In this document: positions 1 through 64,000 of the stretch, one piece after another
Layout: every line of letters begins with the position of its first letter
How positions within the stretch are numbered: position 1 is the first letter of the stretch
DNA from: Phycisphaerales bacterium
GTDB taxonomy: Bacteria; Planctomycetota; Phycisphaerae; Phycisphaerales; UBA5793
Assembly (NCBI GenBank): GCA_020852515.1
Contig: JADZAS010000016.1
Coordinates: 1 to 64,000, forward strand
Reading direction: 5' to 3'
Length of the DNA stretch: 64,000 bases
Translations under genes and position numbers: made by a program
The notes under the pieces: generated by a model
What the model saw: the letters and a program-made list of their open reading frames with translations, nothing else
Database searches by the model: none
Told to the model about the DNA's origin: nothing

Positions 1-932
1 ACGGCGAAAACCTGCTCGCGGACATCCGCAGGCAGCCTGCGACCGCGGACACGCCCGTGATTGTCATGACCGCCCATGGGACTGACGGCCCCGATCTGGG
101 GGTGAAGCAGATGAAGCTCGGTGCGACAGACTTCGTCAACAAGCCCTTCGATGGCGGCAAGCTGGATACCGCTATTCGGGGAGCCGTGGCGAAACGGCAG
201 ATTCCCAATGGGCGCTCGATACCGTCGCTCGTCGAGCCGAAGCCGGCAGGACCGCCGCGCCCATTCTCTGGCGGGCTGCTTATCCTGCACGAGCACCGCG
301 CGGAACTGTGCGGGATCCAGATTGTCGAGAATGGCTCGCGCGGTCATGCCTGGCGCATCCTCGAGATCCTCGCCGAGAAAAACGAGGCGGGAAAGTACCG
401 GTCCCTGAGCGGGCAGCAACTGGCGACGAAGCTCGGTCGCCGTGTTGGGCAAAATGCCGTGTCGCAGTGCATTCGTGCTCTGCGAAAGCGGATTGAGACG
501 GCACTGCTCGAACACTTGAACATCGAGTGCCGCGATCAGGATGTCATCCAGAGTGGCGGGCGCGGCTATCGCTTAGGCGAGTGGATTGAGGTGCGGCGGA
601 ACGATGGCGGGGTGGTCCCAAATGGCGTAGGCAGCGACGAGACGGCGCGGGTCGAGTCACTGCTCGGTTTGCGTGCTGAAGCTAACGACGAAGCGGACGA
701 CCTCAATGCACGGCAGCAATGGGTGCTGGCGGCCTTGCGCGACACGGAGCGAGTGCAGCGAGCGGATCTACAGCGAGAGTTTCAATGCTCGGCCAAGACT
801 GCCAAGCGAGACCTCGCGAACCTACGGTTTCGAGGGATTGTGGAGTTTGTTCGAGTTCCTTTCCCCGGTCACTATCGATTGATTGGACCTCCCGATGCCG
901 GTGTTTGCGAGCCGCCTCGACTAGCGCGTTGA
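1..932 (+). CDS. Response regulator-like protein with two C-terminal HTH-like segments (5' end outside window)
   Basis: The reading frame is already open at base 3 (ENLLADIRRQ), so the start and the phospho-acceptor Asp lie outside the window. What is visible is the second half of a CheY-type receiver: TPVIVMTAHG fits strand 4 with its Thr/Ala switch and FVNKPF fits the conserved Lys-Pro. After a linker comes a block ending in GGRGYRLGEW, which resembles the wing of an OmpR-type winged helix, and then a second helix-turn-helix-like stretch (RADLQREFQCSAKTAKRDL) of DeoR-like look. Inference: a two-component or orphan transcription regulator. It points toward the convergent small-molecule operon that ends at 1175, so it could be its regulator, but nothing in the sequence proves that link. 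The receiver assignment is fairly sure, the DNA-binding details less so. Confidence 0.75.
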   Translation, partial: GENLLADIRRQPATADTPVIVMTAHGTDGPDLGVKQMKLGATDFVNKPFDGGKLDTAIRGAVAKRQIPNGRSIPSLVEPKPAGPPRPFSGGLLILHEHRAELCGIQIVENGSRGHAWRILEILAEKNEAGKYRSLSGQQLATKLGRRVGQNAVSQCIRALRKRIETALLEHLNIECRDQDVIQSGGRGYRLGEWIEVRRNDGGVVPNGVGSDETARVESLLGLRAEANDEADDLNARQQWVLAALRDTERVQRADLQREFQCSAKTAKRDLANLRFRGIVEFVRVPFPGHYRLIGPPDAGVCEPPRLAR

Positions 933-1174
933 ACGCGACCGTCGCAATCACCGAGACTAACGAGCAACCCTTTCGCGAGGCGGTCGAAGACCCATCGCGG
1001 GAGTCGTTTGCATTCCGGCGGATCGCACTCACGGATGACTTCGTTGGGCCGAAGATGTTGGCCGCACTACCTGGCTCCCAAGTATGTTCCTAGTAGATCC
1101 TCTCTTGTAGTTGCAGATCACAATCTGCCGCCCAAACTCTCGCGCCGAAGAGGCACGTAGGCGGATTCAAGCGA

Positions 1175-2041
1175 TCAACTCCCACCGACGTCGATCGTGC
1201 ACAGGCCCGAGCAATCCCAAACCTCGCAAAGGAGATTCTGCCAGGTCTCTGACGTTAGCTTGTACTGGTACAACGCACACTTATCGATTCGGGCCTTTCC
1301 GTCAGCGATCAACTGGAACTTCAGGTTGCACATCAACTTCGCTGACTCCTTGGTCACGGCGATTGCAAAGAGCTCCCGTGACTGCCCCAGACCGTACTCC
1401 CGTTTCACATGCTGGAGCATCACCCACAGCATGACCCGAGCACGCTTGCTGCCAGCGAACTTTCCGGGCTCCCGCACTACGACGCCACTGATATACAGAC
1501 GCGGGCATTTCTTGGCAGATTCTCCCGACAGTATGTCCGATGCTTTGAGCTTGAGGTCGTCTACCCGACCTTCGAGAAACAGCCTTGTAAAGCCGTCCTC
1601 GAGCGGCAGCACTCCGAACGAAGCGCATAACTCGCCCTTGCCGTTGAAGATGCACTCAAAGACACGCGGATTCGCCAGACGCCATTGCTCGGCAAGCTCA
1701 TGGCCAACGTACTCCCGCCCGTAGTATGGGCGTGTCATTTCGCAGGCCTCGCGGAGGCTCTCCGTTGTAGCTAATTCGCTCCGGTAAGGACCATCCGAGC
1801 CCACCTCATCAATCAGCGTATCGGGGAGCATCTTTACGATCCCACGCAAATACGCTACAACGAAGGCAAGAACAATGATTGCTACAGCAGATGCTATCGT
1901 GACCGAGCCTGGGATTGTGTAGTAGGCCGCGATGCTGGCTCGCGCGCCGAAGAACACGCCCAGCGTGGGAAGCAGCACCGCAAGTCCGGCCTTCCATCCG
2001 CTCGCAAGCCGCATCCACCACTTGGGCGCTACTCGTTTCAC
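1175..2041 (-). CDS. Membrane-anchored GNAT-like acyltransferase (putative)
   Basis: A protein of about 288 residues. The chosen start is the GTG at 2041-2039, whose GTGA overlaps the stop of the decarboxylase gene upstream, a classic translational-coupling arrangement; longer frames run into that gene. Two hydrophobic segments lie near residues 15-65 (AGLAVLLPTLGVFFGA and ASAVAIIVLAFVVAYL), followed by a soluble domain. The pattern LYISGVVVREPGKFAGSKRA, then ELFAIAVTKESAKL and a CNLKFQLI end, resembles the GNAT fold: strand 4, an acetyl-CoA loop, and the late NLKF/NLGF strand. Inference: it may N- or O-acylate the product of the operon at the membrane. Remote similarity to exosortase-associated acyltransferases is possible. 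The family call is tentative because no single diagnostic motif is perfect. Confidence 0.6.
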   Translation of the reverse strand: MKRVAPKWWMRLASGWKAGLAVLLPTLGVFFGARASIAAYYTIPGSVTIASAVAIIVLAFVVAYLRGIVKMLPDTLIDEVGSDGPYRSELATTESLREACEMTRPYYGREYVGHELAEQWRLANPRVFECIFNGKGELCASFGVLPLEDGFTRLFLEGRVDDLKLKASDILSGESAKKCPRLYISGVVVREPGKFAGSKRARVMLWVMLQHVKREYGLGQSRELFAIAVTKESAKLMCNLKFQLIADGKARIDKCALYQYKLTSETWQNLLCEVWDCSGLCTIDVGGS

Positions 2042-3279
2042 GCTCCTGGCTCCTTTGACCACATCCTCCACCACTGCGTGAACGACTCTGGCGATCTCGC
2101 CAGGCGCAAGACGCCCGCTTGATCGGCCGTCACAACAGCGGCCAACCCGAAGGAGAATCGGCTTTCCCAGGGGATGTGGTACGCGCCAGCGTTCATCCAG
2201 ATCAGCAGGTCGCCGGCACGCACCGTCCTCGGCAATTCGATTCTGGCGAGACGATCGTACGCCATGCATGTCGGCCCACAGATCGTGGTAAGATGGGTCG
2301 GCCCCAGACGGTTCTCCACCGTGAGCACTTGGTGCTGCTGCCAGTCTGAGACCAAAGCATGGTTAGTCCGTCCGCCATCGCAAATCAGATACCTGGATCG
2401 CTCCCGTTCTTTGACGTCCAGCACCCGCACAACCAGCACAGCCGACGAGGAGCTGATGAAGCGACCGTTTTCCACCCAAACTTCCCGAATCGAAGGCCGC
2501 AATCCGGGAATGGTTCGGAGCAACTGGCCGTAGCCGTCGAGGTCGAAGGGCGCGAGCCCTTGGGCCCACGAAGATCGGCTCTCGCCCGCCGCCGGCAGGC
2601 CTCCTCCGCAGTCGACGTATTCCGGGTCCATTTCCAAATGGGAGCAAGCGCGGATGGACTCTTCAATCGCAAGGCGAAAGTCTGCCACCTCCGTTACATT
2701 CGACCGAAGGTGAAAGTGAACGCCTCTCAGCCGAAGCCCCAATCGTCGGATGAGTGGTGCCGCCGCCTCAAGCTCCGAATTGGTGAAACCGAACTGGTCC
2801 TCGTACTCCGGTTCGTCGGGGTCAGACTCAACCATCGGGTGATACCGGAATCCCAGCTGCCAGTCATTGGCCACGGCATGGGCCCCCAGCGCCTTGATCT
2901 CGGCAATCGAATCGAAGTGAACTCGTAGCGAACGAAGGTTGTATCTTGGTAGCCAGGCATGCTTTCCTACACCGTTGACGAGTATCCGCTCGGGCGCATA
3001 CCCGGTCTCCAGAGCCGCTTCGAGCTCGAACGGGCTCACTACCTCGGCACCGTATCCTGCGGCCTTCCACGCATGAAGAACGTCGCTCACCGGATGGCAC
3101 TTCACGGCCAGCCATTGCCGCAGCGTGATCCCATGAGCCAATTCCTGCAGTCGCGAGGCTTGTTTCTCCACCAGATGGTGCCGACAGACAAAACAGGGCG
3201 TGCCGAACCGCTCCGCCGCCCGCTTCGCTAGCGACCGCCACGAGTCCGCTAGGTCGACAGTAAAGCTCGTTTGCGGCAT
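2038..3279 (-). CDS. PLP-dependent decarboxylase, fold type III (ornithine/diaminopimelate/arginine decarboxylase 2 family)
   Basis: 413 residues, normal for the family. LAVKCHP carries the predicted PLP Schiff-base lysine (K60). VHFHLRSNV and VDCGGGLP match the phosphate-binding barrel motifs. CGPTCMAYDRL (C334-C338) is the conserved catalytic-Cys signature CGPxC..., and MNAGAYH closes the active site. These enzymes decarboxylate basic or carrier-bound amino acids such as ornithine, lysine, meso-diaminopimelate or glutamyl-ACP. The substrate here cannot be read from sequence; the DAP-specific residues are not obvious. The gene overlaps the AMP-ligase gene upstream by 31 bases and the GNAT gene downstream by 4, so the three are probably translated together. 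A ligase/decarboxylase pair of this sort is also known beside some exosortase loci. The family is certain, the substrate unknown. Confidence 0.9.
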   Translation of the reverse strand: MPQTSFTVDLADSWRSLAKRAAERFGTPCFVCRHHLVEKQASRLQELAHGITLRQWLAVKCHPVSDVLHAWKAAGYGAEVVSPFELEAALETGYAPERILVNGVGKHAWLPRYNLRSLRVHFDSIAEIKALGAHAVANDWQLGFRYHPMVESDPDEPEYEDQFGFTNSELEAAAPLIRRLGLRLRGVHFHLRSNVTEVADFRLAIEESIRACSHLEMDPEYVDCGGGLPAAGESRSSWAQGLAPFDLDGYGQLLRTIPGLRPSIREVWVENGRFISSSSAVLVVRVLDVKERERSRYLICDGGRTNHALVSDWQQHQVLTVENRLGPTHLTTICGPTCMAYDRLARIELPRTVRAGDLLIWMNAGAYHIPWESRFSFGLAAVVTADQAGVLRLARSPESFTQWWRMWSKEPGA

Positions 3280-4739
3280 TCTGCTCTGTTCACCTTCCCA
3301 GACGGCGTGTGAGGGATCCGGTCGACCACAGCCACGCGGTCTAGCGCCACAGGGGGCGGGAGTCGCCGGTCAAGGTCTGCCTGCAGTGTTGAGGGCGAGC
3401 GATCGTCTCCGATCCTCGGAACAATTAGAGCGAGAAGTCTCGCGTTGCCCGTATCGCTTTCTAATGGCACCAGCGCCAGGGCCGCCACCCCGACGGTGTT
3501 CGCAAGGCCCCGCTCCAACTCCCCGACAAAGAAGGTCTTCCCCCCGCAGATGAACGACTCCTGCTCTCGCCCTCTCACATATAGGTATCCCTGCTCATCG
3601 AGGAACCCGACGTCATCAGAAATTATGAGCGCCTTTTGCTTGACCAGCTTGGTTGCGTCCGGGCGGCCGGAGTACCCCTGGAACCCCGCCTCCTCGCCGC
3701 CGGCGATTCTACCCATTGTATTCGCCGGAACCGAATTTCCGTCGTCGTCCACAACTACGACTTCGTCGGTGAGGAAAGGTCGCCCTACCGCATCGGGGCG
3801 ACGATCCAAATCCTCTGGATCCGTGATTGTTCCGAGGGACTCCGAATTGCCCCACGATTCGACCACCTCCGAGCGCAGCACTTGGCGGACCTTCTGTTTT
3901 TCGTGGCCCGTGATCGGGGCTCCCATCACCACGATCGCGCGAGCGCTTGCGTCGATCCCGTTGGCAGCGTATTCCATGAACGCCCGGAGCTGATCAGGAA
4001 CAAAGAACGCCCAGTCCACGGGCCGAGATCGCGCGAATGCCTGGTAGTCCTTCCACGCCGCGAACGGGTCATTGTTGTCGGAGTAGTCATTCAGTACCAC
4101 AGCGCCACCCACGAGCAGCACAGAACCTACAAGCACCACACCACCAGTGTAGAATACGGGCCGACCGATGTAAAACGTTGTCCATCGCGAGAGCGCTAGC
4201 TCCAAACACCAACCGATGAACTCCGTAACCATTGAGTACTGGTCGCGCTCGACACCCTTGGGCGTGCCTGTCGAACCCGAGGAGAACAGAACTCCCCACT
4301 CGTCGTGGGGGTCCGCCTCCGCGGCGCCTGAATACTCGACCGACTTGGACCAGTCAACACTTTCTACTGCCAGCGCTCGCGGAGGACTGGGAAACAAGTC
4401 CTTCCACCGCGACATCGCGCCGTCGTGGATCAGTTCGTCGGCGCCGGTATCCAAAAGATTCGTCCTGATCGCCTCATCCTTCAGGGCTGGGTTCAGCAAG
4501 ACGATCGATCTCCCCAGACGCAGGACGGCAAGATAGGCGATCAGAGTATGGACTTTCGACTTGATAGCCACAGCAACCCGGGCCGAGCGGAATCCGTCAT
4601 GGAGCAGGCGGGCGCACAGCGCGTCAACGAGAGTGTTCAACTCGGCGTAGGAGATGCCGGCGCCGTTACTGTACACGGCGATCGTGTCGGGTCTGTATCT
4701 ACCCCAGTGACGAACGGATTCTGACAGTCCAAACTGCAT
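3249..4739 (-). CDS. AMP-forming acyl/aminoacyl ligase (ANL superfamily adenylating enzyme)
   Basis: About 496 residues from the ATG at 4739, preceded by TAAGG at good spacing and only 22 bases after the isochorismatase stop. All core adenylation motifs are present: FSSGSTGTPKGV (P-loop, around residue 150), WGNSES (A5), DDVGFLDEQGYLYVRGR (A7/A8) and the C-terminal PHTPSGKVNR with the catalytic lysine K482. The enzyme should activate a carboxylate as acyl-AMP and pass it to CoA, a carrier or an amine. No carrier-protein gene lies in this operon, so the acceptor is either CoA, an amine from the neighbouring decarboxylase or polyamine-type enzyme, or a carrier encoded elsewhere. The closest named relatives I can suggest are the exosortase-associated ligases that sit beside fold-III decarboxylases, but the substrate is unknown. 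Confidence 0.88.
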   Translation of the reverse strand: MQFGLSESVRHWGRYRPDTIAVYSNGAGISYAELNTLVDALCARLLHDGFRSARVAVAIKSKVHTLIAYLAVLRLGRSIVLLNPALKDEAIRTNLLDTGADELIHDGAMSRWKDLFPSPPRALAVESVDWSKSVEYSGAAEADPHDEWGVLFSSGSTGTPKGVERDQYSMVTEFIGWCLELALSRWTTFYIGRPVFYTGGVVLVGSVLLVGGAVVLNDYSDNNDPFAAWKDYQAFARSRPVDWAFFVPDQLRAFMEYAANGIDASARAIVVMGAPITGHEKQKVRQVLRSEVVESWGNSESLGTITDPEDLDRRPDAVGRPFLTDEVVVVDDDGNSVPANTMGRIAGGEEAGFQGYSGRPDATKLVKQKALIISDDVGFLDEQGYLYVRGREQESFICGGKTFFVGELERGLANTVGVAALALVPLESDTGNARLLALIVPRIGDDRSPSTLQADLDRRLPPPVALDRVAVVDRIPHTPSGKVNRAECRKRALLST

Positions 4740-4761
4740 GCTCAGCCTTAGAGAGAGTGTC

Positions 4762-5358
4762 TTAGCGTCGCTTGGACATCTTCTCACAGTACTTGTTTGT
4801 CTTGTAGACAACCGCGAACCCGGCACCCAGAAGCTCGCCGACCACCTGCCGGATTTCCTTCTCGTCCATGTTGTCGGTGCCGGGCGTCCCTGTCGCATCC
4901 AGCACAAAGTCCACGAAATAGTCCAGGTCGTGAGCACTGCGCGCGGTGGACTCGCAGCAGAAGTTCGTCATGAACCCACAGATCGCGACTCGATCCACGC
5001 CGCGCTTGCGAAGCTGCTGGTCCAGCCGCGTACCGGCAAATGCGGAATAGCGATTCTTGACAATCTCGACGGCCCCGCGTGGCCTCACCAGCCCGTCGGA
5101 ATACTCGACTTCCTCGGTCCCCTCTACGAAATTGAACTCCTCTTCGGCCTCTCCCGAGAAATCGAAGAGCCGGCCCAAGTCCGACCCGTCGGCCTTGTGG
5201 ACGTGCCGGATCAGCACAATTGGATCTCCACGTTGCTCAAAGGTCTCGATCAACTCATTGATCCTCTTCAGCGTGGCTTTCGAATCCGGACAGTACATGT
5301 CCGAATCCGAATTCGCGTAGATCTTCTGCGCGTCGATCACGAGAAGTGCTGTGGACAT
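4762..5358 (-). CDS. Isochorismatase-family cysteine hydrolase
   Basis: 198 residues from the ATG at 5358, preceded by an excellent CTGGAGGG Shine-Dalgarno; the longer frame has no ribosome-binding site. The catalytic triad is visible: D9 in LLVIDAQ, K101 in EIVKNRYSAF and C134 in GFMTNFCCESTA. The cis-peptide/Cys segment is intact, so this should be an active C-N or ether hydrolase. The superfamily includes nicotinamidase, N-carbamoylsarcosine amidohydrolase, biuret hydrolase and true isochorismatase; nothing here separates these. Lying second in the operon, 70 bases after the deoxyhypusine-synthase-like gene, it may trim an amide or carbamoyl group from the pathway intermediate. The family call is strong, the substrate open. 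Confidence 0.88.
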   Translation of the reverse strand: MSTALLVIDAQKIYANSDSDMYCPDSKATLKRINELIETFEQRGDPIVLIRHVHKADGSDLGRLFDFSGEAEEEFNFVEGTEEVEYSDGLVRPRGAVEIVKNRYSAFAGTRLDQQLRKRGVDRVAICGFMTNFCCESTARSAHDLDYFVDFVLDATGTPGTDNMDEKEIRQVVGELLGAGFAVVYKTNKYCEKMSKRR

Positions 5359-5428
5359 TGAAAACCCTCCAGGGGGATGTGACTGTGGGGCGATCGTACG
5401 GCCCAACTGTGTGTAGGACAACAGGCAT

Positions 5429-6445
5429 CTACCAACCAAGGACGCTAGCAAAGATGAGCGGAACCACAATGGTTGCATCGCTCTCCACCACAAACGCCGG
5501 CGTGTCTGCAGAGAGCTTGCCCCATGTTATCTTCTCATTCGGAACCGCCCCCGAGTATCCACCGTAACTCGTTGGCGCATCAGAGACTTGACAGTAGTAC
5601 CCCCATTGTGGAGTATCCGTTCTCTGAAGGCACTGCCGCAGTAACGGTACGACGCAGACCGGAAAGTCGCCTGCGATCCCACCGCCGATCTGGAAGAAGC
5701 CGACGGAACCGAGGGTGCGGGCACGATCACACTCGGTGCGAGACGGCACATGGATGGGCCTTGCACTCGCTGCATACCACCGTGCAAACTCGATCATGTA
5801 CTCGATACCTGTCTTGACTAGGTGGGGCGAGCGGAGTTCTCCCGCCAACAACTTCGCCGCGTAGCTGTTCCCGAGAGTCGAGTCCTCCCAGCCCGGCACA
5901 ATCAGAGGGAGATTGGCCTCCGCCGCGGCTACGAGCCAGGAATTCTTGGGATCGATCTGGTAGTGTCGTGCGAGCGTGCCCGAACGCAGCAGTCGATACA
6001 ACGGCTCGTGAGGGAACCATCGAATCTCTTGGCTGCTTCGTTCGGCTGATTCCCATTGTTCAAACATGGCCTCTTCAATCAGCGTAATCGCCGTTGCCGG
6101 AATACATGTGTCCGTCACGCGATTCATGCGCTCATCGTGCAGGTTCTGTTCTTGATCCCGCGACAGGTTTCGCCAATCCGGTATGGCCGCGTACGAGCGC
6201 CTGGCTACGAGACCAAATACGTCCTCCTCAAGATTGGCGCCCGTGCATGAGATCGCATGCACCTTACCCTCCCGAATCATCTCGGCGAGCGACAGTCCAA
6301 GCTCGGCAGTGCTCATGGCGCCGGCGAGGCATACCACCATGGAACCGCCCGCTTCAATATGTGTGTTGTACGCCTCCGCCGCCGCAACGAGCGATGCTGC
6401 GTTGAAGTGTAGATAGTGTTGTCGAATGAAGTCCCCAACGTTCAT
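5429..6445 (-). CDS. Deoxyhypusine synthase-like enzyme (polyamine aminobutyl transferase family)
   Basis: 338 residues from the ATG at 6445. MNVGDFIRQHYLHFNA matches the N-terminus of bacterial members, and the frame upstream of it is not family-like. Seen: LAGAMSTAELG, HAISCTGANLEED (NAD-binding), HVPSRTE, GGGIAGDFP and, near the C-terminus, SGAVPNEKITWGKL carrying the catalytic lysine at K310, the residue that forms the imine with the aminobutyl group in eukaryotic deoxyhypusine synthase. Bacteria lack eIF5A, so relatives work on small amines; some make homospermidine or related polyamines from spermidine or putrescine. Inference: this first gene of the operon builds or modifies a polyamine chain used by the ligase and decarboxylase downstream. 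The Shine-Dalgarno is weak (GGGATAGG). An ATG farther upstream cannot be excluded. Confidence 0.88.
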   Translation of the reverse strand: MNVGDFIRQHYLHFNAASLVAAAEAYNTHIEAGGSMVVCLAGAMSTAELGLSLAEMIREGKVHAISCTGANLEEDVFGLVARRSYAAIPDWRNLSRDQEQNLHDERMNRVTDTCIPATAITLIEEAMFEQWESAERSSQEIRWFPHEPLYRLLRSGTLARHYQIDPKNSWLVAAAEANLPLIVPGWEDSTLGNSYAAKLLAGELRSPHLVKTGIEYMIEFARWYAASARPIHVPSRTECDRARTLGSVGFFQIGGGIAGDFPVCVVPLLRQCLQRTDTPQWGYYCQVSDAPTSYGGYSGAVPNEKITWGKLSADTPAFVVESDATIVVPLIFASVLGW

Positions 6446-7327
6446 GTTGAAGCCTATCCCAACCCCAAGGGCCTCGCAAGGGTCCACCAGCCATAAGTAG
6501 TGATTCCTCGCAGTCGCTCGGGAAGTGAGTTCGCAGCAGTTCTGGTACGTCGATCCCGCACCGGCGGGCGACGCGATCCTTCGCAGATAACTCGCAGTGG
6601 CATTCGCCAGGTGGTTCGGGCCCGGCAATTCGGGATAGGCGATGACCGCTGTACGGATCGCCCTGCACTAGCCATTGGCCCTTCTGTAGCTCGTTGTTCT
6701 GGCCGCCGCATCCGCAGGTTGCGCTCGACGCGGGAGCCCAGTTCACACGAGAATCAAAGCGGTACCGCTTGTACGCAGTCTTGAGTCCGAAACCGGCGGA
6801 GTGGGTCACGGGACTGTCGGCCAGCCCGCCGCTGCCTGACCGGTGTTGCTAGCGAGCCAGGTATGAAACCCTGGCGGGCGGGTCAACGGCTGATTGAGTC
6901 GGGGGGGGCGATGGCCAACGGGCCACGGCCAGCTTTCATGTCCCTGGGGACAGAAGCGGATGACACCGGGGTCATCCAGCACCGCGATGACCACTCATTC
7001 AGCTCCTTGCGGGTGCCAGACGGTGGCACCGCGGCGGGAGACACCGGCTGAATGCACCGAAGGGGCGGCCGAGCGCGACCAAGACGTAGCGGCGAACGCG
7101 ACCTTTCGACACCAAAGACGAGGCCAGCACCGGGACACTATCGCCTCAAAATTCCCGCAGAATCAGGCCGATTTGCGGGCGATTGCGGCCAATTGGAGTA
7201 GATGCGGCGGCATTGACGCCCCGAACGCGTCCACGTACCGCTCAACGATCGAGGCGACCGGTTCAAACGAGTGCCAGTTACCCCGATTGCCCTCCGGCCG
7301 AAGGCCAGGCGCCGGAGCACCATCGGC
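6446..7327. other. Long stretch without a supported gene, at the edge of the low-GC region
   Basis: About 880 bases between the divergent deoxyhypusine-synthase-like and peptidase-like genes. No reading frame here has both a ribosome-binding site and recognisable protein features. One minus-strand frame from a GTG at 6809 runs 151 codons with coding-like third positions and several Cys, but it overlaps the next gene by 92 bases (see findings). The part from about 6840 to 7270 holds GC-rich sequence with no tRNA, no clear inverted repeat and no transposase remnant that I can recognise. Composition changes across this stretch, so it may be the right-hand border of a transferred segment. Confidence 0.5.
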
Positions 7328-9832
7328 ATGAATGACTCTCATTTGCGAACGCAGCGGTGGATCAGCCTGACTCTGGCGCTGGCGGCGGCGTGGCTCTGCG
7401 GCCCGGCGGCAACGGCCCAGCCGGCCGGCGATGAGCCGATCGCACTCAATGAAGCACTCGTCATCGAACCGGTCGGCGTGGCCCAGCGCAGCCCGATCCA
7501 TACGGATGCGATCGAGAAGATGATCGTGGAAGGCTCGTGGACGCCGCCTCGCGCAGGCGGCAAGGTCCGCAAGCCCGACGGCGGCGAGGCGACGTGGGCT
7601 AAGCAGCAGGCGGACGCCGCGGGCTGGATCATCCACCAGGGCTACATCTCGTGGACCGTGCAACTCGACGCCGACGCCATCATGATGCTCGACGCCAGCG
7701 GGCACAGCCTCGTCTACGTCAACGGCCTGATGCGCACGGGCGATCCGTATCAATACGGCAACCTCTCGCTGCCGGTGTCGCTGCACGCGGGCGAGAACGA
7801 ACTGCTGTTCTACTGCTCACGCGGGCGAATGCGGGCGAGCCTGAGCACGCCCAAGGGCGAGGTGTTCTTTGATCTGCGCGATGCGACGCTGCCGGATGTG
7901 TTGCGCGGCGATGCGAGGCGGTCGCTAGAGGGCGGCGTCGTGCTCGTAAACGCGACGAATCAGTCGTGGGCGGGTGACATCGCACTCGCACAAGGCAGTG
8001 TCGTTTCGCACCAGGCGATCGGCACGATCGCGCCACTGAGCATGCGCAAGGTCGCTGTTGCGTTTGATGCGCCCGACTTGCCCGCAAGCGCTGAAAAGAT
8101 CGAGTACACGATGCGTGCGATTCATCAGCGCGATCGAGGCGCGGGGTACAGCGCCGTCGAACCGGCGATGGTCTCGCTCAACGTGCGCAACGCGGGCGAG
8201 CACCACCTCCGCACCTTCACCAGTGACATTGACGGTAGCGTGCAGATGTATTCGGTGCAGCCGAGCAGCACGCCCGGCGAAGGTCAGGCGCTGTTTCTGA
8301 CGCTGCACGGAGCCGGCGTGCACGCGCCGAGCCAGTCTGGTTCGTATGCGGCCAAGGACTGGGGAACCGTCGTGGCCCCGACGAACCGGCGGCAGTTCGG
8401 CTTTGACTGGGAAGACTGGGGCCGGCTCGACGCCATGGAAGTGCTCGATGAGGCGGTGCGCATCTTCCGCCCCGATCCCGACCGGGTCTATCTCACGGGC
8501 CATTCGATGGGCGGGCACGGCACGTGGCAGGTCGGCGCGCAGTTTCCGAATCGATTCGCCGCCATCGGGCCCAGCGCCGGTTGGGTCAGCTTCTGGTCCT
8601 ACACCGGCGCCAGCGAGTTTGATGCAGCGGATCCGATCGGCGCCATCATGGCTCGGGCGGCGCTGCCCAGCGACACGCTCGCTCTCTCGCCCAACTACCG
8701 GCAGCTGGGCGTGTACGTCCTGCACGGCGACGCGGATGACAACGTGCCCGTCGAGCAGGCGCGGCAGATGCGCTCGCACCTGGCGAGCTACCACGCCGAC
8801 TTCGCCTACTACGAGCGGGCGGGCGCCGGCCACTGGTGGGGCAGCCCATGCGTGGACTGGCCGCCGATGTTCGACTTCTTTCGCAATCACGTGCGGACCT
8901 CGCCGCAGCACGTCCGGCACGTGCAGTTCATCACCGCCAACCCATCGATCTCATCGCGCAGTCAGTGGGTGATCATCGAACAGCAGGAGCGCTCGCTGAT
9001 CGCCAGCAGCGTCGATGTGAATCTCGTGCTCGGCTCGCGGCACATCACCGGCAGCACCGTCAACGTGCGACGAATCGCGTTTGATGTGCCGCTGCTGAGA
9101 GAGGCCTTCGGCGAGTCCGAGGAAACGACGTCGGTCGTGATCTCGCTCGACGGCAGCGATATCGAGTGCGACCTTGCCGCCAGCGAGGATGGCCTGATTC
9201 ACTTGGTGCGCGAAGACGGCGGCTGGGCGCGCTGTCGCGGTCCGCAGGCCGAGGAGAAGCGCATCGGGCGAAGCGGGCCGTTCAAAGACGCGTTCCGCAA
9301 CCGCATGGTGTTCGTCTACGGCACGCGCGGCAGCGGCGCCGAAGCGCTGTGGAACCTGAGTAAGGCGCGCTGCGATGCCGAGACGTGGTTCTACCGCGGC
9401 AACGGCTCGGTCGATGTGATCTCCGACGTCGAATACAACCTCGGCGCGTTCGGGGGGCGAAACGTGATTCTCTACGGCAATGCCGACACGAATCTCGCCT
9501 GGTCAAAGGTGCTTGCCGACTCGCCCATACAGGTGCGGCGCGACGAACTCACCTGCGGCGATCGCACGCTCAAGGGCGACGACCTGGCGTGCGTGTTCAC
9601 GTATCCGAACAGCGAGGATCAGGATTCGCTCGTGGCGGCGGTCAGCGGCACGGGCCTGCCGGGCGGCCGGCTCACCGATCGCTTCACCTACTTCGTCTCG
9701 GGCGTGCACTATCCGGACTGGTACATCGCGAGCCCTGAGGTGCTCACCGATGGGATTGGAGGCGTGATCGGCGCCGGCTTCTTCGATCAGCAGTGGCAAG
9801 TCGATCCGGCGCAGTCAGCGTGGCGCGAGTGA
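7328..9832 (+). CDS. Secreted alpha/beta hydrolase, prolyl-oligopeptidase-like
   Basis: 834 residues from the ATG at 7328, with GGAG ten bases upstream. A signal peptide (WISLTLALAAAWLCGPAATAQ) ends near residue 31. The N-terminal ~300 residues form a beta-rich accessory region of unknown family. The catalytic domain shows LTGHSMGGHGTWQ (nucleophile Ser in GxSxGG), HGDADDNVP (acid) and AGAGHWWGSP (His), the layout of S9/esterase-type hydrolases. A further ~270 residues follow. The enzyme probably acts in the periplasm or outside on peptides or esters. It stands alone on the plus strand, convergent with the FG-GAP gene 8 bases away. Peptidase versus esterase cannot be decided from sequence. 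Confidence 0.85.
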   Translation: MNDSHLRTQRWISLTLALAAAWLCGPAATAQPAGDEPIALNEALVIEPVGVAQRSPIHTDAIEKMIVEGSWTPPRAGGKVRKPDGGEATWAKQQADAAGWIIHQGYISWTVQLDADAIMMLDASGHSLVYVNGLMRTGDPYQYGNLSLPVSLHAGENELLFYCSRGRMRASLSTPKGEVFFDLRDATLPDVLRGDARRSLEGGVVLVNATNQSWAGDIALAQGSVVSHQAIGTIAPLSMRKVAVAFDAPDLPASAEKIEYTMRAIHQRDRGAGYSAVEPAMVSLNVRNAGEHHLRTFTSDIDGSVQMYSVQPSSTPGEGQALFLTLHGAGVHAPSQSGSYAAKDWGTVVAPTNRRQFGFDWEDWGRLDAMEVLDEAVRIFRPDPDRVYLTGHSMGGHGTWQVGAQFPNRFAAIGPSAGWVSFWSYTGASEFDAADPIGAIMARAALPSDTLALSPNYRQLGVYVLHGDADDNVPVEQARQMRSHLASYHADFAYYERAGAGHWWGSPCVDWPPMFDFFRNHVRTSPQHVRHVQFITANPSISSRSQWVIIEQQERSLIASSVDVNLVLGSRHITGSTVNVRRIAFDVPLLREAFGESEETTSVVISLDGSDIECDLAASEDGLIHLVREDGGWARCRGPQAEEKRIGRSGPFKDAFRNRMVFVYGTRGSGAEALWNLSKARCDAETWFYRGNGSVDVISDVEYNLGAFGGRNVILYGNADTNLAWSKVLADSPIQVRRDELTCGDRTLKGDDLACVFTYPNSEDQDSLVAAVSGTGLPGGRLTDRFTYFVSGVHYPDWYIASPEVLTDGIGGVIGAGFFDQQWQVDPAQSAWRE

Positions 9833-9839
9833 GTGCTGC

Positions 9840-11441
9840 TCACTCGACGGCGATTTCCACCCAATCCACGAGCGCGGCAAAGCGGCCGAACTGAGTCCTC
9901 ATGTCGGTGCTGTACCGGAGCGAGGCGATGGTCTGACCCTTGGGTCCGACGTACGGCTGCGCATCGACGCCCAGAGCGCGGTTGAATCGGTCTGCCAGGC
10001 CGGTCTTGTTCTCCATGATGGCGTCAAACGACCGGGTCTGCCAGTTGAAGAGTCGCAGCTCCTCGACGCCGAGGTCCTGCGTGATCTGTGCTTCGAGGGT
10101 GATGTTGAGCAGCGCCGGCGAGGCAACGTCGGTGCGGGCGGCAACATGAAGATCGATCACGCCGGGAGCGCGAACGGTGCCGAAGGTGTGAGCCGCCTGC
10201 AGATAGGCGTTTTCAGAGTGTTCGATATCAGCCACGCCGCCGATCTCGATGCGGCCGGCGGCTGCGAGCACCTCCTCCAGTGTTGCAGGATCGCCTGGGA
10301 TGGACCGGTTGAGCAGGATGGAGACAATGTCGATGCCCGTAAGCGTGTGGCCGACGACGATGTCGTTGAACCCGTCGCCATCGAAGTCGCCGTGCGCGAG
10401 GTCGTGGGCCTGGGCGAAGACATCCTGCCAGACGGGGAAGAAGAACTGCCCGTCGCCGGTGGCCACGAGAGTCGTCACGCGATGGAAGTAACTGTGCGCG
10501 GCGACGACGTCATCCACGCCGTCGTCATTCACGTCGAACGCTTCGACCTCCTCCGGCTGGCCATTGAATGGATAGGACTGCGGCGAAGCGAACGCACCGG
10601 TCCCGTCGCCTCGCAGGATAGTGGCCACGCCGGCGCTCGTGTCGATCGTCGCGCAGTCGGGCAGGTGATCGCGATTGAAGTCGCCGAAGGTGAGATCGAC
10701 GGGCTGCCGCGCGATGGGTGTGTCGATGGGGGCGAGGAAGCCGCCGTTGCCGTCATTGAGCAGGATGCGAATGGCGTTGCCCTGGCCGCCGGGGAGAAGG
10801 CCGACGCCGAGGTCGGGCCGCGAATCGCCGTTCACATCAGCCGTTTCGATCGACCATGGCGCATGCGGCGTGTTGAACGTGGCTGCGACTTCGAACGAGC
10901 CGTTCCCGAGACTGCGCAGGTGAGTGAGGCGGTTGGCGGAACGATGCGCTATGACGAGATCCGCGCATGGATCGCCGTCGAAGTAGGCGGAAACGATGCC
11001 CTCGCCGACGACGCCGATGTTGAGCGTCTGCGCGACGCCCAAACCGCCCGAGCCGTCGTTGACGTGAACGGCGAGCGTGGCGCCAGCGCCGCTGAGCACG
11101 GCGACATCGGGGCGCTGGTCATCTGTGAAGTCACCGATGGCCATGGCGGTGGGCAAGGCGGCCGTCGCAACAGCCGGCTGGCGATAGAAGGTCCCATCGC
11201 CGCGGCCGAGCAGCACCGTAAGCGTGGACTGCGACTGGTTGAGCACGAGTATGTCGGCGAACTGATCCCCGTTTACATCGGCGACCTGCACGTCGGAGGG
11301 CTGGAGACCGGCCGGGATACGAGCCGGACTCGTGAACCCGGCAAAGCCGCCGGCCCATGCGGGCGCCACCAGGATGCACGCCGTGAGCGGCGCGAGAGTA
11401 TGGACGCGGCAAACTCGACTCGGGCGAATGCTGGGGCGCAC
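9840..11441 (-). CDS. Secreted FG-GAP/VCBS-repeat beta-propeller protein
   Basis: About 533 residues from the GTG at 11441, preceded by GAAGGAGAGAACC; the longer frame lacks such a site. A signal peptide (TLAPLTACILVAPAWAGG) is followed by some seven repeats of the integrin-like type, each with a Ca-binding pattern such as VADVNGDQFADILVLN, IGDFTDDQRPDVAVL, ADVNGDSRPDLGVG and GDFDGDGFNDIVVG. These fold into a seven-bladed propeller. The last ~140 residues are a separate beta-like region without a known motif. Probable role: extracellular binding or surface protein; no catalytic motif is seen. A hypothetical secreted protein gene lies upstream on the same strand with a gap of 119 bases. Confidence 0.85.
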   Translation of the reverse strand: MRPSIRPSRVCRVHTLAPLTACILVAPAWAGGFAGFTSPARIPAGLQPSDVQVADVNGDQFADILVLNQSQSTLTVLLGRGDGTFYRQPAVATAALPTAMAIGDFTDDQRPDVAVLSGAGATLAVHVNDGSGGLGVAQTLNIGVVGEGIVSAYFDGDPCADLVIAHRSANRLTHLRSLGNGSFEVAATFNTPHAPWSIETADVNGDSRPDLGVGLLPGGQGNAIRILLNDGNGGFLAPIDTPIARQPVDLTFGDFNRDHLPDCATIDTSAGVATILRGDGTGAFASPQSYPFNGQPEEVEAFDVNDDGVDDVVAAHSYFHRVTTLVATGDGQFFFPVWQDVFAQAHDLAHGDFDGDGFNDIVVGHTLTGIDIVSILLNRSIPGDPATLEEVLAAAGRIEIGGVADIEHSENAYLQAAHTFGTVRAPGVIDLHVAARTDVASPALLNITLEAQITQDLGVEELRLFNWQTRSFDAIMENKTGLADRFNRALGVDAQPYVGPKGQTIASLRYSTDMRTQFGRFAALVDWVEIAVE

Positions 11442-11560
11442 GGTTCTCTCCTTCGGCCGGGAATCAGAATGGGACTTCACTCGATCAGCGCCGGACGCGG
11501 CGCTCACAGCCGAATGTGCGGCCGGGAATCGGTTCTTGCAGCCAGTCCTGAAATCCCGAT

Positions 11561-12274
11561 TCACGGCTCAGGCAGGTCTGCTTTGCCGTACCTGACCAGC
11601 TTGACCGAGCCGTCCTGCACGAGGCCGATGCCTGCGGCGTAGTACTTGTACTCCTTCTCGTCAGGCTCGAGCGGAGTGGTCTCCTCCACCTTGAGGCACT
11701 GGGCAAACTGACCCGCCTGGCACTTGATCGTCGAGGACGTGTTGATGATCTCCGCGCGATCCATGGCGACTTCGGGCGCGATCTCCTGGTAGTATCGGCC
11801 GCCGAGCAGGATCTGGCCGGGCATCATGAGACCGTACTTCGCGCCGTCGCGGCCGGAGATCCAGGCGCCTTCGTGGCCGCTGATCTGCCCGTCGCGATAG
11901 AGATCGACTTCTTCGCCGAAGTAGAACACGCTATTGGTGCGCTTCGAGATGGCGAAGAAGTTGCGCGAGACCTCGATGAGTTGGCCGCTTTTGGTCTCGC
12001 GTTCTTCGACGATGCGCGTCTCCACGCCGTCGATGATGCGCGTCTCATCGAGCACGGTAATGACGAGCCGCTCGTCACCGCCTTCGAAGACGAGCTGGTA
12101 GCCGGGCTCGAGGATGAAATAGGGATTGCGGCCGGTTGCCACAAGTTCGCCGGGCTCGGCGGGAAAGTCCCTGGTCCAGCCGTCGTCATCGCCGGGTCTC
12201 GCGCCCGAAGCGCCGAGCAGCGCCGAAGCCAAGATCGCGGAGAGCGCAACACACCACTTTCGATGTTTGGTCAT
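11561..12274 (-). CDS. Hypothetical secreted protein
   Basis: 237 residues from an ATG preceded by a very good GGAGG Shine-Dalgarno at 7 bases. N-terminal signal peptide: MTKHRKWCVALSAILASALLGASG. The mature part is rich in beta-type sequence with acidic residues, including YFILEPGYQLVFEGGDERL, a TIKCQAGQFAQCLKVEETTP segment that may form a disulfide, and EKEYKYYAAGIGLVQDGSVKL. I do not recognise the family. The overall look (GIGLVQDG near the end) recalls secreted lipocalin-like or DUF3108-like beta-barrel proteins, but this is only an impression. It is transcribed away from the PEP-CTERM-like gene, sharing a 156-base upstream region with it. Confidence 0.75.
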   Translation of the reverse strand: MTKHRKWCVALSAILASALLGASGARPGDDDGWTRDFPAEPGELVATGRNPYFILEPGYQLVFEGGDERLVITVLDETRIIDGVETRIVEERETKSGQLIEVSRNFFAISKRTNSVFYFGEEVDLYRDGQISGHEGAWISGRDGAKYGLMMPGQILLGGRYYQEIAPEVAMDRAEIINTSSTIKCQAGQFAQCLKVEETTPLEPDEKEYKYYAAGIGLVQDGSVKLVRYGKADLPEP

Positions 12275-12430
12275 GAGAAGCCTCCTTCGGACAGGTTCTC
12301 CGGAATGATACGGGCCCCAGGGAGAGGCAGAAGAAATGACCGCTCATTCCGTGCGATATCTGCAAGGCCACAACGTCAATCCCATCCGGTGAGAAGAACC
12401 GAAACCAGGGGGCCACAAGAGGAGAGGCAC

Positions 12431-13054
12431 ATGAAACGACAGAGTTGCACGATATGGATCGCGCTCTGCACCGGACTGGCCCTGAGTGGGTCGAGCCGCG
12501 GGGACGTCATCGCCATCGGGCCCTTTACGGGGATGGCCGCCGACACATTCAACCAGTACAACAACACCATGGCCGAACAGGTGTTGCCGGTTTTCGGCGG
12601 CCTGGGGGTCATCCGCAACATGACTCAGGGCGGCGCGATCAAGGTCGAATGGGGCTCGCAGTTCTCGGGCAAGTGGGTCTATCCGCGCTCGGGTATGATG
12701 ATGGGCCAACTGGGAATCGGCCAGTGGGAATTCGACGTGCCCGTCACGCGGTTCGGCGGCTGGTGGGAGAACAACAGCGGCGTCAGTGATGCCACCATCG
12801 CGTTCTACGATGCGCAGGATCTGCTGCTGGGCGAACGAAACGCCACGATCCCGTTCCAGCAGTCTGGCTGGACCTGGAACGGCTGGGAATCGGATGTACC
12901 GATCCACCGCATCGTCGTTACCGGCCGCGGCGTGCTCAATGGCTTCCTCTGGTACGAAGACATGCAGATCGACTACGTTCCCACGCCGGGATCGCTGCTG
13001 GTGCTGGCTGGGATCGGCGCTGCTGCAGCGCGACGTCGATCGCGCTGCAGCTGA
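12431..13054 (+). CDS. PEP-CTERM-like exported protein
   Basis: 207 residues from the ATG at 12431, with AGAGGAGAGGCAC upstream; a longer frame in the same register runs antisense over the neighbouring gene and is not used. A short signal peptide (WIALCTGLALSGSSRG) is followed by a beta-rich domain with aromatic residues (FGGWWENNSG, GWTWNGWESD) that looks like a jelly-roll. The C-terminus reads VPTPGS, then LLVLAGIGAAAA, then RRRSR: the tripartite exosortase sorting signal of the planctomycete PEP-CTERM type. It should be cut by an exosortase and held at the cell surface or in exopolymer. No exosortase gene is present in this window. The function of the main domain is unknown. Confidence 0.8.
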   Translation: MKRQSCTIWIALCTGLALSGSSRGDVIAIGPFTGMAADTFNQYNNTMAEQVLPVFGGLGVIRNMTQGGAIKVEWGSQFSGKWVYPRSGMMMGQLGIGQWEFDVPVTRFGGWWENNSGVSDATIAFYDAQDLLLGERNATIPFQQSGWTWNGWESDVPIHRIVVTGRGVLNGFLWYEDMQIDYVPTPGSLLVLAGIGAAAARRRSRCS

Positions 13055-13084
13055 TTCACGCCCGGGATATCCCGCCTCGCCGCT

Positions 13085-16000
13085 TCACTGAATTCTCGAC
13101 AGCAGGTCATCCACCGCGGCGCGCAACTGTTCATCTTCGTTGGCCGATTCCGCCTCGGGCGTTTGCGGCACGAGGATGTCGGGCACGGCGCCGTGGTTTT
13201 CCATGTCGGTGCCATCCAGGAGGTACCAGCCGCGGAACGGGAGCCGGACCAGCGTCCCGTCGATGAGATTGGTCCCGCCGGTGCTGATCACGCCGCCGTA
13301 GGTTTCCTGGCCCACGAGTTTCCCGCGTCCGATGGTCTTGAATGCGTGCGAGATGATCTCCGCGTTGGAAAAGCTCTTCTCATTACAGAGCATGTTGATG
13401 GGCAGGTTGTAGCGCTGGATGAAGAGGCGATCCTGCGGATAGTGCCCGGTGGCGTCGGGGTCAGCGCCGCGCGGAATGGTGTAGGCGTGCTGCGGATAGG
13501 CGATTGAGGCGAGGAGCCGGTCGGTCGTCCATCCCCCACCGTTGTTGCGGACATCAATGATGAGCGCCTTGCGGTCATGCGCCGCGGCGTAGAGATCGCG
13601 CTCGAAGATGTCCAGCGACGGCTGGTTCATGCCCTCGATGTGGATGTAGCCGATCTGCCCGTCGGACCACTCTTCCACCTTTCTGGCGTTGCGGATGCGC
13701 CAGTCGTCGTAGCGCAGGCCTCGCTCGGCTCCGCCGCTGATCGGGGTCATGAGTACATCCAGCGGCATGGTCGTGCCGTCCTCGTTCGTGCGGACGATCG
13801 AGACGATGGTCTCCTGTCCTACGCGGCCGGTGAGGCGCGATTCAATCGTGTCCGTTGGCTCGAACGGTTGGAGATCGATGGCGGTGATGAGATCGCCGAC
13901 CTGCAGTCTCATCTGGCCGGTCGCTGCCGGGCCCAGGGCGACGATGTCAGTCACGCGGTAGGCATCGCCCTCGCGCACGGCGTCAATTCCCAGCCGTCCC
14001 ATGGGCTGATTGTTCGAAGGTGATTCGCCGCGCGCGTAGATGCCCAGGTGCGAGCCGTTGAGTTCGCCGATGAACCGAGCGGCGACGTCGTTGAACTCAT
14101 CAGCGGTTCGCGTCCGCCGCGCCAGCGCGTGGTACTTGTCCGTCAGTGCCGGCCAGTCGAGACCTTTCATCGTGGGGTGGTAGAACATCTCCCCGAGGAT
14201 CCGGGCCGCCTCCAGGAACTTCTGGCTGGCCTGTGCCTGGAGGTCGATCCGCATGGTGTGGTCAATGTCGATGGTTTCCGTCTTTCCGCCGGTGACAGGA
14301 ATGGTCGCCCCGCGACCGCCGGAAATGATGACGATCTTGTCGCCGGCGGTATTGAGATGTTGAACCGAAGCGAACCCGGTGATTCGCTTGAGATCGCTGC
14401 CATCCCATTTGACGGAGAACAGGCCCGACTCATCCGTGCGGCCCGAGAAGATGTAGTAATCGCCGGCCGGCGTCATTTCGAGGTTGCCTTCCGAGCCTGA
14501 CATGCTCGTGACGCGGCGCAGGCGGAGGTAGGCGTCCTCCAGATCGAGCGGGTCCGCTTCCGACGGTTTGACCTCCGGGGCGGGCTCGTCGAATCGCACT
14601 GGTTTGATCGGCTTGCGCTTTTTGGCCTCCTTGGCTGCGTCGTCGTAGTACTTCTGCAGTTCCTTGGGCGTGTACGACTCGATGTCCTTGTCGAGGTAGA
14701 CCATCCAGACATCTGTCTCCTCGTTGAGGCGCTCGGAGACGAATGACAGAATGCGGCCGTCGGCGGACCAGCGCGGGCTGGAGTCATTGTCGGGATGGCG
14801 CGTGACGTTCGCGGCCGGCGCCGAGCCATCGGCGGGAGCGATCCAGATGTCGGCGTTGAAGTCCATGTCCTCCTGCTGGTAGGCGACGTAGCGGCTGTCG
14901 TAACTCCACCGCGCCTCGATGCCCGTATCCCACCCGGCGGCAATCAGGCGATCTTCGCCCGTGAAAAGGTCGCGCAGCATGAGATCCCCGCGACCACGCC
15001 GAAAGAGCAGGCTTCGGCCGTCGGGCGATGGAATCGGCTGGCGATCGTTGTGCTCAATCGTCGCCACGACGGGCGTGATCGTGAACTTGACGGCATCGTG
15101 CCAGCGCTTCGGATCGAATTGCGGCGGGACCTTCTCCTCTTCCTTCTCGTCCTTGACCTTCTCGTCCTGCTCCGGTTCATCGTCCGCGGGCTCATCGGCT
15201 CCGGCCGGCGCCGGCTCGGCCGGGGGTGCATCCGGCGGCTCAGTCTCGGGCGTCGTCTCGGCCGCAGGTTCATCTTCCTGAGCGGGCTCTTCGGCCTCAG
15301 GCTCTTCGGCGGCAGGCTCCTCGGCCGGCTCGGCCTCGGGCGGCTGGGTCGCCTTCTTGAACGCCTCGATGATTTCGCCGCGCGTCAGATCGACGGTGGC
15401 CATGTAGATCGAGTCGGTTCCATCTTCGTCGCTCGTGAAGTACAGGCGCACGCCGTCTGGCGACCAGGCGATGTTCTTCTCGCGCGCGTGTGAGTCGGTA
15501 ATGCGCTGCGTGGGGCTCTTGTCCTCGACGTTGCGTAGATAGACCTCGCCGTACGCGACGAACGCCATGACCTGCCCGTCCGGGCTCAGCGCTGCTTCGG
15601 ACACCTCGCGGTTGATCGGGTGAATCTCGAAGTTGTCGCGCTCATCCTCGTTGGCGGTGATCGTCAGCGGCGCGGGGCGCGCGCTTTGCCGCGCGAGATC
15701 GAGTATGTACAGCGTGTCCCAAACCGACAGTACGGCTGTACTCGCATCCACCGACACGTCGAACTCCTGCACGTCATTTTCATCGAAGTGCGTGAGTTGC
15801 GCCACCGCCTGCTCGCCGCGCTGAAGATCCATTCGGTAGAGGTTGACGACGCCGTCTTTGCGATCGGACATGTAGATGATGGTCGAGTCATCGACCCATT
15901 GCGCGCGGCCGTCGTTGCCTTCCCACTGCGTCAGTTGCTTGAACGACTCATCGCCTCGGTCGTAGAGCCACACATCCCGGTCATCGGGCCCCATGTAGTG

Positions 16001-16624
16001 GCGCCGCGACCATGAAGAGCCACCGCGCGTGAAAAGGACTTTCGAGCCGTCCGGGCTCACGGCGGGGTACTCGCCGAACGCGCCGTGGAGTCGAACGAGA
16101 TCGCCGCCGTCTGGAGAGATCATGTACGGCCGGGCGGCCCGGTAGACATCCCCTTCGAGGCGCGCCCAGCCGGTGAGCACTTCGCGGCCATCGGGGCCGA
16201 GGCCGTAGCCCGACAGCGCGACGGTCTGGTCGATCTGGGTGACCTGCCGGACGTCCGTGCCGTCGCGGTTCATGGTGAAAATGTTGTTGCCGCCGGCCCG
16301 CGTGGAGTTGAACGCAATGCGCCGGCCATCGCGGCTCCACGCCGAAAGCCACTCGTCGGCGGGATGCGCCGTAAGGCGGGTGGCATGGCCGCCCTCGCTC
16401 GCCACGCTCCAGAGGTCACCCCGCCAGGAGAAGACGATGGTGGACCCGTCGGGGCTGATGGAGGGAAACCGAGGCAGATCGACATTTCCTTGGGCCGGCT
16501 GCCCGGCGGGCTGGACCGTCGAGGCCGACGCATCGCCGCCGGCACCGGTCGGCGCGGCCGCCGCGCAGCCGGTGAGGCTCAGGCCGGAGGTGAGTGCGAG
16601 GGCGACGAAGATCATACGCGACAT
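13085..16624 (-). CDS. Tricorn-type protease, lipoprotein precursor
   Basis: 1179 residues from the ATG at 16624 with AAGGAG in front. A lipoprotein signal (LALTSGLSLTGC) places it in the envelope. Residues about 45-330 form a TolB/PD40 beta-propeller (repeats such as SPDGSTIVFSWRGDLW). A second propeller is split by an acidic Pro/Glu insert. Next come the helical bundle, a PDZ domain (GRLGIDAVREGDAYRV) and an S41 core: LIIDVRNNGGGWTTDR, and EKSFSNAEI with probable nucleophile S1086, then GGVISTGGTNL. Tricorn degrades short peptides in the archaeal cytosol; bacterial homologues are often exported. The N-terminal frame extends into the divergent gene, but the lipobox and ribosome-binding site fix the start. 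The family call is strong; the substrate range is unknown. Confidence 0.92.
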   Translation of the reverse strand: MSRMIFVALALTSGLSLTGCAAAAPTGAGGDASASTVQPAGQPAQGNVDLPRFPSISPDGSTIVFSWRGDLWSVASEGGHATRLTAHPADEWLSAWSRDGRRIAFNSTRAGGNNIFTMNRDGTDVRQVTQIDQTVALSGYGLGPDGREVLTGWARLEGDVYRAARPYMISPDGGDLVRLHGAFGEYPAVSPDGSKVLFTRGGSSWSRRHYMGPDDRDVWLYDRGDESFKQLTQWEGNDGRAQWVDDSTIIYMSDRKDGVVNLYRMDLQRGEQAVAQLTHFDENDVQEFDVSVDASTAVLSVWDTLYILDLARQSARPAPLTITANEDERDNFEIHPINREVSEAALSPDGQVMAFVAYGEVYLRNVEDKSPTQRITDSHAREKNIAWSPDGVRLYFTSDEDGTDSIYMATVDLTRGEIIEAFKKATQPPEAEPAEEPAAEEPEAEEPAQEDEPAAETTPETEPPDAPPAEPAPAGADEPADDEPEQDEKVKDEKEEEKVPPQFDPKRWHDAVKFTITPVVATIEHNDRQPIPSPDGRSLLFRRGRGDLMLRDLFTGEDRLIAAGWDTGIEARWSYDSRYVAYQQEDMDFNADIWIAPADGSAPAANVTRHPDNDSSPRWSADGRILSFVSERLNEETDVWMVYLDKDIESYTPKELQKYYDDAAKEAKKRKPIKPVRFDEPAPEVKPSEADPLDLEDAYLRLRRVTSMSGSEGNLEMTPAGDYYIFSGRTDESGLFSVKWDGSDLKRITGFASVQHLNTAGDKIVIISGGRGATIPVTGGKTETIDIDHTMRIDLQAQASQKFLEAARILGEMFYHPTMKGLDWPALTDKYHALARRTRTADEFNDVAARFIGELNGSHLGIYARGESPSNNQPMGRLGIDAVREGDAYRVTDIVALGPAATGQMRLQVGDLITAIDLQPFEPTDTIESRLTGRVGQETIVSIVRTNEDGTTMPLDVLMTPISGGAERGLRYDDWRIRNARKVEEWSDGQIGYIHIEGMNQPSLDIFERDLYAAAHDRKALIIDVRNNGGGWTTDRLLASIAYPQHAYTIPRGADPDATGHYPQDRLFIQRYNLPINMLCNEKSFSNAEIISHAFKTIGRGKLVGQETYGGVISTGGTNLIDGTLVRLPFRGWYLLDGTDMENHGAVPDILVPQTPEAESANEDEQLRAAVDDLLSRIQ
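15129..15345 (-). repeat. Low-complexity Glu/Pro/Ala-rich insert within the tricorn protease gene
   Basis: About 72 codons of imperfect repetition (EEPAAEEPEAEEPAQEDEP, then APPAEPAPAGADEP, then EKVKDEKEEEKVPPQ). It sits between two propeller segments and should be an exposed, unstructured, negatively charged linker. Most tricorn proteins do not carry so long an insert at this point. Confidence 0.7.
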
Positions 16625-16795
16625 CCGTTTCTCCTTGGATCGGCGGCGTGGCAAGATGCGGGGCTGAACTCCCAATGGTTCGAGCAGCCGGCCGGACTCG
16701 TGGCCAGCCGGACTGCCGCTTATACTACCGCCGCTGGGCGAGGCTGCCGTCAGAGTGAGAAATGAGTCTCGCCGTTCACCGGTGCAAGGATCGCC

Positions 16796-18598
16796 GTGTC
16801 TCACGCGCCTGCCGATCTCAATCCGTTCCGCCTCTCGCTGGAGCAGCGCGGTCCGCTGGTGCGCGGCGTTCGCCCCGTACTCGAAGCCGTGCTGCGCTTC
16901 CCCGCGATGAATCGCATTTATCGTGAGATTCACTCCACAACCGACGACCGGCACTTCAGTGACCGCACGCTCGATGCGCTCGGAGTCGAACTGCAATTCA
17001 CGCTGGGCGACCTGAGCCGCATCCCCGCGACCGGCCCGGTGGTGCTCATCGCCAATCACCCCATCGGCGGCATCGACGGGCTGGCCATGCTGGCCATCAT
17101 GCGCCGCGTTCGAGCCGACTCGCGCATGATCGGCAATTACATGATGTCGATCATCCCCGATCTGCGCGAGATCTACCTGTTCGTCGATCCGTTCGGCGGC
17201 GAGGCAGCCGTGCGGCGCAACCTCGCCACCATGCGCCAGGCGATGCAGTGGCTGCGCGACGGGCACATGCTCGCGTCATTTCCATCCGGCGAAGTCGCGT
17301 CGTTCCAGCTCCGACAGCGCCGCATCGTCGAGCCGCAGTGGAACGATTCGATCGCCCGCATGATCCTCAAGACCGGAGCGCCGGTCGTGCCGATCCACTT
17401 CGAGGGCCGCAACAGTACGCTGTTTCACGCCGCAGGCGTCGTGCATCCGCGGCTGCGCACCCTCATGCTGCCCACCGAGATGCTCCGCCGCCGGGGACGG
17501 GCCCTGCAGGTGCGCATCGGCAAACTCATCCCCTTCGAGCAGATCAAGCGGCACGGCAGTCCCGAGTCCATCACCGAATATCTGCGCCTGCGCGTCAGCC
17601 TGCTCGGCCAGCAGGAGGGCAAGGCGGCCGCACGGACGGACGCGGCCCGGCCGGGTGCGGTGAGTCACGCGCCGATCGTTGAGCCGGCGCCGCCTGAACG
17701 ACTCGCAGAGGACGTGGCAGCGCTGAGCGGCGAGCATGAACTCGTCTTGCAGGACCAATTGCGAGTGTACTGCGCGCCGGCGGAGATGATCCCCCACTGC
17801 CTTCAGGAAATCGGGCGGCTGCGCGAGATCGCCTTCCGCGCCGTCGGCGAAGGAACAGGACGCCCGACTGACCTTGATCGATTTGACCGGCACTACCTGC
17901 ACCTCTTTGTCTGGGATCAGGCGCGCAGCCGAATTCTCGGGGCGTACCGCGTCGGCCTGACGGACCAGATCGTCCCGGTGCACGGCATCGAAGGGCTGTA
18001 CACCCACACGCTGTTCCGCTTCGGCCGGCGATTGCTCGAACAGATCGATCCGTGCGTCGAACTCGGCCGCTCCTTCATCCATCCCGAGGCGCAGCGGGCG
18101 ACGGCGCCGCTCATGCTGCTCTGGAAAGGCATCGGCCAGTTTTTGATTCGCAATCCGCGCTACACGGGACTGATCGGGCCGGTAAGCATCAGCGCCGAAT
18201 ACTCGACAATGTCGCGGCTGCTGCTCATGGCGTTTCTTCGTATGCACAAATACCTGCCGCAGCTGGGCGACCTTATCAAGCCGCGCAACCCGCCCCGCCA
18301 GATGCCGCCGCGCGAGTGGGAAACGCAGCGAATGAGCACCGTCGTAAGCGATCTCGACGAAGTGGACTCGCTCGTGCGCGAACTGGAGGCGGACGGCAAG
18401 CCCATGCCCGTGCTGCTGCGGCAGTACCTCGGACTCAACGCGGCGCTGCTGGGGTTCAACGTCGATTCACAGTTCGGGAACGTCATCGACGGGCTCATGT
18501 TCGTCGATGTGCTCAAGATCGACCGGCGCATCATGCGGCGATTCCTGGGCGTCGAAGGCCTGGAGCGCTACTTGGGGGCACAGGCCGCCCTGGCGTGA
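16796..18598 (+). CDS. olsF: OlsF-like bifunctional acyltransferase (PlsC-type N-domain + OlsB/hemolysin-type C-domain)
   Basis: 600 residues from a GTG with CAAGGA upstream. The N-terminal half is a lysophospholipid acyltransferase: ANHPIGGIDG (H-x5-D form of the acyltransferase motif), FVDPFGG, SFPSGEVASF and APVVPIHFEGRN. The C-terminal half (about residues 310-520) is a GNAT-like acyl-ACP N-acyltransferase of the OlsB/hemolysin type: FVWDQARSRILGAYRVG, VELGRSFIHPEAQ and GPVSISAEY. Known OlsF enzymes use the C-domain for N-acylation of ornithine and the N-domain for the second, ester-linked acyl chain, giving phosphate-free ornithine lipids. The same chemistry on another amino acid is possible. 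It is convergent with the hydrolase-DedA-ATP-grasp fusion gene, 10 bases apart. The symbol is by analogy. Confidence 0.8.
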   Translation: MSHAPADLNPFRLSLEQRGPLVRGVRPVLEAVLRFPAMNRIYREIHSTTDDRHFSDRTLDALGVELQFTLGDLSRIPATGPVVLIANHPIGGIDGLAMLAIMRRVRADSRMIGNYMMSIIPDLREIYLFVDPFGGEAAVRRNLATMRQAMQWLRDGHMLASFPSGEVASFQLRQRRIVEPQWNDSIARMILKTGAPVVPIHFEGRNSTLFHAAGVVHPRLRTLMLPTEMLRRRGRALQVRIGKLIPFEQIKRHGSPESITEYLRLRVSLLGQQEGKAAARTDAARPGAVSHAPIVEPAPPERLAEDVAALSGEHELVLQDQLRVYCAPAEMIPHCLQEIGRLREIAFRAVGEGTGRPTDLDRFDRHYLHLFVWDQARSRILGAYRVGLTDQIVPVHGIEGLYTHTLFRFGRRLLEQIDPCVELGRSFIHPEAQRATAPLMLLWKGIGQFLIRNPRYTGLIGPVSISAEYSTMSRLLLMAFLRMHKYLPQLGDLIKPRNPPRQMPPREWETQRMSTVVSDLDEVDSLVRELEADGKPMPVLLRQYLGLNAALLGFNVDSQFGNVIDGLMFVDVLKIDRRIMRRFLGVEGLERYLGAQAALA

Positions 18599-18607
18599 CG
18601 ACCGCAT

Positions 18608-21232
18608 TCAATCCGCCAGCGCATCGACGCGCCGGTCCACGCGGTGCGACCGGATGGCGCGCACGAGCGTTCGCAGAGGCGTGACGGGCGCGCCGGCCTG
18701 CGCGTTGCGGCTGCCGATCTCGTAGGCGAGCGCCCATTGCTTCGCCAACGTGCGCCAGGCGAACAGCAGCGAGTGCTGCGGGTCGTAGATGTTCGACGAC
18801 TCGGAGAGCACGCCGTTGAGCTCCACGATCCGGAAACCGTGGCCGGCGCGGAAGGAGTCGACGTCGCTGTAGCGCACGTCGAATCGGCCGAAGTAGTACC
18901 CATCGAAGGATCTCGCGACTTCATCGATCGCGGATTCGAGTTCAGGCGACCAGAGATGTCTGCCTTCGCGGAACATGGTGCCTTGGCAGTGATTGCCCGA
19001 GACGGCCAGCGTCATCTGTTCCCCCGGGGCCAGCACGCGATCAATCTGCTCGTCGTAGCGGTGCAGAAACGTCCACGCCTGCATGCGGTAGCGGCGGTGC
19101 GCCCAGATGAGGTCCTCGAAGGTGGATTTTCCGTCGCCGGTAAGTACGGGAAACTGCTTGTCTGTGATCGAGAAGATGCGGCCGCGCGCTTCGCCGGGCA
19201 ATCGGTAGTAGAAAATGCCTGCTTCGAGGGGTCCAGGGTCGTAGGTCTGCGCGAGCACGTCGCCGGCGAACTTCGCGAAGTAGCCCTGCGCCTGCTCCCA
19301 GTTGCGGACCAATTTCAGGCCCTGACCGCGCTCGCCCACATCGGGCTTCAGCACAAGCGGGAACGACCAGCCGCGCTCTTCGAGGATCCGTTTCAGTGCC
19401 AGGGTGCGGTCGGGCTCGCTGGCCGCAACGAGCGCGCTGGGCACGATGCGCTCGGCGGGCAGTGCGGAGAGGATGGCGTGCTTTGATTCGCCGACCACGC
19501 CGCCGTGGGGGATCGCCGGATTAGCCGCGGTAAACGCCATGAGGCTGCGGCGGCGCAGCGCCTGCCAGGCGACGACCGGCACGAGCGGCAGGTAAAAGAC
19601 GCTCACCGGCCAGAACTCCCAGCGCCACAGTCGCGACACCAGCACAATGAGCCGCTGCCTGCCGCGCCGGCTGGTCAACATCGCAAAGGTCCGCAGAACG
19701 ACCAGCAGAAGCAGCACGACGACGACGATGGCGATCCAGCCGTCGCCAAGAATGCGCTGGACGGTGGAGGTCGTGCTCTTCCCGAAGAAGACGACGATCG
19801 AAATGATGACGGGCGTCCAGATCGCCACGGCGCCGAACGTCCAGAGTGCAAAGCGGCGGCGCTTCGTGCCCAGCACGCCCGCGGCGACATAGAGCGGTAC
19901 GCGCGTGCCCGGCACAAAGCGGCTGGCGAGCACGGCCGACCAGCCGTGCTTGTCGAACCAGCGGCTGAGCACATCGATGTGGTGCGCCGGCAGCCGCCGC
20001 GCGATGGGCCGCCAGCGCAGCGCGGGCCGGCCGACGATCGCACCGATGAGGTAGAGCCCGAGATCGCCGATGAAGATTCCCAGGAACACGGCCAGCACAC
20101 CGACGAGTGGATCGAGCTGCCCATCGCGGATGAGCAAGCCGACCCCCACCGACGTCGGATCTTCGAGGATAAACGTGCCGACGATGATGGCGCCCATTGT
20201 GGCCCACGGCCCCATGTCGCGGCTGAGATTCAGTTCGACGGGAAGAATCGCCTTCTCTCTCTCGCCGCCTGAGTAATCGACGGTGCGGCGAGCCGGCACT
20301 ATGGCCGGATCGGAGGCGCGCTGGACGAACGGGATGATTTCATCGGCGAGTTGCTGCGACTTGGCCTCGCTGAACACCATGAAGTGCGAATCATCGAACA
20401 TCACCAGTTCGCTCTGCGGCACGATCTCGTGATGTTGCTCGGCGACCCACGCCGGGACAAGGGGGTCGCGACGCCCGTGCAGGATGAGCAGCGGCTTGCG
20501 CCAGCGCTCGAGCACGCCGCGCAAGGGGCGAAAGTCGGTGTCGAGGAAGTTGCGCATGAATGCGTGGCGGGCAGCCCGCGGTCCAAGCAGCCCGAAGTGC
20601 GGCACGAATTCGGGCGCGATGACGAGCAGGCCATAGCCGAGGTAGTTCTTGAGCCGCTCAAAGCCCGGATCACCCGACCCTTCGCCCTCCGCGATGCCAA
20701 CGCCGCCGTAGAAGATGAGACTGCTCACGCGCTGTGGCTCGAGTTCGGCCATGCGGAGCGCCACTCCGCTGCCCATCGAGTAGCCGAGAACGTGTGCCCT
20801 ATCTACATCGAGCGAATCGAGCAGCTCCAGCACGTAGCGCGCATGCGCTTGGTGGCTGTAGTCCGGAACCAGACGCGTGGAGGCGCCAAAGCCGGGCAGA
20901 TCGACCGTAATCACGCGGAAGTGCTCAGCGAGCATCGGCGCCAGCAGGTGAAAGTTGTCGCCGGAGCCCGGACTGCCGTGAATGAGCACGACGACTTCGC
21001 CCTGCCCCTGCTGGCGGTAGGCCAGCGAAATCGCCTTTTCTTCCAGCGGGCGACCATCGCGCACCGCAGGAACCACCACCTTGGATTGATCAGGCGCGAG
21101 CGATTCGCCGCGGGGCCAGAAAAGCTGAACAACCAGCGAGAGCGCGAGCAGCAGCAGCCACCACTGCCACCATCTCCAGGCGGGCAACCAGCGCCGAGTG
21201 CGCGGTGCGGTCTGCCCCTCGGACGCAGTCAT
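18608..21232 (-). CDS. Three-domain fusion: alpha/beta hydrolase + DedA membrane domain + ATP-grasp
   Basis: 874 residues. An N-terminal membrane anchor (WWLLLLALSLVVQLFW) leads into an alpha/beta hydrolase (residues ~65-305): VVLIHGSPGSGDNFH, nucleophile in LGYSMGSGVA, acid in LHGRRDPLVP and His in DDSHFMVF. Residues ~335-530 form a DedA/VTT domain: GVLAVFLGIFIGDLGLYLIG and SRFVPGTRVPLYVAAG, with several membrane helices. Residues ~570-870 are ATP-grasp-like: FPLVLKPDVGERGQGLKLV, LAQTYDPGPLEAGIFYYR and FDVRYSDVDS...VELNGVLSESSNIYDP. DedA proteins are linked to lipid scrambling or flipping, and ATP-grasp enzymes join carboxylates to amines. Fused, they may make and move a modified lipid. The start codon overlaps the stop of the NRDE-like gene by one base (TGATG), so it belongs to that operon. 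Confidence 0.88.
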   Translation of the reverse strand: MTASEGQTAPRTRRWLPAWRWWQWWLLLLALSLVVQLFWPRGESLAPDQSKVVVPAVRDGRPLEEKAISLAYRQQGQGEVVVLIHGSPGSGDNFHLLAPMLAEHFRVITVDLPGFGASTRLVPDYSHQAHARYVLELLDSLDVDRAHVLGYSMGSGVALRMAELEPQRVSSLIFYGGVGIAEGEGSGDPGFERLKNYLGYGLLVIAPEFVPHFGLLGPRAARHAFMRNFLDTDFRPLRGVLERWRKPLLILHGRRDPLVPAWVAEQHHEIVPQSELVMFDDSHFMVFSEAKSQQLADEIIPFVQRASDPAIVPARRTVDYSGGEREKAILPVELNLSRDMGPWATMGAIIVGTFILEDPTSVGVGLLIRDGQLDPLVGVLAVFLGIFIGDLGLYLIGAIVGRPALRWRPIARRLPAHHIDVLSRWFDKHGWSAVLASRFVPGTRVPLYVAAGVLGTKRRRFALWTFGAVAIWTPVIISIVVFFGKSTTSTVQRILGDGWIAIVVVVLLLLVVLRTFAMLTSRRGRQRLIVLVSRLWRWEFWPVSVFYLPLVPVVAWQALRRRSLMAFTAANPAIPHGGVVGESKHAILSALPAERIVPSALVAASEPDRTLALKRILEERGWSFPLVLKPDVGERGQGLKLVRNWEQAQGYFAKFAGDVLAQTYDPGPLEAGIFYYRLPGEARGRIFSITDKQFPVLTGDGKSTFEDLIWAHRRYRMQAWTFLHRYDEQIDRVLAPGEQMTLAVSGNHCQGTMFREGRHLWSPELESAIDEVARSFDGYYFGRFDVRYSDVDSFRAGHGFRIVELNGVLSESSNIYDPQHSLLFAWRTLAKQWALAYEIGSRNAQAGAPVTPLRTLVRAIRSHRVDRRVDALAD

Positions 21233-21990
21233 CAGCGAGGCGCTCCACTGCGGGGCAGTTCAACCACGACCGGGTCGCCGCACGCATCCGGCGAATCTCC
21301 CCAGTAAGACATTCGCATTTGCGCAGCGATCGCATCCACAACCGTGAGGCTGACGGTCCTGGCGTCGGCGCGGCTCATGCACACGCTCAGATGCGGCCGA
21401 TCGGGCCAGCGGTGGCGGTGAAACGAAGCCTGCCGCTGCGGCCACTCCGATGGCTGATTGCCAAACCACCCATCAAACAACCGGCGCCGAGGCGCCTCCA
21501 CGAGCGCATCTCCAAGCCCGGAGGAGGTGAACATTGCCGGCTGTAACTCAAGCTGCTGCGATGCGACATCAACCTCCGAAGCGCCCGCAGCCGCGCGCAG
21601 CAGGTTCTGGCCATCTGTTACCACAAGCGTGAAGGGCAGGTACTGCCGCGCATCGAGCGCTGCGACGACCTCCGCGGCGCCGGAGACGGACGTCTGCGCA
21701 AGAATCTCCGGGATGATCTCTCCGCGGCTGCGCGGCGAGGGGTGGGTGGACGGCGGGGAGCCGTCGTTGCGGTTCAGCAGCGTGGCGACCAGCCCCGACT
21801 GATTCACCCCCACCCAGGTGCCGCCGCCGACAGGATCGCTGGGCCAGATCGAATCGTGCTTGCCGGCCCGGTGCACGCGCGGTGGCAGGGCCGGCGGTCG
21901 TTGGCGGGATTCGTCTCGGCTGGTCGCCAGTCGCAGCCCGATCCGCTCGCCGTCCGGGCCGACAAGCGGGATGATCGTCACCGTGCACAT
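21232..21990 (-). CDS. NRDE-family protein (TANGO2-like, putative Ntn-type hydrolase fold)
   Basis: 252 residues starting MCTVTII, the family hallmark: the Cys at position 2 may become an N-terminal nucleophile after Met removal. SRDES at residues ~24-28 is the NRDE-type motif in slightly altered form, and GGGTWVGVNQSGLVATLLNR is the second conserved block. In eukaryotes TANGO2 is tied to Golgi, lipid and heme metabolism; bacterial members are uncharacterised. The start lies 13 bases inside the end of the DinB-like gene and the stop shares a base with the start of the three-domain fusion, so the three genes form one operon. The family is well supported, the function unknown. Confidence 0.82.
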   Translation of the reverse strand: MCTVTIIPLVGPDGERIGLRLATSRDESRQRPPALPPRVHRAGKHDSIWPSDPVGGGTWVGVNQSGLVATLLNRNDGSPPSTHPSPRSRGEIIPEILAQTSVSGAAEVVAALDARQYLPFTLVVTDGQNLLRAAAGASEVDVASQQLELQPAMFTSSGLGDALVEAPRRRLFDGWFGNQPSEWPQRQASFHRHRWPDRPHLSVCMSRADARTVSLTVVDAIAAQMRMSYWGDSPDACGDPVVVELPRSGAPR

Positions 21991-22553
21991 GACTGGCGTT
22001 TGAGATGGGCGATGGTGCCAGGCGCGTAGCCGAAGCGCTCAGGCATCTCGACTTGCATGATGCGCAGCATCGCGGCGACCATGGCGTTGTGGTGGATCGT
22101 GTGGCTGAGCACGAAGGCGCTTTCGCGGCCCAGCGTCGAGACCAGTTCGACCGGCGGCGAATCGCTGCGGAGCATGAGCCACGTCCGCACCGGACGCTCC
22201 GGCGCCTCGCTCAGACGCCCCGCCAGATGCGCGTCGAGCGATGCAATCCGATCGAGTGCGGCGGTGCGGCTGCTTTCGACCGCCGTGCCGCGCTCCCGGG
22301 CCTCGTAATCGATCTCGCCGCTCTCGAATCCCCTGAGCAGGGCCCCGATGTGATCGAGGCTGTGGCGGATGTGCCCTCCGACGCTGCTCTGGAAAGCTCC
22401 CACGGGCGACCGGACGTACTGCTCGTCAGTCATCGATGTGAGCAACACCCGAACCTGCTCGAGGATCTCGCGAATGGGCGCAATCCCGCAGACCGAGGCG
22501 CCCGCCGCGGCGGGACTTGCAGTGTGCGGAGCACAGGTCTGGTTTTCGGTCAT
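21978..22553 (-). CDS. DinB/YfiT-like four-helix protein, putative metal-dependent
   Basis: 191 residues from the ATG at 22553; the longer frame adds an unlikely leader. The pattern fits the DinB superfamily: IREILEQVRVLLTSMTDEQY in helix 1, SSVGGHIRHSLDHIGALL in helix 2 and ESAFVLSHTIHHNAMVAAML in helix 3. The three His positions that bind a divalent metal are supplied by GGHIRHSLDH and LSHTIHHN. Such proteins include thiol-dependent transferases and many of unknown role. It is first in the operon with the NRDE-like and three-domain fusion genes. A TATACT hexamer on the minus strand at 22607-22602, about 50 bases upstream, is a possible -10 element. Confidence 0.75.
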   Translation of the reverse strand: MTENQTCAPHTASPAAAGASVCGIAPIREILEQVRVLLTSMTDEQYVRSPVGAFQSSVGGHIRHSLDHIGALLRGFESGEIDYEARERGTAVESSRTAALDRIASLDAHLAGRLSEAPERPVRTWLMLRSDSPPVELVSTLGRESAFVLSHTIHHNAMVAAMLRIMQVEMPERFGYAPGTIAHLKRQSCAR

Positions 22554-22821
22554 GTAGACACCAATCGGTTCCGGGACGCCTAGGACTCGAAATCGGGAAG
22601 CAGTATAAGCACCGGGAGGCAAACAACCCACTGTGCCCCGGCCCCGGGCTTTTCTATTGGGGATCGGATACCAGCGCTTGCAGAGGATGAAGCGCGGGGT
22701 CCCGACCCGCGGGCTTGAGGTCGGCCCCGGCGCCGCGCCGGAGATGCACCGATTCTCCGCGATGCCGTGGGAACTGGCGTCGTGTGAACCGGTGGCCGCT
22801 CAGGTCTGAGCGTGAGGTGAA

Positions 22822-22895
22822 TGCAGATGGGAGGATTCGAACCCCCAACCCCCTGATCCGTAGTCAGGAGCTCTATCCAATTGAGCTACATCTGC
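22822..22895 (-). tRNA. tRNA-Arg (anticodon ACG)
   Basis: A 74-nt cloverleaf. The acceptor stem pairs GCAGATG at the 5' end (22895) with CATCTGC near 22823, followed by discriminator A. The D arm is GCTC...GAGC, the anticodon stem CCTGA/TCAGG with loop CTACGGA gives ACG, and the T arm carries TTCGAAT. The CCA end is not encoded. ACG is read as ICG after deamination and decodes CGU/CGC/CGA. No integration scar is visible on either side. Confidence 0.95.
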
Positions 22896-22959
22896 AGCAT
22901 CAGCCGCTGTTCGGTCGGCTGCTTACCCAAGAATACACCGGCCTTGCGAGAGGTTCAAG

Positions 22960-23754
22960 TCAGGCGCGGGCGCCGCACGCCGTGCGGTCGAGATACCAGC
23001 ACATCGTGCCGCCGAGCGGCCGCACCCCGCGGATCGGCAGGTCCTCGATCCGCGCGTGCGCATTGGCGGCGAGCCTTTGGATGATCTCTGCCTTGCCCTC
23101 ACCTGTGACCATCACCGCGACGAACCGCGCGCTGTTGATCAGCGCCAGCGTCATGGTGACGCGATCGGGCGGCACGACGGTCGGGCCGAAATTGATGCGG
23201 ATGAGCCGGCCGTCTTCGCTCAGCGCCGGGCTGTGCGGGAAGAGGCTGGCGGTGTGGCCATCGGCGCCAAGCCCCAGAAGTACGTAGTCGAGCCGGTCCT
23301 GCCCCCGTTCGCGCCACTCCAGCGCCGCCCGCAGGGCCTTGGCGTACTCGTGCTCGACGCGATCTGACAGGGCGTCCATCGGGTGCTGCTGTGCTCGGGG
23401 AATGCCCGAGTGGGCGCCGAAGTGGTCTTCGATCATCCGCCAGTTGCTGTTTTCGTCGGTGACGGAAACGCGCCGTTCATCGACGCACCAGAGATGCGTC
23501 TTTTTCCACGGAATGCCGCGGCAGATCGGGTCGGTCATGAGGTGGCGGTAGAACGGCGCCGGCGTGGAGCCGCCCGACACGGCCATGTGAAAGTCGCCGA
23601 AGGCCCGCCAGCAGTTCAGGCTGTGCCCGAGCAGGTCGCTGGACATGCGCTCGACGAGTTCCTCGACCGTGTCCGCCACGACAACTTCGCCCGGCAGGGT
23701 CGGCGGCTGGGGAGGAATGGACACTTCATACGCGGGTGGTCGTCGGTCGGTCAT
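22960..23754 (-). CDS. pgl: 6-phosphogluconolactonase
   Basis: 264 residues of the glucosamine-6-phosphate-isomerase/6PGL superfamily. Diagnostic segments are MAVSGGSTPAPFYRHL (phosphate loop), HLWCVDERRV (the DER catalytic motif), SNWRMIEDHF and LLGLGADGHTASLFPHSP (GxDGHTASLFP, the 6PGL signature with the catalytic His). It hydrolyses 6-phosphogluconolactone in the cytosol, the second step of the oxidative pentose phosphate pathway. It follows zwf with a gap of six bases, so the two are co-transcribed and act in consecutive steps. The N-terminus has an extra Pro-rich stretch (PPAYEVSIPPQPPTLPG) not needed for catalysis. Confidence 0.95.
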   Translation of the reverse strand: MTDRRPPAYEVSIPPQPPTLPGEVVVADTVEELVERMSSDLLGHSLNCWRAFGDFHMAVSGGSTPAPFYRHLMTDPICRGIPWKKTHLWCVDERRVSVTDENSNWRMIEDHFGAHSGIPRAQQHPMDALSDRVEHEYAKALRAALEWRERGQDRLDYVLLGLGADGHTASLFPHSPALSEDGRLIRINFGPTVVPPDRVTMTLALINSARFVAVMVTGEGKAEIIQRLAANAHARIEDLPIRGVRPLGGTMCWYLDRTACGARA

Positions 23755-23760
23755 GCTCGT

Positions 23761-25296
23761 CTAGCGCGTCTCCTCGTCGCTTGGATTATGCCATGCACAA
23801 CCCGATTTTGCCAGCAAATCTTCCGATTCCCGGGGGCCCCAGGAACCGGGCGCGTAGTTTCCGGCGATGTCCCGACGCAGGTCCGGATCGAGAAACGGCA
23901 TGACGGCGCTCCACGCCCCCTCCACTTCATCCCGGTGCTTGAAGAGCGTCTGATCGCCGCGCATCGCGTCGAGCAGCAGCGGGCCGTAGGCTTCGATCGG
24001 CTCGCCTCCGAATCGGGCCAGGTAGTCGAAGTCGAGTTTGATCGAGTCGATGCGCATGGCGCCGGGGATTTTGCCTTCGAATCGCAGACTGATTCCTTCG
24101 TCGGGCTGAATGTTGATAATCAGGCGATTGGGCGGCCTTCGGACACAGTCGGGCTCACCTTCGCAGATGGGGCTGAACAGGTCGATGGGCGGCTCGCGGA
24201 AAGTCAGCACCACCTCCGTGAGTTTGCGGGCCATCGCCTTGCCGGTGCGCAGGAAAAACGGCACGCCGGACCAGCGCCAGTTGTCGATGTCCAGGCGGAT
24301 CGCGGCGAAGGTCTCAGTGGTCGATTCAGGAGCTACCCCTTTGATGTCGCGATAGGCGACCTGGCCGCCCAGCCCCGGGCCATATTGCCCCAGCGCGCAT
24401 CGCAGCGGCGCCTCCTGCGGCGTCACGACTCGAATGCAATCGGAGACCTTGATCTTCTCGCGCCGGATGTGCGTATCCGCGTAGCGGCCCGGCGGCTCCA
24501 TCGCCACCAGCGCCAGGACCTGCATGAGATGGCTCTGGATCATGTCGCGCAGCGCGCCGGCACGGTCGTAGAACGAGCCGCGCGATTCGACCCCCACCTT
24601 TTCCGCCGCGGTGATCTGCACGTGGTGGATGTAGCGCCGATTCCACAGCGGTTCGAAGATCGTGTTCGCGAACCGGAGGACCAGCAGGTTCTGCACGAGT
24701 TCCTTGCCGAGGTAATGGTCGATGCGGTAGATCGACTCTTCCTCAAACGCGCGGCCCAGCGCGCGATTCAGCGACTGCGCCGATCGCAGATCGACGCCGA
24801 ACGGCTTTTCGACGATGATCCGCTGCCAGGGCGCTGCGTCGCGGTTGATGCTGCACCATCGCTTGCCCTCGGTGACCAGGCCGGATTGATTGATGCACTC
24901 GATGATCCGCTCATACAACTGCGGCGCGACCGAGAGATAGAACAGGATGTTGTTGCCGCTGTCGTGCTCGGTCGAGGCGCGATCGATGTCACTCGAGATC
25001 TGCTGATACGCCTCGGGCTCTGTCCCATCGGCGGCGCAGTAGTGAATCGTCCGGGCGAAGCGCGTCCACTCGTCTTCCGTGAACCGCGTGGCGAAGCGCT
25101 GGGCCCACTCGCGCAGGTGTCCGCGAAAGTCGTCATCGCTCATTTCCGTCCGGCTCACGCCCAGCACCGTCAGGCCCTTTGGCGTCTGGCCGCGCTGAAA
25201 GAGATCGAACAGCGCCGGAATGATCTTGCGGCGCGTCAGATCGCCCGAGGCGCCGAAAACGACCAGGACACATGGAGCAGCGGCAATCGGCTTCAT
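23761..25296 (-). CDS. zwf: Glucose-6-phosphate 1-dehydrogenase
   Basis: 511 residues, the typical length. VVFGASGDLTRRK is the NADP-binding fingerprint, EKPFGVDL the substrate-binding loop, and RIDHYLGKELVQN contains the catalytic His/Lys signature RIDHYLGKE. The C-terminal domain includes FFLRTGKAM and VVLTFREPP. It oxidises glucose-6-phosphate to 6-phosphogluconolactone and supplies NADPH. It is directly followed by pgl, which removes its product. The Nudix gene ends 56 bases upstream on the same strand, so a longer operon with pabB and the Nudix gene is possible. No regulatory element was seen in that gap. Confidence 0.97.
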   Translation of the reverse strand: MKPIAAAPCVLVVFGASGDLTRRKIIPALFDLFQRGQTPKGLTVLGVSRTEMSDDDFRGHLREWAQRFATRFTEDEWTRFARTIHYCAADGTEPEAYQQISSDIDRASTEHDSGNNILFYLSVAPQLYERIIECINQSGLVTEGKRWCSINRDAAPWQRIIVEKPFGVDLRSAQSLNRALGRAFEEESIYRIDHYLGKELVQNLLVLRFANTIFEPLWNRRYIHHVQITAAEKVGVESRGSFYDRAGALRDMIQSHLMQVLALVAMEPPGRYADTHIRREKIKVSDCIRVVTPQEAPLRCALGQYGPGLGGQVAYRDIKGVAPESTTETFAAIRLDIDNWRWSGVPFFLRTGKAMARKLTEVVLTFREPPIDLFSPICEGEPDCVRRPPNRLIINIQPDEGISLRFEGKIPGAMRIDSIKLDFDYLARFGGEPIEAYGPLLLDAMRGDQTLFKHRDEVEGAWSAVMPFLDPDLRRDIAGNYAPGSWGPRESEDLLAKSGCAWHNPSDEETR

Positions 25297-25352
25297 TCAG
25301 CACTCACTTATGGATGATGACCTTGGACGATAGCCTCCGGTGCGCAGGCTGG

Positions 25353-25865
25353 TCACTCGATGCGAAGCAGTGCCGCACACGGCGAGTCGGGATCGAGAAT
25401 GTCGCGGCGCAGTTCGTCGATGGCCGCCCGCTGACCCGGCCAGACGAAACAGCGGCGCACCTCAGCATCCGTCACCCAGCGGTGCGCCTCGTGTTCGCCG
25501 TTCAACTTCGGCTCCCAGTCTGAGATCACTTCCGCGGCGAACCGCGGGCACAGAAGCACGGCGTTGATCGCCGCCATGTAGAACGGATGCACCTGTTCCA
25601 ACTGCCACAATCCCAGGCGCGCATCGCGTGTCAGCCCCGTTTCCTCGAACACCTCGCGCCGGATGGCGTCGATCGCTGTTTCATCCGCTTCGATGTGGCC
25701 GAGCACGGGCTGCCAGGTCGCCGGCGACACCGCCGCCCGCCGATGGCGCAGCAGTTGCAGCAGTTCTACTCCATCTGCGCCGGTTCTGCGGAAGATGAAC
25801 GCTTCGACAATGTCGGTGCGAATCGCCACGCCAAGTGAGTCACCGGGACCGCTTCGCTCAGCCAT
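25353..25865 (-). CDS. Nudix hydrolase, possibly the dihydroneopterin triphosphate type
   Basis: About 170 residues from the ATG at 25865, which overlaps the end of pabB by 8 bases; longer frames lie antiparallel in pabB. The Nudix box is complete: GHIEADETAIDAIRREVFEETGLT fits Gx5Ex7REUxEExGU with all metal-binding Glu. WQPVLGHIEADE and LNGEHEAHRWVTDAEV resemble the NudB-like group that removes pyrophosphate from dihydroneopterin triphosphate in folate synthesis. Close coupling to pabB, another folate gene, makes that role attractive, but it is inferred from context. Other Nudix substrates remain possible. Confidence 0.87.
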   Translation of the reverse strand: MAERSGPGDSLGVAIRTDIVEAFIFRRTGADGVELLQLLRHRRAAVSPATWQPVLGHIEADETAIDAIRREVFEETGLTRDARLGLWQLEQVHPFYMAAINAVLLCPRFAAEVISDWEPKLNGEHEAHRWVTDAEVRRCFVWPGQRAAIDELRRDILDPDSPCAALLRIE

Positions 25866-27249
25866 GGGTGAGCGCCTTTCCAGCGTCCGCCGTCTCCGCG
25901 AACGGCCCTCGCGGCGCCGCGGCGAGCCCCTGCACCACCGCGGTCTTGGCCGCCATCTCTTCGCACTCACGGCTCGGATCCGAATCCGCGACGATCCCCG
26001 CGCCCGCGGCGTATGTCGCCGCCCGGCCTTCGATGGTCATCGTGCGGATGGCGACGTTGAGTGCGATCCGGTCGGCGCCGATGTAGCCGATCGAGCCACA
26101 ATAGGGCCCTCGCGCAAAAGGCTCGAGTTCATCGATGATCTGCATGGCGCGGATCTTGGGCGCTCCGGTGATCGAGCCGGCGGGAAAGACAGCGCCGATG
26201 AGTTCGGGCAGTCGAGTCGACTCGCGCAGACGGCCCTCGATGGTCGCCACGCCGTGGTGCACCGTCGGGTGCGATTCGATCGCCCGCTGCTGCGACACGT
26301 GCACGGAGCCGAATTCGCACACCCGGCCGAGGTCGTTTCGCATGAGATCGACGATCATGTTGAGTTCAGCCTCGTCTTTGTCGCTCTGTTCCAGCGCCGA
26401 GCGCTGCGCCGAAGCCCCCGCCGTGCCCTTGAGTGGACGCGTGATGATGTCGCGGCTGCGTCGATCCACTTCGATGAACAACTCGGGCGACAGCGACAGC
26501 ACCTGCCGGTCTTCAGCGCACTCGATGTAGGCCGAGTACCAGTTCGGCGCTGCCCGCCAGGCTGCCGCGGCCAGTTCGCGGGACCCGACGTTGAGCCGCG
26601 ATACGAACTGGCGCGCGATGTTGGCCTGGAAGATGTCGCCGGCGTGAATGTACTCGATCGTCCGGGCGATAGCCTGTTCGATCTCCACCTGCGACTGCAC
26701 TGGTCGCCATGGCTCGAGCGGGGCCGTGGTACTCGGCAAAGTCGGCTCTCCCAGCGCCAGCGATGCGCGAAGGTTTTCATCGTCGACGGGGGCGCAGCGC
26801 ATCAGATCGGCGCGGTACCACCGATGGCTTGCCGCATCGTGCATGTAGACCACGGGGCACCACATCCACTCGTAGAGCGGCCAGTTTGAGCGCTTGTCGG
26901 CGCGCCGGGCCGAGGCCCGCGGCTCGATCGACTGCCCAAACTCGTAGGACATGTAGCCGATCCACCCGCCGCGCCAAGCCGGCTCGGCCCCGTCCGGGGC
27001 GGCGCGCGGCGCACCGAGGCGCTCGCCGAGCCGCTGCAGATCGATGAGGGGGTTATTGGAAAACCGAGGAGCAGCGTCGCACGCGCCATCGAAGGCCTGC
27101 CAGCAGGTTCGGCCGGCGCGATGGCTGAACACTCCAGCGGGCTGGGCCACCATCGACCAGCGCGACCAGCGCTCATGCAGGCGCCCGGAGTTCAGAACGA
27201 CCAGGGGCTGACTCGCCGGCGCCGCCAGCAGCACGTCAATGACATTCAC
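25858..27249 (-). CDS. pabB: Aminodeoxychorismate synthase component I (chorismate-binding enzyme)
   Basis: 463 residues from a GTG one base after the stop of the GH35-like gene. The N-terminal domain shows WIGYMSYEFGQ; the catalytic half has GDIFQANIARQF, RDIITRPLKGTAG (the Lys typical of PabB rather than the Ala of TrpE), DLMRNDLGRVC and FPAGSITGAPKIRAM (chorismate/Mg site). It converts chorismate plus ammonia into 4-amino-4-deoxychorismate for folate. The glutaminase partner PabA is not in the window. PabB versus an anthranilate-synthase-like enzyme is judged mainly on the Lys motif and on the adjacent Nudix gene. The C-terminal ~20 residues are not conserved. Confidence 0.9.
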   Translation of the reverse strand: MNVIDVLLAAPASQPLVVLNSGRLHERWSRWSMVAQPAGVFSHRAGRTCWQAFDGACDAAPRFSNNPLIDLQRLGERLGAPRAAPDGAEPAWRGGWIGYMSYEFGQSIEPRASARRADKRSNWPLYEWMWCPVVYMHDAASHRWYRADLMRCAPVDDENLRASLALGEPTLPSTTAPLEPWRPVQSQVEIEQAIARTIEYIHAGDIFQANIARQFVSRLNVGSRELAAAAWRAAPNWYSAYIECAEDRQVLSLSPELFIEVDRRSRDIITRPLKGTAGASAQRSALEQSDKDEAELNMIVDLMRNDLGRVCEFGSVHVSQQRAIESHPTVHHGVATIEGRLRESTRLPELIGAVFPAGSITGAPKIRAMQIIDELEPFARGPYCGSIGYIGADRIALNVAIRTMTIEGRAATYAAGAGIVADSDPSRECEEMAAKTAVVQGLAAAPRGPFAETADAGKALTHG

Positions 27250-27250
27250 G

Positions 27251-30001
27251 TCAGAACGCGGAGTCGGCGTAGACGAGTTTGACGTTGGATGGATCGCGGC
27301 CGTGCTCCTCGAAGAGGACGAGTTCGTTCGGCTCGTCGTACTTCACCCAGGACTCCGGCAAATAATAGCGTTCCTGCGGCCCGACCTTCTGGCCCGTGTG
27401 CGTCGCCACGAAGTAGCGACCGATGTTGCGGCCGTTGAGGTAGATCTGCCCCTTGCTCAGGCCATTGGGTTCGACCCACAAAGCCCGCGGCGCCTCCGAG
27501 CACGAGAAGGTCGTGCGATACCACGCCGGCCGCCCGGCGAGCGCCTTCGCTCGAATCTTGTCGTGCAACTTGAACAGGTTCGGCCGCGGTTGCTCCCACT
27601 TCGCAAACGACCACGTCGCCTTGTCAGTGAGCACGGACTTGGAGTCGTAGAAGCGCACGGCGTTTTCGAGTTCCTGCTCGCCGCCTGCGTGGAGCGGCGC
27701 GAGTTGAAACGTGTTGCGGCCCTTGCGCAGCCCGCCGGCTTCATCGAGCACGAGGTGGATCAGCGGCCGGCCCGTCTGGCCGGAGTAGAAGCCGATGCAC
27801 TGGTCGTTGAGCAGGATCAGCGCGGGCGTGTGTGCCCCGCCGATCTCGACGATGAGCGCCGACTTGGTTCGATGTTCGAATGACCACTGCACGTCGTGTC
27901 CGGTGGTCACGTCGCCGTTGTGAAGACCCTCGAGGTAGGGTCGAACGTCAAACGGCCGGCGCGGCGGCGTCGGCACGACCTTGGGCTTGCCCACGCGCTT
28001 GGGCTTGATCTCGTGCAGGTGTTGCGTCAGGCCCTTTCCTTCGTGCATGTCGTTGCCGCCGGCGAAGCGGCCAAGGTTGTCGATCAGCGCCACGAGCGTG
28101 CCGTTGCGGCCGGCCGGCAGCGCGATGTCGGCGATGGCGCCGGTAGCGCCTGGGCCGTAGCCGAGAATTGACTTGAGTTGCCCCTTGACGTAGAGGTGCA
28201 CCCGGTCGCCGGCGCCGGGCGCGAGGATCTTCATCTTGCGGCGGGGCCACTTGTGGTTCACGATGCGAATCAACCCGTAGCCCGAGCCCGCCGCGCACTG
28301 CTCCTGCGTGCTCGGGCCGTCGATCGTGGCGAAGCGGGGCGCTTTGCCCGTGATGTGGTCGTCCATGCCCGCCGACGTCCACTCGGTCATGGTCGCGCGC
28401 GGCGAGCGGCGCGGAGGCGGCTCGGTGGGGATCGCCTCGTGCTCGCCGCTGCCCTGAATGATGAAGTGCTGGCTCCACGCGCCCGCGGGAATGTGTTTGC
28501 CCTGCGAATCGAAGCCTTCGATGCCCACGTAGGCGGTGTCGCCCTTCACGTAGGTGAAGTCGATCGCCTCCTCGTTGCACACGACGATGGTCATGTCCTC
28601 GTGGAACTCGATTGCGGGGGTCTGGCTCGACGGCACTTCGATCTCGATCACGCTGTAATTAATGCTGAGCAGGCCGCGCGAACCGGCCGGACCGTAGAGG
28701 ACGAGCAGGTTCTTGCCGTTGCCCGCGAATGCGTTGAGGTTGGTCCAATCGAGTTTCGCGCGCCCGCCGACGTGGGTATTGAGCAGGCACCACGCCACGG
28801 GCTGCACGCCGAAATGAATGGGCACCGCGCGCCCGTTGGGCAGCAGTATGGTCGTCGAGTCCGATCGCGTGTGGTCGTCGGCGAACACGAAGACGAGCTC
28901 GCCCTGCGCCCCGCCGAGATGCACGACCGAGTACCCGGGGCGACTGACTTTTCGACCGCTCTTTTCAGGCATGACGCCGAGCACGGCGCCGCCGGGCGAA
29001 GGCTGGAGATTGGCGAAGACGCGGGCGAACTGCGACGCAAAGAAGCAGATTTTTCGCACGGCCAGATACGACGGCCTGACGGCGCCCGATTCACCGAGCG
29101 GCGCGCCGCCGTCGTTCGAAGTCGCAACGAATCGATCGGTCGCGCCCGGCAGGCGTGCGCCATCAAAGCCGAAGTTCGTTCCGCCGTGGAATGGGGCGAG
29201 GTTGAACTGCGCTCCGGCCGCGAGCACCTGCGCCAGTTCGTGAATCAGCGTCGGGGGCGCCATCGGAGGCGTCTGCGGCACGTCCCAGCAGTCGACGTGA
29301 CCCGTCCAGTAGTCGCCGACGATGAGCGGCCGGTTCGGCTGAATCGCGCGCAGTTGGCGCAGATTCATCAGCAAGTTCTCGCGACCGCTCCAGGTGTCGA
29401 TCGTTTCTTCGCGGCGCTGCCACAGGTTGTTCGTGTTGACGAGCGGGAGATCGAAATCGTGCTCGCGAATAAAGCGCGCGATTTCGTGCAGGTACGCGTC
29501 CGCCGCTTCCTGATTGCCGCAGTGCCACTCGTGCTCAACCTGCACGAGCACGATCGGCCCGCCGGAGCGGCCGGAAAACGGCGAGAGCACTTTGAGCAGT
29601 TTGCCAAAGTACCGGCTTGAGGCTTCGAGAAACGGAGCAGTGCCCTGGCGCACCTTGAGATCCGGCTCGGCCAGAAGCCAGGAAGGCATCCCGCCGAGAT
29701 CATACTCGCCGCCGATGTACGGGCCGGGACGCAGAATGCACTTGAGCCCATGGTCGCTGATCATCTTCACGAACGCAGCGACGTCGGCCTGATCTTCGAA
29801 GTAGTACTCGCCCTTGCGCGGCTCGTGCAGCGCCCAGGGGCAGCGGACGAGGATCGTGTTCAGACCCGCCGCCGCCGCCATGCGGATGCGGTCAACCCAC
29901 AACGCTCGCGGGATGCGAAAGTAATCGATCGTCCCGCTGACGATCCAAAAGCGGCGTCCATCGATGAGGAGAGATTGCCCATCGTGCGTGACAGTTGCCA
30001 T
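27251..30001 (-). CDS. Glycoside hydrolase family 35-like protein with altered nucleophile position
   Basis: 916 residues from the ATG at 30001, preceded only by a modest GGGAAAAA site. Family 35 features: FRIPRALWVDRIRMAAAAGLNTI, WALHEPRKGEYYFE, LRPGPYIGGEYDLGGMPSWLL and VLVQVEHEW with the likely acid/base E158. At the nucleophile motif, where E-[FY]-[WY]-x-G is expected, the sequence is VGDYWTGHVD, so the Glu is replaced by D230. Downstream are galactose-binding-like beta domains (ALIVEIGGAHTPALILLNDQ; LWVEPNGLSKGQIYLNGRNIGRYF). It has no signal peptide, so it is probably cytoplasmic. A beta-galactosidase or a related exo-glycosidase with changed mechanism is likely. It is divergent from hmgA. 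Confidence 0.82.
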   Translation of the reverse strand: MATVTHDGQSLLIDGRRFWIVSGTIDYFRIPRALWVDRIRMAAAAGLNTILVRCPWALHEPRKGEYYFEDQADVAAFVKMISDHGLKCILRPGPYIGGEYDLGGMPSWLLAEPDLKVRQGTAPFLEASSRYFGKLLKVLSPFSGRSGGPIVLVQVEHEWHCGNQEAADAYLHEIARFIREHDFDLPLVNTNNLWQRREETIDTWSGRENLLMNLRQLRAIQPNRPLIVGDYWTGHVDCWDVPQTPPMAPPTLIHELAQVLAAGAQFNLAPFHGGTNFGFDGARLPGATDRFVATSNDGGAPLGESGAVRPSYLAVRKICFFASQFARVFANLQPSPGGAVLGVMPEKSGRKVSRPGYSVVHLGGAQGELVFVFADDHTRSDSTTILLPNGRAVPIHFGVQPVAWCLLNTHVGGRAKLDWTNLNAFAGNGKNLLVLYGPAGSRGLLSINYSVIEIEVPSSQTPAIEFHEDMTIVVCNEEAIDFTYVKGDTAYVGIEGFDSQGKHIPAGAWSQHFIIQGSGEHEAIPTEPPPRRSPRATMTEWTSAGMDDHITGKAPRFATIDGPSTQEQCAAGSGYGLIRIVNHKWPRRKMKILAPGAGDRVHLYVKGQLKSILGYGPGATGAIADIALPAGRNGTLVALIDNLGRFAGGNDMHEGKGLTQHLHEIKPKRVGKPKVVPTPPRRPFDVRPYLEGLHNGDVTTGHDVQWSFEHRTKSALIVEIGGAHTPALILLNDQCIGFYSGQTGRPLIHLVLDEAGGLRKGRNTFQLAPLHAGGEQELENAVRFYDSKSVLTDKATWSFAKWEQPRPNLFKLHDKIRAKALAGRPAWYRTTFSCSEAPRALWVEPNGLSKGQIYLNGRNIGRYFVATHTGQKVGPQERYYLPESWVKYDEPNELVLFEEHGRDPSNVKLVYADSAF

Positions 30002-30465
30002 AGTTTTTCCCGGATTCGGAGCGTGTTTGGTTTTTGTCTTGGATACCTTCGATCGCCCGCTCTGGAAGAGGATTCCTAAGCCAATTGTTTTCAATGACTT
30101 GTGAACCCGATCGGGCCGCTCTCGACATGAAAGCATAGGCAGCAGATCAAAAAGTCCAGTCTGATTGCGGTTTTTTTCACAAGCGGTCGGGCGAGGTGGA
30201 CGACCGCGATGTTCCGGCAGGCTCCGCCCATGGGGTATCAGCCTGAGATCAGGCGGTAGCGTCAACCCATCCGCGATCGCGGCCGCAAGCCGATGCGCCT
30301 CGCTCCGGTCCCGAAGGTACAGGCAACGGGTTCGGAATCGCCTTGGCGCAATGACCTGCGGCGTAGCGCCCACTTGTGGGCCGGGCTGCTCGACCGGGCG
30401 CGCGAGCAACGCCGTTCGGTATAATTTCGAACTTCAGAAGCACGCTTCAACCCGTGGAGACCGCC
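30002..30465. other. Divergent intergenic region between GH35-like gene and hmgA
   Basis: 464 bases with no supported gene. Noted: a perfect TATAAT reading toward hmgA near the right end, a short palindromic ATTG-TTTT-CAAT element around 30084-30095 that could be an operator, and a run of seven T around 30172. No tRNA, riboswitch or repeat was recognised. Both genes are carbon-catabolic, so separate substrate control from this region is plausible. Confidence 0.5.
30420..30425 (+). promoter_or_regulatory. Candidate -10 element of hmgA
   Basis: A perfect TATAAT hexamer 40 bases before the hmgA start codon. No good -35 match is seen at 17-base spacing, so it may need an activator or act with a non-standard -35 sequence. 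Confidence 0.45.
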
Positions 30466-31743
30466 ATGCCTTTTTACACGCGACTGGGCGAGCTGCCCAA
30501 GGCCCGCCACACGCAGTTCCGCCGCCCTGATGGCGCGCTTTACTCCGAAGAGCTCTTCGGCACAGAGGGCTTCGTCGGGCCGACGTCCACCATGTACCAC
30601 ATCCATCCTCCCACCCAAGTGTCCGGGTGGAAAACGCTCTACTCGACGAAGCCCGAGTACGTCGAGGTGGACACCATGCGCATGCGCCACCTCAAGACGA
30701 TGCCGATGGAGCCCAAGGGCGATCCAGTCACCGGGCGCGTGGTGCTGTTCGGCAATGCCGACTGCGAGATGTCCATCTGCGTGCCCAGGGACCCGATGGA
30801 CTACCACTTCAAGAACGGTCAGGGCGACGAGTGCCTGTTCATCCATTACGGCAGCGGCACACTCTACACGAGTTTCGGCACGCTCAAGTTCGGGCCCAAG
30901 GACTACATCATCATTCCCAAGGGCATCGTGTATCGCATGGTGTTCGATGAACCGAAGAGCAAGGACGAGCCGCACCCGCGATTCCTCTGCATCGAGACCG
31001 CCAACGGATCGCACATCCTCCCGCCGCCGCGCTATCTGAGCAACAAGACGGCGCAGTTTCTTGAGCACGCGCCCTACTGCGAGCGCGACCTGCGCCTGCC
31101 TCAACTGCCGCTGACCTATGACGAGCGCGGCGAGTTCGAAGTGCGCATCAAAGCGCGCGACTGCGTGCATTCGTACACCTACTCGTACCACCCGCTGGAC
31201 ATCGTGGGCTGGGACGGCTGCTACTACCCGTACATTTTCAACATCGACGACTTCGCGCCCATCACGGGCAAACTGCACATGCCCCCGCCGATCCACCAGA
31301 CGTTCGAAGCCCACAACTTCGTCATCTGCTCGTTCTGCCCGCGCCTGCTCGACTGGCACCCCGAAGCGATCCCCGTGCCCTACAACCACAGCAACCTCGA
31401 CTCGGACGAAGTTCTCTACTACGTCGAGGGCAATTACAAGGCGCGCAAGGGGATCGAAGTCGGCTCCATCACGGCGCATCCGCAGGGCATCCCCCACGGC
31501 CCGCACCCCGGCACGGTGGAGAAGAGTCTCGGCGCCAAGTTCACCAACGAACTGGCGGTCATGTGCGATACATTCCGCCCGCTGTTTCCGACCAGAGCGG
31601 CGCTCGATCTCGACGACTCGAAGTACCCCGCCAGCTGGCAGGGCGAGCACTTCTCCACGGGCAGCCGCAACGGCCATCCGGGAGCGAACGCCAACTCGCC
31701 CGACGCGGCGGATGGGAGCGAACCCGTCACGACCTGGACGTGA
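30466..31743 (+). CDS. hmgA: Homogentisate 1,2-dioxygenase
   Basis: 425 residues from the ATG at 30466, with GTGGAGACCGCC ahead. It is a cupin dioxygenase of the usual length. The mononuclear Fe site is visible: NHSNLDSDEVLYYVEG supplies His and Glu and ITAHPQGIPHGPHPG supplies the second His. MYHIHPPTQV and YHPLDIVGWDG are further family blocks. It opens the ring of homogentisate to maleylacetoacetate in tyrosine and phenylalanine breakdown. Fumarylacetoacetase is encoded about 21 kb downstream; the isomerase and HPPD steps are not in this window. The Gly/Asn/Ser-rich C-terminal tail is not conserved. Family confidence is very high. Confidence 0.95.
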   Translation: MPFYTRLGELPKARHTQFRRPDGALYSEELFGTEGFVGPTSTMYHIHPPTQVSGWKTLYSTKPEYVEVDTMRMRHLKTMPMEPKGDPVTGRVVLFGNADCEMSICVPRDPMDYHFKNGQGDECLFIHYGSGTLYTSFGTLKFGPKDYIIIPKGIVYRMVFDEPKSKDEPHPRFLCIETANGSHILPPPRYLSNKTAQFLEHAPYCERDLRLPQLPLTYDERGEFEVRIKARDCVHSYTYSYHPLDIVGWDGCYYPYIFNIDDFAPITGKLHMPPPIHQTFEAHNFVICSFCPRLLDWHPEAIPVPYNHSNLDSDEVLYYVEGNYKARKGIEVGSITAHPQGIPHGPHPGTVEKSLGAKFTNELAVMCDTFRPLFPTRAALDLDDSKYPASWQGEHFSTGSRNGHPGANANSPDAADGSEPVTTWT

Positions 31744-31756
31744 GTCGGCTGGCGGT

Positions 31757-33106
31757 TCAATCGCCGCCGATAGGCGAAGGCAATCGCACGACGTCGATGA
31801 CGCCGCGCAGATGCACACCCGGCGCGACCTGCTCGTGTCGCGCCGCAGCGGCATCGAGAAAGCGATATCCCCCCACCGCCGCCACCCGGCGCTCGTCGAG
31901 CCGGATCCACTGCCGCCGGCTGAATGGCGCTGCCTCGCGAGGCAGCGGCAGCGCGAAGAGGCGTGCGCCGCCGCGCCGGATCATCCGGCCGGTGGTCACG
32001 GAGGCGATGGCGTCGGCGCGGCGCGATTCGCCGCCAAACATGACGATGCTTCCGTCGATCGCATCGACAAAGCACGAAGCCGCTGCGACACCGCCAGTCA
32101 GTTGAAACTCCGGCCCCGGAGTGATGGTCTCGTGCGAATCGAGCCACCACGATGCAGCCAACGACTCGCCAGTCTCGCTGCTCTCCCCGCCGATGAGCAG
32201 GATGCGCCCGTCGGCGTCCGCCGCGGCGCATCCGCGCGCGGTGGCGCTGGGCAGTTGCGTCGACCAGACGCGACTGACCCTCTCCGTAAGATCGACTTCT
32301 TCAACCGTGCCCTCGCCTTCGCCGCCGATGATCAGCACGACGAGCCGGGACGGGTAGGTCGGTTCGTGATGCTCCTTGGGCACAACCACTTTCCGCGGCT
32401 CCATGGTGGCGCCGATGCTCGCGCCGCGAGCCGTCGGAGTCTGGTCGATCGACAACTCCTGCTCGACGATTTCGAATTCGCGTTCTTCCAAGCCATCCGC
32501 CAGCAGGGGCGACGGATCGGGATACACCGTGCGGTTCCAGAGCACGCTGCAGTGATCGCGGCGCGGACGCTGCAGGCGGATGGCCTCAGTGAAAGCGCCG
32601 ACCTGCGGCTCGAAAAGGCGCACCCACGATCCACCAACGACCGCCACGCGGCCGTCGGGCAACAGATGCGCCGTATGTCCAGTGAGCGGTTCGCCGAGCG
32701 AGATAAACTCCGAGCCGGCCATCAGGGGGTGGAACACCTCGGCGCTGGCCAGGGCGGCGGGAGGCGTCGATGCGTCGGGCCGGAGCGAGCCTTGGACGCC
32801 GCCGACGACGAGAATCCGGCCATCGGGGAGCGTCGTCTGCGTATGTCGGGCGCGGGGCTCGGCCAGTTGCGTCCCGATCGGCCGCCAGCCGCGCGATTCG
32901 TGTCGGATCTGAATGGCCGGTGTAGCGTCGAGCTGCCCGTCGAAGCCTCCGCTGATGACGAGCCAGTCGTCGCTCACTCCGGCGCCGGCTTCAAACACCG
33001 GCAGCGGCATTGAGTCAAGCGTGGACCAGCGCAGGGGCAGCGTGGACGGTGGCGAGGACGCGGCCGCCACTTGAGCCAGTGCGCAAAGTGTGATCTGAAT
33101 GAGCAT
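31757..33106 (-). CDS. Secreted kelch-repeat beta-propeller protein
   Basis: 449 residues starting with a signal peptide (MLIQITLCALAQVAAASS). Kelch repeats with the double-Gly mark recur: GILVVGG-type strands in DGRILVVGGVQG, DGRVAVVGGSWV, LVVLIIGGEGEG, DGRILLIGGESSE, GSIVMFGGESRR and ERRVAAVGGYRF, about 50 residues apart, enough for a six- or seven-bladed propeller. These usually bind proteins or carbohydrates; no galactose-oxidase copper ligands were seen. It is probably exported to the periplasm or surface. It is convergent with hmgA (13 bases) and follows the pseudopilin gene on the same strand at 149 bases. Confidence 0.85.
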   Translation of the reverse strand: MLIQITLCALAQVAAASSPPSTLPLRWSTLDSMPLPVFEAGAGVSDDWLVISGGFDGQLDATPAIQIRHESRGWRPIGTQLAEPRARHTQTTLPDGRILVVGGVQGSLRPDASTPPAALASAEVFHPLMAGSEFISLGEPLTGHTAHLLPDGRVAVVGGSWVRLFEPQVGAFTEAIRLQRPRRDHCSVLWNRTVYPDPSPLLADGLEEREFEIVEQELSIDQTPTARGASIGATMEPRKVVVPKEHHEPTYPSRLVVLIIGGEGEGTVEEVDLTERVSRVWSTQLPSATARGCAAADADGRILLIGGESSETGESLAASWWLDSHETITPGPEFQLTGGVAAASCFVDAIDGSIVMFGGESRRADAIASVTTGRMIRRGGARLFALPLPREAAPFSRRQWIRLDERRVAAVGGYRFLDAAAARHEQVAPGVHLRGVIDVVRLPSPIGGD

Positions 33107-33255
33107 ACCGCCGCCGGTGTCGAGTCCATTCCAGCCTGGGCGGCCGAATCGCGGCCGCCGGTATGGTTATCGACCGATGCGGGGCGCGGGTTGACCCGGC
33201 GCCAGCTGAGGGAGTGCCGAACGTTCTGATGGAGGTCCGTCGCGCAGGGCGGAGG

Positions 33256-33900
33256 TCAGTTTCCGCCGCCGTTGCCGCCGCCTCGGAAGGAATTTTCCAT
33301 CCACTGGGTGCGCGTGAACATTTCAGGCGTGCGCGAATCGAGGTGGTGGTCGCCGAAGTAGAAGTTTGCCTTGCTGAGGTGCCGGAAGGCGAAATTCTGG
33401 GCAACATCGACGATTTTGAAGTCGCTGCAGCCGAAGATGATGTCGCGCGAGGTCGAATAGACGGAAAACCGCTCGCCGACGACTCGATAGTACATGCCGT
33501 AGCTGTTCACCTCGGTGCGAACGGCTTCGGGGCAGGTCAGTTTCCAGTAGGCGGGCGGTTCGGGAGCCTGCTGTTCAAGCCGCTGGATGTTGACGGCGCC
33601 CCCGAGGCGGGAATCGCCCTCGACGCGGCGTATCGGCGGCGGGCCGCTGCTGCCGTGGCCTCCGGTCTGCTCTGGCGACGATCCACCGGAACTTGGCAGG
33701 TCGTAAGCCGAAAGGCCCCATGAATCGAGCTTGGAAAGCGGGTCGAAGTGCATCGTGCCGATCTGGCGCAAGTTGTTCATGCACTCGATGTTGCGCGCGC
33801 TCGAACGGCTGCTTGACAGGCTGGGGGTGAGAATGCTCACCAGCAGCGCCGTCAGCGCCATGAGAATCAGCATCTCCAGCAGCGTGAATCCCGCTCGCAC
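33256..33900 (-). CDS. Type II secretion/type IV pilin-like protein with prepilin N-terminus
   Basis: 214 residues from the GTG at 33900, with GGGGGAACTACT in front. VRAGFTLLEMLILMALTALL is a textbook prepilin signal: a short basic leader, cleavage after G4, F as new residue 1, and E5 of the mature chain. The mature head SARNIECMNNLRQIG matches the planctomycete DUF1559/pseudopilin style. The rest is unusual, with a Ser/Gly-rich loop (SSGGSSPEQTGGHGSSGP) and a Gly-rich tail (GGGNGGGN). Planctomycetes encode many such proteins of unknown job. The GTG start is fixed by the short leader. No other pilus genes are nearby. Confidence 0.85.
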   Translation of the reverse strand: MRAGFTLLEMLILMALTALLVSILTPSLSSSRSSARNIECMNNLRQIGTMHFDPLSKLDSWGLSAYDLPSSGGSSPEQTGGHGSSGPPPIRRVEGDSRLGGAVNIQRLEQQAPEPPAYWKLTCPEAVRTEVNSYGMYYRVVGERFSVYSTSRDIIFGCSDFKIVDVAQNFAFRHLSKANFYFGDHHLDSRTPEMFTRTQWMENSFRGGGNGGGN

Positions 33901-34048
33901 AGTAGTTCCCCCTGATCTGGACGCTGAAATATAACCGCAGTTCCGCCCCAACGGAAGTGGAAAAGTGCTTTGGAGGCAATATTTGTGTCGATTTGCCGCA
34001 TATTCTTCACGCTTTCCGGACCTGCGGGCAGGCCCGAAGGGGCGGTTT

Positions 34049-35335
34049 ATGGGACTGAGCGTACTCAAATTCGGCGGGACGTCCGTTGCCAACCCCGATC
34101 TGATCCTCGCCGTCGCCCAGCGCATCGCCGACGTTCGGTCCCAAGGAACCCGGGTGGTCGTGGTCGTCTCGGCCATGGGCCACACTACCGATGAACTCGT
34201 CCGCCTTGGCGACGCGGTGAGCGCCAACCCCCCTCGCCGCGAGGTGGACATGCTCCTCTCGTCGGGCGAACAGGTCTCGATTGCCCTGCTGGCCATGGCG
34301 TTGAATCAACTCGGCGTGCCGGCGATCAGCCACACCGGCGCCCAAGCGGGAATCCGGACGACCGAATCGCACACGCGGGCCAGAATCCAGAGCATCGATA
34401 CGGCCCGCATCATGCGCGAACTCGACGCCGGCCGGGTCGTCATCGTCGCGGGATTCCAGGGCGTGACCGAAGACGGCCAGATCACCACGCTCGGACGCGG
34501 CGGTTCGGACACCACCGCCGTCGCGGTGGCGGCGGCTCTGGCTGCTGATTCCTGTGAGATCTTCACCGACGTGGACGGCGTGTACACGGCCGATCCGCGA
34601 CTCGTGCCTGAAGCGCGGAAACTTGATCGCATCTCGTACGACGAGATGCTTGAACTGGCGGTGCTCGGCGCCGGCGTCATGCACAGCCGGGCTGTGCAGT
34701 TCGGCCAGCGCTACCGCGTGCCCATCCACGTGCGCCACAGCCGCAAGAGCGACCCGGGCACGCTGATCACCGAGGAGAATCCGGAAATGGAAAACGCGTC
34801 GGTCGTCGGATGCGCGCTCAAGGAGAATCTCGGCCGCGTCAGTCTGCGCGACCTGCCCAACAAGCCCGGCGTGGATGCGGCGATCTTCGTCGCGCTGGCG
34901 CAGGCGGACATCAACGTGGACGACATCATTCAGAATGAAGCGTCGAACCACGGCATGAACATGTCCTTCACCGTCGAGCATCGCGACCTGGCGGACATAA
35001 AGCCCGCCATGGAGCGCGTGCTGGCGGAACTCGGCCGCGGCGAACTCTCCATCGACGTTGGCTTGTCGCGCGTCTCAGCCGTCGGCCTGGGGATGCGCAG
35101 CCACACGGGCGTGGCGGCGAAGATGTTCTCGGCTCTGGCCGATGCGGGCATCAACATCTTCAATATCACGACCAGCGAGATCAAGATTTCGTGCATCATC
35201 AATCGCAGCGAAGGCGAGAAGGCGATCAAAGCCGTGCATGCCGCGTTCGGTCTCTCGGGAGATCAATCGCCGGCCGTGGACACGCTCACGCCGGTGGCCG
35301 CAGCGCGCCGCTCCACCGCCAACGCCGCCAAGTGA
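34049..35335 (+). CDS. lysC: Aspartate kinase
   Basis: 428 residues from the ATG at 34049 with GAAGGGG upstream. VLKFGGTSVANPD is the ATP/aspartate signature, TTLGRGGSDTTAVA and FTDVDGVYTADPR complete the kinase domain (residues 1-245). Two ACT domains follow: FVALAQADINVDDIIQNEAS and FSALADAGINIFNITTSEIKIS. It phosphorylates aspartate at the head of the Lys/Thr/Met/DAP pathway, and the ACT pair implies feedback by lysine, threonine or both. It is a single-function enzyme without a fused homoserine dehydrogenase. It is convergent with moeA, six bases apart. The 148-base leader shared with the pseudopilin shows no lysine riboswitch fold that I can see. Confidence 0.96.
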   Translation: MGLSVLKFGGTSVANPDLILAVAQRIADVRSQGTRVVVVVSAMGHTTDELVRLGDAVSANPPRREVDMLLSSGEQVSIALLAMALNQLGVPAISHTGAQAGIRTTESHTRARIQSIDTARIMRELDAGRVVIVAGFQGVTEDGQITTLGRGGSDTTAVAVAAALAADSCEIFTDVDGVYTADPRLVPEARKLDRISYDEMLELAVLGAGVMHSRAVQFGQRYRVPIHVRHSRKSDPGTLITEENPEMENASVVGCALKENLGRVSLRDLPNKPGVDAAIFVALAQADINVDDIIQNEASNHGMNMSFTVEHRDLADIKPAMERVLAELGRGELSIDVGLSRVSAVGLGMRSHTGVAAKMFSALADAGINIFNITTSEIKISCIINRSEGEKAIKAVHAAFGLSGDQSPAVDTLTPVAAARRSTANAAK

Positions 35336-35341
35336 CCGTGC

Positions 35342-36580
35342 TCAAGCGACCCAGCACCACGGCAGGAATCGAAGTGCTGCGCCCGATTCGACGGTGTCGG
35401 CCTGGATCGGCAACTCGATCAGGCCATCGGTAGCGGCAGTGTGAATGAGATCGCCGCTGCCGGCCCAGTCGAGAACTTCCGCCTCGCCCGCGAGCCGACT
35501 CCAGGCTCCGGGTCGGAACGCCTGACGCCGAGCGTTTGGCCGCACGGGCGCACGGAGTCGGACCTTCGTCCAGGGCAGCGCTGGTGGCAGGCCAGCGAGG
35601 ACGCGAAGGATCGGCCAGAGAAACAGGTGCGCCGTGGCGAGCACCGATACAGGATTGCCCGGCAGCGCGACGACGAGTCTCCGACGATCGCCGCGCTCCG
35701 CGCAGCCGATGAAAATCGGTTTGCCCGGCTGAATTGCCGCGCCGCGGATCACTGTCTTGACTTCCGCGGCCTCGAACGCGGCATGGAAGCAGTCGCGCTC
35801 GCCGGCGCTGATGCCGCCGATGGTGACAAGCAGATCGTGATCGACCAACGCTTCAGCCACGGCTCGATCCGTCTCGTTCTGCTCATCGCGTACGTGCGCG
35901 GCGGAGCCGAGTTGCCCACCCATGGATTCGATGAGCGCCCGGAGCATCGACTGGCCCGAGTTGCGTATCTGGTGATCCAGCACGCGGGGCGCATCGGGTG
36001 AAAGCACTTCATCGCCGCTGGTCAGCAGCGCAACCACGGGCCGCCGGCGAACCGGCACCGACGTGCAGCCGACGGTCGCGAGAATTCCCAGATGCGGCGC
36101 GCCGAGCAGCGTTGCCGGCTTGAGCACTTCCTGGCCGGCCTTCGCATCCGCCGCCTGCCGGTGCACGTTGTCCCAAAGCTCGAGCGAGCTGATGGAAAAG
36201 CGCACCGGGTCGCCGCGATCGGACAGCTCATGCGGTATCACCGCGTCAGCATCGGGAGGAAGCGGCGCACCGGTTGCAATGCGCGCCGCCTGCCCCGGCG
36301 CGATGGGCGGCTGCTGCGCCGAGCCGGCCGCCACCATGCCCACCACGCGGAACGCCTCAATATGCCCGATGTCACTCGATCGCACCGCGTAGCCGTCCAT
36401 CGTCGCGCGGTTGAACGGCGGGTAATCTCGATCGGCGTGAACACCCTCCGCCAGCACTCGCCCGGCGGCTTCCGAGAGCGGTACGGGCTCGATCTGATCG
36501 AGGGGCGCGACGCATTGGAGCGCCTGGGACAGCGCGGTTGTGTAGTCGGGGAGATTGCCTGACGGGTGCGGCGTGGTCAT
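35342..36580 (-). CDS. moeA: Molybdopterin molybdenumtransferase
   Basis: 412 residues, the usual length. [18 protein letters not shown] is the family signature, followed by [45 protein letters not shown] (SxGxxD-type motif altered to SAGERD) and [18 protein letters not shown]. It inserts molybdate into adenylated molybdopterin in the last step of molybdenum cofactor synthesis. No other Mo-cofactor genes are present. It is divergent from queC with only 20 bases between the start codons. It has no Shine-Dalgarno; a TACGAT hexamer ends seven bases before the ATG on the minus strand, which suggests a leaderless mRNA. Confidence 0.93.
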
Positions 36581-36600
36581 CGGCCATATCGTATCGCCAG
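36581..36600. promoter_or_regulatory. Candidate overlapping divergent -10 elements between moeA and queC
   Basis: The 20-base gap holds TATCGT on the plus strand (36587-36592), ending 8 bases before the queC ATG, and TACGAT on the minus strand, ending 7 bases before the moeA ATG. The two hexamers overlap. Neither gene has a Shine-Dalgarno sequence. If real, polymerase could serve only one side at a time. Confidence 0.45.
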
Positions 36601-37329
36601 ATGCCAGCGACGCCGAAGCCGAACCGCGAACCGTCTGACGGAACTCAGGACAGAGCTGTCGTTCTGCTCTCAGGCGGACTCGACAGCGCCACGGTGCTCG
36701 CGATCGCGCGCCGCGACGGCTTTATGTGCCATGCGCTGAGCATCGACTATGGACAGCGGCACCGCTTCGAACTGGAATGTGCCGACCGGGTTGCCCGTGC
36801 GCTGGGCGCCATCGACCACAAAACAGTCGCCGTCGATCTGCGCGCCTTTGGCGGCTCGGCGCTCACCGCTGAAATCGATGTGCCCACGCATGAGCGCGTG
36901 GATGAGATTGGCAGCGCCATTCCTGTCACCTATGTGCCCGCGCGGAACCTCGTCTTGCTCTCGCTCGCCATCGCATACGCGGAGACACTGGGCGCCTCTG
37001 ACGTCTTCATCGGCGTCAATGCAGTGGATTACTCGGGTTATCCCGACTGCCGGCCGGCGTTCGTCAGCGCTTTCGAGAACGTGGCCAACCTCGCGACAAA
37101 GGCCGGCGTTGAAGGTCGGCGCCTGCACGTCAATACGCCGATTATCGAGATGAGCAAGGCGGAGATCATCCGCACGGGCACGCGCCTGGGCGTTGATTAC
37201 GCGCTGACGACCAGTTGCTACAACCCGCCGGCGCCGATGCTCGCATGCGGGCACTGCGATTCCTGCCTGCTGCGGCGGCAGGGATTTGAGCAGGCGCGCG
37301 TGCCTGACCCGACGCGCTATGCCGGCTGA
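36601..37329 (+). CDS. queC: 7-cyano-7-deazaguanine synthase
   Basis: 242 residues from the ATG at 36601. [17 protein letters not shown] is the PP-loop ATP site, [12 protein letters not shown] the conserved second block, and the C-terminus has [17 protein letters not shown], which with the Cys before it gives the four zinc ligands. It converts 7-carboxy-7-deazaguanine to preQ0 in queuosine synthesis. No queD, queE or queF is in the window and no preQ1 riboswitch is seen. The first ~18 residues are a non-conserved polar extension. The 3' end overlaps the convergent E1-alpha gene by 13 bases. Confidence 0.95.
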
Positions 37330-38417
37330 ACCTGGTCGCGCAGCGAAAGCGAATTCGTGCGCATTGTCTCGCGCTGCTCGGCGAGTGTCGCGGGCGGTTT
37401 GGCGAAGGTGTAGTTGAAGATGTCTGAGGCGTCCGGCTTGGCGATGCCTTCCGCGCGGGCGACCACTCCGCTGACGTGTTCCTTCGCACGGGCCTCGAGC
37501 GCCTGCTGCTTCGAATCGTCCCACGCGCTTTGCGATTGCAGGTACATTCGAAGGCGCGTCAGCGGGTCGCGCTTCGTCCACGCTTCGAGTTCCTTGGGGT
37601 CGCGGTAGCGCCTGGCGTCGTCAGCGGTGGTGTGATCGCCCATGCGATACGTCACGCCCTCGATGAACGTCACTTTGAAATCGTTGCGGGCCCGATCGAG
37701 CGCCTCGCGCACGACTTTGACGACGGCGAAGATGTCGTTGCCATCCACCTGCACGCAATGTGCCCCATAGGCGAGGCCGCGCTGGGCGACCGTTTCGCCG
37801 CCGACGTTGCGTTTGCGGGGCGTGGAGATGGCCCAGCCGTTGTTCTGGCAGAAGAAGACGACGGGCAGTTCAAGCGTGGTGGCGAAGTTCATCGCCTCGT
37901 GAAAGTCGCCCTCACTGCTGCCTCCGTCGCCAAAGAACGTGACAGCCGCTGAGCCGTCGTCGCGATACTTTCCGGCCCACGCCAGACCGCAGGCGTGGAG
38001 CATCTGCGTGCCGATGGGCACGGAGAGCGGCAGCGTCCGCATGCCGTCGGGGATCTTGTTGCCGCGCTCATCCCCCATCCAGTGCCAGAAGACGTACTCC
38101 ATGGGCAGACCGCGCCAGAACATTCCGGCGTTCTCGCGGTAGGCCGGAACGAACCAGTCGCGGTCGTCCATGGCATATGCCGCGCCAGTGCTGGTGGCCT
38201 CCTGTCCCCAGTTCTGCGGGTAGGTGCCCATGCGGCCTGAGCGCTGGAGTTTGAACGCGACCATGTCGTACTCGCGACAGATCGTCATGTGCTCGTAGAG
38301 CGCCACGGTGTCGTCGAGCGGAATGATGTCCTTGCCGAGTTTGGCGTCGAATTTGCCGTTCTCGTCGAGGATGGAAATGCGCTCGATGGTCGCGCTGTAG
38401 ACCTTCTCAACCGGCAT
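37317..38417 (-). CDS. 2-oxo acid dehydrogenase E1 component, alpha subunit
   Basis: 366 residues from the ATG at 38417 with GGGGAACGA before it; it overlaps the leucine dehydrogenase stop by 11 bases. The ThDP/Mg motif is complete: [19 protein letters not shown] to [31 protein letters not shown] is the phosphorylation-loop region and reads more like branched-chain 2-oxoacid dehydrogenase than pyruvate dehydrogenase. With leucine dehydrogenase directly upstream, oxidative decarboxylation of branched-chain 2-oxoacids is likely. The beta subunit, E2 and E3 are not beside it, so the complex must be completed by genes elsewhere. PdhA function cannot be excluded. Confidence 0.88.
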
Positions 38418-39483
38418 GAATCGTTCCCCGGGCCGGCTGGTTCGGAATGCCATTGTCGATCACGCTGCGAGCGTAGTCCACCGCTGCGGCATGGTTGGAC
38501 TGCAGCGTGCGCCCGCGATCGAGAATCTTGAGCGTGGTCGACTCGATGTCGGCGATCTTTCGCGCCAGTTGCTCGGCGGTGTACTCGAGCCAGAGTCCGG
38601 CGAGTTGGATCAATCCACCGGCGTTGACGACGAAGTCGGGGCAGTAGAGCACGTTGCGCGCCATCAGTGCGGATGAATCCTCAAACGGATCGTCGAGCAC
38701 GTTGTTGGCGGCCCCGCAGATGATGGGCGCCTGGATGTCGGCGATGTTGGTACCGTTGATTACGCCGCCCAGAGCGCAGGGGCAGAGAATGTCGCAAGGC
38801 GTGGCGAGGATGTGATCGACATTGACGACCTCAACGCCCAGCTGCTGCTTGGCGAGATCGAGGCGGTCTGGCGAGATATCGGCGGCTTTGACGCTGGCGC
38901 CCTCGCCGATCACGATCCGGGCCACATTCCAGCCGACGTGCCCCATCCCCTGAATGGCAATGGTCTTGTCCTTGAAGGTGGGATCCTGGCCGAGGAATCG
39001 CATGGCGGCGAGCATGCCGTTGACGACGCCGCGCGCCGTGTGCGGCGACGGATCGCCGCCGCGCGATTTCTTCTCGCCTCCCATGACAAAGCGGGTCTCT
39101 TCGGCCATCCAGTCAATGTACTGCTCATCGACTCCGACGTCTTCGGCGGCGATGTAGTCGCCGCGCAAAGTATCGACGGCGCGGCCCATGGCGCGGGCGG
39201 CGACCTCGCGCGGCTCGGCCCGGGCGGCATCGAGCATGATCACGCTCTTGGCCCCGCCCATGGGCAGGTGCGACACCGCCGCCTTGTAGGTCATCGCTTC
39301 GCTCAGGCGCAGCACATCCTCGAGCGCATCATCTTCGGACGCGTAATGCCATCGCCGCACCCCGCCCAGCGCCGGGCCAAGCGTGGTGCTGTGAATGGCG
39401 ATAATGGCGCGGAGCCCGGCGGGGCGATTCTGCACAAAGAGCACCCGCTCGTGTCCGCGATTGGCCATGCGTTCGAAGACCAT
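38407..39483 (-). CDS. Leucine (Glu/Leu/Phe/Val) dehydrogenase
   Basis: 358 residues from an ATG with GAGGAG at good distance. IHSTTLGPALGGVRRW is the substrate-binding start, and LSEAMTYKAAVSHLPMGGAKSVI carries the two conserved lysines. IAIQGMGHVGWNVARIV is the NAD-binding GxGxxG and CALGGVINGTNI and GAANNVL are late family blocks. Length and motifs fit leucine/valine dehydrogenase rather than glutamate dehydrogenase. It deaminates branched-chain amino acids to 2-oxoacids with NAD. Translationally coupled to the E1-alpha gene downstream, it feeds the next enzyme. It is one unit of the amino acid and acyl-CoA catabolic block that extends to 45.9 kb. Confidence 0.93.
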   Translation of the reverse strand: MVFERMANRGHERVLFVQNRPAGLRAIIAIHSTTLGPALGGVRRWHYASEDDALEDVLRLSEAMTYKAAVSHLPMGGAKSVIMLDAARAEPREVAARAMGRAVDTLRGDYIAAEDVGVDEQYIDWMAEETRFVMGGEKKSRGGDPSPHTARGVVNGMLAAMRFLGQDPTFKDKTIAIQGMGHVGWNVARIVIGEGASVKAADISPDRLDLAKQQLGVEVVNVDHILATPCDILCPCALGGVINGTNIADIQAPIICGAANNVLDDPFEDSSALMARNVLYCPDFVVNAGGLIQLAGLWLEYTAEQLARKIADIESTTLKILDRGRTLQSNHAAAVDYARSVIDNGIPNQPARGTIHAG

Positions 39484-39552
39484 CCCAAACTCCTCTGCAA
39501 TCGTCGTTGATCAGCCGCACCCGCTCGAAACGGTGGAGCGAGCGTCATCAGT

Positions 39553-41490
39553 CTAGGCGTTCCGGACCTGTTCACCAGTGAGCGATCCGCTGCCGAACTG
39601 CGGTATGCCGTCCTGCTTCATTTCGCGGCCGGTTCCGCGGGCGTTGGGCGACTTCTCCGGGATCGCGAACTGGTCGTTGGACAGGCCGTCGATGAACTTG
39701 CGGATCACGGGAATCGACGATCGCAGCGTCTCGTCGATGTTGTCGCGCAAGTGACGGATCTCGTCGCGAATCTGCAGGTCGGCGTGCTTGAGGAAGTAGC
39801 CGCCCGCGGCCATCTCGTATTCCACTTCGCCGGCGTCGTGGTTCGACCGCAGCGTGCGATCAAGCCGGCTGAGCACGGCCGCCGAGGCGTAGAGATAGAG
39901 GGCGCACATGCTCAGGCGCTTCTGGGTGCACTCGCGCGAGATGATCTTCTCCTCGTGCTCTTTCATCATGAGCTTGACCTGGTGCGAGAATTCGCGGACG
40001 TTGTTCTCGAACGTGGTCTGGTGTTCGACGAGTTGCGGGCTCAGGCGCGTGACCGAGGGAGCCGCCGACCGCAGGCCCAGGAACATCTCGGCGCCGATCT
40101 TCGTCGCTGCGCCCCAGAAGCCGGGCTTGAGCGCGTTGTCCTTGACATTGATGAGATACTCGCCGAGTTGCTTGCTGCCGTAGGCGAACACGAACGAGTG
40201 CATGACTTCGTTGGCGCCTTCGACGATGCTGTTGATGCGGCTGTCGCGCCAGATGCGCTCGATGTAGTTCTCGGTCATCTGCGACTCGCCGCCCATGACC
40301 TGCACGGCCCGATCGACGGTGCGGAAGCCCCACTCAGAGCAGAAGATCTTGCAGATCGCCGTTTCGAGCATCACATCCGGATCGTCGCGGTCGAGAATGC
40401 CCGTGGTGAGATAGAGCACGGCATCCATGGCGTAGACGAACGAAGCCATGTCGAGCAGGTACTCCTGCACGAGTTCGAAATCGCCGATGGGCCGGTCGAA
40501 CTGGAAGCGCGTCTGGGCCCACTTGCCGGCCTGGAGGTAGGCCGCGCGGGCGCCCCCGAGCATCCCGGCCGACAGCGTGCACCGGCCGTAGTTCAGGCAG
40601 GTCAGCGCGACGTTGAGACCGCGGCCCTCCTGGTGGAGCAGGTTGGCGCGGGGAACCTTGACATTGGTAAAGCGGATGCGCGCCTGCCAAGTGCCTCTGA
40701 TCGAGCACTTGCTGCGATTGCGGCTGAAGATGTCCACGCCGGGCATGTCGGGTGTGACGATGAGCGCGGTGACCTTCTCCTTGACCTTGCCGCTCTTGGG
40801 ATCGGTGATCGGCTGCTTGGCCATCACGGTAAACATGCCCGAGAGCGCGCCCGACGTGGCCCATTTCTTCTCGCCGTTGAGGATGTAGTGGCTGCCGTCT
40901 TCGCTCAGTCGGCAGGTCGTCTCCTGGCCGCCGGCGTCGCAGCCGACGTTCGGCTCAGAGAGGCAGAAGGCCGAAAGCATGTCGTTGGCCAGATGCGGCA
41001 GCCAGTGGCGCTTCTGCTCTTCACTGCCGTAGAGCACGACCGCCTTGCAGCCGATGGACTGGTGGGCGGAAACGAGCACGGCGGTCGAGCCGCAGCTCTG
41101 CCCGATGCGCTCAAGGGCGCGGTTGTAGCTGGTCACGCCGTATCCACCGCCGCCATACTCCTTGGGGATGATCATCCCAAGCACGCCGATCTTAAAGAGA
41201 CGGTCGATGCACCACTGCGGGATCTCCTGGTCACGATCGATTTGCACTGCCGGGTGTTCGTTCTTGAGGTAGTCGTCAAGTTCGGCGAGCAACTGGTCGC
41301 AGCGCGCGGTTTCCTCGGCGCTGACGGCGGGATAGGGAAACGCGAGTTCTTCGCGGATGTTGCCCCAGAAGAAGTTCTTGACCAGCCCCATGGTTTCGGG
41401 ATCGGGGCCGAGCATCTCCTCCGCCTGGCGGATCTGCTTGCGATCCTTTTCGGAGATTCCCTTCATGCTGCTCAACGAACTGGTGGCCAT
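39553..41490 (-). CDS. Acyl-CoA dehydrogenase, long form with C-terminal extension
   Basis: 645 residues from the ATG at 41490, with a strong AAAAGGAGC site; the extra upstream codons are not needed. Family blocks: YGGGGYGVTSYNRALERIGQSCGSTAVLVSAHQS, LSEPNVGCDAGGQETTC, GEKKWATSGALSGMFTV, then CLNYGRCTLSAGMLGGARAA, FDRPIGDFELVQEYLLDMA and QVMGGESQMTENYIERIWRDSRI. The ~200-residue C-terminal extension beyond the usual 380-residue core marks the VLCAD/ACAD9-like or MmgC-long type. It makes trans-2-enoyl-CoA with FAD. It sits between leucine dehydrogenase and the crotonase genes, so the substrate could be a branched or a long acyl-CoA. An electron-transfer flavoprotein must come from elsewhere. 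Confidence 0.93.
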   Translation of the reverse strand: MATSSLSSMKGISEKDRKQIRQAEEMLGPDPETMGLVKNFFWGNIREELAFPYPAVSAEETARCDQLLAELDDYLKNEHPAVQIDRDQEIPQWCIDRLFKIGVLGMIIPKEYGGGGYGVTSYNRALERIGQSCGSTAVLVSAHQSIGCKAVVLYGSEEQKRHWLPHLANDMLSAFCLSEPNVGCDAGGQETTCRLSEDGSHYILNGEKKWATSGALSGMFTVMAKQPITDPKSGKVKEKVTALIVTPDMPGVDIFSRNRSKCSIRGTWQARIRFTNVKVPRANLLHQEGRGLNVALTCLNYGRCTLSAGMLGGARAAYLQAGKWAQTRFQFDRPIGDFELVQEYLLDMASFVYAMDAVLYLTTGILDRDDPDVMLETAICKIFCSEWGFRTVDRAVQVMGGESQMTENYIERIWRDSRINSIVEGANEVMHSFVFAYGSKQLGEYLINVKDNALKPGFWGAATKIGAEMFLGLRSAAPSVTRLSPQLVEHQTTFENNVREFSHQVKLMMKEHEEKIISRECTQKRLSMCALYLYASAAVLSRLDRTLRSNHDAGEVEYEMAAGGYFLKHADLQIRDEIRHLRDNIDETLRSSIPVIRKFIDGLSNDQFAIPEKSPNARGTGREMKQDGIPQFGSGSLTGEQVRNA

Positions 41491-41562
41491 GATTGCTCCT
41501 TTTCGGTCCGCCTGCGCACGTGCAGGCACGAAGTGGGCGCGACCCCGCAGAAAATCGCCTTG

Positions 41563-42525
41563 TCAATCCGATCGATTCGGCGAAGTCAATGACGCGCCGA
41601 GGGTCTCGTCAGCATATCGCGCCAACGGCGCGCTTGAAAGTCGGCGGGCAAGCGAGCGGCCGAACGCGGCAACGAGCGCCCGGCGAAGGAGGGATCGATC
41701 CTCCAGCAATCCGTCGTTCAGAAGCGTTGCTGCGGCCTGCATGGCGCTGTGTAAGAAATATCCCTCCCGCACCCCCGCCGCAATAAGGTCATTTCCGCAA
41801 TTCGCCGCGAACGCCGCTGAGAGTTCGTCAGACGCGTCTGACGCGTAGATGCTCTCGATGCCAACCGCTTGCTCAGCGCGACCAAACGCCTGAGCCAGCC
41901 GGCGCAGCCCGATGCGATCGATCTCGCGAAGCGGCGACCAGGGCAGTTGAGCCGCACGCGCGGAGCGATCCACCTCGGCCGGTCGGCCGGTCCGTCTGGC
42001 CAGGTTCCAGGACTCGATCAGGACGCTGCCCTGCAGGCGCGTCAGCGCGCTGGGGCCGCCGCCTTGCTCGACCAGCACGCTCCAGCCGGCTTCGCGAGCG
42101 AGGCCCCAGGCCGTCTGCCGCGTCGCTTCGCACGTTTTCGGGCCGGGAATGATTTCGCATGTACTGGCGTGTGCGGTCCATGGCGGCACAAGGCTGATGA
42201 GCCGGGCCGGATGGGTGACGCTGCCGGCGATCTCGCCATGGGCGAGAACCGGGGAGGTGGAGATGATCACGGCGTCGTCGGGCGCGATGGCGCTGATGGC
42301 CCGCAGGGCTGCGAGCTGCTCGTAGCGCGCCTCGCCGGCGGCCTCCATGTAGATCGCGCCGGCCGGGGCCGGACTCGCGTCGTCCGGCGATGCGAATCGC
42401 CAGTGCCCGGCGAGCGCGCGCCTGAGCAATTCCGCCCGGGCGCCGCAGCCGGCGAGAACGATGCAATTCGGGTTCACCCCCGATCGGTCGCACCGTGTCT
42501 CGAGCCGCTCGCCGTGGGTGTTCAC
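41563..42525 (-). CDS. Divergent 3-hydroxyacyl-CoA dehydrogenase-like protein, probably degenerate
   Basis: About 320 residues from the GTG at 42525, with a perfect GGAGGAATC before it; the longer frame is antiparallel to the crotonase gene. PNCIVLAGCGARAELLRRAL is a Rossmann-like start with GCG in place of GxGxxG. SAIAPDDAVIISTSPVLAHGEIAGSV matches the NTSSL...EIA region. ARLISLVPPWTAHASTCEIIPGPKTCEATRQTAWGLAREAGW resembles the ..HFFNP...EVI.G..T......A...GK segment, but the catalytic His-Phe-Asn-Pro is replaced by VPPWTAH. A C-terminal helical domain is present. Seen in an operon beside a canonical paralogue (45075-45938), it may be a non-catalytic partner or a decaying copy. Confidence 0.65.
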   Translation of the reverse strand: MNTHGERLETRCDRSGVNPNCIVLAGCGARAELLRRALAGHWRFASPDDASPAPAGAIYMEAAGEARYEQLAALRAISAIAPDDAVIISTSPVLAHGEIAGSVTHPARLISLVPPWTAHASTCEIIPGPKTCEATRQTAWGLAREAGWSVLVEQGGGPSALTRLQGSVLIESWNLARRTGRPAEVDRSARAAQLPWSPLREIDRIGLRRLAQAFGRAEQAVGIESIYASDASDELSAAFAANCGNDLIAAGVREGYFLHSAMQAAATLLNDGLLEDRSLLRRALVAAFGRSLARRLSSAPLARYADETLGASLTSPNRSD

Positions 42526-42547
42526 GATTCCTCCGCTGCTTCTGGCC

Positions 42548-43306
42548 TCAATCGCCCGCACCGAACAGTTTGCCGAGGCGGGTGAGCGCTTCCTCGCCCT
42601 GGACGATCTCCGCGGAGATGCGCGCGGCCTTGTCGAGGACGTCATCCTCCATCGAGCCGTCGAGTTCGTTGAGCCAGTTCTTGGTGACCGCCATGGCGCG
42701 CGGGCCGCCCTTTGCCAGCGCTGCAGCGAACTGAAGCGCTTCGCTCTCAAGCGACTCACGGTCGACTAGGTGCGTGATGAGACCGAGTTCGAGCGCGCGC
42801 TGACCGGCCATGGTCCCGCCCGCGAGCAGGACCTGCCTCGCGCGACCAGAGCCAAGTTTGCGCACCAACCATGGCGCAACAACCGCAGGGCACACGCCGA
42901 GATCGACTTCGGGATAGCCGATGCGCGCTTCGGCGTGGCTGAACGCGAAGTCGCAGACCGACATGAGACCGCAGCCGCCCCCCACCGCCGCACCCTGCAC
43001 GCAGGCGATCGTGGGCTTGGGCGCCCGGCGGATCTCGCGCAGCAGCAGACTGATGAGCATGAGCAGTTCGCCCATTGCCGGCGGGTCCTTGAGCAGGGCC
43101 TTCAGATCCATCCCGGCGCAAAACGCCTTGCCTTCCCCGCTGATGATGATGACGCGCACGTCTTCGGAGGCGGCGAGCGGCGCCAGCGCCTGCCGCGCTT
43201 CGCTGAGTAAGTCTCTGCTCAGCGCGTTTCGCGCCTCGGGGCGATAGAGGCGCAGCTCGGCAACGGCGCCGTTTTCGTGCTGAATGACTTGAACCAGATC
43301 GGACAT
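42548..43306 (-). CDS. Enoyl-CoA hydratase/isomerase family protein (crotonase fold), copy 1
   Basis: About 252 residues from the ATG at 43306, chosen because MSDLVQVIQHENGAVAELRLYRPEARNAL is the typical family start; three further in-frame starts lie within the previous 48 bases. IISGEGKAFCAGMDLKAL and VQGAAVGGGCGLMSVCDFAF form the oxyanion hole. Of the two catalytic Glu of classical hydratases, the first (GGGCE) is Gly here, while the second is present in GYPEVDLGVCP. It therefore may be a hydratase with a single acid/base, or an isomerase or another crotonase. It is followed after 22 bases by the divergent dehydrogenase-like gene. Confidence 0.87.
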   Translation of the reverse strand: MSDLVQVIQHENGAVAELRLYRPEARNALSRDLLSEARQALAPLAASEDVRVIIISGEGKAFCAGMDLKALLKDPPAMGELLMLISLLLREIRRAPKPTIACVQGAAVGGGCGLMSVCDFAFSHAEARIGYPEVDLGVCPAVVAPWLVRKLGSGRARQVLLAGGTMAGQRALELGLITHLVDRESLESEALQFAAALAKGGPRAMAVTKNWLNELDGSMEDDVLDKAARISAEIVQGEEALTRLGKLFGAGD

Positions 43307-43354
43307 GCGGGCCATTCTAGGGGTCATGGGCGCGACACGAAACCGCAACGACAC

Positions 43355-44119
43355 TCAGCGAAGATCGCGCCGAAGGCTCCAGAACGCCTGCACGAGGCGC
43401 TGAGCCTCCGGCTCGACGGCCGCCGCAGCAGAGGCCGCGGTAGACCGCTCAAACGGCGCATCTTCGAGCGAGCCGTCGAGTTCACTGATCCACCGCTTGG
43501 TGGCTCGCAGCGCGACCTGGCCCTTGCCGGCCAGTGACTCGCACAAGCGCCGGGCCGCATCATCGATTCCCGTCCCGGCATGCAAGAGGTGCGAAACCAG
43601 CCCGAGCCGCGCTGCCTCAGCCCCGTCGATGATCTGGCCGCCCATGAGCATCGAGCGACAGCGACCGTCGCCGATCAACTGCCGCAACGTGGGAATGCTC
43701 ACGGCGGGCGACACTCCGATGCGATGCACGGGATAGCCGAACTGCGACTGCGGCGAAGCGACGACGAAGTCGCACGCAGACACGATGGCGCACCCGCCAG
43801 CCAGCGCGGCGCCCTGAACCGCGGCCACCACGACCTGAGGCACGCGGCGCAAAGCGCGCGCGATGGCGCCAAGTTGCTCGATGTACCGCCCCATGAGACC
43901 CGGCTGAGCAACCGCGTCGGCGAGATCGAAGCCAGCGCAGAACGAGGGGCCGTTGCCGCGGAGAAGCACGACGCCCCCATCGCCGGAGGCGATTTCCTCG
44001 AGCGCATCGATCATGCGGCTCATCATCCCGGACGTCAGCGCGTTGCGCTGCTCGGGTCGATTCAGCGTGAGAACGCTTACTGTGCCGGACAGATCGACAT
44101 CAACGAGATCGGCGGCCAT
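43355..44119 (-). CDS. Enoyl-CoA hydratase/isomerase family protein (crotonase fold), copy 2, lacking both catalytic Glu
   Basis: 254 residues with the usual start TVSVLTLNRPEQRNALTSGM. The oxyanion-hole blocks are GNGPSFCAGFDLADAV and VQGAALAGGCAIVSACDFVV. At the two catalytic positions the sequence has GGCA (expected GGGCE) and FGYPVHRIGVSP (expected FG.PEV.LG), so neither acid/base Glu is kept. The fold and CoA site should be intact. It might catalyse a reaction that needs no such Glu, or be regulatory. It sits immediately before copy 1, with which it shares only moderate similarity, so they are old paralogues. Confidence 0.85.
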   Translation of the reverse strand: MAADLVDVDLSGTVSVLTLNRPEQRNALTSGMMSRMIDALEEIASGDGGVVLLRGNGPSFCAGFDLADAVAQPGLMGRYIEQLGAIARALRRVPQVVVAAVQGAALAGGCAIVSACDFVVASPQSQFGYPVHRIGVSPAVSIPTLRQLIGDGRCRSMLMGGQIIDGAEAARLGLVSHLLHAGTGIDDAARRLCESLAGKGQVALRATKRWISELDGSLEDAPFERSTAASAAAAVEPEAQRLVQAFWSLRRDLR

Positions 44120-44152
44120 GGCCGTTCATCTTGGCCGCGCACCCGCAGCGAA

Positions 44153-44983
44153 TCAACTCGTGGTGAGGCCGGCTCCCAGTTTGAAGGCCGCGAGCAGGCC
44201 GATGCCGATGAAAACGATGTCCAGAACGCCGAAGGTCGACTTGAACACATACCAGAAAACGTCGTTCCACGCGCTCGCGGTTACGGACTGCGAATACTCG
44301 ATGAGTTCGGCGATGTGCTGCTCTCGCCCCGCATCGTCGAGCCCTTCCCACCGTGCGGTTGCTTCCTTCCAGATTTCCGTCGGGTAGTGTTCTTCGCGTT
44401 CGGCGTACTCCGGCTCCTGCCCTCCCGGCCAGCGGATGGTCTTGCCCGACTCGTTCCACTCCTCAATCACGCCGTTCGCGATGCTTGAGACTACGAAATC
44501 CGGATTGGCCAGCGCCGGACAGGCCATGATGTTCGCCCGCTCGTGCGGCGCGTACGTCGCCCAGCGCTCTTCCGCCTGCCGCCACAGTTCGGGCGGGTAA
44601 TCCTCGCTCCCGACCGCCTCGTCGGGGACGACACCTGTCGGAAAGATGTAGTTGCGGCCTTGGCGCGAGTGTTCGTAGAGAATCTGGTCGGCGACGCAAC
44701 TGATCGCGACTTCTTCATCCGGCCCCAGCCGGCCGAGGGCGGCATAGGTCATGGCCATCTTGCCGCCGATGATCGCCGCCACGGCAAATGCCGCGGCGAT
44801 GGCGCCCGACTCGGCTCCGGCCTCATCCTTGGCCGCCGCCTGGCAGGCGATGCCGACCACACTGCCGATGATGATGGCGATCCAGCCGATCTCAAGGTGC
44901 AGGTAGTAGCCGATGATGCCCCAGAGCGCGGCGCCCAGCGCCGCCGCAATGAGACCCGATATCACGACCGGTGCGTACCTCAT
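44153..44983 (-). CDS. Hypothetical membrane protein
   Basis: 276 residues from the ATG at 44983, with GAGAGGAGGCGC just upstream. Hydrophobic segments: APVVISGLIAAALGAALWGIIG, GWIAIIIGSVVGIACQAA, GAIAAAFAVAAIIGG near the N-terminus, and LDIVFIGIGLLAAFKLGAG at the C-terminus, with about 150 hydrophilic residues between. The soluble part is acidic and Trp-rich and has a repeated look (YPPELWRQAEERWATYAPHER and YPTEIWKEATARWEGLDDAGRE), which may be two copies of one helical motif. I do not recognise the family, though similar proteins occur in planctomycetes. It splits the acyl-CoA catabolic run, so its presence there may be chance. Confidence 0.75.
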   Translation of the reverse strand: MRYAPVVISGLIAAALGAALWGIIGYYLHLEIGWIAIIIGSVVGIACQAAAKDEAGAESGAIAAAFAVAAIIGGKMAMTYAALGRLGPDEEVAISCVADQILYEHSRQGRNYIFPTGVVPDEAVGSEDYPPELWRQAEERWATYAPHERANIMACPALANPDFVVSSIANGVIEEWNESGKTIRWPGGQEPEYAEREEHYPTEIWKEATARWEGLDDAGREQHIAELIEYSQSVTASAWNDVFWYVFKSTFGVLDIVFIGIGLLAAFKLGAGLTTS

Positions 44984-45074
44984 GCGCCTCCTCTCAGGAT
45001 GATGAGTCATCCAAGGCTGCGGCACAAGATAACAGAGCCCGGCTTCGCTGTCCAGCAAAAACTATGGAATGAGC

Positions 45075-45938
45075 CTATTTCTTTCCGTAGTCAAAAACGC
45101 CCCGGCCGCTCTTGTCGCCAAGCCGCCCGGCGGTCACGAGTTGGCGAAGTCTCGGGCACGGGAAGTACTTCTGATCGCCCAGTTCGTGGTACAGGACCAT
45201 CATGATGTCGTGGCACACGTCCAGGCCGATGAAGTCGGCCAGCCGCAGCGGACCCATGGGGAAGTTGCAGCCGAGTTTCATGATCTCATCGACGTGCTCG
45301 GGCTCGGCCACGCCCTCCATCCAGGCATAGAAGGCCTCGTTGATCAGCGGCATGAGCACGCGGTTGCTTACAAAGCCGGCGCGATCGTTCGCTGGAACCG
45401 GTGTCTTGCCCATCTTCTGCGCCAGGGCGATGGTGCGGGCGGTCGTCTCTTCGCTCGTCGCCAGGCCTTTGATGACCTCGACGAGTTTCATGACGGGCAC
45501 CGGGTTGAAGAAGTGCATACCGATGACGCGCGGCGCGTGCGCGCCGACGGACGCGGCGATCTGCGTGATCGAGATCGATGATGTGTTGGTCGCCAGCACG
45601 ACATCGGACCGAAGTACCTCGACCATCTGGCCAAACACGGTCTTTTTGAGGTCGGCCTTTTCGAGCACGGCTTCGACTGCCCAGTCAGCCTCGCGCGCAT
45701 CACTCAGGCTCGTGGTGTAGGTGAGGCGCTCCATCGTGGCGTCGGCCTCGGCCTGCGTCATGCGCTGCTTTTCGACGTTGCGGCCGAGGATCTTCTTATG
45801 GCTCGCCAGGGCCCGGTCGAGCACAGGCTGGGCCACATCAACCTGAAACGCCAAAAGGCCGCTCATCGCAGCGGTGAGCGCGATGCCCGAGCCCATGGTG
45901 CCGGCGCCGATGACCACGATCGATTTCACTTCGCTCAT
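45075..45938 (-). CDS. 3-hydroxybutyryl-CoA / 3-hydroxyacyl-CoA dehydrogenase
   Basis: 287 residues from the ATG at 45938 with GCGAGGACGAC ahead. IVVIGAGTMGSGIALTAAMSG is the NAD fingerprint; TNTSSISITQIA and VIGMHFFNPVPVMKLVEVI carry the catalytic His and the conserved Asn-Pro; FVSNRVLMPLINEAF and GCNFPMGPLRLADFIGLD form the C-terminal domain. It oxidises (S)-3-hydroxyacyl-CoA with NAD. It is the canonical partner of the divergent copy at 41563-42525 and starts the catabolic block. A thiolase is not found in this window. Confidence 0.95.
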   Translation of the reverse strand: MSEVKSIVVIGAGTMGSGIALTAAMSGLLAFQVDVAQPVLDRALASHKKILGRNVEKQRMTQAEADATMERLTYTTSLSDAREADWAVEAVLEKADLKKTVFGQMVEVLRSDVVLATNTSSISITQIAASVGAHAPRVIGMHFFNPVPVMKLVEVIKGLATSEETTARTIALAQKMGKTPVPANDRAGFVSNRVLMPLINEAFYAWMEGVAEPEHVDEIMKLGCNFPMGPLRLADFIGLDVCHDIMMVLYHELGDQKYFPCPRLRQLVTAGRLGDKSGRGVFDYGKK

Positions 45939-46029
45939 TGTCGTCCTCGCTTTTGACATTTGGGCGACACTGTATCAACGGCTCACAGGGGCCGCAACCG
46001 GGTCAACTTCCTCGATTTGGGCAGGACGG

Positions 46030-47715
46030 TCAGCGGAGTTCGGGCACATCGGGAACCACCGGTTCCCAGCGCACCTGGGCCGATCCGAGCAGCGTGCCCG
46101 TCGCAAAGGCGATATCCACCTGAGCGATCTGGTACTCGGCCAGGGCGCGGATCTCGGCGCTGCGGGCATTGGCGTACCTGGCCTGGGCGTCGAGCACGTC
46201 CGTGGACGTGCGCAGGCCGAGGTCAAACTGGCGCTGCTCGGCCTCAAGCAGGCGGGCTTCGAGCAATGCGCTGCGTCCCGCCGCGAGCACGCGCTGCCAG
46301 TTCGCGTCCAGTTGATCCAGCGCGTTGAAGACTTCGTTGATGATCTGCGCCCGCCGCTGCTCTTTCGTCGCCAGCCGCTGCACGCGCTCGTACACGGCCT
46401 GGTTGTAGCGGCTGATCGCGGCGGCATTGCCCAGCGGCACCTCGACGCTCAGGCCGACGATGTGATCTTCGAAATTCTTATCGCCAAGCACATCAAATGA
46501 GTCGCCAAACGAGGCGCCCAGACCGTTGACGTTGTAGCGATAGTCCAGCGTGACCAGCGGCAGCTTCTGATTGCGGGCGAAATCGATGCTGCTCGAATCC
46601 TGCGCGATGAGCAGTTCGAGTTCGAGCATCTCCATGCGCGAGTCCAGCGCGTTGTTGGCCAGTTCAATCGGTTCGAGTTCGTATCGGATCGGGTTCGGCT
46701 GCGTCGCCAGTTCGATCACCGTCGGCGTCTCCATGCCCAGCCCCGGCTTGTTAAGCACGCGCTTGAGCAGCCGCTCGGAATCGCGCACGGCATTCTGGGC
46801 GATGATGATCGCCTCCACGCGCTGCGCGACGCCCGCCTCGGCCCGCACGATCTCGACCTCGGCTGCATCGCCCGCCTTCACCCGCCGCTGGGCCCGCTGC
46901 AACTGAGCCACGGCCAGGTCGTACTCCTGCTCGTGCACCTCGAGTTCGCGCTGCGCTGCGTACAGTCGCCAGTACACGCGATCGACGTCCGCCACGACGC
47001 GGATTACTTCCAGTTTGGTCCGCGCTTCGCTGATCTGCGACTGGTAGATCGCCACGCGGATCGCGTGCGTGTTCGTTCGCACGCCGGCGTTGCGAAGCAG
47101 CGGCTGGCTGATCGAAGCAGAGAAGTCGGATGAAAAGGACGGATTGAGCGTCGCGAACTGGTTGTCGGTCTCGGTGCGATTGAGCGGCAGATCGAGCGTG
47201 ATGATCCCGCCGGTGTGCAGCGGAATGCGCACGCCGACGTCGCCGTTGAGCGATTTGACGCTCGATCCGTTCAGACTCGTGTCGGTCGGCTGATCGAAGA
47301 CGGACTGGCGGATGTTGGCAAAAAAGAGCGACTCGAACCGGGCTTCCTCTTGCGTGATGTTCTCGCGCGTGATCGTGGGATTGAGCAGCGCGACGCCCAG
47401 GTCGAGGTTGTACTGCAGCGCCAGGGCGCGGCACTCCTCGATCGAGAGGGACAGCACTTCGGCCGCCTCGCTGGGCTCGTCGAGCGCCGGCGGGCGCTGC
47501 GCGAACGCCTCGCGCGCCTCTTCCACCGTCTGCGACGACCTGGCCAGGTCGGGGAGTCTGAGCGGCTCGATGGAGCGCAGGCGGTCGGGATCGATCGTCA
47601 CGCGCGGCCGGCCGTCGCGCAGCAGGCTGTCGCAGCCCGCGATGGACACAGTGGCCAGGGCGAGCAGGACGAGGCAGGCGGCGCGCAGCCGCCGCAGCAC
47701 AACCGGTTCATTCAT
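46030..47715 (-). CDS. TolC-family outer membrane efflux lipoprotein
   Basis: 561 residues from the ATG at 47715, which overlaps the permease stop by 8 bases. A lipoprotein signal ends in ATVSIAGC. Two OEP repeats follow: the first includes LNPTITRENITQEEARFESL and GGIITLDLPLNRTETDN..., the second QRLATKEQRRAQIINEVFNALDQL and QFDLGLRTSTDVLDAQARYANA. Long coiled-coil helices and beta segments alternate as in TolC. It should be the outer-membrane channel for the MacA/MacB-like pump encoded just upstream. It is the last gene of that operon. Confidence 0.92.
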   Translation of the reverse strand: MNEPVVLRRLRAACLVLLALATVSIAGCDSLLRDGRPRVTIDPDRLRSIEPLRLPDLARSSQTVEEAREAFAQRPPALDEPSEAAEVLSLSIEECRALALQYNLDLGVALLNPTITRENITQEEARFESLFFANIRQSVFDQPTDTSLNGSSVKSLNGDVGVRIPLHTGGIITLDLPLNRTETDNQFATLNPSFSSDFSASISQPLLRNAGVRTNTHAIRVAIYQSQISEARTKLEVIRVVADVDRVYWRLYAAQRELEVHEQEYDLAVAQLQRAQRRVKAGDAAEVEIVRAEAGVAQRVEAIIIAQNAVRDSERLLKRVLNKPGLGMETPTVIELATQPNPIRYELEPIELANNALDSRMEMLELELLIAQDSSSIDFARNQKLPLVTLDYRYNVNGLGASFGDSFDVLGDKNFEDHIVGLSVEVPLGNAAAISRYNQAVYERVQRLATKEQRRAQIINEVFNALDQLDANWQRVLAAGRSALLEARLLEAEQRQFDLGLRTSTDVLDAQARYANARSAEIRALAEYQIAQVDIAFATGTLLGSAQVRWEPVVPDVPELR

Positions 47716-48960
47716 GACGGAGAGCCTCGATGGGATCAAGTCGAGCCGCTTTGATGGCCGGAAACATGCCGAACACCACGCCCACCAGCGCGGCGAAGCC
47801 GAACGAAAGCAGCATGGCCCAAAGAGGAATGCGGGCCTTTTCAAGATTCGCCGCCGTCACGAGCACCAAGGTGATGCCCCACCCAGCCGCCAGCCCGAAC
47901 AGGCCGCCCAGGAAGCAGAGCATGACGGCCTCGACGAGGAACTGCAGCATGATCGCCGACGGCCTCGCCCCGACCGCCTTGCGCAGGCCGATCTCGCGCG
48001 TGCGTTCGGAGACGGACACCAGCATGATGTTCATGATCCCCACGCCCCCGACAACCAGCGAAATCGCGACGATGCCGAAGGCGATCAGGGAGATGACGAA
48101 TGACATCTTCTGAAACGAATCGATGACATCCTGCATGGCCGCGACGCCGAAGGTGTCAGGGTCCTGGGGCTGCAGGCGCCGCGTCTTGCGCAGCAGTGCC
48201 CGCAGTTCCGCCATGGCGTCCTGCGAGACATCCGGCGACTTGCTGGCCGCCATGACCTGCATCCAGCCGTCGCCCATTCGCCAGGACGTGCTGAACGGAA
48301 TGAACACTTCGGCCCGGGAATTGGAGCCGTCAAACCCGAACGCCGACTGCGGATTCGGTTCGACGAGCCCGACCACGGTGAAGCGCCGGTCGCTGATCAG
48401 AATAGACTGACCCGTGCAGTCGCGGTCCAGCCGCAACTGATCGCGCAGATCAGTCGAGATGATGCACACCTGCTCGAATCGCTCCTGATCGGTGACGGAA
48501 AATGGGCGGCCGATCGTGACGTAGCGATTTTCGATGGTGTGCCAGTCGGGTTCGATGCCGGTGATGCGCGCTCCGTCGAGCACCTTGTCGCCGTAGCGGA
48601 TGTCGCCGCGCACCTCCTGCATGCGCGTCAGCGCCTCAATGCTCGAGCACTCCTGCTTCCAGCCGTCGAACTGGTCGGGCTGAAAGCGGATGACGCGCCA
48701 CGAAGCGTTGGCGAAGCGGCCGCTCTCAGGTCGATCGGGCCAGACGAAAATCTTGTTGGTGCCAAGCGTCTGAAACTCGTCGAGCACGAACGTCTTGAGC
48801 CCGGTGAGCGCCGAGATGACTGCGGTGACCGCGCCGACCCCGATGATGATGCCCAGCGTCGTGAGGATGGAGCGGAGTTTGTTGGCCCAGATCTGGCCGG
48901 TCGCCAGGGCCATGCTTTGCAGGAGAAGACGGAGCAGTGACAGAGGCCAAAGCAGCATGG

Positions 48961-48964
<4 letters not shown>
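47708..48964 (-). CDS. MacB-type ABC transporter permease (FtsX/MacB core)
   Basis: 418 residues, with an ATGA overlap to the ATPase gene. [30 protein letters not shown] is the N-terminal MacB helix, followed by a periplasmic domain with ~200 residues. Three C-terminal membrane helices are [54 protein letters not shown] and [39 protein letters not shown]. The [14 protein letters not shown] and DPIEALR motifs are diagnostic. In E. coli MacB the ATPase and permease are fused; here they are separate. It is a mechanotransmission-type exporter of peptides, lipids or toxins. Confidence 0.94.
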
Positions 48965-49797
<833 letters not shown>

Positions 49798-49809
49798 GCT
49801 CTGGCGGGC

Positions 49810-51288
49810 TCAGCCGCCGCCCTCCGATGCACTCGTGGCGGACGCGCCTGAAGTTTCATCCTCGCTCGCCTTGCCGCTCTCTGCGCCGTTCTGCTTCGCC
49901 TTGTCCTTCTCCTGCTTGCGTTCCTTCTCGAGTTTTTCCTGCTCCACGATGCGCTCGTCCTTGACCGCCTGGTCGTGCGTGAGCGATTCAAAGACGCGAT
50001 ACGGGCCCACGATGACCTGGTCGTCTTCGTTGAGCCCCGAGAGAATGACCGTGTCGGAGGCGTCGCTGGCGCCAATCGTCACCGGCGTCACCACTGCCTT
50101 GCCGTCCTTGAACCGGTACACCACCGTCGCCACGCTCTTGGTCATATCCACGTCGGGATTATTCTCGCGGATGCTCAGCGGAATGTCATCCACGGGGCGG
50201 GCGAGCACCGACTGGCTGGGCACTTTGATGACGTCTTCGTGGCGCTTTGTTTCGATTTCGACATCGGCCGTCAGGCCGGAATAGATCTGCGCGCCGTGCG
50301 TGTCGAGCAGGATCTCGGTCTTGTAGTACTTCGAGCCGTCCTGGGCCATGTCGTTGGTCAGCGCCACGGCTCGGACCTTGCCCGAGAATTCCTCGCCGGG
50401 ATAGGCGTTGATGCGCACCTTGGCCTGCTGCCCGACCTTCACGCCGCCGATCGACGCTTCGTCCACCTGGGCGTTGAGCAGCATGACCGAGAGGTCCGCC
50501 ACCTCGAGGATGACGGTGCCGGCGTTGTTCATCGTGCCGGTAACGACCAGTTCGCCGACCTCGGCGTTGAGCCGCGTGACGGTGCCGCTGATGGGCGAAG
50601 AGATGGTGGTGTAACTCAGGTCATCGCGCGCCTGCTCGATCATCGCATCTGACGCCAGCAGGTTGAACTCCATGACCTTGAGGTTCAGTTCATCGGCTCT
50701 GAGCGACTGCTCCTGGGCGAGCAGGTTCGCTTCGAGCTGCTCCACAGTGGAACTGGCCAGATCGACCACAGACTGCGCGACGTCGTGGGTGGCCAGCAGA
50801 TCGCTGTTACGCTTCAATTCGAGTTTGGCCTGCGCCAGTGAGGCTCGCGACGCGGCGAGTGACGCCCGCGAACTCTCCAGCCGGGCCCGTTGGACTTCGA
50901 TGCTCGCGGCGTCGGCGGCGCGGCGGGCTTCGGCGGCTCTGAGGTTCGCTTCGCGATCCGTTGAATCGAGTTTGACCAGCACCGACGCGGGAATCGGCGG
51001 ATCGGCATCCGGGTCGCCCTTGGTCACCTCCTGCCCTTCTTCGAAAGGCAGGGCGGTGATGCGGGCGGAAAGCTTGGCGCTGATCTCGACTTTCGTTTCC
51101 GGCTCGATCTCTCCGGGCGCTTTGATCGTCTCGACAAGCGTGCCGCGCGACGGGTGGGCCAGGCGGACGACTGTTCCTTCCTTCTCGGGCATGCGCTCGC
51201 GGACTTGCCGCACCGCCGCCGGCCCGAGCAGCGCGCCGAGCCCGACCAGGATCGCCAATGTCACTCCGACGATGATGAAAACGCGCAC
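49810..51288 (-). CDS. MacA/HlyD-type periplasmic adaptor (membrane fusion) protein
   Basis: 492 residues from the GTG at 51288, with GGAGAG in front. A single N-terminal membrane helix (VFIIVGVTLAILVGLGALLG) is followed by a lipoyl-like half (LAHPSRGTLVETIKAPGEIEPETKVEISAKL), a long coiled coil of about 100 residues with Ala/Leu/Ser heptads, the second lipoyl half (LSYTTISSPISGTVTRLNAEVGELV), a beta-barrel and a membrane-proximal domain (ASDTVILSGLNEDDQVIVG). The last ~45 residues are Lys/Glu-rich, then a Ser/Gly tail. It links the inner-membrane pump to the TolC-like channel. First gene of the four-gene export operon. Confidence 0.93.
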   Translation of the reverse strand: MRVFIIVGVTLAILVGLGALLGPAAVRQVRERMPEKEGTVVRLAHPSRGTLVETIKAPGEIEPETKVEISAKLSARITALPFEEGQEVTKGDPDADPPIPASVLVKLDSTDREANLRAAEARRAADAASIEVQRARLESSRASLAASRASLAQAKLELKRNSDLLATHDVAQSVVDLASSTVEQLEANLLAQEQSLRADELNLKVMEFNLLASDAMIEQARDDLSYTTISSPISGTVTRLNAEVGELVVTGTMNNAGTVILEVADLSVMLLNAQVDEASIGGVKVGQQAKVRINAYPGEEFSGKVRAVALTNDMAQDGSKYYKTEILLDTHGAQIYSGLTADVEIETKRHEDVIKVPSQSVLARPVDDIPLSIRENNPDVDMTKSVATVVYRFKDGKAVVTPVTIGASDASDTVILSGLNEDDQVIVGPYRVFESLTHDQAVKDERIVEQEKLEKERKQEKDKAKQNGAESGKASEDETSGASATSASEGGG

Positions 51289-51473
51289 GAATGAACTCTC
51301 CGTCTGGGGCCCTGCCTGGGTTGAATCCGTGGCCGCTCGCGATGGCAGTGTAACCCCGCTGCCTTGTTGGGATTGGCGTCCGCTTCGTTGCGGCCAGTGT
51401 GAGGGATCGGCTGCACCGCGAATTTGATCATATCCGTTCGACGGGTCCCACTAGGGAGTGTACCGTTGAACCC

Positions 51474-52355
51474 ATGACGGCGTTTCAAACCATCATGACC
51501 GGCCTGATCGACTACGCCGGGCTTTTCCCGCCCGCGGCGCTCTCAATGCGCCAGGCCGCCGAGGACTACCAGCGCTGGAAGGCATCCGAACACGCCTGGA
51601 TGGTCGGCCGCTTCGTCTGCCCCGTCGGACGGCTCAACGAACTGGCCCGGGAGTCCGCCCCACTGGTCGGCGGCGTGTGGGATCTTTCGGTGCTCGCCGG
51701 CGATCCGCTCGAGCGCGACCTCGATTCCATCACCGGGTTTCTCGACGAATCGGCCGGGCGATTCGACGTGCCCTCGCTCGAGATCAAAGTCGGCGCCGTG
51801 CCCAATCTCGAGACCTGCCTCGAAGTGCTCGAGACGGTTCAGGAGGGCGTGACCGCCTACTTCGAATTGCCGGCAGATGAGGATGTGCGCGGGCTGATCG
51901 CGGCGCTCTCGGGCACGGGTCATGGCGCCAAGATTCGCACCGGCGGTCTCACCGCCGATCTCTTTCCCTCGACCGAGCAGGTCGCGCGCTTCATCGTCCA
52001 CTGCCGCGATGCGCAGATCCCATTCAAGGCCACGGCGGGGCTCCACCATCCCCTGCGCCACCAGAGCGAGTCGGTTGCGTGCCGCATGCACGGCTTCTTC
52101 AACGTCTTCATTGCCGCGGCGCTGGCCATCTCGCAGAACCGTTCGGCCGAAGAGCTCCTCCCGATTCTGCGCGCGGAAAAGTCAAACGCCTTCTCCTTCT
52201 CGAATGGCGAATTGAGGGCGCTCGACTTCACGCTGACCTCCGGTCAACTGGAGCGAGCCCGCCGCCAGGCCGTGTCGTTCGGATCATGCTCGATCGCCGA
52301 GCCCGTTGCCGATCTCAGCGCGATGGGATTGCTGCCGCTCCCGGCGACCGCGTGA
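51474..52355 (+). CDS. Conserved hypothetical protein
   Basis: 293 residues from the ATG at 51474; a TACCGT hexamer ends 7 bases before it. Recurrent-looking blocks include [74 protein letters not shown] and GFFNVFIAAAL. The alternation of strands and helices, with conserved Lys/Arg/His in KIRTGG and KATAGLHH, suggests a TIM-barrel-like enzyme. I have seen the N-terminus (LIDYAGLFPPA) in uncharacterised proteins and cannot assign a function. It precedes fumarylacetoacetase by 44 bases in the same direction, so a role in aromatic amino acid metabolism is a guess from context. Confidence 0.75.
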   Translation: MTAFQTIMTGLIDYAGLFPPAALSMRQAAEDYQRWKASEHAWMVGRFVCPVGRLNELARESAPLVGGVWDLSVLAGDPLERDLDSITGFLDESAGRFDVPSLEIKVGAVPNLETCLEVLETVQEGVTAYFELPADEDVRGLIAALSGTGHGAKIRTGGLTADLFPSTEQVARFIVHCRDAQIPFKATAGLHHPLRHQSESVACRMHGFFNVFIAAALAISQNRSAEELLPILRAEKSNAFSFSNGELRALDFTLTSGQLERARRQAVSFGSCSIAEPVADLSAMGLLPLPATA

Positions 52356-52399
52356 CCGGGTGCGCGGGCCAAGTTGGAGCAGCGCCCGTAGAGTATCGG

Positions 52400-53716
52400 A
52401 TGATCGAAAGCAACGACCCGAACCTGCGCTGCTGGCTCGATGAGGCCAACGACGCGGCATGCGATTTCCCGATTCAAAACCTGCCGCTGGGCGTCTTCAC
52501 CCGCCGCGGCGAAGACCTCGACCGGCGGCGCGTTGGCGTGGCCATCGGCCAGCACGTGCTCGATCTCTCGGTCGCCTGGCCGAAACTCTGTCCGGACCTG
52601 GCCGGCCTCGGCCAGACGCTGTTTTCCCAGCCGGTGCTCAACCCGTTCCTCGCCAGCGGCCGCCGCACGTGGACGCTGGTGCGCAACCGGGTGAGCCGGT
52701 GGCTGCGCACGACCAGCGCCGAGTTGCGAGAGGACGCCGACCTCCGCTCGCGCTGTCTGATTCCGATGAGCGAGACGGTAATGCACCTGCCCGTTGAGAT
52801 CGGCGACTACACCGACTTCTACTCATCCAAAGAACACGCGACGAACGTCGGGATGATGTTCCGCGATCCCGCCAACGCCCTGCTGCCCAACTGGAAGCAC
52901 CTTCCTGTGGGCTACCACGGTCGGGCCAGCTCCGTGGTCGTTTCGGGAACAGACGTGCATCGGCCTTCCGGGCAGACGAATCCGGAAGATGCGCCAGCGC
53001 CGAACTTCGGCCCCTGCCGATTGCTCGATTTTGAACTCGAGGTCGGCTTCATCACCGGGCCGGGCAACGAACTCGGCCGGCCGATCGACGTCAACCACGC
53101 GCACGAGCACATCTTCGGCATGGTGCTCGTCAACGACTGGAGCGCCCGCGACATTCAGAAGTGGGAGTACGTTCCGCTGGGCCCATTCACCGCGAAGAAC
53201 TTCGCCACTTCGATCAGCCCGTGGGTCGTGCCGATCGATGCGCTGGACCCCTATCGCGTGCGCACGCCGCGCTCAGAAGGAGACCCGGCCGTTCAGAAGT
53301 ATCTCGATGGCGCGTGGGACTGGAACTTTGATCTGAATCTCGAGGTGCAACTGCAGTCAAAGCAGATGCGCGAGCGCGGCGAGGCGCCGGCGACTATCTC
53401 GCGCAACAACTTCAGCCTCATGTACTGGAACATGTGCCAGCAGCTTGCGCACCAGACTATCACCGGGTGCAACGTGCGGCCCGGCGACCTCTACGCCTCT
53501 GGCACGGTCAGCGGCACGACGCCCGACTCGCGCGGCTCGATGCTTGAGATCTGCTGGAAAGGAACGCAGCCGCTGACTCTTCCCACCGGCGAGCAGCGCA
53601 AGTTCCTCGCCGACGGCGACACGATCGTCATGACCGGCGCCTGCCAGCGGCCGGGCCTGCCGCGCATCGGACTGGGCGAAGTGCGCGGCACGGTGCTGCC
53701 GGTCATCGGCGGTTGA
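52400..53716 (+). CDS. fahA: Fumarylacetoacetase
   Basis: 438 residues from the ATG at 52400; longer frames overlap the upstream gene. NLPLGVFTRRGEDLDRRRVGVAIG is the N-terminal SH3-like domain. The catalytic part shows VEIGDYTDFYSSKEHATNVG (Ca ligand Asp and catalytic His), LPVGYHGRASSVVVSGT, DFELEVGFITGPGNELGRPI (Ca-binding Glu), HIFGMVLVNDWSARDIQKWEYVPLGPF and GTTPDSRGSMLEICWKG. It splits fumarylacetoacetate into fumarate and acetoacetate, the last step of tyrosine degradation. HmgA is encoded 21 kb upstream. A strong hairpin just downstream ends the transcript. Confidence 0.95.
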   Translation: MIESNDPNLRCWLDEANDAACDFPIQNLPLGVFTRRGEDLDRRRVGVAIGQHVLDLSVAWPKLCPDLAGLGQTLFSQPVLNPFLASGRRTWTLVRNRVSRWLRTTSAELREDADLRSRCLIPMSETVMHLPVEIGDYTDFYSSKEHATNVGMMFRDPANALLPNWKHLPVGYHGRASSVVVSGTDVHRPSGQTNPEDAPAPNFGPCRLLDFELEVGFITGPGNELGRPIDVNHAHEHIFGMVLVNDWSARDIQKWEYVPLGPFTAKNFATSISPWVVPIDALDPYRVRTPRSEGDPAVQKYLDGAWDWNFDLNLEVQLQSKQMRERGEAPATISRNNFSLMYWNMCQQLAHQTITGCNVRPGDLYASGTVSGTTPDSRGSMLEICWKGTQPLTLPTGEQRKFLADGDTIVMTGACQRPGLPRIGLGEVRGTVLPVIGG

Positions 53717-53738
53717 CCTGCTCGCACTGAAAAGCAAC

Positions 53739-53768
53739 AAAGCCCACGTTCGTTGAACGTGGGCCTTT
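53739..53768. terminator. Bidirectional hairpin terminator between fahA and the HU gene
   Basis: GCCCACGTTC pairs perfectly with GAACGTGGGC around a GTT loop, flanked by AAA on the left and TTT on the right. It lies between convergent genes and can stop transcription from both sides. Confidence 0.85.
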
Positions 53769-53804
53769 GTGTTTGAGCGTTCTGGACGCGTCAGATCAGG
53801 TCGC

Positions 53805-54164
53805 TCAGGCCTTGTCCTTGAGCGCCTTGAGGGGGCGGACCTTGACGACGTTGCGCGCCGGCTTGGCCTTGAACATGGTCTCTTCGCCGGTGAAGGGGTT
53901 GATGCCCTTGCGCGCCTTGGTGGCGGGCTTGCGCTGGACGGTGATCTTCGCCATGCCGGGCAGGGTGAAGATCTGGGGGCCGTTCTTCTTGAGGTCGTTG
54001 CCGACCATCGCGTTGAGCGCATCGAACACGCCGGCGACCTGCTTGCGGCTCAGGCCGGTGTTGGTCGCGAGGTTGGTGTAGATGTCGCCCTTGCTGCGGG
54101 GCTTGTCAGCCTTCGTGAACTTGTACGAGGGCGCCTTGGCGGTCTTCTTGCTGGTCTTGGCCAC
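53805..54164 (-). CDS. HU-family DNA-binding protein with basic N-terminal extension
   Basis: About 119 residues if translation starts at the GTG at 54164, giving MAKTSKKTAKAP, the usual planctomycete HU start. GGAG nine bases upstream supports this; an ATG five codons earlier (54179) has no ribosome-binding site. Core motifs: IYTNLATNTGLSRKQVAGVFDAL, FTLPGMAKITVQRKPATKARKG and NPFTGEE (the NPxTGE arm), followed by FKAKPARNVVKVRPLKAL. The Lys/Ala-rich tail before the core is histone-H1-like. It should bend and compact DNA. It is separated from the convergent fahA gene by the terminator. Confidence 0.9.
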   Translation of the reverse strand: MAKTSKKTAKAPSYKFTKADKPRSKGDIYTNLATNTGLSRKQVAGVFDALNAMVGNDLKKNGPQIFTLPGMAKITVQRKPATKARKGINPFTGEETMFKAKPARNVVKVRPLKALKDKA

Positions 54165-54361
54165 TTCTTGTTTCTCCATAAACGAGAGTGTCGGAGCCTG
54201 TCTGGAGGTTCACAGCGAACCATCCACCCGGGGCTTTCATGCCGGTTTTTATAGGGTCCGAGGGCGGGAAACAAGTGGGATCGGCCCGTTTGCCCCTAGA
54301 AAAACAGGGAATTGTGAAAAATCTGGCGTTTCACAGGGCGATTCCGACCCCGGCACCGCGT

Positions 54362-55792
54362 TCAGAGCGTCTCCGCCACCAGCCGTGCCAGCTCGCTGCG
54401 CTCGCTTTTTGCCAGGGTCACGTGCCCGACGATGCCCTCGTACTTGAGCCGCTCGACGAGGTAACTCAGGCCGTTGGACTCGGCGTCGAGATACGGATTG
54501 TCGATCTGCGCCACATCCCCCGTCAGAACGATCTTGGTCCCCTCGCCCACGCGCGAGGTAATCGTCTTCACTTCGTGGGGCGTGAGGTTCTGCGCCTCGT
54601 CGACGATCATGAACTGGTGCGGAATCGACCGGCCGCGGATGTACGTGAGGGGCTCCATGACCAGCTTGCCCTCGGCCATGAGTTTCTGCACCCGCTGCTC
54701 GGTCGAATGGCTCTCGGCGGCGTCGAAGCGCGTGCCGCGGTTGCTCAGCAGGAAGGCAAGGTTGTCGAAGATCGGCTGCATCCACGCGGTCAGTTTCTCG
54801 TCCTTGTCGCCGGGCAGATAGCCGATGTCGCGGCCCATGGGCATGATGGGTCGCGCGACGAGAAGTTTGTCGTAGCGCTCTTCATTGAAGACCTTGGTCA
54901 TGCCGGCGGCGAGCGCCAGCAGCGTCTTTCCCGTGCCCGCGGTACCGAGCAGGGTGACGAGCTGGACGTCGTCATCGAGCAGCAGGTCGAGGGCCATCGT
55001 CTGCTGGAGATTGCGCGCCATGACGCCGAACGTCGGCCGGCGCGGCCCGGTGACGGGGATGAGATGATTCGTATCCGCCAGGCGCCGCGCCAGCCCGGTG
55101 TGCGACTGATCCTGCGCATCGCGGAGCAGGACGAACTGGTTGGCGCAGATGTGGATCGCGCCGCTCTGGCCGTCCTGCGAAACCGTCAGATACGGCTCGA
55201 GCCGGTCGAGCACCACCTGCCGCTCGGTGTACAACTCGTCGATGATCTCGCTGGCCACGTCGAGCGTCGTAAAACCGGTATAGAGGCTGGCCGCATCGAC
55301 TTTTTCGCTCTCGAAGTCCTCGGCCGTGAGGCCGATGGCGTCGGCCTTGAGTCGCGCGTTGATGTCCTTGGAGACGAACACCGTGCGGCGGCCCTCCTGC
55401 GCCATTGCCCAGGCGATGGAGATGATGCGGTTGTCGGGCGTGTCGCTGCGCAGGTGCTGGCAGATCTCGGGAGCGTCGAGGGCCACGCGGATGACGCCGC
55501 CCTTGTCGTTCCACTTCACGCCTTCCATGAGCGGGCCGCGGTTGCGCAGGATGTCGAGTTGGCGGATGACTTCGCGCGCGTTGCGGCCGATGTCGTCGTT
55601 GCCGCGCTTGAGTTGGTCGAGTTCTTCGAGGACGGCGAAGGGGATGACCACTTCATTGTCGTCGAACATGAACAGGGCCTTGGGGTTGTGCAGCACGACG
55701 TTGGTGTCGATGACGAAGTGCTTGATTCGGCTCCGCCCATCGGCGGGCGAGGCGGTCGCGCTGTCGGCGGCTGCACCGGCATGTTTTTTCAA
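54362..55792 (-). CDS. PIN-PhoH fusion ATPase/ribonuclease
   Basis: About 476 residues. I prefer the TTG at 55792 (MKKHAGAA...) because AAGGAG stands eight bases before it; an ATG at 55819 has no such site. The N-terminal PIN nuclease (residues ~22-150) shows HFVIDTNVVLHNPKAL with the first catalytic Asp, LEELDQLKRG and SKDINARLKADAIGL. The C-terminal PhoH domain has LGTAGTGKTLLALAAG (Walker A), ARPIMPMGRDIGYLPG, GRSIPHQFMIVDEAQNLTPHE (Walker B) and KIVLTGDVAQIDNPY. Such PhoH2-like proteins unwind and cut RNA, and may act in RNA turnover or as toxin-like enzymes. No antitoxin gene is adjacent. Confidence 0.92.
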   Translation of the reverse strand: MKKHAGAAADSATASPADGRSRIKHFVIDTNVVLHNPKALFMFDDNEVVIPFAVLEELDQLKRGNDDIGRNAREVIRQLDILRNRGPLMEGVKWNDKGGVIRVALDAPEICQHLRSDTPDNRIISIAWAMAQEGRRTVFVSKDINARLKADAIGLTAEDFESEKVDAASLYTGFTTLDVASEIIDELYTERQVVLDRLEPYLTVSQDGQSGAIHICANQFVLLRDAQDQSHTGLARRLADTNHLIPVTGPRRPTFGVMARNLQQTMALDLLLDDDVQLVTLLGTAGTGKTLLALAAGMTKVFNEERYDKLLVARPIMPMGRDIGYLPGDKDEKLTAWMQPIFDNLAFLLSNRGTRFDAAESHSTEQRVQKLMAEGKLVMEPLTYIRGRSIPHQFMIVDEAQNLTPHEVKTITSRVGEGTKIVLTGDVAQIDNPYLDAESNGLSYLVERLKYEGIVGHVTLAKSERSELARLVAETL

Positions 55793-55985
55793 CGGCGAGG
55801 CTCCTTCTCCGGAAAGCATCGGCCGAAGTTCCACCCTCGGCCAGTCGATTGTACCAAGGGCCGATAGGAACGCGGCGCGGGCCCCTGCCGCTCGTGAACA
55901 GAAATGAACGCCGCACCGGCGCGCCGGCCGGCGGCGCGGCCGCGTACGATTGGCCTCGCTTGCAGCCCCGCCGGACGGAGTTATC

Positions 55986-57335
<1,350 letters not shown>

Positions 57336-57451
57336 CGCTTGCGCGGCACGGGCGGCGACGCTCCCCTGCGCAGAGCCTTCGGGTCGCGCCTAAACGGCTA
57401 AACAGGATGAAGCGCGCCGCTTCAGCGAACAGTTCACTACAATTACCCCGC

Positions 57452-59200
57452 ATGCTCGTTTTGAAGATCATCGACGGACCGGACAAGGGCAAGCGTTTTG
57501 ACGTACCCGACTGGGAGCCGCAGCTCATCGGCCGCTCCAGCGAGGCGCTCAAAATCAGCGACCAGACCTGTTCGCGCCGCCACGCCGAACTCACCCCCGA
57601 CGATGGCGAGTGGTACGTGCGCGACCTGGGTTCGGCCAACGGCACCTACGTCAACGGCCGCCGCATCGGCTCGAACCGCGTGCGGCTGCAACTGGGCGAT
57701 CTCATCCGCGCCGGCTCGACGGTGTTCGCGTTTGGCGCTCGGCGCTACGGCGGGGTGAACAACCCTGTCCGCGCTCTGCAGGACGAGTTCATGGACGCCA
57801 TCGTCGAGCAGCGGTTCGAGTCCAACGACGATTCGATGATCATGGCCGTGCCCGATCCGGCCGCGGCGGCGCAGGAGCACCTGCGCATCATCTATGAACT
57901 CACGCGCATCACGACGCAGACGGTCGATCGGGAGAGCCTGCTCGAGTTTGTGATGGAACTGATCTTTGACGAGTTCGAGCCCGAGCGCGGCTTTATCCTG
58001 ATTCAGGAGCGCCCCGACGAGAAGCCCGAGCCGACGGTGGTGAAGTACCGCACTCCGCCGCGCAGTCAGGACGAAGGGCAGATCCACGTCAGCCGCACGA
58101 TCGTGGCGCACGTGATGAGCCGCGGCGAGGGCGTGTTGTCTTCGAATGCCATGAAGGACCGGCGCTTCTCCTCCGGCGATTCCGTGCGCAACTACGCCAT
58201 TCGCTCAGCCATCTGTGTGCCCATCAGATACCACGACCACACCTACGGCGTGATCCACATCGACACGTCGCTCAAGAACTACACCTTCAGCGACAGCCAG
58301 CTGCGCCTGCTCACTGCCATCGGCCAACACGTGGGCCTCGCGCTGTCCAATCTTGCCCTTTACGAACAGCAGTTGCAGGGCGCCCGGCTTGCGGCGGTGG
58401 GCGAAACCGTCGCCTCGCTTTCGCATTCGATCAAGAACATCCTGCAGGGCCTGCGCGGCGGTGCCGACGTGGTCGGGCGGGCGCTCAAGAAGAAGGACCT
58501 CGGCCTGGCCGAAGGGGGATGGGACATCCTGTCGCGCAACCTCGACCGGATCTACGCGCTGACGATGAACATGCTTACCTACTCAAAGCAGCGCCAGGTC
58601 GAGATCGAGATGACCAAGCTCTCGATGCTGCTCCAGGACGTCGTCGCGCTCGTGCAGCCGCAGTGCGACCGGCGCGGCATTGTGCTGATGACTGACTACG
58701 ACCCGGACATGCCGCCCATCCCGCTGGATCCGGGAATGATGCACCAGGCGCTCATGAACCTGCTCATCAATTCGATCGAGGCGGTCGAGCCGACGACGGG
58801 CGTGATTACGCTCCGATGCGATTACGACATGGTCGATGACGCGGTGCTCATTCACATCAGCGACAATGGCCCGGGCATTCCCGAGAGCGAGCAGTCGCGC
58901 ATCTGGCTGCCCTTCCATTCGACCAAGGGCCTGCGCGGCACAGGGCTGGGCCTGGCCGTGACGCGCAAGATCGTTGAAGAACACGGCGGGCAGATCTCGT
59001 TCGAGTCCACCGAGGGCGAGGGCGCGACGTTCACCATCCGGCTTTCCACGGACGCGGCGGGCGTGCTCGATCCGTCGGAAACGCTCTCGACTGCGGCGGG
59101 CGCACCGGCCGCACCTGTCAATCCCGGCAGACAGAATGAGGAGCGCGCCGAGCCGCCGGGCGAGACTGCAGCGCCGCGCACACCGTTCGATCCGGACTGA
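57452..59200 (+). CDS. FHA-GAF sensor histidine kinase
   Basis: 582 residues from the ATG at 57452. There is no Shine-Dalgarno; a TACAAT hexamer ends 8 bases before the ATG. The FHA domain (residues ~1-95) has LIGRSSEALKISDQTCSRRHAEL and LGSANGTYVNGRRIG, so it should bind phosphothreonine. A GAF domain covers ~140-300. The kinase core has ASLSHSIKNILQGLRGG with phospho-accepting H325, N-box MNLLINSIEAVE, G1 SDNGPGIPESE and G2 LRGTGLGLAVTRKI. A Pro/Ala-rich tail ends it. FHA suggests cross-talk between Ser/Thr and His phosphorylation. No cognate response regulator is adjacent. The role is unknown. Confidence 0.92.
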   Translation: MLVLKIIDGPDKGKRFDVPDWEPQLIGRSSEALKISDQTCSRRHAELTPDDGEWYVRDLGSANGTYVNGRRIGSNRVRLQLGDLIRAGSTVFAFGARRYGGVNNPVRALQDEFMDAIVEQRFESNDDSMIMAVPDPAAAAQEHLRIIYELTRITTQTVDRESLLEFVMELIFDEFEPERGFILIQERPDEKPEPTVVKYRTPPRSQDEGQIHVSRTIVAHVMSRGEGVLSSNAMKDRRFSSGDSVRNYAIRSAICVPIRYHDHTYGVIHIDTSLKNYTFSDSQLRLLTAIGQHVGLALSNLALYEQQLQGARLAAVGETVASLSHSIKNILQGLRGGADVVGRALKKKDLGLAEGGWDILSRNLDRIYALTMNMLTYSKQRQVEIEMTKLSMLLQDVVALVQPQCDRRGIVLMTDYDPDMPPIPLDPGMMHQALMNLLINSIEAVEPTTGVITLRCDYDMVDDAVLIHISDNGPGIPESEQSRIWLPFHSTKGLRGTGLGLAVTRKIVEEHGGQISFESTEGEGATFTIRLSTDAAGVLDPSETLSTAAGAPAAPVNPGRQNEERAEPPGETAAPRTPFDPD

Positions 59201-59210
59201 CCATCATCGG

Positions 59211-59495
59211 TTACGCGGCACGGCGGCGCGGCGGGCGGCCGGGCTCGGTCGATTCGAGTTCGGCCGACTCTACGGGTTCGCCCAGGTCGCTTCGGTTGGC
59301 GCGGAACAGGCGCGTCAGGCCCTGAGCCACTTCGAGGAACGCCCAGGTCGTCCAGCCGAGGCCGACGAATCCGCCGAGCACCTGGAGCAGCCGTCCGGCA
59401 AGGTAGTCGTCGTACTGCCGCCCGACGGTGAGCATGAAGTAGACGGCCACAGGAGTAAGCACCACGATCAACCAGAACACGACGCGGAATTTCAT
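59211..59495 (-). CDS. Small membrane protein, hypothetical
   Basis: 94 residues from an ATG with TGGAGTCC upstream. Two hydrophobic helices: VVFWLIVVLTPVAVYFML (residues ~5-22) and GRLLQVLGGFVGLGWTTWAFLEVA (~34-58). The tail is hydrophilic and Arg-rich. No homologue is recognised. The stop is 10 bases from the end of the convergent kinase gene, so the two are probably unrelated. Confidence 0.65.
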   Translation of the reverse strand: MKFRVVFWLIVVLTPVAVYFMLTVGRQYDDYLAGRLLQVLGGFVGLGWTTWAFLEVAQGLTRLFRANRSDLGEPVESAELESTEPGRPPRRRAA

Positions 59496-59748
59496 CGCGG
59501 ACTCCAGATCGAGCGCATCGCACCGCGCAATGGAAACATGCAGCGACCCCTGTCAGCCTTCGGGGCTGATTGACCGCTGACTTGATCCCGATGGTGGCCG
59601 ATGCTCGCAGAGGCAACGCGCCGGCCGAGGTGAGCGACTTCCGCGTGGAAGCGCCAAGCGGCGCTGTGTTGCCGGGTGATTATAGCGGCGGTGGATGAAT
59701 CGGACAGGCAAATCAGCAGCACCCCAGCACGCCTATGCTCCACCAGCC

Positions 59749-60585
59749 ATGTCCCAGCCTGACTACACGGTCCGTATCGACGCATTCCAGGGCCCACTGG
59801 ATCTGCTGCTTTTTCTCATCAAGCGGGCGGAAGTGGACATCGTGGACATCCCGATCGCTGAGATTACGGATCAGTATGTCTCTTATCTGAAGGGCCTTGA
59901 CCGCATCGACATCGAGACGGCTGGTGAGTTCCTGGTGATAGCGGCCATGCTCATGGAAATTAAGAGCCGCATGCTCATGCCGCCCGAGACGCGGCAGGCT
60001 GGCGGGGCCGGCGCGGCCGCGGACGCCGAGGCCGTTTCCGGCCTGGACGCGTCCGACCCGCGCTACGAACTTGTCATGCAGCTGCTGGCCTACAAGCGGT
60101 TCCGCGACGCGGCCCAGACGCTCGAACACCTGCGCAACGACTGGGTCAACCGCTCGCCTCTGGCCAGGATCGCGCTGGGCGCCGCCGCACCTGAGCCCGA
60201 GCAAGAACACGAAGCTCCCGAGGCCGATCTTGAAGACGTCGGCGTGTGGGACCTGTTCGAAGTCTTTCAGCGCATCACCGAAGCCGTTGACTTCGGCCGC
60301 CTTGGAGATCATCGCGTCGAGTACGACGACACGCCGATCGTGCTGCACGAGGCGGACCTGCTCGACCAGTTGAACCGCGCCGAGGACGGCCGCCTCTCAC
60401 TGCGCCGCGCGTGCGCCGGGCGCAAGCGCGGCGAGATGATCGGCCTGTTTCTCGCGACGCTCGAACTCGTGCGCCAGCACAAGGTGCGCGTGATCCAGGA
60501 CCGGGCCCACGATGACATCATTCTGGAGCATCGGCAAGAGCCGCAGGTGCAGATTCATCAGCCCGGCGACGGGGCCCAAGTGTGA
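59749..60585 (+). CDS. scpA: Segregation and condensation protein A
   Basis: 278 residues from the ATG at 59749, which starts MSQPDYTVRIDAFQGPLDLLLFLIKRAEVDI. That is the ScpA hallmark (F.GPLDLLL.LI). DIPIAEITDQYVSYL, AGEFLVIAAMLMEIKSRMLMP and the C-terminal winged helix (IGLFLATLELVRQHKVRVIQ) are typical. ScpA is the kleisin that joins SMC and ScpB in chromosome condensation. The middle linker is acidic. A TATGCT hexamer ends 9 bases before the ATG and no Shine-Dalgarno is seen. ScpB is not in the window. Confidence 0.95.
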   Translation: MSQPDYTVRIDAFQGPLDLLLFLIKRAEVDIVDIPIAEITDQYVSYLKGLDRIDIETAGEFLVIAAMLMEIKSRMLMPPETRQAGGAGAAADAEAVSGLDASDPRYELVMQLLAYKRFRDAAQTLEHLRNDWVNRSPLARIALGAAAPEPEQEHEAPEADLEDVGVWDLFEVFQRITEAVDFGRLGDHRVEYDDTPIVLHEADLLDQLNRAEDGRLSLRRACAGRKRGEMIGLFLATLELVRQHKVRVIQDRAHDDIILEHRQEPQVQIHQPGDGAQV

Positions 60586-60597
60586 TCGCGGCCGGCG

Positions 60598-60858
60598 TCA
60601 ATCGCCTCCGCCGATGTCGGCGATGCCGTCATCGACGGGTACGGCTTCGGCCGCCCGATACTCGACGGGCTGGTTGTTGACGGCCCATCCTTCGTGCTCG
60701 CTCGAGATCACGGATTGGCGCTCGCCGCGATAGCCGCGCGTCGCCTCACCCTGCTTGACTTCGCGTATCGCATCCTGCTCGGAAATGGCTTCGACATGCC
60801 AGCGGCGTTCGCGAACGACGACCTGCCGCACCTTCTCGATGACCTCGTACTTGTTCAC
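60598..60858 (-). CDS. Small hypothetical protein
   Basis: 86 residues from the GTG at 60858, preceded by AAAGGTGG. The sequence VNKYEVIEKVRQVVVRERRW is followed by EAISEQDAIREVKQGEA and QSVISSEHEGWAVNNQPVEY. It looks soluble, mixed alpha/beta, and resembles small uncharacterised planctomycete proteins. It has no motif for a function. It is convergent with scpA (12 bases) and begins 61 bases after the stop of the large secreted gene. Confidence 0.6.
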   Translation of the reverse strand: MNKYEVIEKVRQVVVRERRWHVEAISEQDAIREVKQGEATRGYRGERQSVISSEHEGWAVNNQPVEYRAAEAVPVDDGIADIGGGD

Positions 60859-60918
60859 CGGCGCAACCACCTTTCGTCGAAGGCATGATACGCGCGCGAG
60901 CAAGCGCGGCGATGCGCT

Positions 60919-63900
60919 TCAAACTGAGAGCAGTTGCAGGATGTCCAGATACGCGAGCATCGGCAGGTCGACGAAGATGCGGTCGGGGCCCAGGTTGTAG
61001 TTCTGGCTCTCCACGATCATCTTCGCCCGATCGACGTGGGCCGCGGCGAGATGGAACACCTGCTGGTCGGAAATCTCCCTCAGGCACAGGTTGGCGATCG
61101 TCGAAGCAGCGATGGTCGCGCCGTCGGTCCCGCCGCGCACCTGAAGTTTGTTGAGCACGGACTGGCGCACAAACTCGCCCATCGAGACGGGCAGCCCGCC
61201 GGCCCAATCCGCCGGCAGCCCGACGTAGATCTCCGACGCGTTGAGTTCGCCGAGGATGATGCAGTTCACGTCTCCGACGGCGGCGAAGCGCGCGCCAGTG
61301 GCGGCGCCCTTGACGCTGAACTTGCCGACCGTCTGGCCCTCGGCGCCGTTGGCGGTGAAGTCGCCGGTAAAGTCGGCGCAGACGACGATGCAGTCAGCCG
61401 AACCCACCGTCATCGAACCGGCCAGCGAGCCGACGATGGTCGCCTTGTGCAGCAGCCCGCCGCTGTCAAACGAGGCTGAGGCGCCCATCGAGCCGCAGAC
61501 TTTCAGACACCAGAGACCTGCGGCGTCGGTCGTGATCTCGCCGCCGCTGAAATCTCCCTTGATGCTCACGATGCCGGCCGACGAGTCGGTGATGTTCACG
61601 CTGCCGCCGGTGACGTTGCCCTTGACGGTGAATCGTGCGAAGTGGTCGAGATTGAACGTGCCGGCCGAACTGCCGCAAACGACGACGCAGCCGCCCGAGG
61701 CACTGAACGCGGCGCCGGATTGCACGTTGCCGACGACTTCGAGTTTGGCTCCCAGGCGGCCGACGGCGAGCGAGCCGCTGATCCACGAGCCGCCGATCTT
61801 GAGCCGGGTGAGCGTGTCGATCACCTGCGAGCCGCCGGTGAACGTGGAGTTGCCGAGGATGTTGATCATCCCGGCCCGGTTCACGTCGAGGCTGATCGTC
61901 GCGTCGCCGCCGATGCGCATGGAGCCCAGGCCGCTTTCACTGTCGGTTGTCAGCGCGAAGTCGGCGTCGGTATCGACGTTGAGGTTTGCCACACTGTGGG
62001 CCGTAAATCCGCCGCCGAGCACGAGAGAGCGGGCGCGGAAGCTGTTCACGTCGCACAGCGTGATGCTCCCCGTCGTGTTCACATCGCGCAGCGTCAGATC
62101 GGCGCATTGCCCTTCGATCGAAGCGCTGCCGGTGAGGTCGCCGAACGTCGCGCGGTTGACGTTGCACAGCCAGGCCCCATCACCGACGAGATCGACCTGC
62201 GCGAAGTTGATCGTGCCGACGCGGACGAACAGATCGCCCAGCGCGATATCGCCCTGGATGCGGCCGATCTGGATGCGCCCGTCTCCGCCGACGGCCTGAA
62301 CGACCGTCACGTTCAGCGAGCCGACGCTTGCGGCCTGTGCGGCGACGTAAAGCGTGTCAATGCCGCCGCCGTCGCCGAATGACGTGTAAGTGATCGAGCC
62401 GCCCACGCCCACGAGGGTGAAGATGGCGACGTCGCCGTCGCCATCGACGATTTCCGACCGCCGACCCCCGCCCTGCGCGGAGGAGGTGGTCGCGCCGGCG
62501 ACGTTACTCGGATCGGAGTTGCCCGCTGCGTTGTAGGCGCGGACGCGATAGAACCACGTCGAATCCGCCTGCAGATTCATGTTCACGTACTGCGTCTGAT
62601 TCGGCTGGACCGTATCGATCTGCGTCCACGTGAGGCTGGGGTCGGCGGCGCGCTCGATGATGAAGCCCTGCTCGTTGTCTGAGTTGTCCATCCAGTTCAA
62701 CCGAATCTCGCTCTGGGAGATCGCCACGGCGACGAGGCCGGTTGGCGCCGCCGGCGTGAGGAGCACGCCGCCCTGCGTGTACGCGAAGGCGACGTTGGAA
62801 TCGCCGGATTCCCCGGCGTCGTTGTAGGCGCGCACGGTGTAGTAGTACGGCGTATTGGGCATGAGCATCGTGTCGTCGAAGGTGCTCACATTGGCGCCGA
62901 CGGAACCGACCAGCGTCATGAACTCGCCTTCAAGGCGATAGATGTTGAAGCCGTCTTCGTCCGTTGAGTTGTCGTCCCACGTGAGCCTGATCTCCGATGA
63001 CGAGAGCGCAACCGCCTGCAGATTGCCCGGATCCAGCGGGGGAACCTGCGTGATGGCGCTGGCCACGTTGGAGTACGCGGAGTTTGTAAGCGAGTTGTAG
63101 GCCCGTACACGGTAGTAGTAGCGCGTGTTGGGGTTCAGACTGCCGTCGGGATACGTGACAAAGCCGCCCGTGCCGCTGGAGGGCGGGGTCAGCGTCACCT
63201 GCGTCCAGCCAGTCACCCCGTCCAGCGAGCGCTCGAGTTCGAATCCGTCCTCAAAGAGCGTCGTGTCTTCCCACTGCAATTCGATCGACATGCCGTCGAG
63301 CGCTGTGGCGGTCAAGTTGACGGGTGCGCTGAGGTTGGTGATGGAAATGCCGAAGAGAACGTACGCCTCGCCGGTGTTCTGATTCGTGGCGGCAGCGCCG
63401 ATGAGCAGGTCGTCGCGGCCGTCGTTGTTCACATCCTTGCCCAGCGAGATCGGCTCGCCGATGATGCCGCTGATGAGCGACACGCCCTGGATGATGAAGC
63501 CGTTCTCGCCATCGACCATGGACACGTCGAACGTGCCGCTCGATCCTACATCGGGCCCGCCGACGAAGACATAGACCTCGTCGAGGGCATAGCCGGCGAT
63601 GGCGACGTCGTCGACGCCATCGTTGTTGAGATCGCCCGCGTGCGTGGCGAAGGCGCCCGAGCCAAGCGGCACGAGCACGGTATACCCGTTCGAGCCGTTG
63701 AGCGTGCTGAGGCTGAAGACTCCGCTGCCGCCGATGCCCGCGGCGCCGAAGATGACGTAGGCGTTCTGGGTGATGCTGCCGACGATCAGATCGTCGATCT
63801 CATCGCCGTTCACATCGCCGCCGCCGGACACGCTGAACGAGAACAGGCTGCCGACGCTGGGGCCCTGTACGACGAAACCGCTTGACCCGTCGAGGCCCGC

Positions 63901-64000
63901 CAGATCGATGAAACCTGAGGTGTTCTGACCGAGTCCGGACTTGCCGAAGATGACGTACGCCGAGCCGGCGCCGTTCGAATCCACCTCGAGAGCGCCGACG
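60919..64000 (-). CDS. Large secreted FG-GAP / fibronectin type III / beta-repeat protein (5' end outside window)
   Basis: More than 1020 residues are visible and the frame is still open at base 64000. In order from the N-terminal side: about five FG-GAP repeats (SAYVIFGKSGLGQ, VNGDEIDDLIVGSITQNAYVIFG, LNNDGVDDVAIAGY, VNNDGRDDLLIGAA); three fibronectin type III domains of ~95 residues, each with a WxDxS...E-GF pattern and a YYYxVRAYN core; then about 500 residues of short repeats rich in Gly, Val and Ser (GSITLCDVNSFRARSLVLGG) that look like a right-handed beta-helix. It ends AYLDILQLLSV without a PEP-CTERM or LPxTG signal. Probably a surface adhesin or matrix protein. An exported location is inferred from the domains. 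Confidence 0.85.
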   Translation of the reverse strand, partial: VGALEVDSNGAGSAYVIFGKSGLGQNTSGFIDLAGLDGSSGFVVQGPSVGSLFSFSVSGGGDVNGDEIDDLIVGSITQNAYVIFGAAGIGGSGVFSLSTLNGSNGYTVLVPLGSGAFATHAGDLNNDGVDDVAIAGYALDEVYVFVGGPDVGSSGTFDVSMVDGENGFIIQGVSLISGIIGEPISLGKDVNNDGRDDLLIGAAATNQNTGEAYVLFGISITNLSAPVNLTATALDGMSIELQWEDTTLFEDGFELERSLDGVTGWTQVTLTPPSSGTGGFVTYPDGSLNPNTRYYYRVRAYNSLTNSAYSNVASAITQVPPLDPGNLQAVALSSSEIRLTWDDNSTDEDGFNIYRLEGEFMTLVGSVGANVSTFDDTMLMPNTPYYYTVRAYNDAGESGDSNVAFAYTQGGVLLTPAAPTGLVAVAISQSEIRLNWMDNSDNEQGFIIERAADPSLTWTQIDTVQPNQTQYVNMNLQADSTWFYRVRAYNAAGNSDPSNVAGATTSSAQGGGRRSEIVDGDGDVAIFTLVGVGGSITYTSFGDGGGIDTLYVAAQAASVGSLNVTVVQAVGGDGRIQIGRIQGDIALGDLFVRVGTINFAQVDLVGDGAWLCNVNRATFGDLTGSASIEGQCADLTLRDVNTTGSITLCDVNSFRARSLVLGGGFTAHSVANLNVDTDADFALTTDSESGLGSMRIGGDATISLDVNRAGMINILGNSTFTGGSQVIDTLTRLKIGGSWISGSLAVGRLGAKLEVVGNVQSGAAFSASGGCVVVCGSSAGTFNLDHFARFTVKGNVTGGSVNITDSSAGIVSIKGDFSGGEITTDAAGLWCLKVCGSMGASASFDSGGLLHKATIVGSLAGSMTVGSADCIVVCADFTGDFTANGAEGQTVGKFSVKGAATGARFAAVGDVNCIILGELNASEIYVGLPADWAGGLPVSMGEFVRQSVLNKLQVRGGTDGATIAASTIANLCLREISDQQVFHLAAAHVDRAKMIVESQNYNLGPDRIFVDLPMLAYLDILQLLSV

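Follow-up and report, generated by a model that had tools for sequence, protein, structure and literature searches.

A membrane protein predicted to join an α/β hydrolase, a DedA domain and an ATP-grasp ligase, encoded beside aminolipid synthase genes

DedA proteins of COG0586 are built on a core of two re-entrant and three membrane-spanning helices, and the characterized members move lipid from the outer to the inner leaflet (PMC10127716). In E. coli YghB, residues D51, R130 and R136 have been assigned to proton and lipid-phosphate binding (PMC10127716), and evidence from UptA indicates an N-out topology (PMC11474028). Fusions of COG0586 domains with rhodanese and PAP2 domains are on record (PMC10127716). 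Among fusions of the COG0398 group, those with pyridine nucleotide-disulfide oxidoreductases are the commonest type.

Two α/β hydrolases of lipid metabolism are also relevant here. PlaF is an inner-membrane phospholipase A1 of Pseudomonas aeruginosa with a periplasmic domain, and a role in a Lands cycle has been proposed for it (PMC9132575). OlsI is an α/β-hydrolase-fold O-acyltransferase that participates in ornithine-lipid synthesis in Singulisphaera, where together with OlsH it forms a GH3-dependent pathway described in 2025 (PMC12493201). The literature on aminolipid pathways that we examined, including PMC12493201, names neither a DedA protein nor an ATP-grasp enzyme, and Burroughs et al. 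(2015), writing on an ATP-grasp clade, mention nothing about lipids or hydrolases. Each of the modules described below is known singly, whereas we found no published description of a DedA–ATP-grasp ligase fusion, or of all three modules in one chain, in the open-access literature searched.

A three-domain polypeptide and its neighbours

The protein described here is encoded in a window of 64,000 nucleotides, which is the whole stretch of DNA that was analysed. Its reading frame begins with ATG and is intact. An earlier, sequence-only reading had proposed that this frame specifies one polypeptide carrying a hydrolase, a DedA membrane domain and an ATP-grasp ligase, and that proposal is upheld by the frame, by Pfam matches to the first two parts, by profile and fold matches to the third, and by an AlphaFold model of the full protein. 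The domain boundaries given in Table 1 were taken from the same model.

Table 1. Features of the fusion gene and adjoining genes, with positions in the window.
Feature	Position	Strand	Basis
α/β hydrolase–DedA–ATP-grasp fusion protein, 874 aa	18608..21232	–	ORF, Pfam, relatives, AlphaFold pLDDT 90.4
N-terminal membrane helix, aa 12–38	21119..21199	–	Model and charge bias; N-in
α/β-hydrolase domain, aa 49–306, S152/D256/H283	20315..21088	–	Pfam, profile, model, alignment; predicted periplasmic
Codon of nucleophile Ser152 (GYSMG)	20777..20779	–	Alignment
DedA/VTT domain, aa 342–519	19676..20209	–	Pfam, YghB alignment, model
Membrane-proximal helical linker, aa 522–583, EFWPxWxFYxPLxP...NPGIPxGGxVGESK	19484..19669	–	Alignment, model
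ATP-grasp ligase domain, aa 584–845	18698..19483	–	Profile, fold match, alignment
OlsF-like bifunctional aminolipid synthase (Acyltransf_2 + Acetyltransf_5)	16796..18598	+	Pfam; convergent with fusion
TANGO2/NRDE-like protein (PF05742; MCT start, SRDE motif)	21232..21990	–	ORF, Pfam
DinB_2-superfamily protein (PF12867)	21978..22631	–	Pfam; overlaps TANGO2 start

The hydrolase domain matches Abhydrolase_1 (PF00561; E 8e-32, amino acids 80–228) and has both the fold and the Ser-Asp-His triad of the α/β hydrolase superfamily. The catalytic residues that had been pointed out from the sequence are conserved in relatives, such that, among the 52 aligned rows with a hydrolase, the serine is present in 48 and the aspartate and histidine in all 52. 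A family profile covering the hydrolase and the preceding membrane helix (positions 22–316) gave PlaF (6I8W) as its top PDB match. Because generic esterases outrank PlaF in single-sequence and fold searches, this resemblance is not specific. PlaF, too, has a membrane helix followed by a hydrolase, and for the fusion a periplasmic location of the hydrolase is predicted. In three Balneolota and one Acidobacteriota (loci L117, L121, L127 and L116), the nucleophilic serine is replaced by glycine (GYGLGG, GFGLGG or GSGMGG) and the aspartate and histidine are retained; these hydrolase domains may be non-catalytic. The Balneolota members with this replacement sit in an operon composed of OlsB, OlsA and the fusion.

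The central domain scores 60.4 bits against VTT/DedA (PF09335; E 3e-16, amino acids 362–480), above the gathering score of 33.9. Its key residues are E357 and D358 at the tip of the first re-entrant hairpin, R438 and R444, and W472. When the domain is aligned with E. coli YghB, D358, R438 and R444 correspond to D51, R130 and R136, respectively. YghB residue E39 has no aligned partner in the fusion, although the adjacent E357 may substitute for it. Equivalents of D358, R438 and R444 are kept in more than 90% of members (E357/D358 in 51 rows, and each arginine in 52 of 55).

Charge bias and the DedA fold together predict that the N terminus lies inside, that the hydrolase is outside, and that three DedA spans then return the chain so that the ATP-grasp domain is inside. 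Averaged over the 52 full-length rows, net charge falls from +4.5 ahead of the first membrane helix to –1.5 behind it; the loop around positions 404–418 averages +2.3, positions 484–499 average –0.6, and the stretch that follows the last DedA helix averages +5.2. This topology is consistent with the N-out orientation indicated for UptA (PMC11474028) and with the described DedA core (PMC10127716).

Pfam gives no match to the C-terminal third of the protein at E≤10. A profile built from 21 relatives of this region picks out cyanophycin synthetase, through its ATP-grasp domain (E 5e-7). The ligase part was also modelled separately (AlphaFold, pLDDT 90.5), since Foldseek searches with the full model were dominated by the hydrolase, and a search of the PDB with the separate model again ranks cyanophycin synthetase at the top (E 2.6e-11), with the glutathione synthetase GshF and D-Ala-D-Ala ligase next. 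Residues K629, E670, K692, D785, E804 and N806 are invariant in all 56 aligned relatives, and the fold, the catalytic lysine K629 and the E-x-N metal site formed by E804 and N806 are those of the ATP-grasp superfamily. In its nearest ATP-grasp relatives, a carboxylate is activated as an acyl phosphate and then joined to an amine. The motif of the linker that precedes the ligase (Table 1) is found in every aligned relative.

The fusion is convergent with an OlsF-like gene, as noted previously, though the gap between them is 9 bp rather than the 10 bases first counted. Judged by its sequence, this neighbour is OlsF-like, having both acyltransferase domains; its score against NF052615 is 400 bits, below the cut-off of 620. 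It is the only Acetyltransf_5 gene in the genome at E≤1e-8. On the other side, the NRDE-like and DinB-like genes of the proposed operon belong to PF05742 and PF12867, respectively; TANGO2 and the fusion share one base (TGATG), and the DinB-like gene overlaps the TANGO2 start. A scan for promoters and terminators returned nothing above chance. Divergent from the OlsF-like gene is a Tricorn-protease-like gene (13085–16957, minus strand) with a PD40 propeller, a PDZ domain and an S41 peptidase domain, which is kept at that place in all five genus genomes examined. A tRNA-Arg (ACG; 22821–22896, minus strand) lies between the DinB-like gene and 6-phosphogluconolactonase, and the plus-strand ORF that crosses this tRNA is probably spurious.

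Recurrence of the fusion and loss of its modules

Is this protein an artefact of assembly or annotation, as the sequence-only reading had allowed if the fusion were unique to this assembly and split by stops in relatives? Full-length fusions with no internal stops are present in 4 of 4 other genomes of the same genus (70–89% identity) and in 8 other genera of the order (44–54% identity). Because the same domain order is found uninterrupted in many genomes, the artefact explanation is rejected, and the comparison of sequences confirms that the three-domain fusion is real. Within a phylum sample of 294 genomes, searched with a single protein as query, 32 carry the fusion when all of its forms are counted. 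It also occurs in Acidobacteriota, Verrucomicrobiota, Bacteroidota, Balneolota, Rhodothermota, Calditrichota, Gemmatimonadota and Desulfobacterota, and the named isolates that carry it include Fodinibius salsisoli, Aliifodinibius salipaludis, Puniceicoccaceae bacterium K14 and Planctomycetes bacterium Pla163.

Some members lack one of the modules. In a tree of ATP-grasp domains built by a quick method, many of whose branches are weak, the short DedA–ATP-grasp forms turn up at various places between full-length planctomycete sequences, and this distribution suggests that the hydrolase has been lost repeatedly. No separate hydrolase gene was found in the vicinity of the short forms. Given these forms, and the members in which the nucleophile is glycine, hydrolysis cannot be essential. 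A second match, this one with a hydrolase, is present in a genome that has a short DedA–ATP-grasp form as its main copy (G014:C31:495-1634).

The DedA domain, in turn, has degenerated or is absent in members of a single Phycisphaerales clade. At loci L050–L053, L119, L123, L124, L128 and L129 it is absent or lacks its signature, and the hydrolase and ATP-grasp domains are kept. DinB and TANGO2 are absent from the loci of the DedA-degenerate clade, where a radical SAM protein is encoded directly upstream of one fusion (L119:4514-5767, plus strand) and an ORF of the same cluster is present in L124. Among the forms found, the ATP-grasp domain is the only module that is never lost, in a search seeded partly by ATP-grasp conserved motifs and therefore less apt to find forms without this domain. 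On this pattern, the ligase is most likely the core of the protein, with the hydrolase and DedA domains as accessories that are each dispensable in some lineages.

Linkage to aminolipid synthase genes

The ORFs neighbouring 80 fusion loci were clustered, with Pfam and NCBIfam as a check on the resulting families. DinB-like genes are found at 49 of these loci, TANGO2 at 40, Acetyltransf_5 genes of the OlsB/OlsF type at 36, and PlsC/OlsA-like genes at 24. Beyond Planctomycetota, these genes usually run OlsB–OlsA–(DinB)–(TANGO2)–fusion on one strand, an operon seen in Acidobacteriota, Bacteroidota, Balneolota, Gemmatimonadota and Calditrichota. An Acetyltransf_5 (OlsB/OlsF) gene is present in 29 of 39 fusion-bearing genomes, with exactly one copy in 28. 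In 22 of the 29 genomes (five of the 22 belonging to one genus), no more than 5 kb separates this gene from the fusion, a proximity with a chance of about 0.3% for each. A chance neighbourhood is rejected by such recurrent proximity.

The fusion-bearing genomes without Acetyltransf_5 come mostly from one Phycisphaerales clade. If the fusion serves aminolipids, then these genomes should hold another synthase, for which the GH3-dependent pathway is a candidate. A GH3 gene is present in 23 of 24 fusion genomes that lack Acetyltransf_5, compared to 3 of 19 that have it, and at 11 loci an α/β hydrolase and a GH3 protein are encoded directly upstream of the fusion operon. This pair in the sister clade has the anatomy of OlsH/OlsI, with a PF03321 + GH3_M + GH3_C protein adjoining an Abhydrolase, a likeness judged solely by which domains are present and how they are arranged. 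Across the phylum sample, one of the two synthase systems is present in 31 of 32 fusion genomes and in 94 of the 262 others (Fisher p 6e-12), and p-values of this kind overstate independence because the genomes compared share ancestry.

The association that had been suggested with OlsF stands as one conserved across phyla, as do those with DinB and TANGO2, although it is not with OlsF alone. The view of OlsF as the specific partner is revised, since OlsB/OlsA or the GH3 pair takes its place elsewhere. Synthase linkage is observed at 43 of 74 loci with an intact DedA domain and at 0 of 6 with a degenerate one, a contrast that is suggestive only, the six loci being one clade; the genomes of the DedA-degenerate loci do contain GH3, which was not found adjoining the fusion. 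Among the 31 DedA-intact loci without visible linkage, some are cut by contig ends and some have their synthase elsewhere in the genome. At 15 loci, a membrane protein of the Rieske plus ferric-reductase type is encoded, together with a partner protein of no assigned family, beside the aminolipid genes (L095:1172-2994, L099, L104, L106, L110, L112 and L126 are among them). In several phyla this possible lipid-oxidizing redox module is upstream of the OlsB-like gene.

Proposed function and comparison with known systems

Because the fusion is conserved in many phyla beside genes for phosphorus-free aminolipids, it probably tailors these lipids. Moreover, the exchange of OlsBA or OlsF for an unrelated GH3 pair ties the fusion to aminolipids independently of any one synthase family. 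We therefore give a probability of roughly 55% to the reading of the protein as a membrane-bound tailoring enzyme for acyloxyacyl (ornithine-lipid-type) aminolipids, acting across the inner membrane. A lipid role, as envisaged from the sequence, is strongly implied; the substrate, direction of transport and activity set out below are inferred.

We hypothesize that the cytosolic ATP-grasp domain, anchored at the membrane by the amphipathic EFWP linker, would activate the free carboxylate of the N-acyl amino acid that OlsBA, OlsF or OlsHI supplies, and would couple it with an amine or an amino acid to yield a lipodipeptide or an amide head group. The DedA domain would carry this amide lipid (or the lyso derivative) from one leaflet to the other while R438 and R444 hold the anionic group, and the periplasmic hydrolase would take off (or transfer) the ester-linked acyl chain. 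The net result could be a cycle of deacylation, flipping and reacylation, or a head-group cycle, and operation in the reverse direction, as salvage, is possible. Amidation of the head group on the inside is favoured because the N-acyl amino acid keeps a free carboxylate and because the EFWP linker would hold the ligase at the membrane. That the fusion is a single-chain, trans-bilayer lipid processor with which many environmental phyla make novel amide-extended aminolipids, lipodipeptides or the like, is a more tentative proposal, with the odds somewhat against it.

The same parts could also be arranged as a salvage pathway of the Lands type, in which the hydrolase degrades a lipid of the outer leaflet, DedA imports the product as UptA imports undecaprenyl phosphate, the ligase rebuilds or marks it, and the synthase re-acylates it. 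Such an order would match the outer-to-inner movement of lipid by characterized COG0586 proteins (PMC10127716), the proposed role of PlaF (PMC9132575), the retention of acidic and basic DedA residues, and the presence of O-acyltransferases (OlsA, OlsF or OlsI-like) adjoining the fusion. However, the hydrolase or its serine is lost in several lineages that have synthase linkage, which is a poor fit to an obligatory first step, and we consider salvage to be unlikely.

We regard as clearly less probable still the possibility that the protein acts on undecaprenyl phosphate or on an intermediate of the peptidoglycan type, with DedA recycling undecaprenyl phosphate and the ligase adding an amino acid to an envelope precursor; on this reading, the aminolipid neighbours would reflect a shared envelope or phosphate stress response. 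Both C55-P-binding arginines are conserved and D-Ala-D-Ala ligases are among the fold matches, but the match of the UptA model NF052604 to the DedA part, at 52.5 bits, is far below its curated cut-off of 250. Shared stress regulation would hardly explain the exchange of synthase and GH3 pair at one slot, and DedA is degenerate only in the clade whose aminolipid genes are unlinked. Finally, although OlsI is an O-acyltransferase with an α/β-hydrolase fold (PMC12493201), it is very improbable that the hydrolase is an enzyme of this type that completes the aminolipid and makes the fusion a synthase, because O-acylation is already covered by neighbours at linked loci (a separate OlsI-like hydrolase adjoins GH3 at all 11 GH3-linked loci, and OlsB/OlsF loci have OlsA or the OlsF acyltransferase domain) and the nucleophilic serine is glycine in some members.

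If the fusion does tailor aminolipids, then it would represent a DedA protein whose likely cargo is an aminolipid, as well as a candidate enzyme for extending aminolipid head groups. Extended aminolipids are known, such as the ornithine–taurine lipid cerilipin and serine–glycine lipids. The question of what DedA proteins other than UptA carry also becomes directly testable.

As noted above, the modules resemble described proteins in different ways. The fusion shares with PlaF a single N-terminal membrane helix followed by an α/β hydrolase; PlaF, however, is a stand-alone enzyme with glycerophospholipid substrates, whereas the fusion carries DedA and ligase domains. With the COG0586 proteins UptA, YghB and YqjA it has in common PF09335, helices that fit two re-entrant and three spanning segments, the aspartate at the first tip, the arginines at the second, and Trp472, and it differs in its shorter first hairpin and in the joining of DedA to two enzymes. 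Cyanophycin synthetase is the best match by profile and fold, and its ATP-binding lysine and metal-binding E-x-N are present in the fusion. This match is to the ATP-grasp part alone, at 18–20% identity; no Mur-ligase domain was found by Pfam or profile, so the protein is not classed as a cyanophycin synthetase, and in place of the Mur-ligase-like half the EFWP...GESK helical segment precedes the ligase. The conserved genomic partner of this arrangement is OlsBA, OlsF or a pair with the anatomy of OlsH/OlsI.

Follow-up and report, generated by a model that had tools for sequence, protein, structure and literature searches.

A crotonase family without either catalytic glutamate, its one-glutamate sister and a putative relic dehydrogenase half in a Phycisphaerales acyl-CoA locus

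The window analysed here is a stretch of 64,000 nucleotides from a Phycisphaerales bacterium, and the genes considered below all lie on its minus strand:

37317..38453, minus strand, 2-oxoacid dehydrogenase E1 alpha subunit (TIGR03181, 427.4 bits, cut-off 411.35)
38407..39483, minus strand, Glu/Leu/Phe/Val-type amino acid dehydrogenase (Pfam)
39553..41490, minus strand, acyl-CoA dehydrogenase with an ACAD9/ACADV-type C-terminus (Pfam; dN/dS 0.035-0.16)
41563..42525, minus strand, HAD-like, predicted to be the C-terminal (dehydrogenase) half of a trifunctional-enzyme alpha chain, orphaned and degenerate (Pfam, profile search, fold and a fused homologue in G005)
42548..43306, minus strand, crotB, one-Glu crotonase (Gly113, Glu133) of the 1UIY/3I47/AtuE kind (alignment, tree, dN/dS)
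43355..44119, minus strand, crotA, crotonase without either catalytic Glu (Ala111, Val131) (Pfam ECH_1, tree clade, dN/dS)
43727..43729, minus strand, second Glu slot of crotA, filled by Val (codon 131); the clade has V, T or A there and never an acid (alignments)
43787..43789, minus strand, crotA codon 111 (Ala), first Glu slot (alignments; counted from the start at 44119)
44153..45058, minus strand, conserved hypothetical gene, its product probably a membrane protein; lies between HBD and crotA, with the ATG at 44983 as the likely start
45075..45959, minus strand, canonical 3-hydroxybutyryl-CoA dehydrogenase (HBD) with HFFNP and GxGxxG intact (profiles, alignment)

The initial annotation had singled out crotA, crotB and HAD-like as three tightly spaced open frames with missing catalytic residues, and the frames were confirmed at these places on the minus strand. 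The spacing also held: from the ORF coordinates, crotA and crotB are 48 nt apart, crotB and HAD-like 22 nt, and HAD-like lies 72 nt from the acyl-CoA dehydrogenase ATG at 41490. The good ribosome-binding sites ascribed to all three were found in part, since a clear Shine-Dalgarno GGAGG precedes the HAD-like gene only and inspection of the sequence upstream of crotA and crotB revealed no obvious one. A GTG at 43354, immediately after the crotA stop, offers an alternative start for crotB. The hypothetical gene between HBD and crotA found matches in G003, G004 and G005, and the loci of G001 and G002 gave no match.

Both crotonases matched Pfam ECH_1 (crotA at 134.7 bits, crotB at 163.2 bits, cut-off 27) and carry the core motif with its Gly, by which they belong to the crotonase superfamily; neither shows the Glu/Glu pair of a classical two-Glu hydratase, the two slots being A/V in crotA and G/E in crotB. 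The absence of both Glu from crotA and of one from crotB, as had been noted before, was borne out by the alignments, in which Ala111 and Val131 of crotA stand where two-Glu hydratases carry Glu/Glu. We take these slots to be Glu144 and Glu164 of the rat hydratase. No acid was found at either slot in any of the 24 rows of the crotA clade, in an alignment and tree some of whose rows are double fetches of one gene (L173/L193 and L171/L198). Gly108 was kept in 10/10 similarity-picked rows and in 50/50 rows chosen by motif; which Gly forms the oxyanion hole is our assumption. Six columns (64, 107, 111, 119, 131 and 137) were at least 90% fixed and different from crotB in the motif-chosen rows, where columns 111 and 131 are imposed by the selecting motif itself, and all six were invariant in the ten similarity-picked rows. 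Ser137 occurred in 49 of the 50 motif-chosen rows. In the row that we take to be MenB-like, Pro138 of crotA falls in the column of the MenB Asp163. His132 was considered as a substitute base and was ruled out as a general rule, being present in 41 of the 50 rows with T, L or V in the others. The structure model of crotA was of poor quality across the active-site loop, with pLDDT <50 for residues 131-146 and 148-159, so its side-chain geometry is unreadable there.

The motif used to collect crotA, GGCA...G[YF]PV, matched 137 of 251 genomes of the order, and in a sample of 343 genomes from the phylum there were 11 matches, every one inside the order. Because the 50 rows were picked by this motif, invariance at its columns proves nothing; a profile search of 23 genomes that lack it was thus used as the bias-free check. 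A crotA-clade gene was present in 10 of the 23, and an eleventh genome, G387, was added by eye from the alignment; weaker profile matches without a locus were left unclassified, except those of G387 and G008. The slots in these motif-less genomes read A/T, A/A, A/V or G/V and were never acidic. The same pattern of lost residues recurs in relatives from three families of the order, which, on the alignments, is more than chance.

The dN/dS values were obtained by NG86, and since dS exceeded 1 in many pairs, the closest pair, window-G004, is the cleanest. For crotA the ratio was 0.17-0.43 overall, with a bootstrap upper limit of at most 0.61, and 0.17 in the closest pair, where it fell to its minimum of 0.08 in codons 81-160, the segment that spans the emptied site. 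With acid-free slots throughout the clade, the motif in more than half of the order's genomes and such ratios, crotA is, by these sequence criteria, a conserved family and is not decaying.

The single Glu of crotB was found to have a different background. Its slots hold Gly113 and Glu133, the first Glu being the missing one, and the Gly/Glu pair is common to its solved relatives 1UIY, 3I47 and 4ZU2 and occurs in 28 of the 29 rows of the crotB clade. In a quick tree crotB grouped with 3I47 and AtuE (SH-aLRT 93), a tree which holds three one-Glu references only, with 4ZU2 on a long branch. Its dN/dS was 0.08-0.22 (0.10 for window-G004). The single Glu is thus the normal state of the crotB family, and crotB is probably an ordinary one-Glu hydratase; for this reason it makes no case for a pseudo-enzyme or for new chemistry.

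The grouping with 3I47, which we take to be LiuC-like, raises the question of whether crotB, alone or with crotA, is LiuC, the 3-methylglutaconyl-CoA hydratase step of leucine breakdown, with crotA in a branched-chain side step. The adjoining amino acid dehydrogenase and E1 alpha genes would suit such a role. We nevertheless consider it unlikely, as crotB reached only 133.7 bits against the cut-off of 426 of the gamma-carboxygeranoyl-CoA hydratase equivalog NF004227 and the cut-off of none among the 25 models listed; moreover, the neighbouring acyl-CoA dehydrogenase is of the ACADV/FadE kind and not clearly an isovaleryl-CoA dehydrogenase, and 1UIY of the same group was deposited as a plain enoyl-CoA hydratase.

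Trees of the paralogues, a check that had been proposed at the outset, recovered crotA and crotB as sisters with support of 96, and the crotA clade received 98 in a second tree. The trees and alignments indicate that the two are sister families from one old duplication, and that crotA has evidently lost the one-Glu active site kept by crotB while retaining the rest of the crotonase core. The two also occur together: crotB was found at E<=1e-58 in 133 of the 137 genomes with the crotA motif vs 44 of the 114 without it, counts that ignore phylogeny. The motif occurred without crotB at that threshold in four genomes, and the profile search found crotA without crotB in none of the 23 motif-less genomes. 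At least four genomes carry crotB with no detected crotA, so crotB can do without crotA.

Among 30 motif loci, 15 carried a second crotonase ORF in the same orientation within the flank retrieved, and 12 of these showed a clear G,E motif; the partial second crotonases of L132, L140 and L147 were left unclassified. Those of L155 and L156 lie on the other strand and are outside the 15, and the contig of L139 ends inside the crotA frame. In several relatives the gene immediately upstream of crotA is that of a short-chain fatty acid transporter. Because crotA stands apart from crotB in some relatives, gene order there implies no co-assembly.

The third gene proved to have another origin. HAD-like matched Pfam 3HCDH_N at 22.8 bits, barely above the cut-off of 22, and its lack of HFFNP and of a standard GxGxxG, already reported, was upheld: Val replaces the His of HFFNP, Pro the Ser, Thr the Asn, and GxGxxA stands for GxGxxG. 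Only the Glu of the catalytic set is retained, in 6/6 rows, and Ser, His, Asn and the last Gly of GxGxxG, the marks of an active 3-hydroxyacyl-CoA dehydrogenase, are gone from the same six; the MFE rows used for comparison kept Ser, His and Asn in 8/8. In structure comparison, residues 18-308 of the model aligned to residues 324-718 of the TFE alpha chain (Z 24.4, rmsd 3.3). In the window HAD-like is a separate gene with no crotonase half, and its homologue in a sister genus (G005) is fused to a two-Glu crotonase. Of the best eight profile matches outside its family, seven were in loci with both crotonase and HAD similarity; the eighth, L067 (G056), was a plain HBD by tblastn. In the HAD tree, from which five wrong-frame 'HBD' rows were left out, the clade sits on a stem of 2.98 changes per column among unresolved neighbours. 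As the tree places the clade infirmly, the MFE origin rests on fusion, profile and fold. By these lines of evidence HAD-like is predicted to correspond to the dehydrogenase part of a fused hydratase/dehydrogenase. Most of its catalytic and NAD residues have been lost, and it is apparently an inactive left-over half of a larger enzyme. The three genes, taken together in the initial annotation, have separate histories, crotA and crotB as sister paralogues and HAD-like as what these comparisons identify as the relic of a fused multifunctional enzyme.

HAD-like could be read as a functionless relic on its way out, with crotA slowly decaying too. Its dN/dS of 0.23-0.57 (0.23 for window-G004) was the highest among the genes compared, its copies in four other genomes of the genus fall to 82, 59, 46 and 41% identity to that of the window, and both the long stem and the near-invisibility to Pfam point the same way. 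This reading is quite improbable, however, since the frame is open in 5/5 genomes of the genus, W116, C123-E124 and G157-P158-S159 are invariant in 6/6 rows, bootstrapping puts the upper limits of dN/dS at no more than 0.73 for HAD-like and at the value below 1 given above for crotA, and the crotA motif is so widespread in the order. A 'stops inside' flag for G004 refers to stops at the C-terminal end only. By its substitution pattern HAD-like is the fastest-evolving of these genes and yet constrained. The Ka/Ks check called for in the initial annotation, where values near 1 were to mean decay, gave ratios well below 1 in all three genes and no indication of decay. The accompanying suggestion that the genes are probably expressed and represent new chemistry or pseudo-enzymes rather than decay applies to crotA and more weakly to HAD-like, given their ratios, their conserved losses and their frames, intact in the window as well as in the genus's four other genomes; it does not extend to crotB, for which a single Glu is normal.

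On these grounds we propose, with slightly less than even confidence, that crotA acts as a partner of crotB, binding short acyl-CoA but not hydrating it. In this scheme crotB would hydrate short or branched enoyl-CoA within an acyl-CoA pathway, a setting suggested by the adjoining genes for HBD, acyl-CoA dehydrogenase, amino acid dehydrogenase and E1 alpha. crotA would still bind short acyl-CoA with hydration lost, as did a rat MFE1 variant in which the second Glu was changed to Ala and enoyl-CoA was bound and not hydrated (PMC10988713, excerpt). It might join crotB in trimers, mixed or stacked, like PaaG with PaaF, as the partner that does not hydrate, and there hold or pass on the thioester or tune crotB. 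HAD-like would be at most a structural subunit that survives from the old fusion, for example as a lid or scaffold. A single replacement catalytic group in crotA is argued against by the variation of slot 164, where V, T and A all occur. That the crotA site is so strongly conserved, Ser137 being nearly invariant, fits a catalytic role equally well.

Almost as likely, and somewhat on the doubtful side of even, is that crotA is a working enzyme with different chemistry, such as an isomerase, decarboxylase, retro-Claisen enzyme or thioesterase on short acyl-CoA. The active-site segment is the most constrained part of crotA in the closest pair, F64, A107 and S137 are nearly fixed and distinct from crotB, and the transporter neighbouring crotA in several genomes would suit a short-chain substrate. 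Quite conceivably, to the same degree, the oxyanion hole would stabilise an enolate or thioester intermediate, with proton transfer by water, by an exogenous anion or by a residue such as Ser137; type I MenB depends on bicarbonate, which takes the position of the usual base (PMC3637252, excerpt). At the second slot of crotA, however, no alternative side chain is fixed, the slot being V, T or A and the next residue H, T, L or V, and the column of the essential Asp163 of E. coli MenB (PMC3637252, excerpt) holds Pro138. Returning to the binding-partner reading, its fullest form is a tentative one: crotA may be a single-copy pseudoenzyme of three families that was duplicated from an active one-Glu hydratase and acts only with crotB as an acyl-CoA-holding subunit, and beside it the fused hydratase/dehydrogenase of one family may have split, one genus keeping only the dead half. 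We found no paper on a crotonase pseudoenzyme in the open-access literature, which does not imply absence from print.

Crotonases are a textbook case of a fold that keeps its oxyanion hole while swapping catalytic groups. crotA, conserved in three families of one order, offers a natural case where both catalytic acids have gone and selection still acts on the surroundings, and as it nearly always accompanies its active sister crotB, cause and effect can be tested in one protein pair. It would reveal either a crotonase chemistry that is new and needs no acidic side chain at the usual slots, or a pseudoenzyme pair in metabolism. For annotation it carries a warning, because crotA and HAD-like match active-enzyme families by profile without the residues for the named reactions.

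Among known systems, EchA6 of M. tuberculosis is a non-hydratase acyl-CoA carrier that binds acyl-CoA and does not hydrate it; it is actinobacterial and serves mycolate synthesis. 5DTW and 3HE2 were among the PDB matches of crotA. We know of no partner pair like crotA-crotB for EchA6. HAD-like shares the fold of the trifunctional enzyme/MFE alpha chain over the whole HAD half (Z 24) but differs in that the window lacks a crotonase half, the NAD motif is absent and three of four catalytic residues are gone. PaaF-PaaG is a hetero-complex of two crotonases and, like crotA and crotB, consists of two crotonase paralogues of one pathway, one with fewer Glu (PMC4498308, excerpt); PaaG, however, keeps one Glu and is an active isomerase, whereas crotA keeps none and its complex with crotB is a proposed one. 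The second crotonase domain of BoxC, described in the same excerpt as having no active centre, and the second Rossmann domain of PaaH resemble crotA and HAD-like as domains kept without an active centre (PMC4498308), but they are fused to an active half and crotA and HAD-like are separate genes. Type I MenB (DHNA-CoA synthase) is likewise a crotonase with the usual base replaced, by bicarbonate (PMC3637252, excerpt), and differs from crotA in its essential Asp. The one-Glu crotonases, T. thermophilus ECH (1UIY), 3I47 and AtuE (4ZU2), are matched by crotB in both the Gly/Glu pair and the tree group, whereas crotA, of the same branch, has lost the remaining Glu as well.

The genes under study lie on the minus strand, in the following gene order.

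45959-45075, minus strand, 3-hydroxybutyryl-CoA dehydrogenase (HBD)
45058-44153, minus strand, hypothetical protein, probably membrane, with weak PHO4 similarity below cut-off
44119-43355, minus strand, crotonase (crotA)
43306-42548, minus strand, crotonase (crotB)
42525-41563, minus strand, dehydrogenase-like protein (HAD-like)
41490-39553, minus strand, acyl-CoA dehydrogenase
39483-38407, minus strand, ELFV-type amino acid dehydrogenase
38453-37317, minus strand, E1 alpha

This order was common to all four other genomes of the genus, hypothetical gene aside; no match to that gene (44153-45058) was found in the loci of two of the four. Upstream of the operon (46030-51288), translations resembled an outer-membrane efflux protein, a MacB-type permease, an ABC ATPase and an HlyD-type protein. 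The relatives used for comparison include metagenome assemblies of Planctomycetota and Phycisphaerae, and most of the other genomes are split over many contigs.

The residue losses named in the initial annotation were all recovered in alignments. At the two catalytic Glu positions of classical hydratases (the slots, which we take to be positions 144 and 164 of the rat enzyme), crotA carried Ala/Val, lacking both Glu, and crotB carried Gly/Glu, as compared with Glu/Glu in the classical enzymes. The crotonase core is preserved in crotA, and its oxyanion-hole Gly is presumably retained. In the HAD-like protein the catalytic Ser, His and Asn were replaced by Pro, Val and Thr and the catalytic Glu alone was kept; GxGxxA stood instead of GxGxxG, with a gap at the expected ADP-ribose-binding acid. 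Loss of Ser, His, Asn and the last Gly, with Glu kept, was seen in 6 of 6 sequences of this family.

For crotB, the missing Glu is real and the implied peculiarity is not: judged by its relatives, crotB is an ordinary member of its family. The same Gly/Glu pair was present in three chains of solved structure (1UIY, 3I47, 4ZU2) and in 28 of 29 crotB-clade rows, the sole exception (Gly/Thr) coming from G008, a genome of another family of the order. The dN/dS of crotB was 0.08-0.22, against 0.035-0.17 for HBD, acyl-CoA dehydrogenase and amino acid dehydrogenase. Pfam ECH_1 detected four crotonases in the window's genome: crotA, crotB and two (one of them two-Glu) from another beta-oxidation-like cluster, located on contig 25; crotB is therefore likely the hydratase of the window operon. 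The contig 25 cluster (L125:6988-16349) held a two-Glu crotonase, a Ser/Phe-slot crotonase and a 3-hydroxyacyl-CoA dehydrogenase, and continued with thiolase-, E1 alpha- and E1 beta-like genes (translations and one E1 alpha tblastn match). In G005, a genome of the sister genus, crotB (L020:11119-11866) was in two frames, with a frameshift in the gene or the assembly.

By sequence, crotA is a separate family. In the trees proposed in the initial annotation for placing each paralogue, which were quick and had few reference sequences, crotA rows formed a single clade (strong support, 96 and 98 in two trees) sister to crotB (96, strong), and 1UIY, 3I47 and 4ZU2 joined the two at 93. The first slot was A or G and the second V, T or A in 24 of 24 crotA rows, with no acid at either. 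When the Ala/Val form was sought with a DNA motif, 137 of 251 genomes in the order matched, from three (f1, f2, f3) of six families sampled, at one place per genome save two in G335; the reversed control matched one genome. In a phylum sample the motif occurred in 11 of 343 genomes, all 11 of this order. These counts are lower bounds because other crotA slot types exist. All 30 fetched motif places held an open frame matching the crotonase profile, one being cut by a contig end. The initial annotation had set decay against a new role; over ten pairs within the genus the dN/dS of crotA was 0.17-0.43, and for the closest of these it was 0.08 at codons 81-160 around the emptied site, the lowest of four segments, which argues that the site is kept and not rotting. 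Relatives of crotA and crotB with Gly/Ala (L182:1489-2487, G016), Gly/Pro (L184:1441-2220, G437) and Gly/Thr slots (L183:1456-2250, G008) were also seen, and the second Glu was possibly lost independently in them.

A further two-Glu crotonase of 288-386 residues, crotC, adjoined the acyl-CoA dehydrogenase in 20 loci of the sister families f2 and f3, with crotB on its other side in 13 (1.5-kb flanks). It grouped (100, strong) with the crotonase portions of certain fused multifunctional enzymes, and the ancestral operon probably had a third crotonase. In G005 the same gene position held a 647-residue fusion (L020:8839-10782) of a two-Glu crotonase, grouping with crotC (94), and the same degenerate HAD half as the window's HAD-like gene. 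The window's genus has lost the crotonase half from this position, and the dead HAD half is left. One position thus carries a two-Glu half in some lineages, a fusion in one and a dead half in another. The structure model of the HAD-like protein (mean pLDDT 77.9) had trifunctional alpha chains as its best Foldseek matches and covered their entire HAD half (residues 324-718, Z 24.4). When 248 genomes sampled from the class were searched, seven of its eight best extra-family profile matches were in loci with both crotonase and HAD similarity and the eighth was a plain HBD. A dN/dS of 0.23-0.57 indicates that constraint on the dead half is loose, yet not absent; no more than a scaffold or relic role can be assigned to the HAD-like protein.

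At a threshold of E<=1e-58, crotB was present in 133 of 137 motif genomes versus 44 of 114 without the motif (Fisher 1.6e-26, kinship of genomes ignored). The choice of threshold may account for the four motif genomes without crotB (G011, G353, G480, G532), since genus-mates of G011 and G532 barely pass (1.5e-62 to 1.9e-59), and at least 11 of the 44 do hold a crotA missed by the motif. Among 23 genomes without the motif, G005, G008, G265 and G350 had crotB while no crotA turned up (two weaker G265 matches left out), and none had crotA without crotB. A second crotonase ORF lay beside crotA on the same strand in 15 of the 30 fetched motif loci, 12 with a clear Gly/Glu motif. In nine genomes, picked for spread or for crotA without crotB in the fetched flank, crotB was found elsewhere or nearby at 52-58% identity in every case. 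Directly upstream of crotA, a short-chain fatty acid transporter was detected by Pfam (PF02667) in L010-L013 and L126, and by tblastn in L014, L015 and 5 of the 30 motif loci (L130, L145, L148, L149, L151). Pfam-detected examples were as follows.

L010:4527-5924, PF02667 transporter, directly upstream of crotA
L013:2984-4615, PF02667 transporter, directly upstream of crotA
L126:5270-6670, PF02667 transporter, directly upstream of crotA

This neighbour, along with the co-occurrence, points to short-chain acyl-CoA and a functional tie between crotA and crotB.

We favour crotA as a non-hydrating, acyl-CoA-binding partner of crotB, a reading poorly separated from its rival, in which crotA would perform new chemistry with no side-chain acid at the slots. 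The near invariance of Phe64 and Ser137, neighbours of the slots, would suit new chemistry, a precedent being MenB type I with its use of bicarbonate (PMC3637252); the V/T/A variation of the second slot speaks against it and for the non-hydrating partner. The partner reading is also favoured by the lack of slot acids in crotA, given that rat MFE1 with the second Glu alone changed to Ala bound enoyl-CoA without hydrating it (PMC10988713). In such a partnership crotB would carry out the hydration step of the operon. Our models are two systems described in PMC4498308, the stacking of PaaF and PaaG for crotB with crotA, and the BoxC crotonase domain with an empty active centre for crotA itself.
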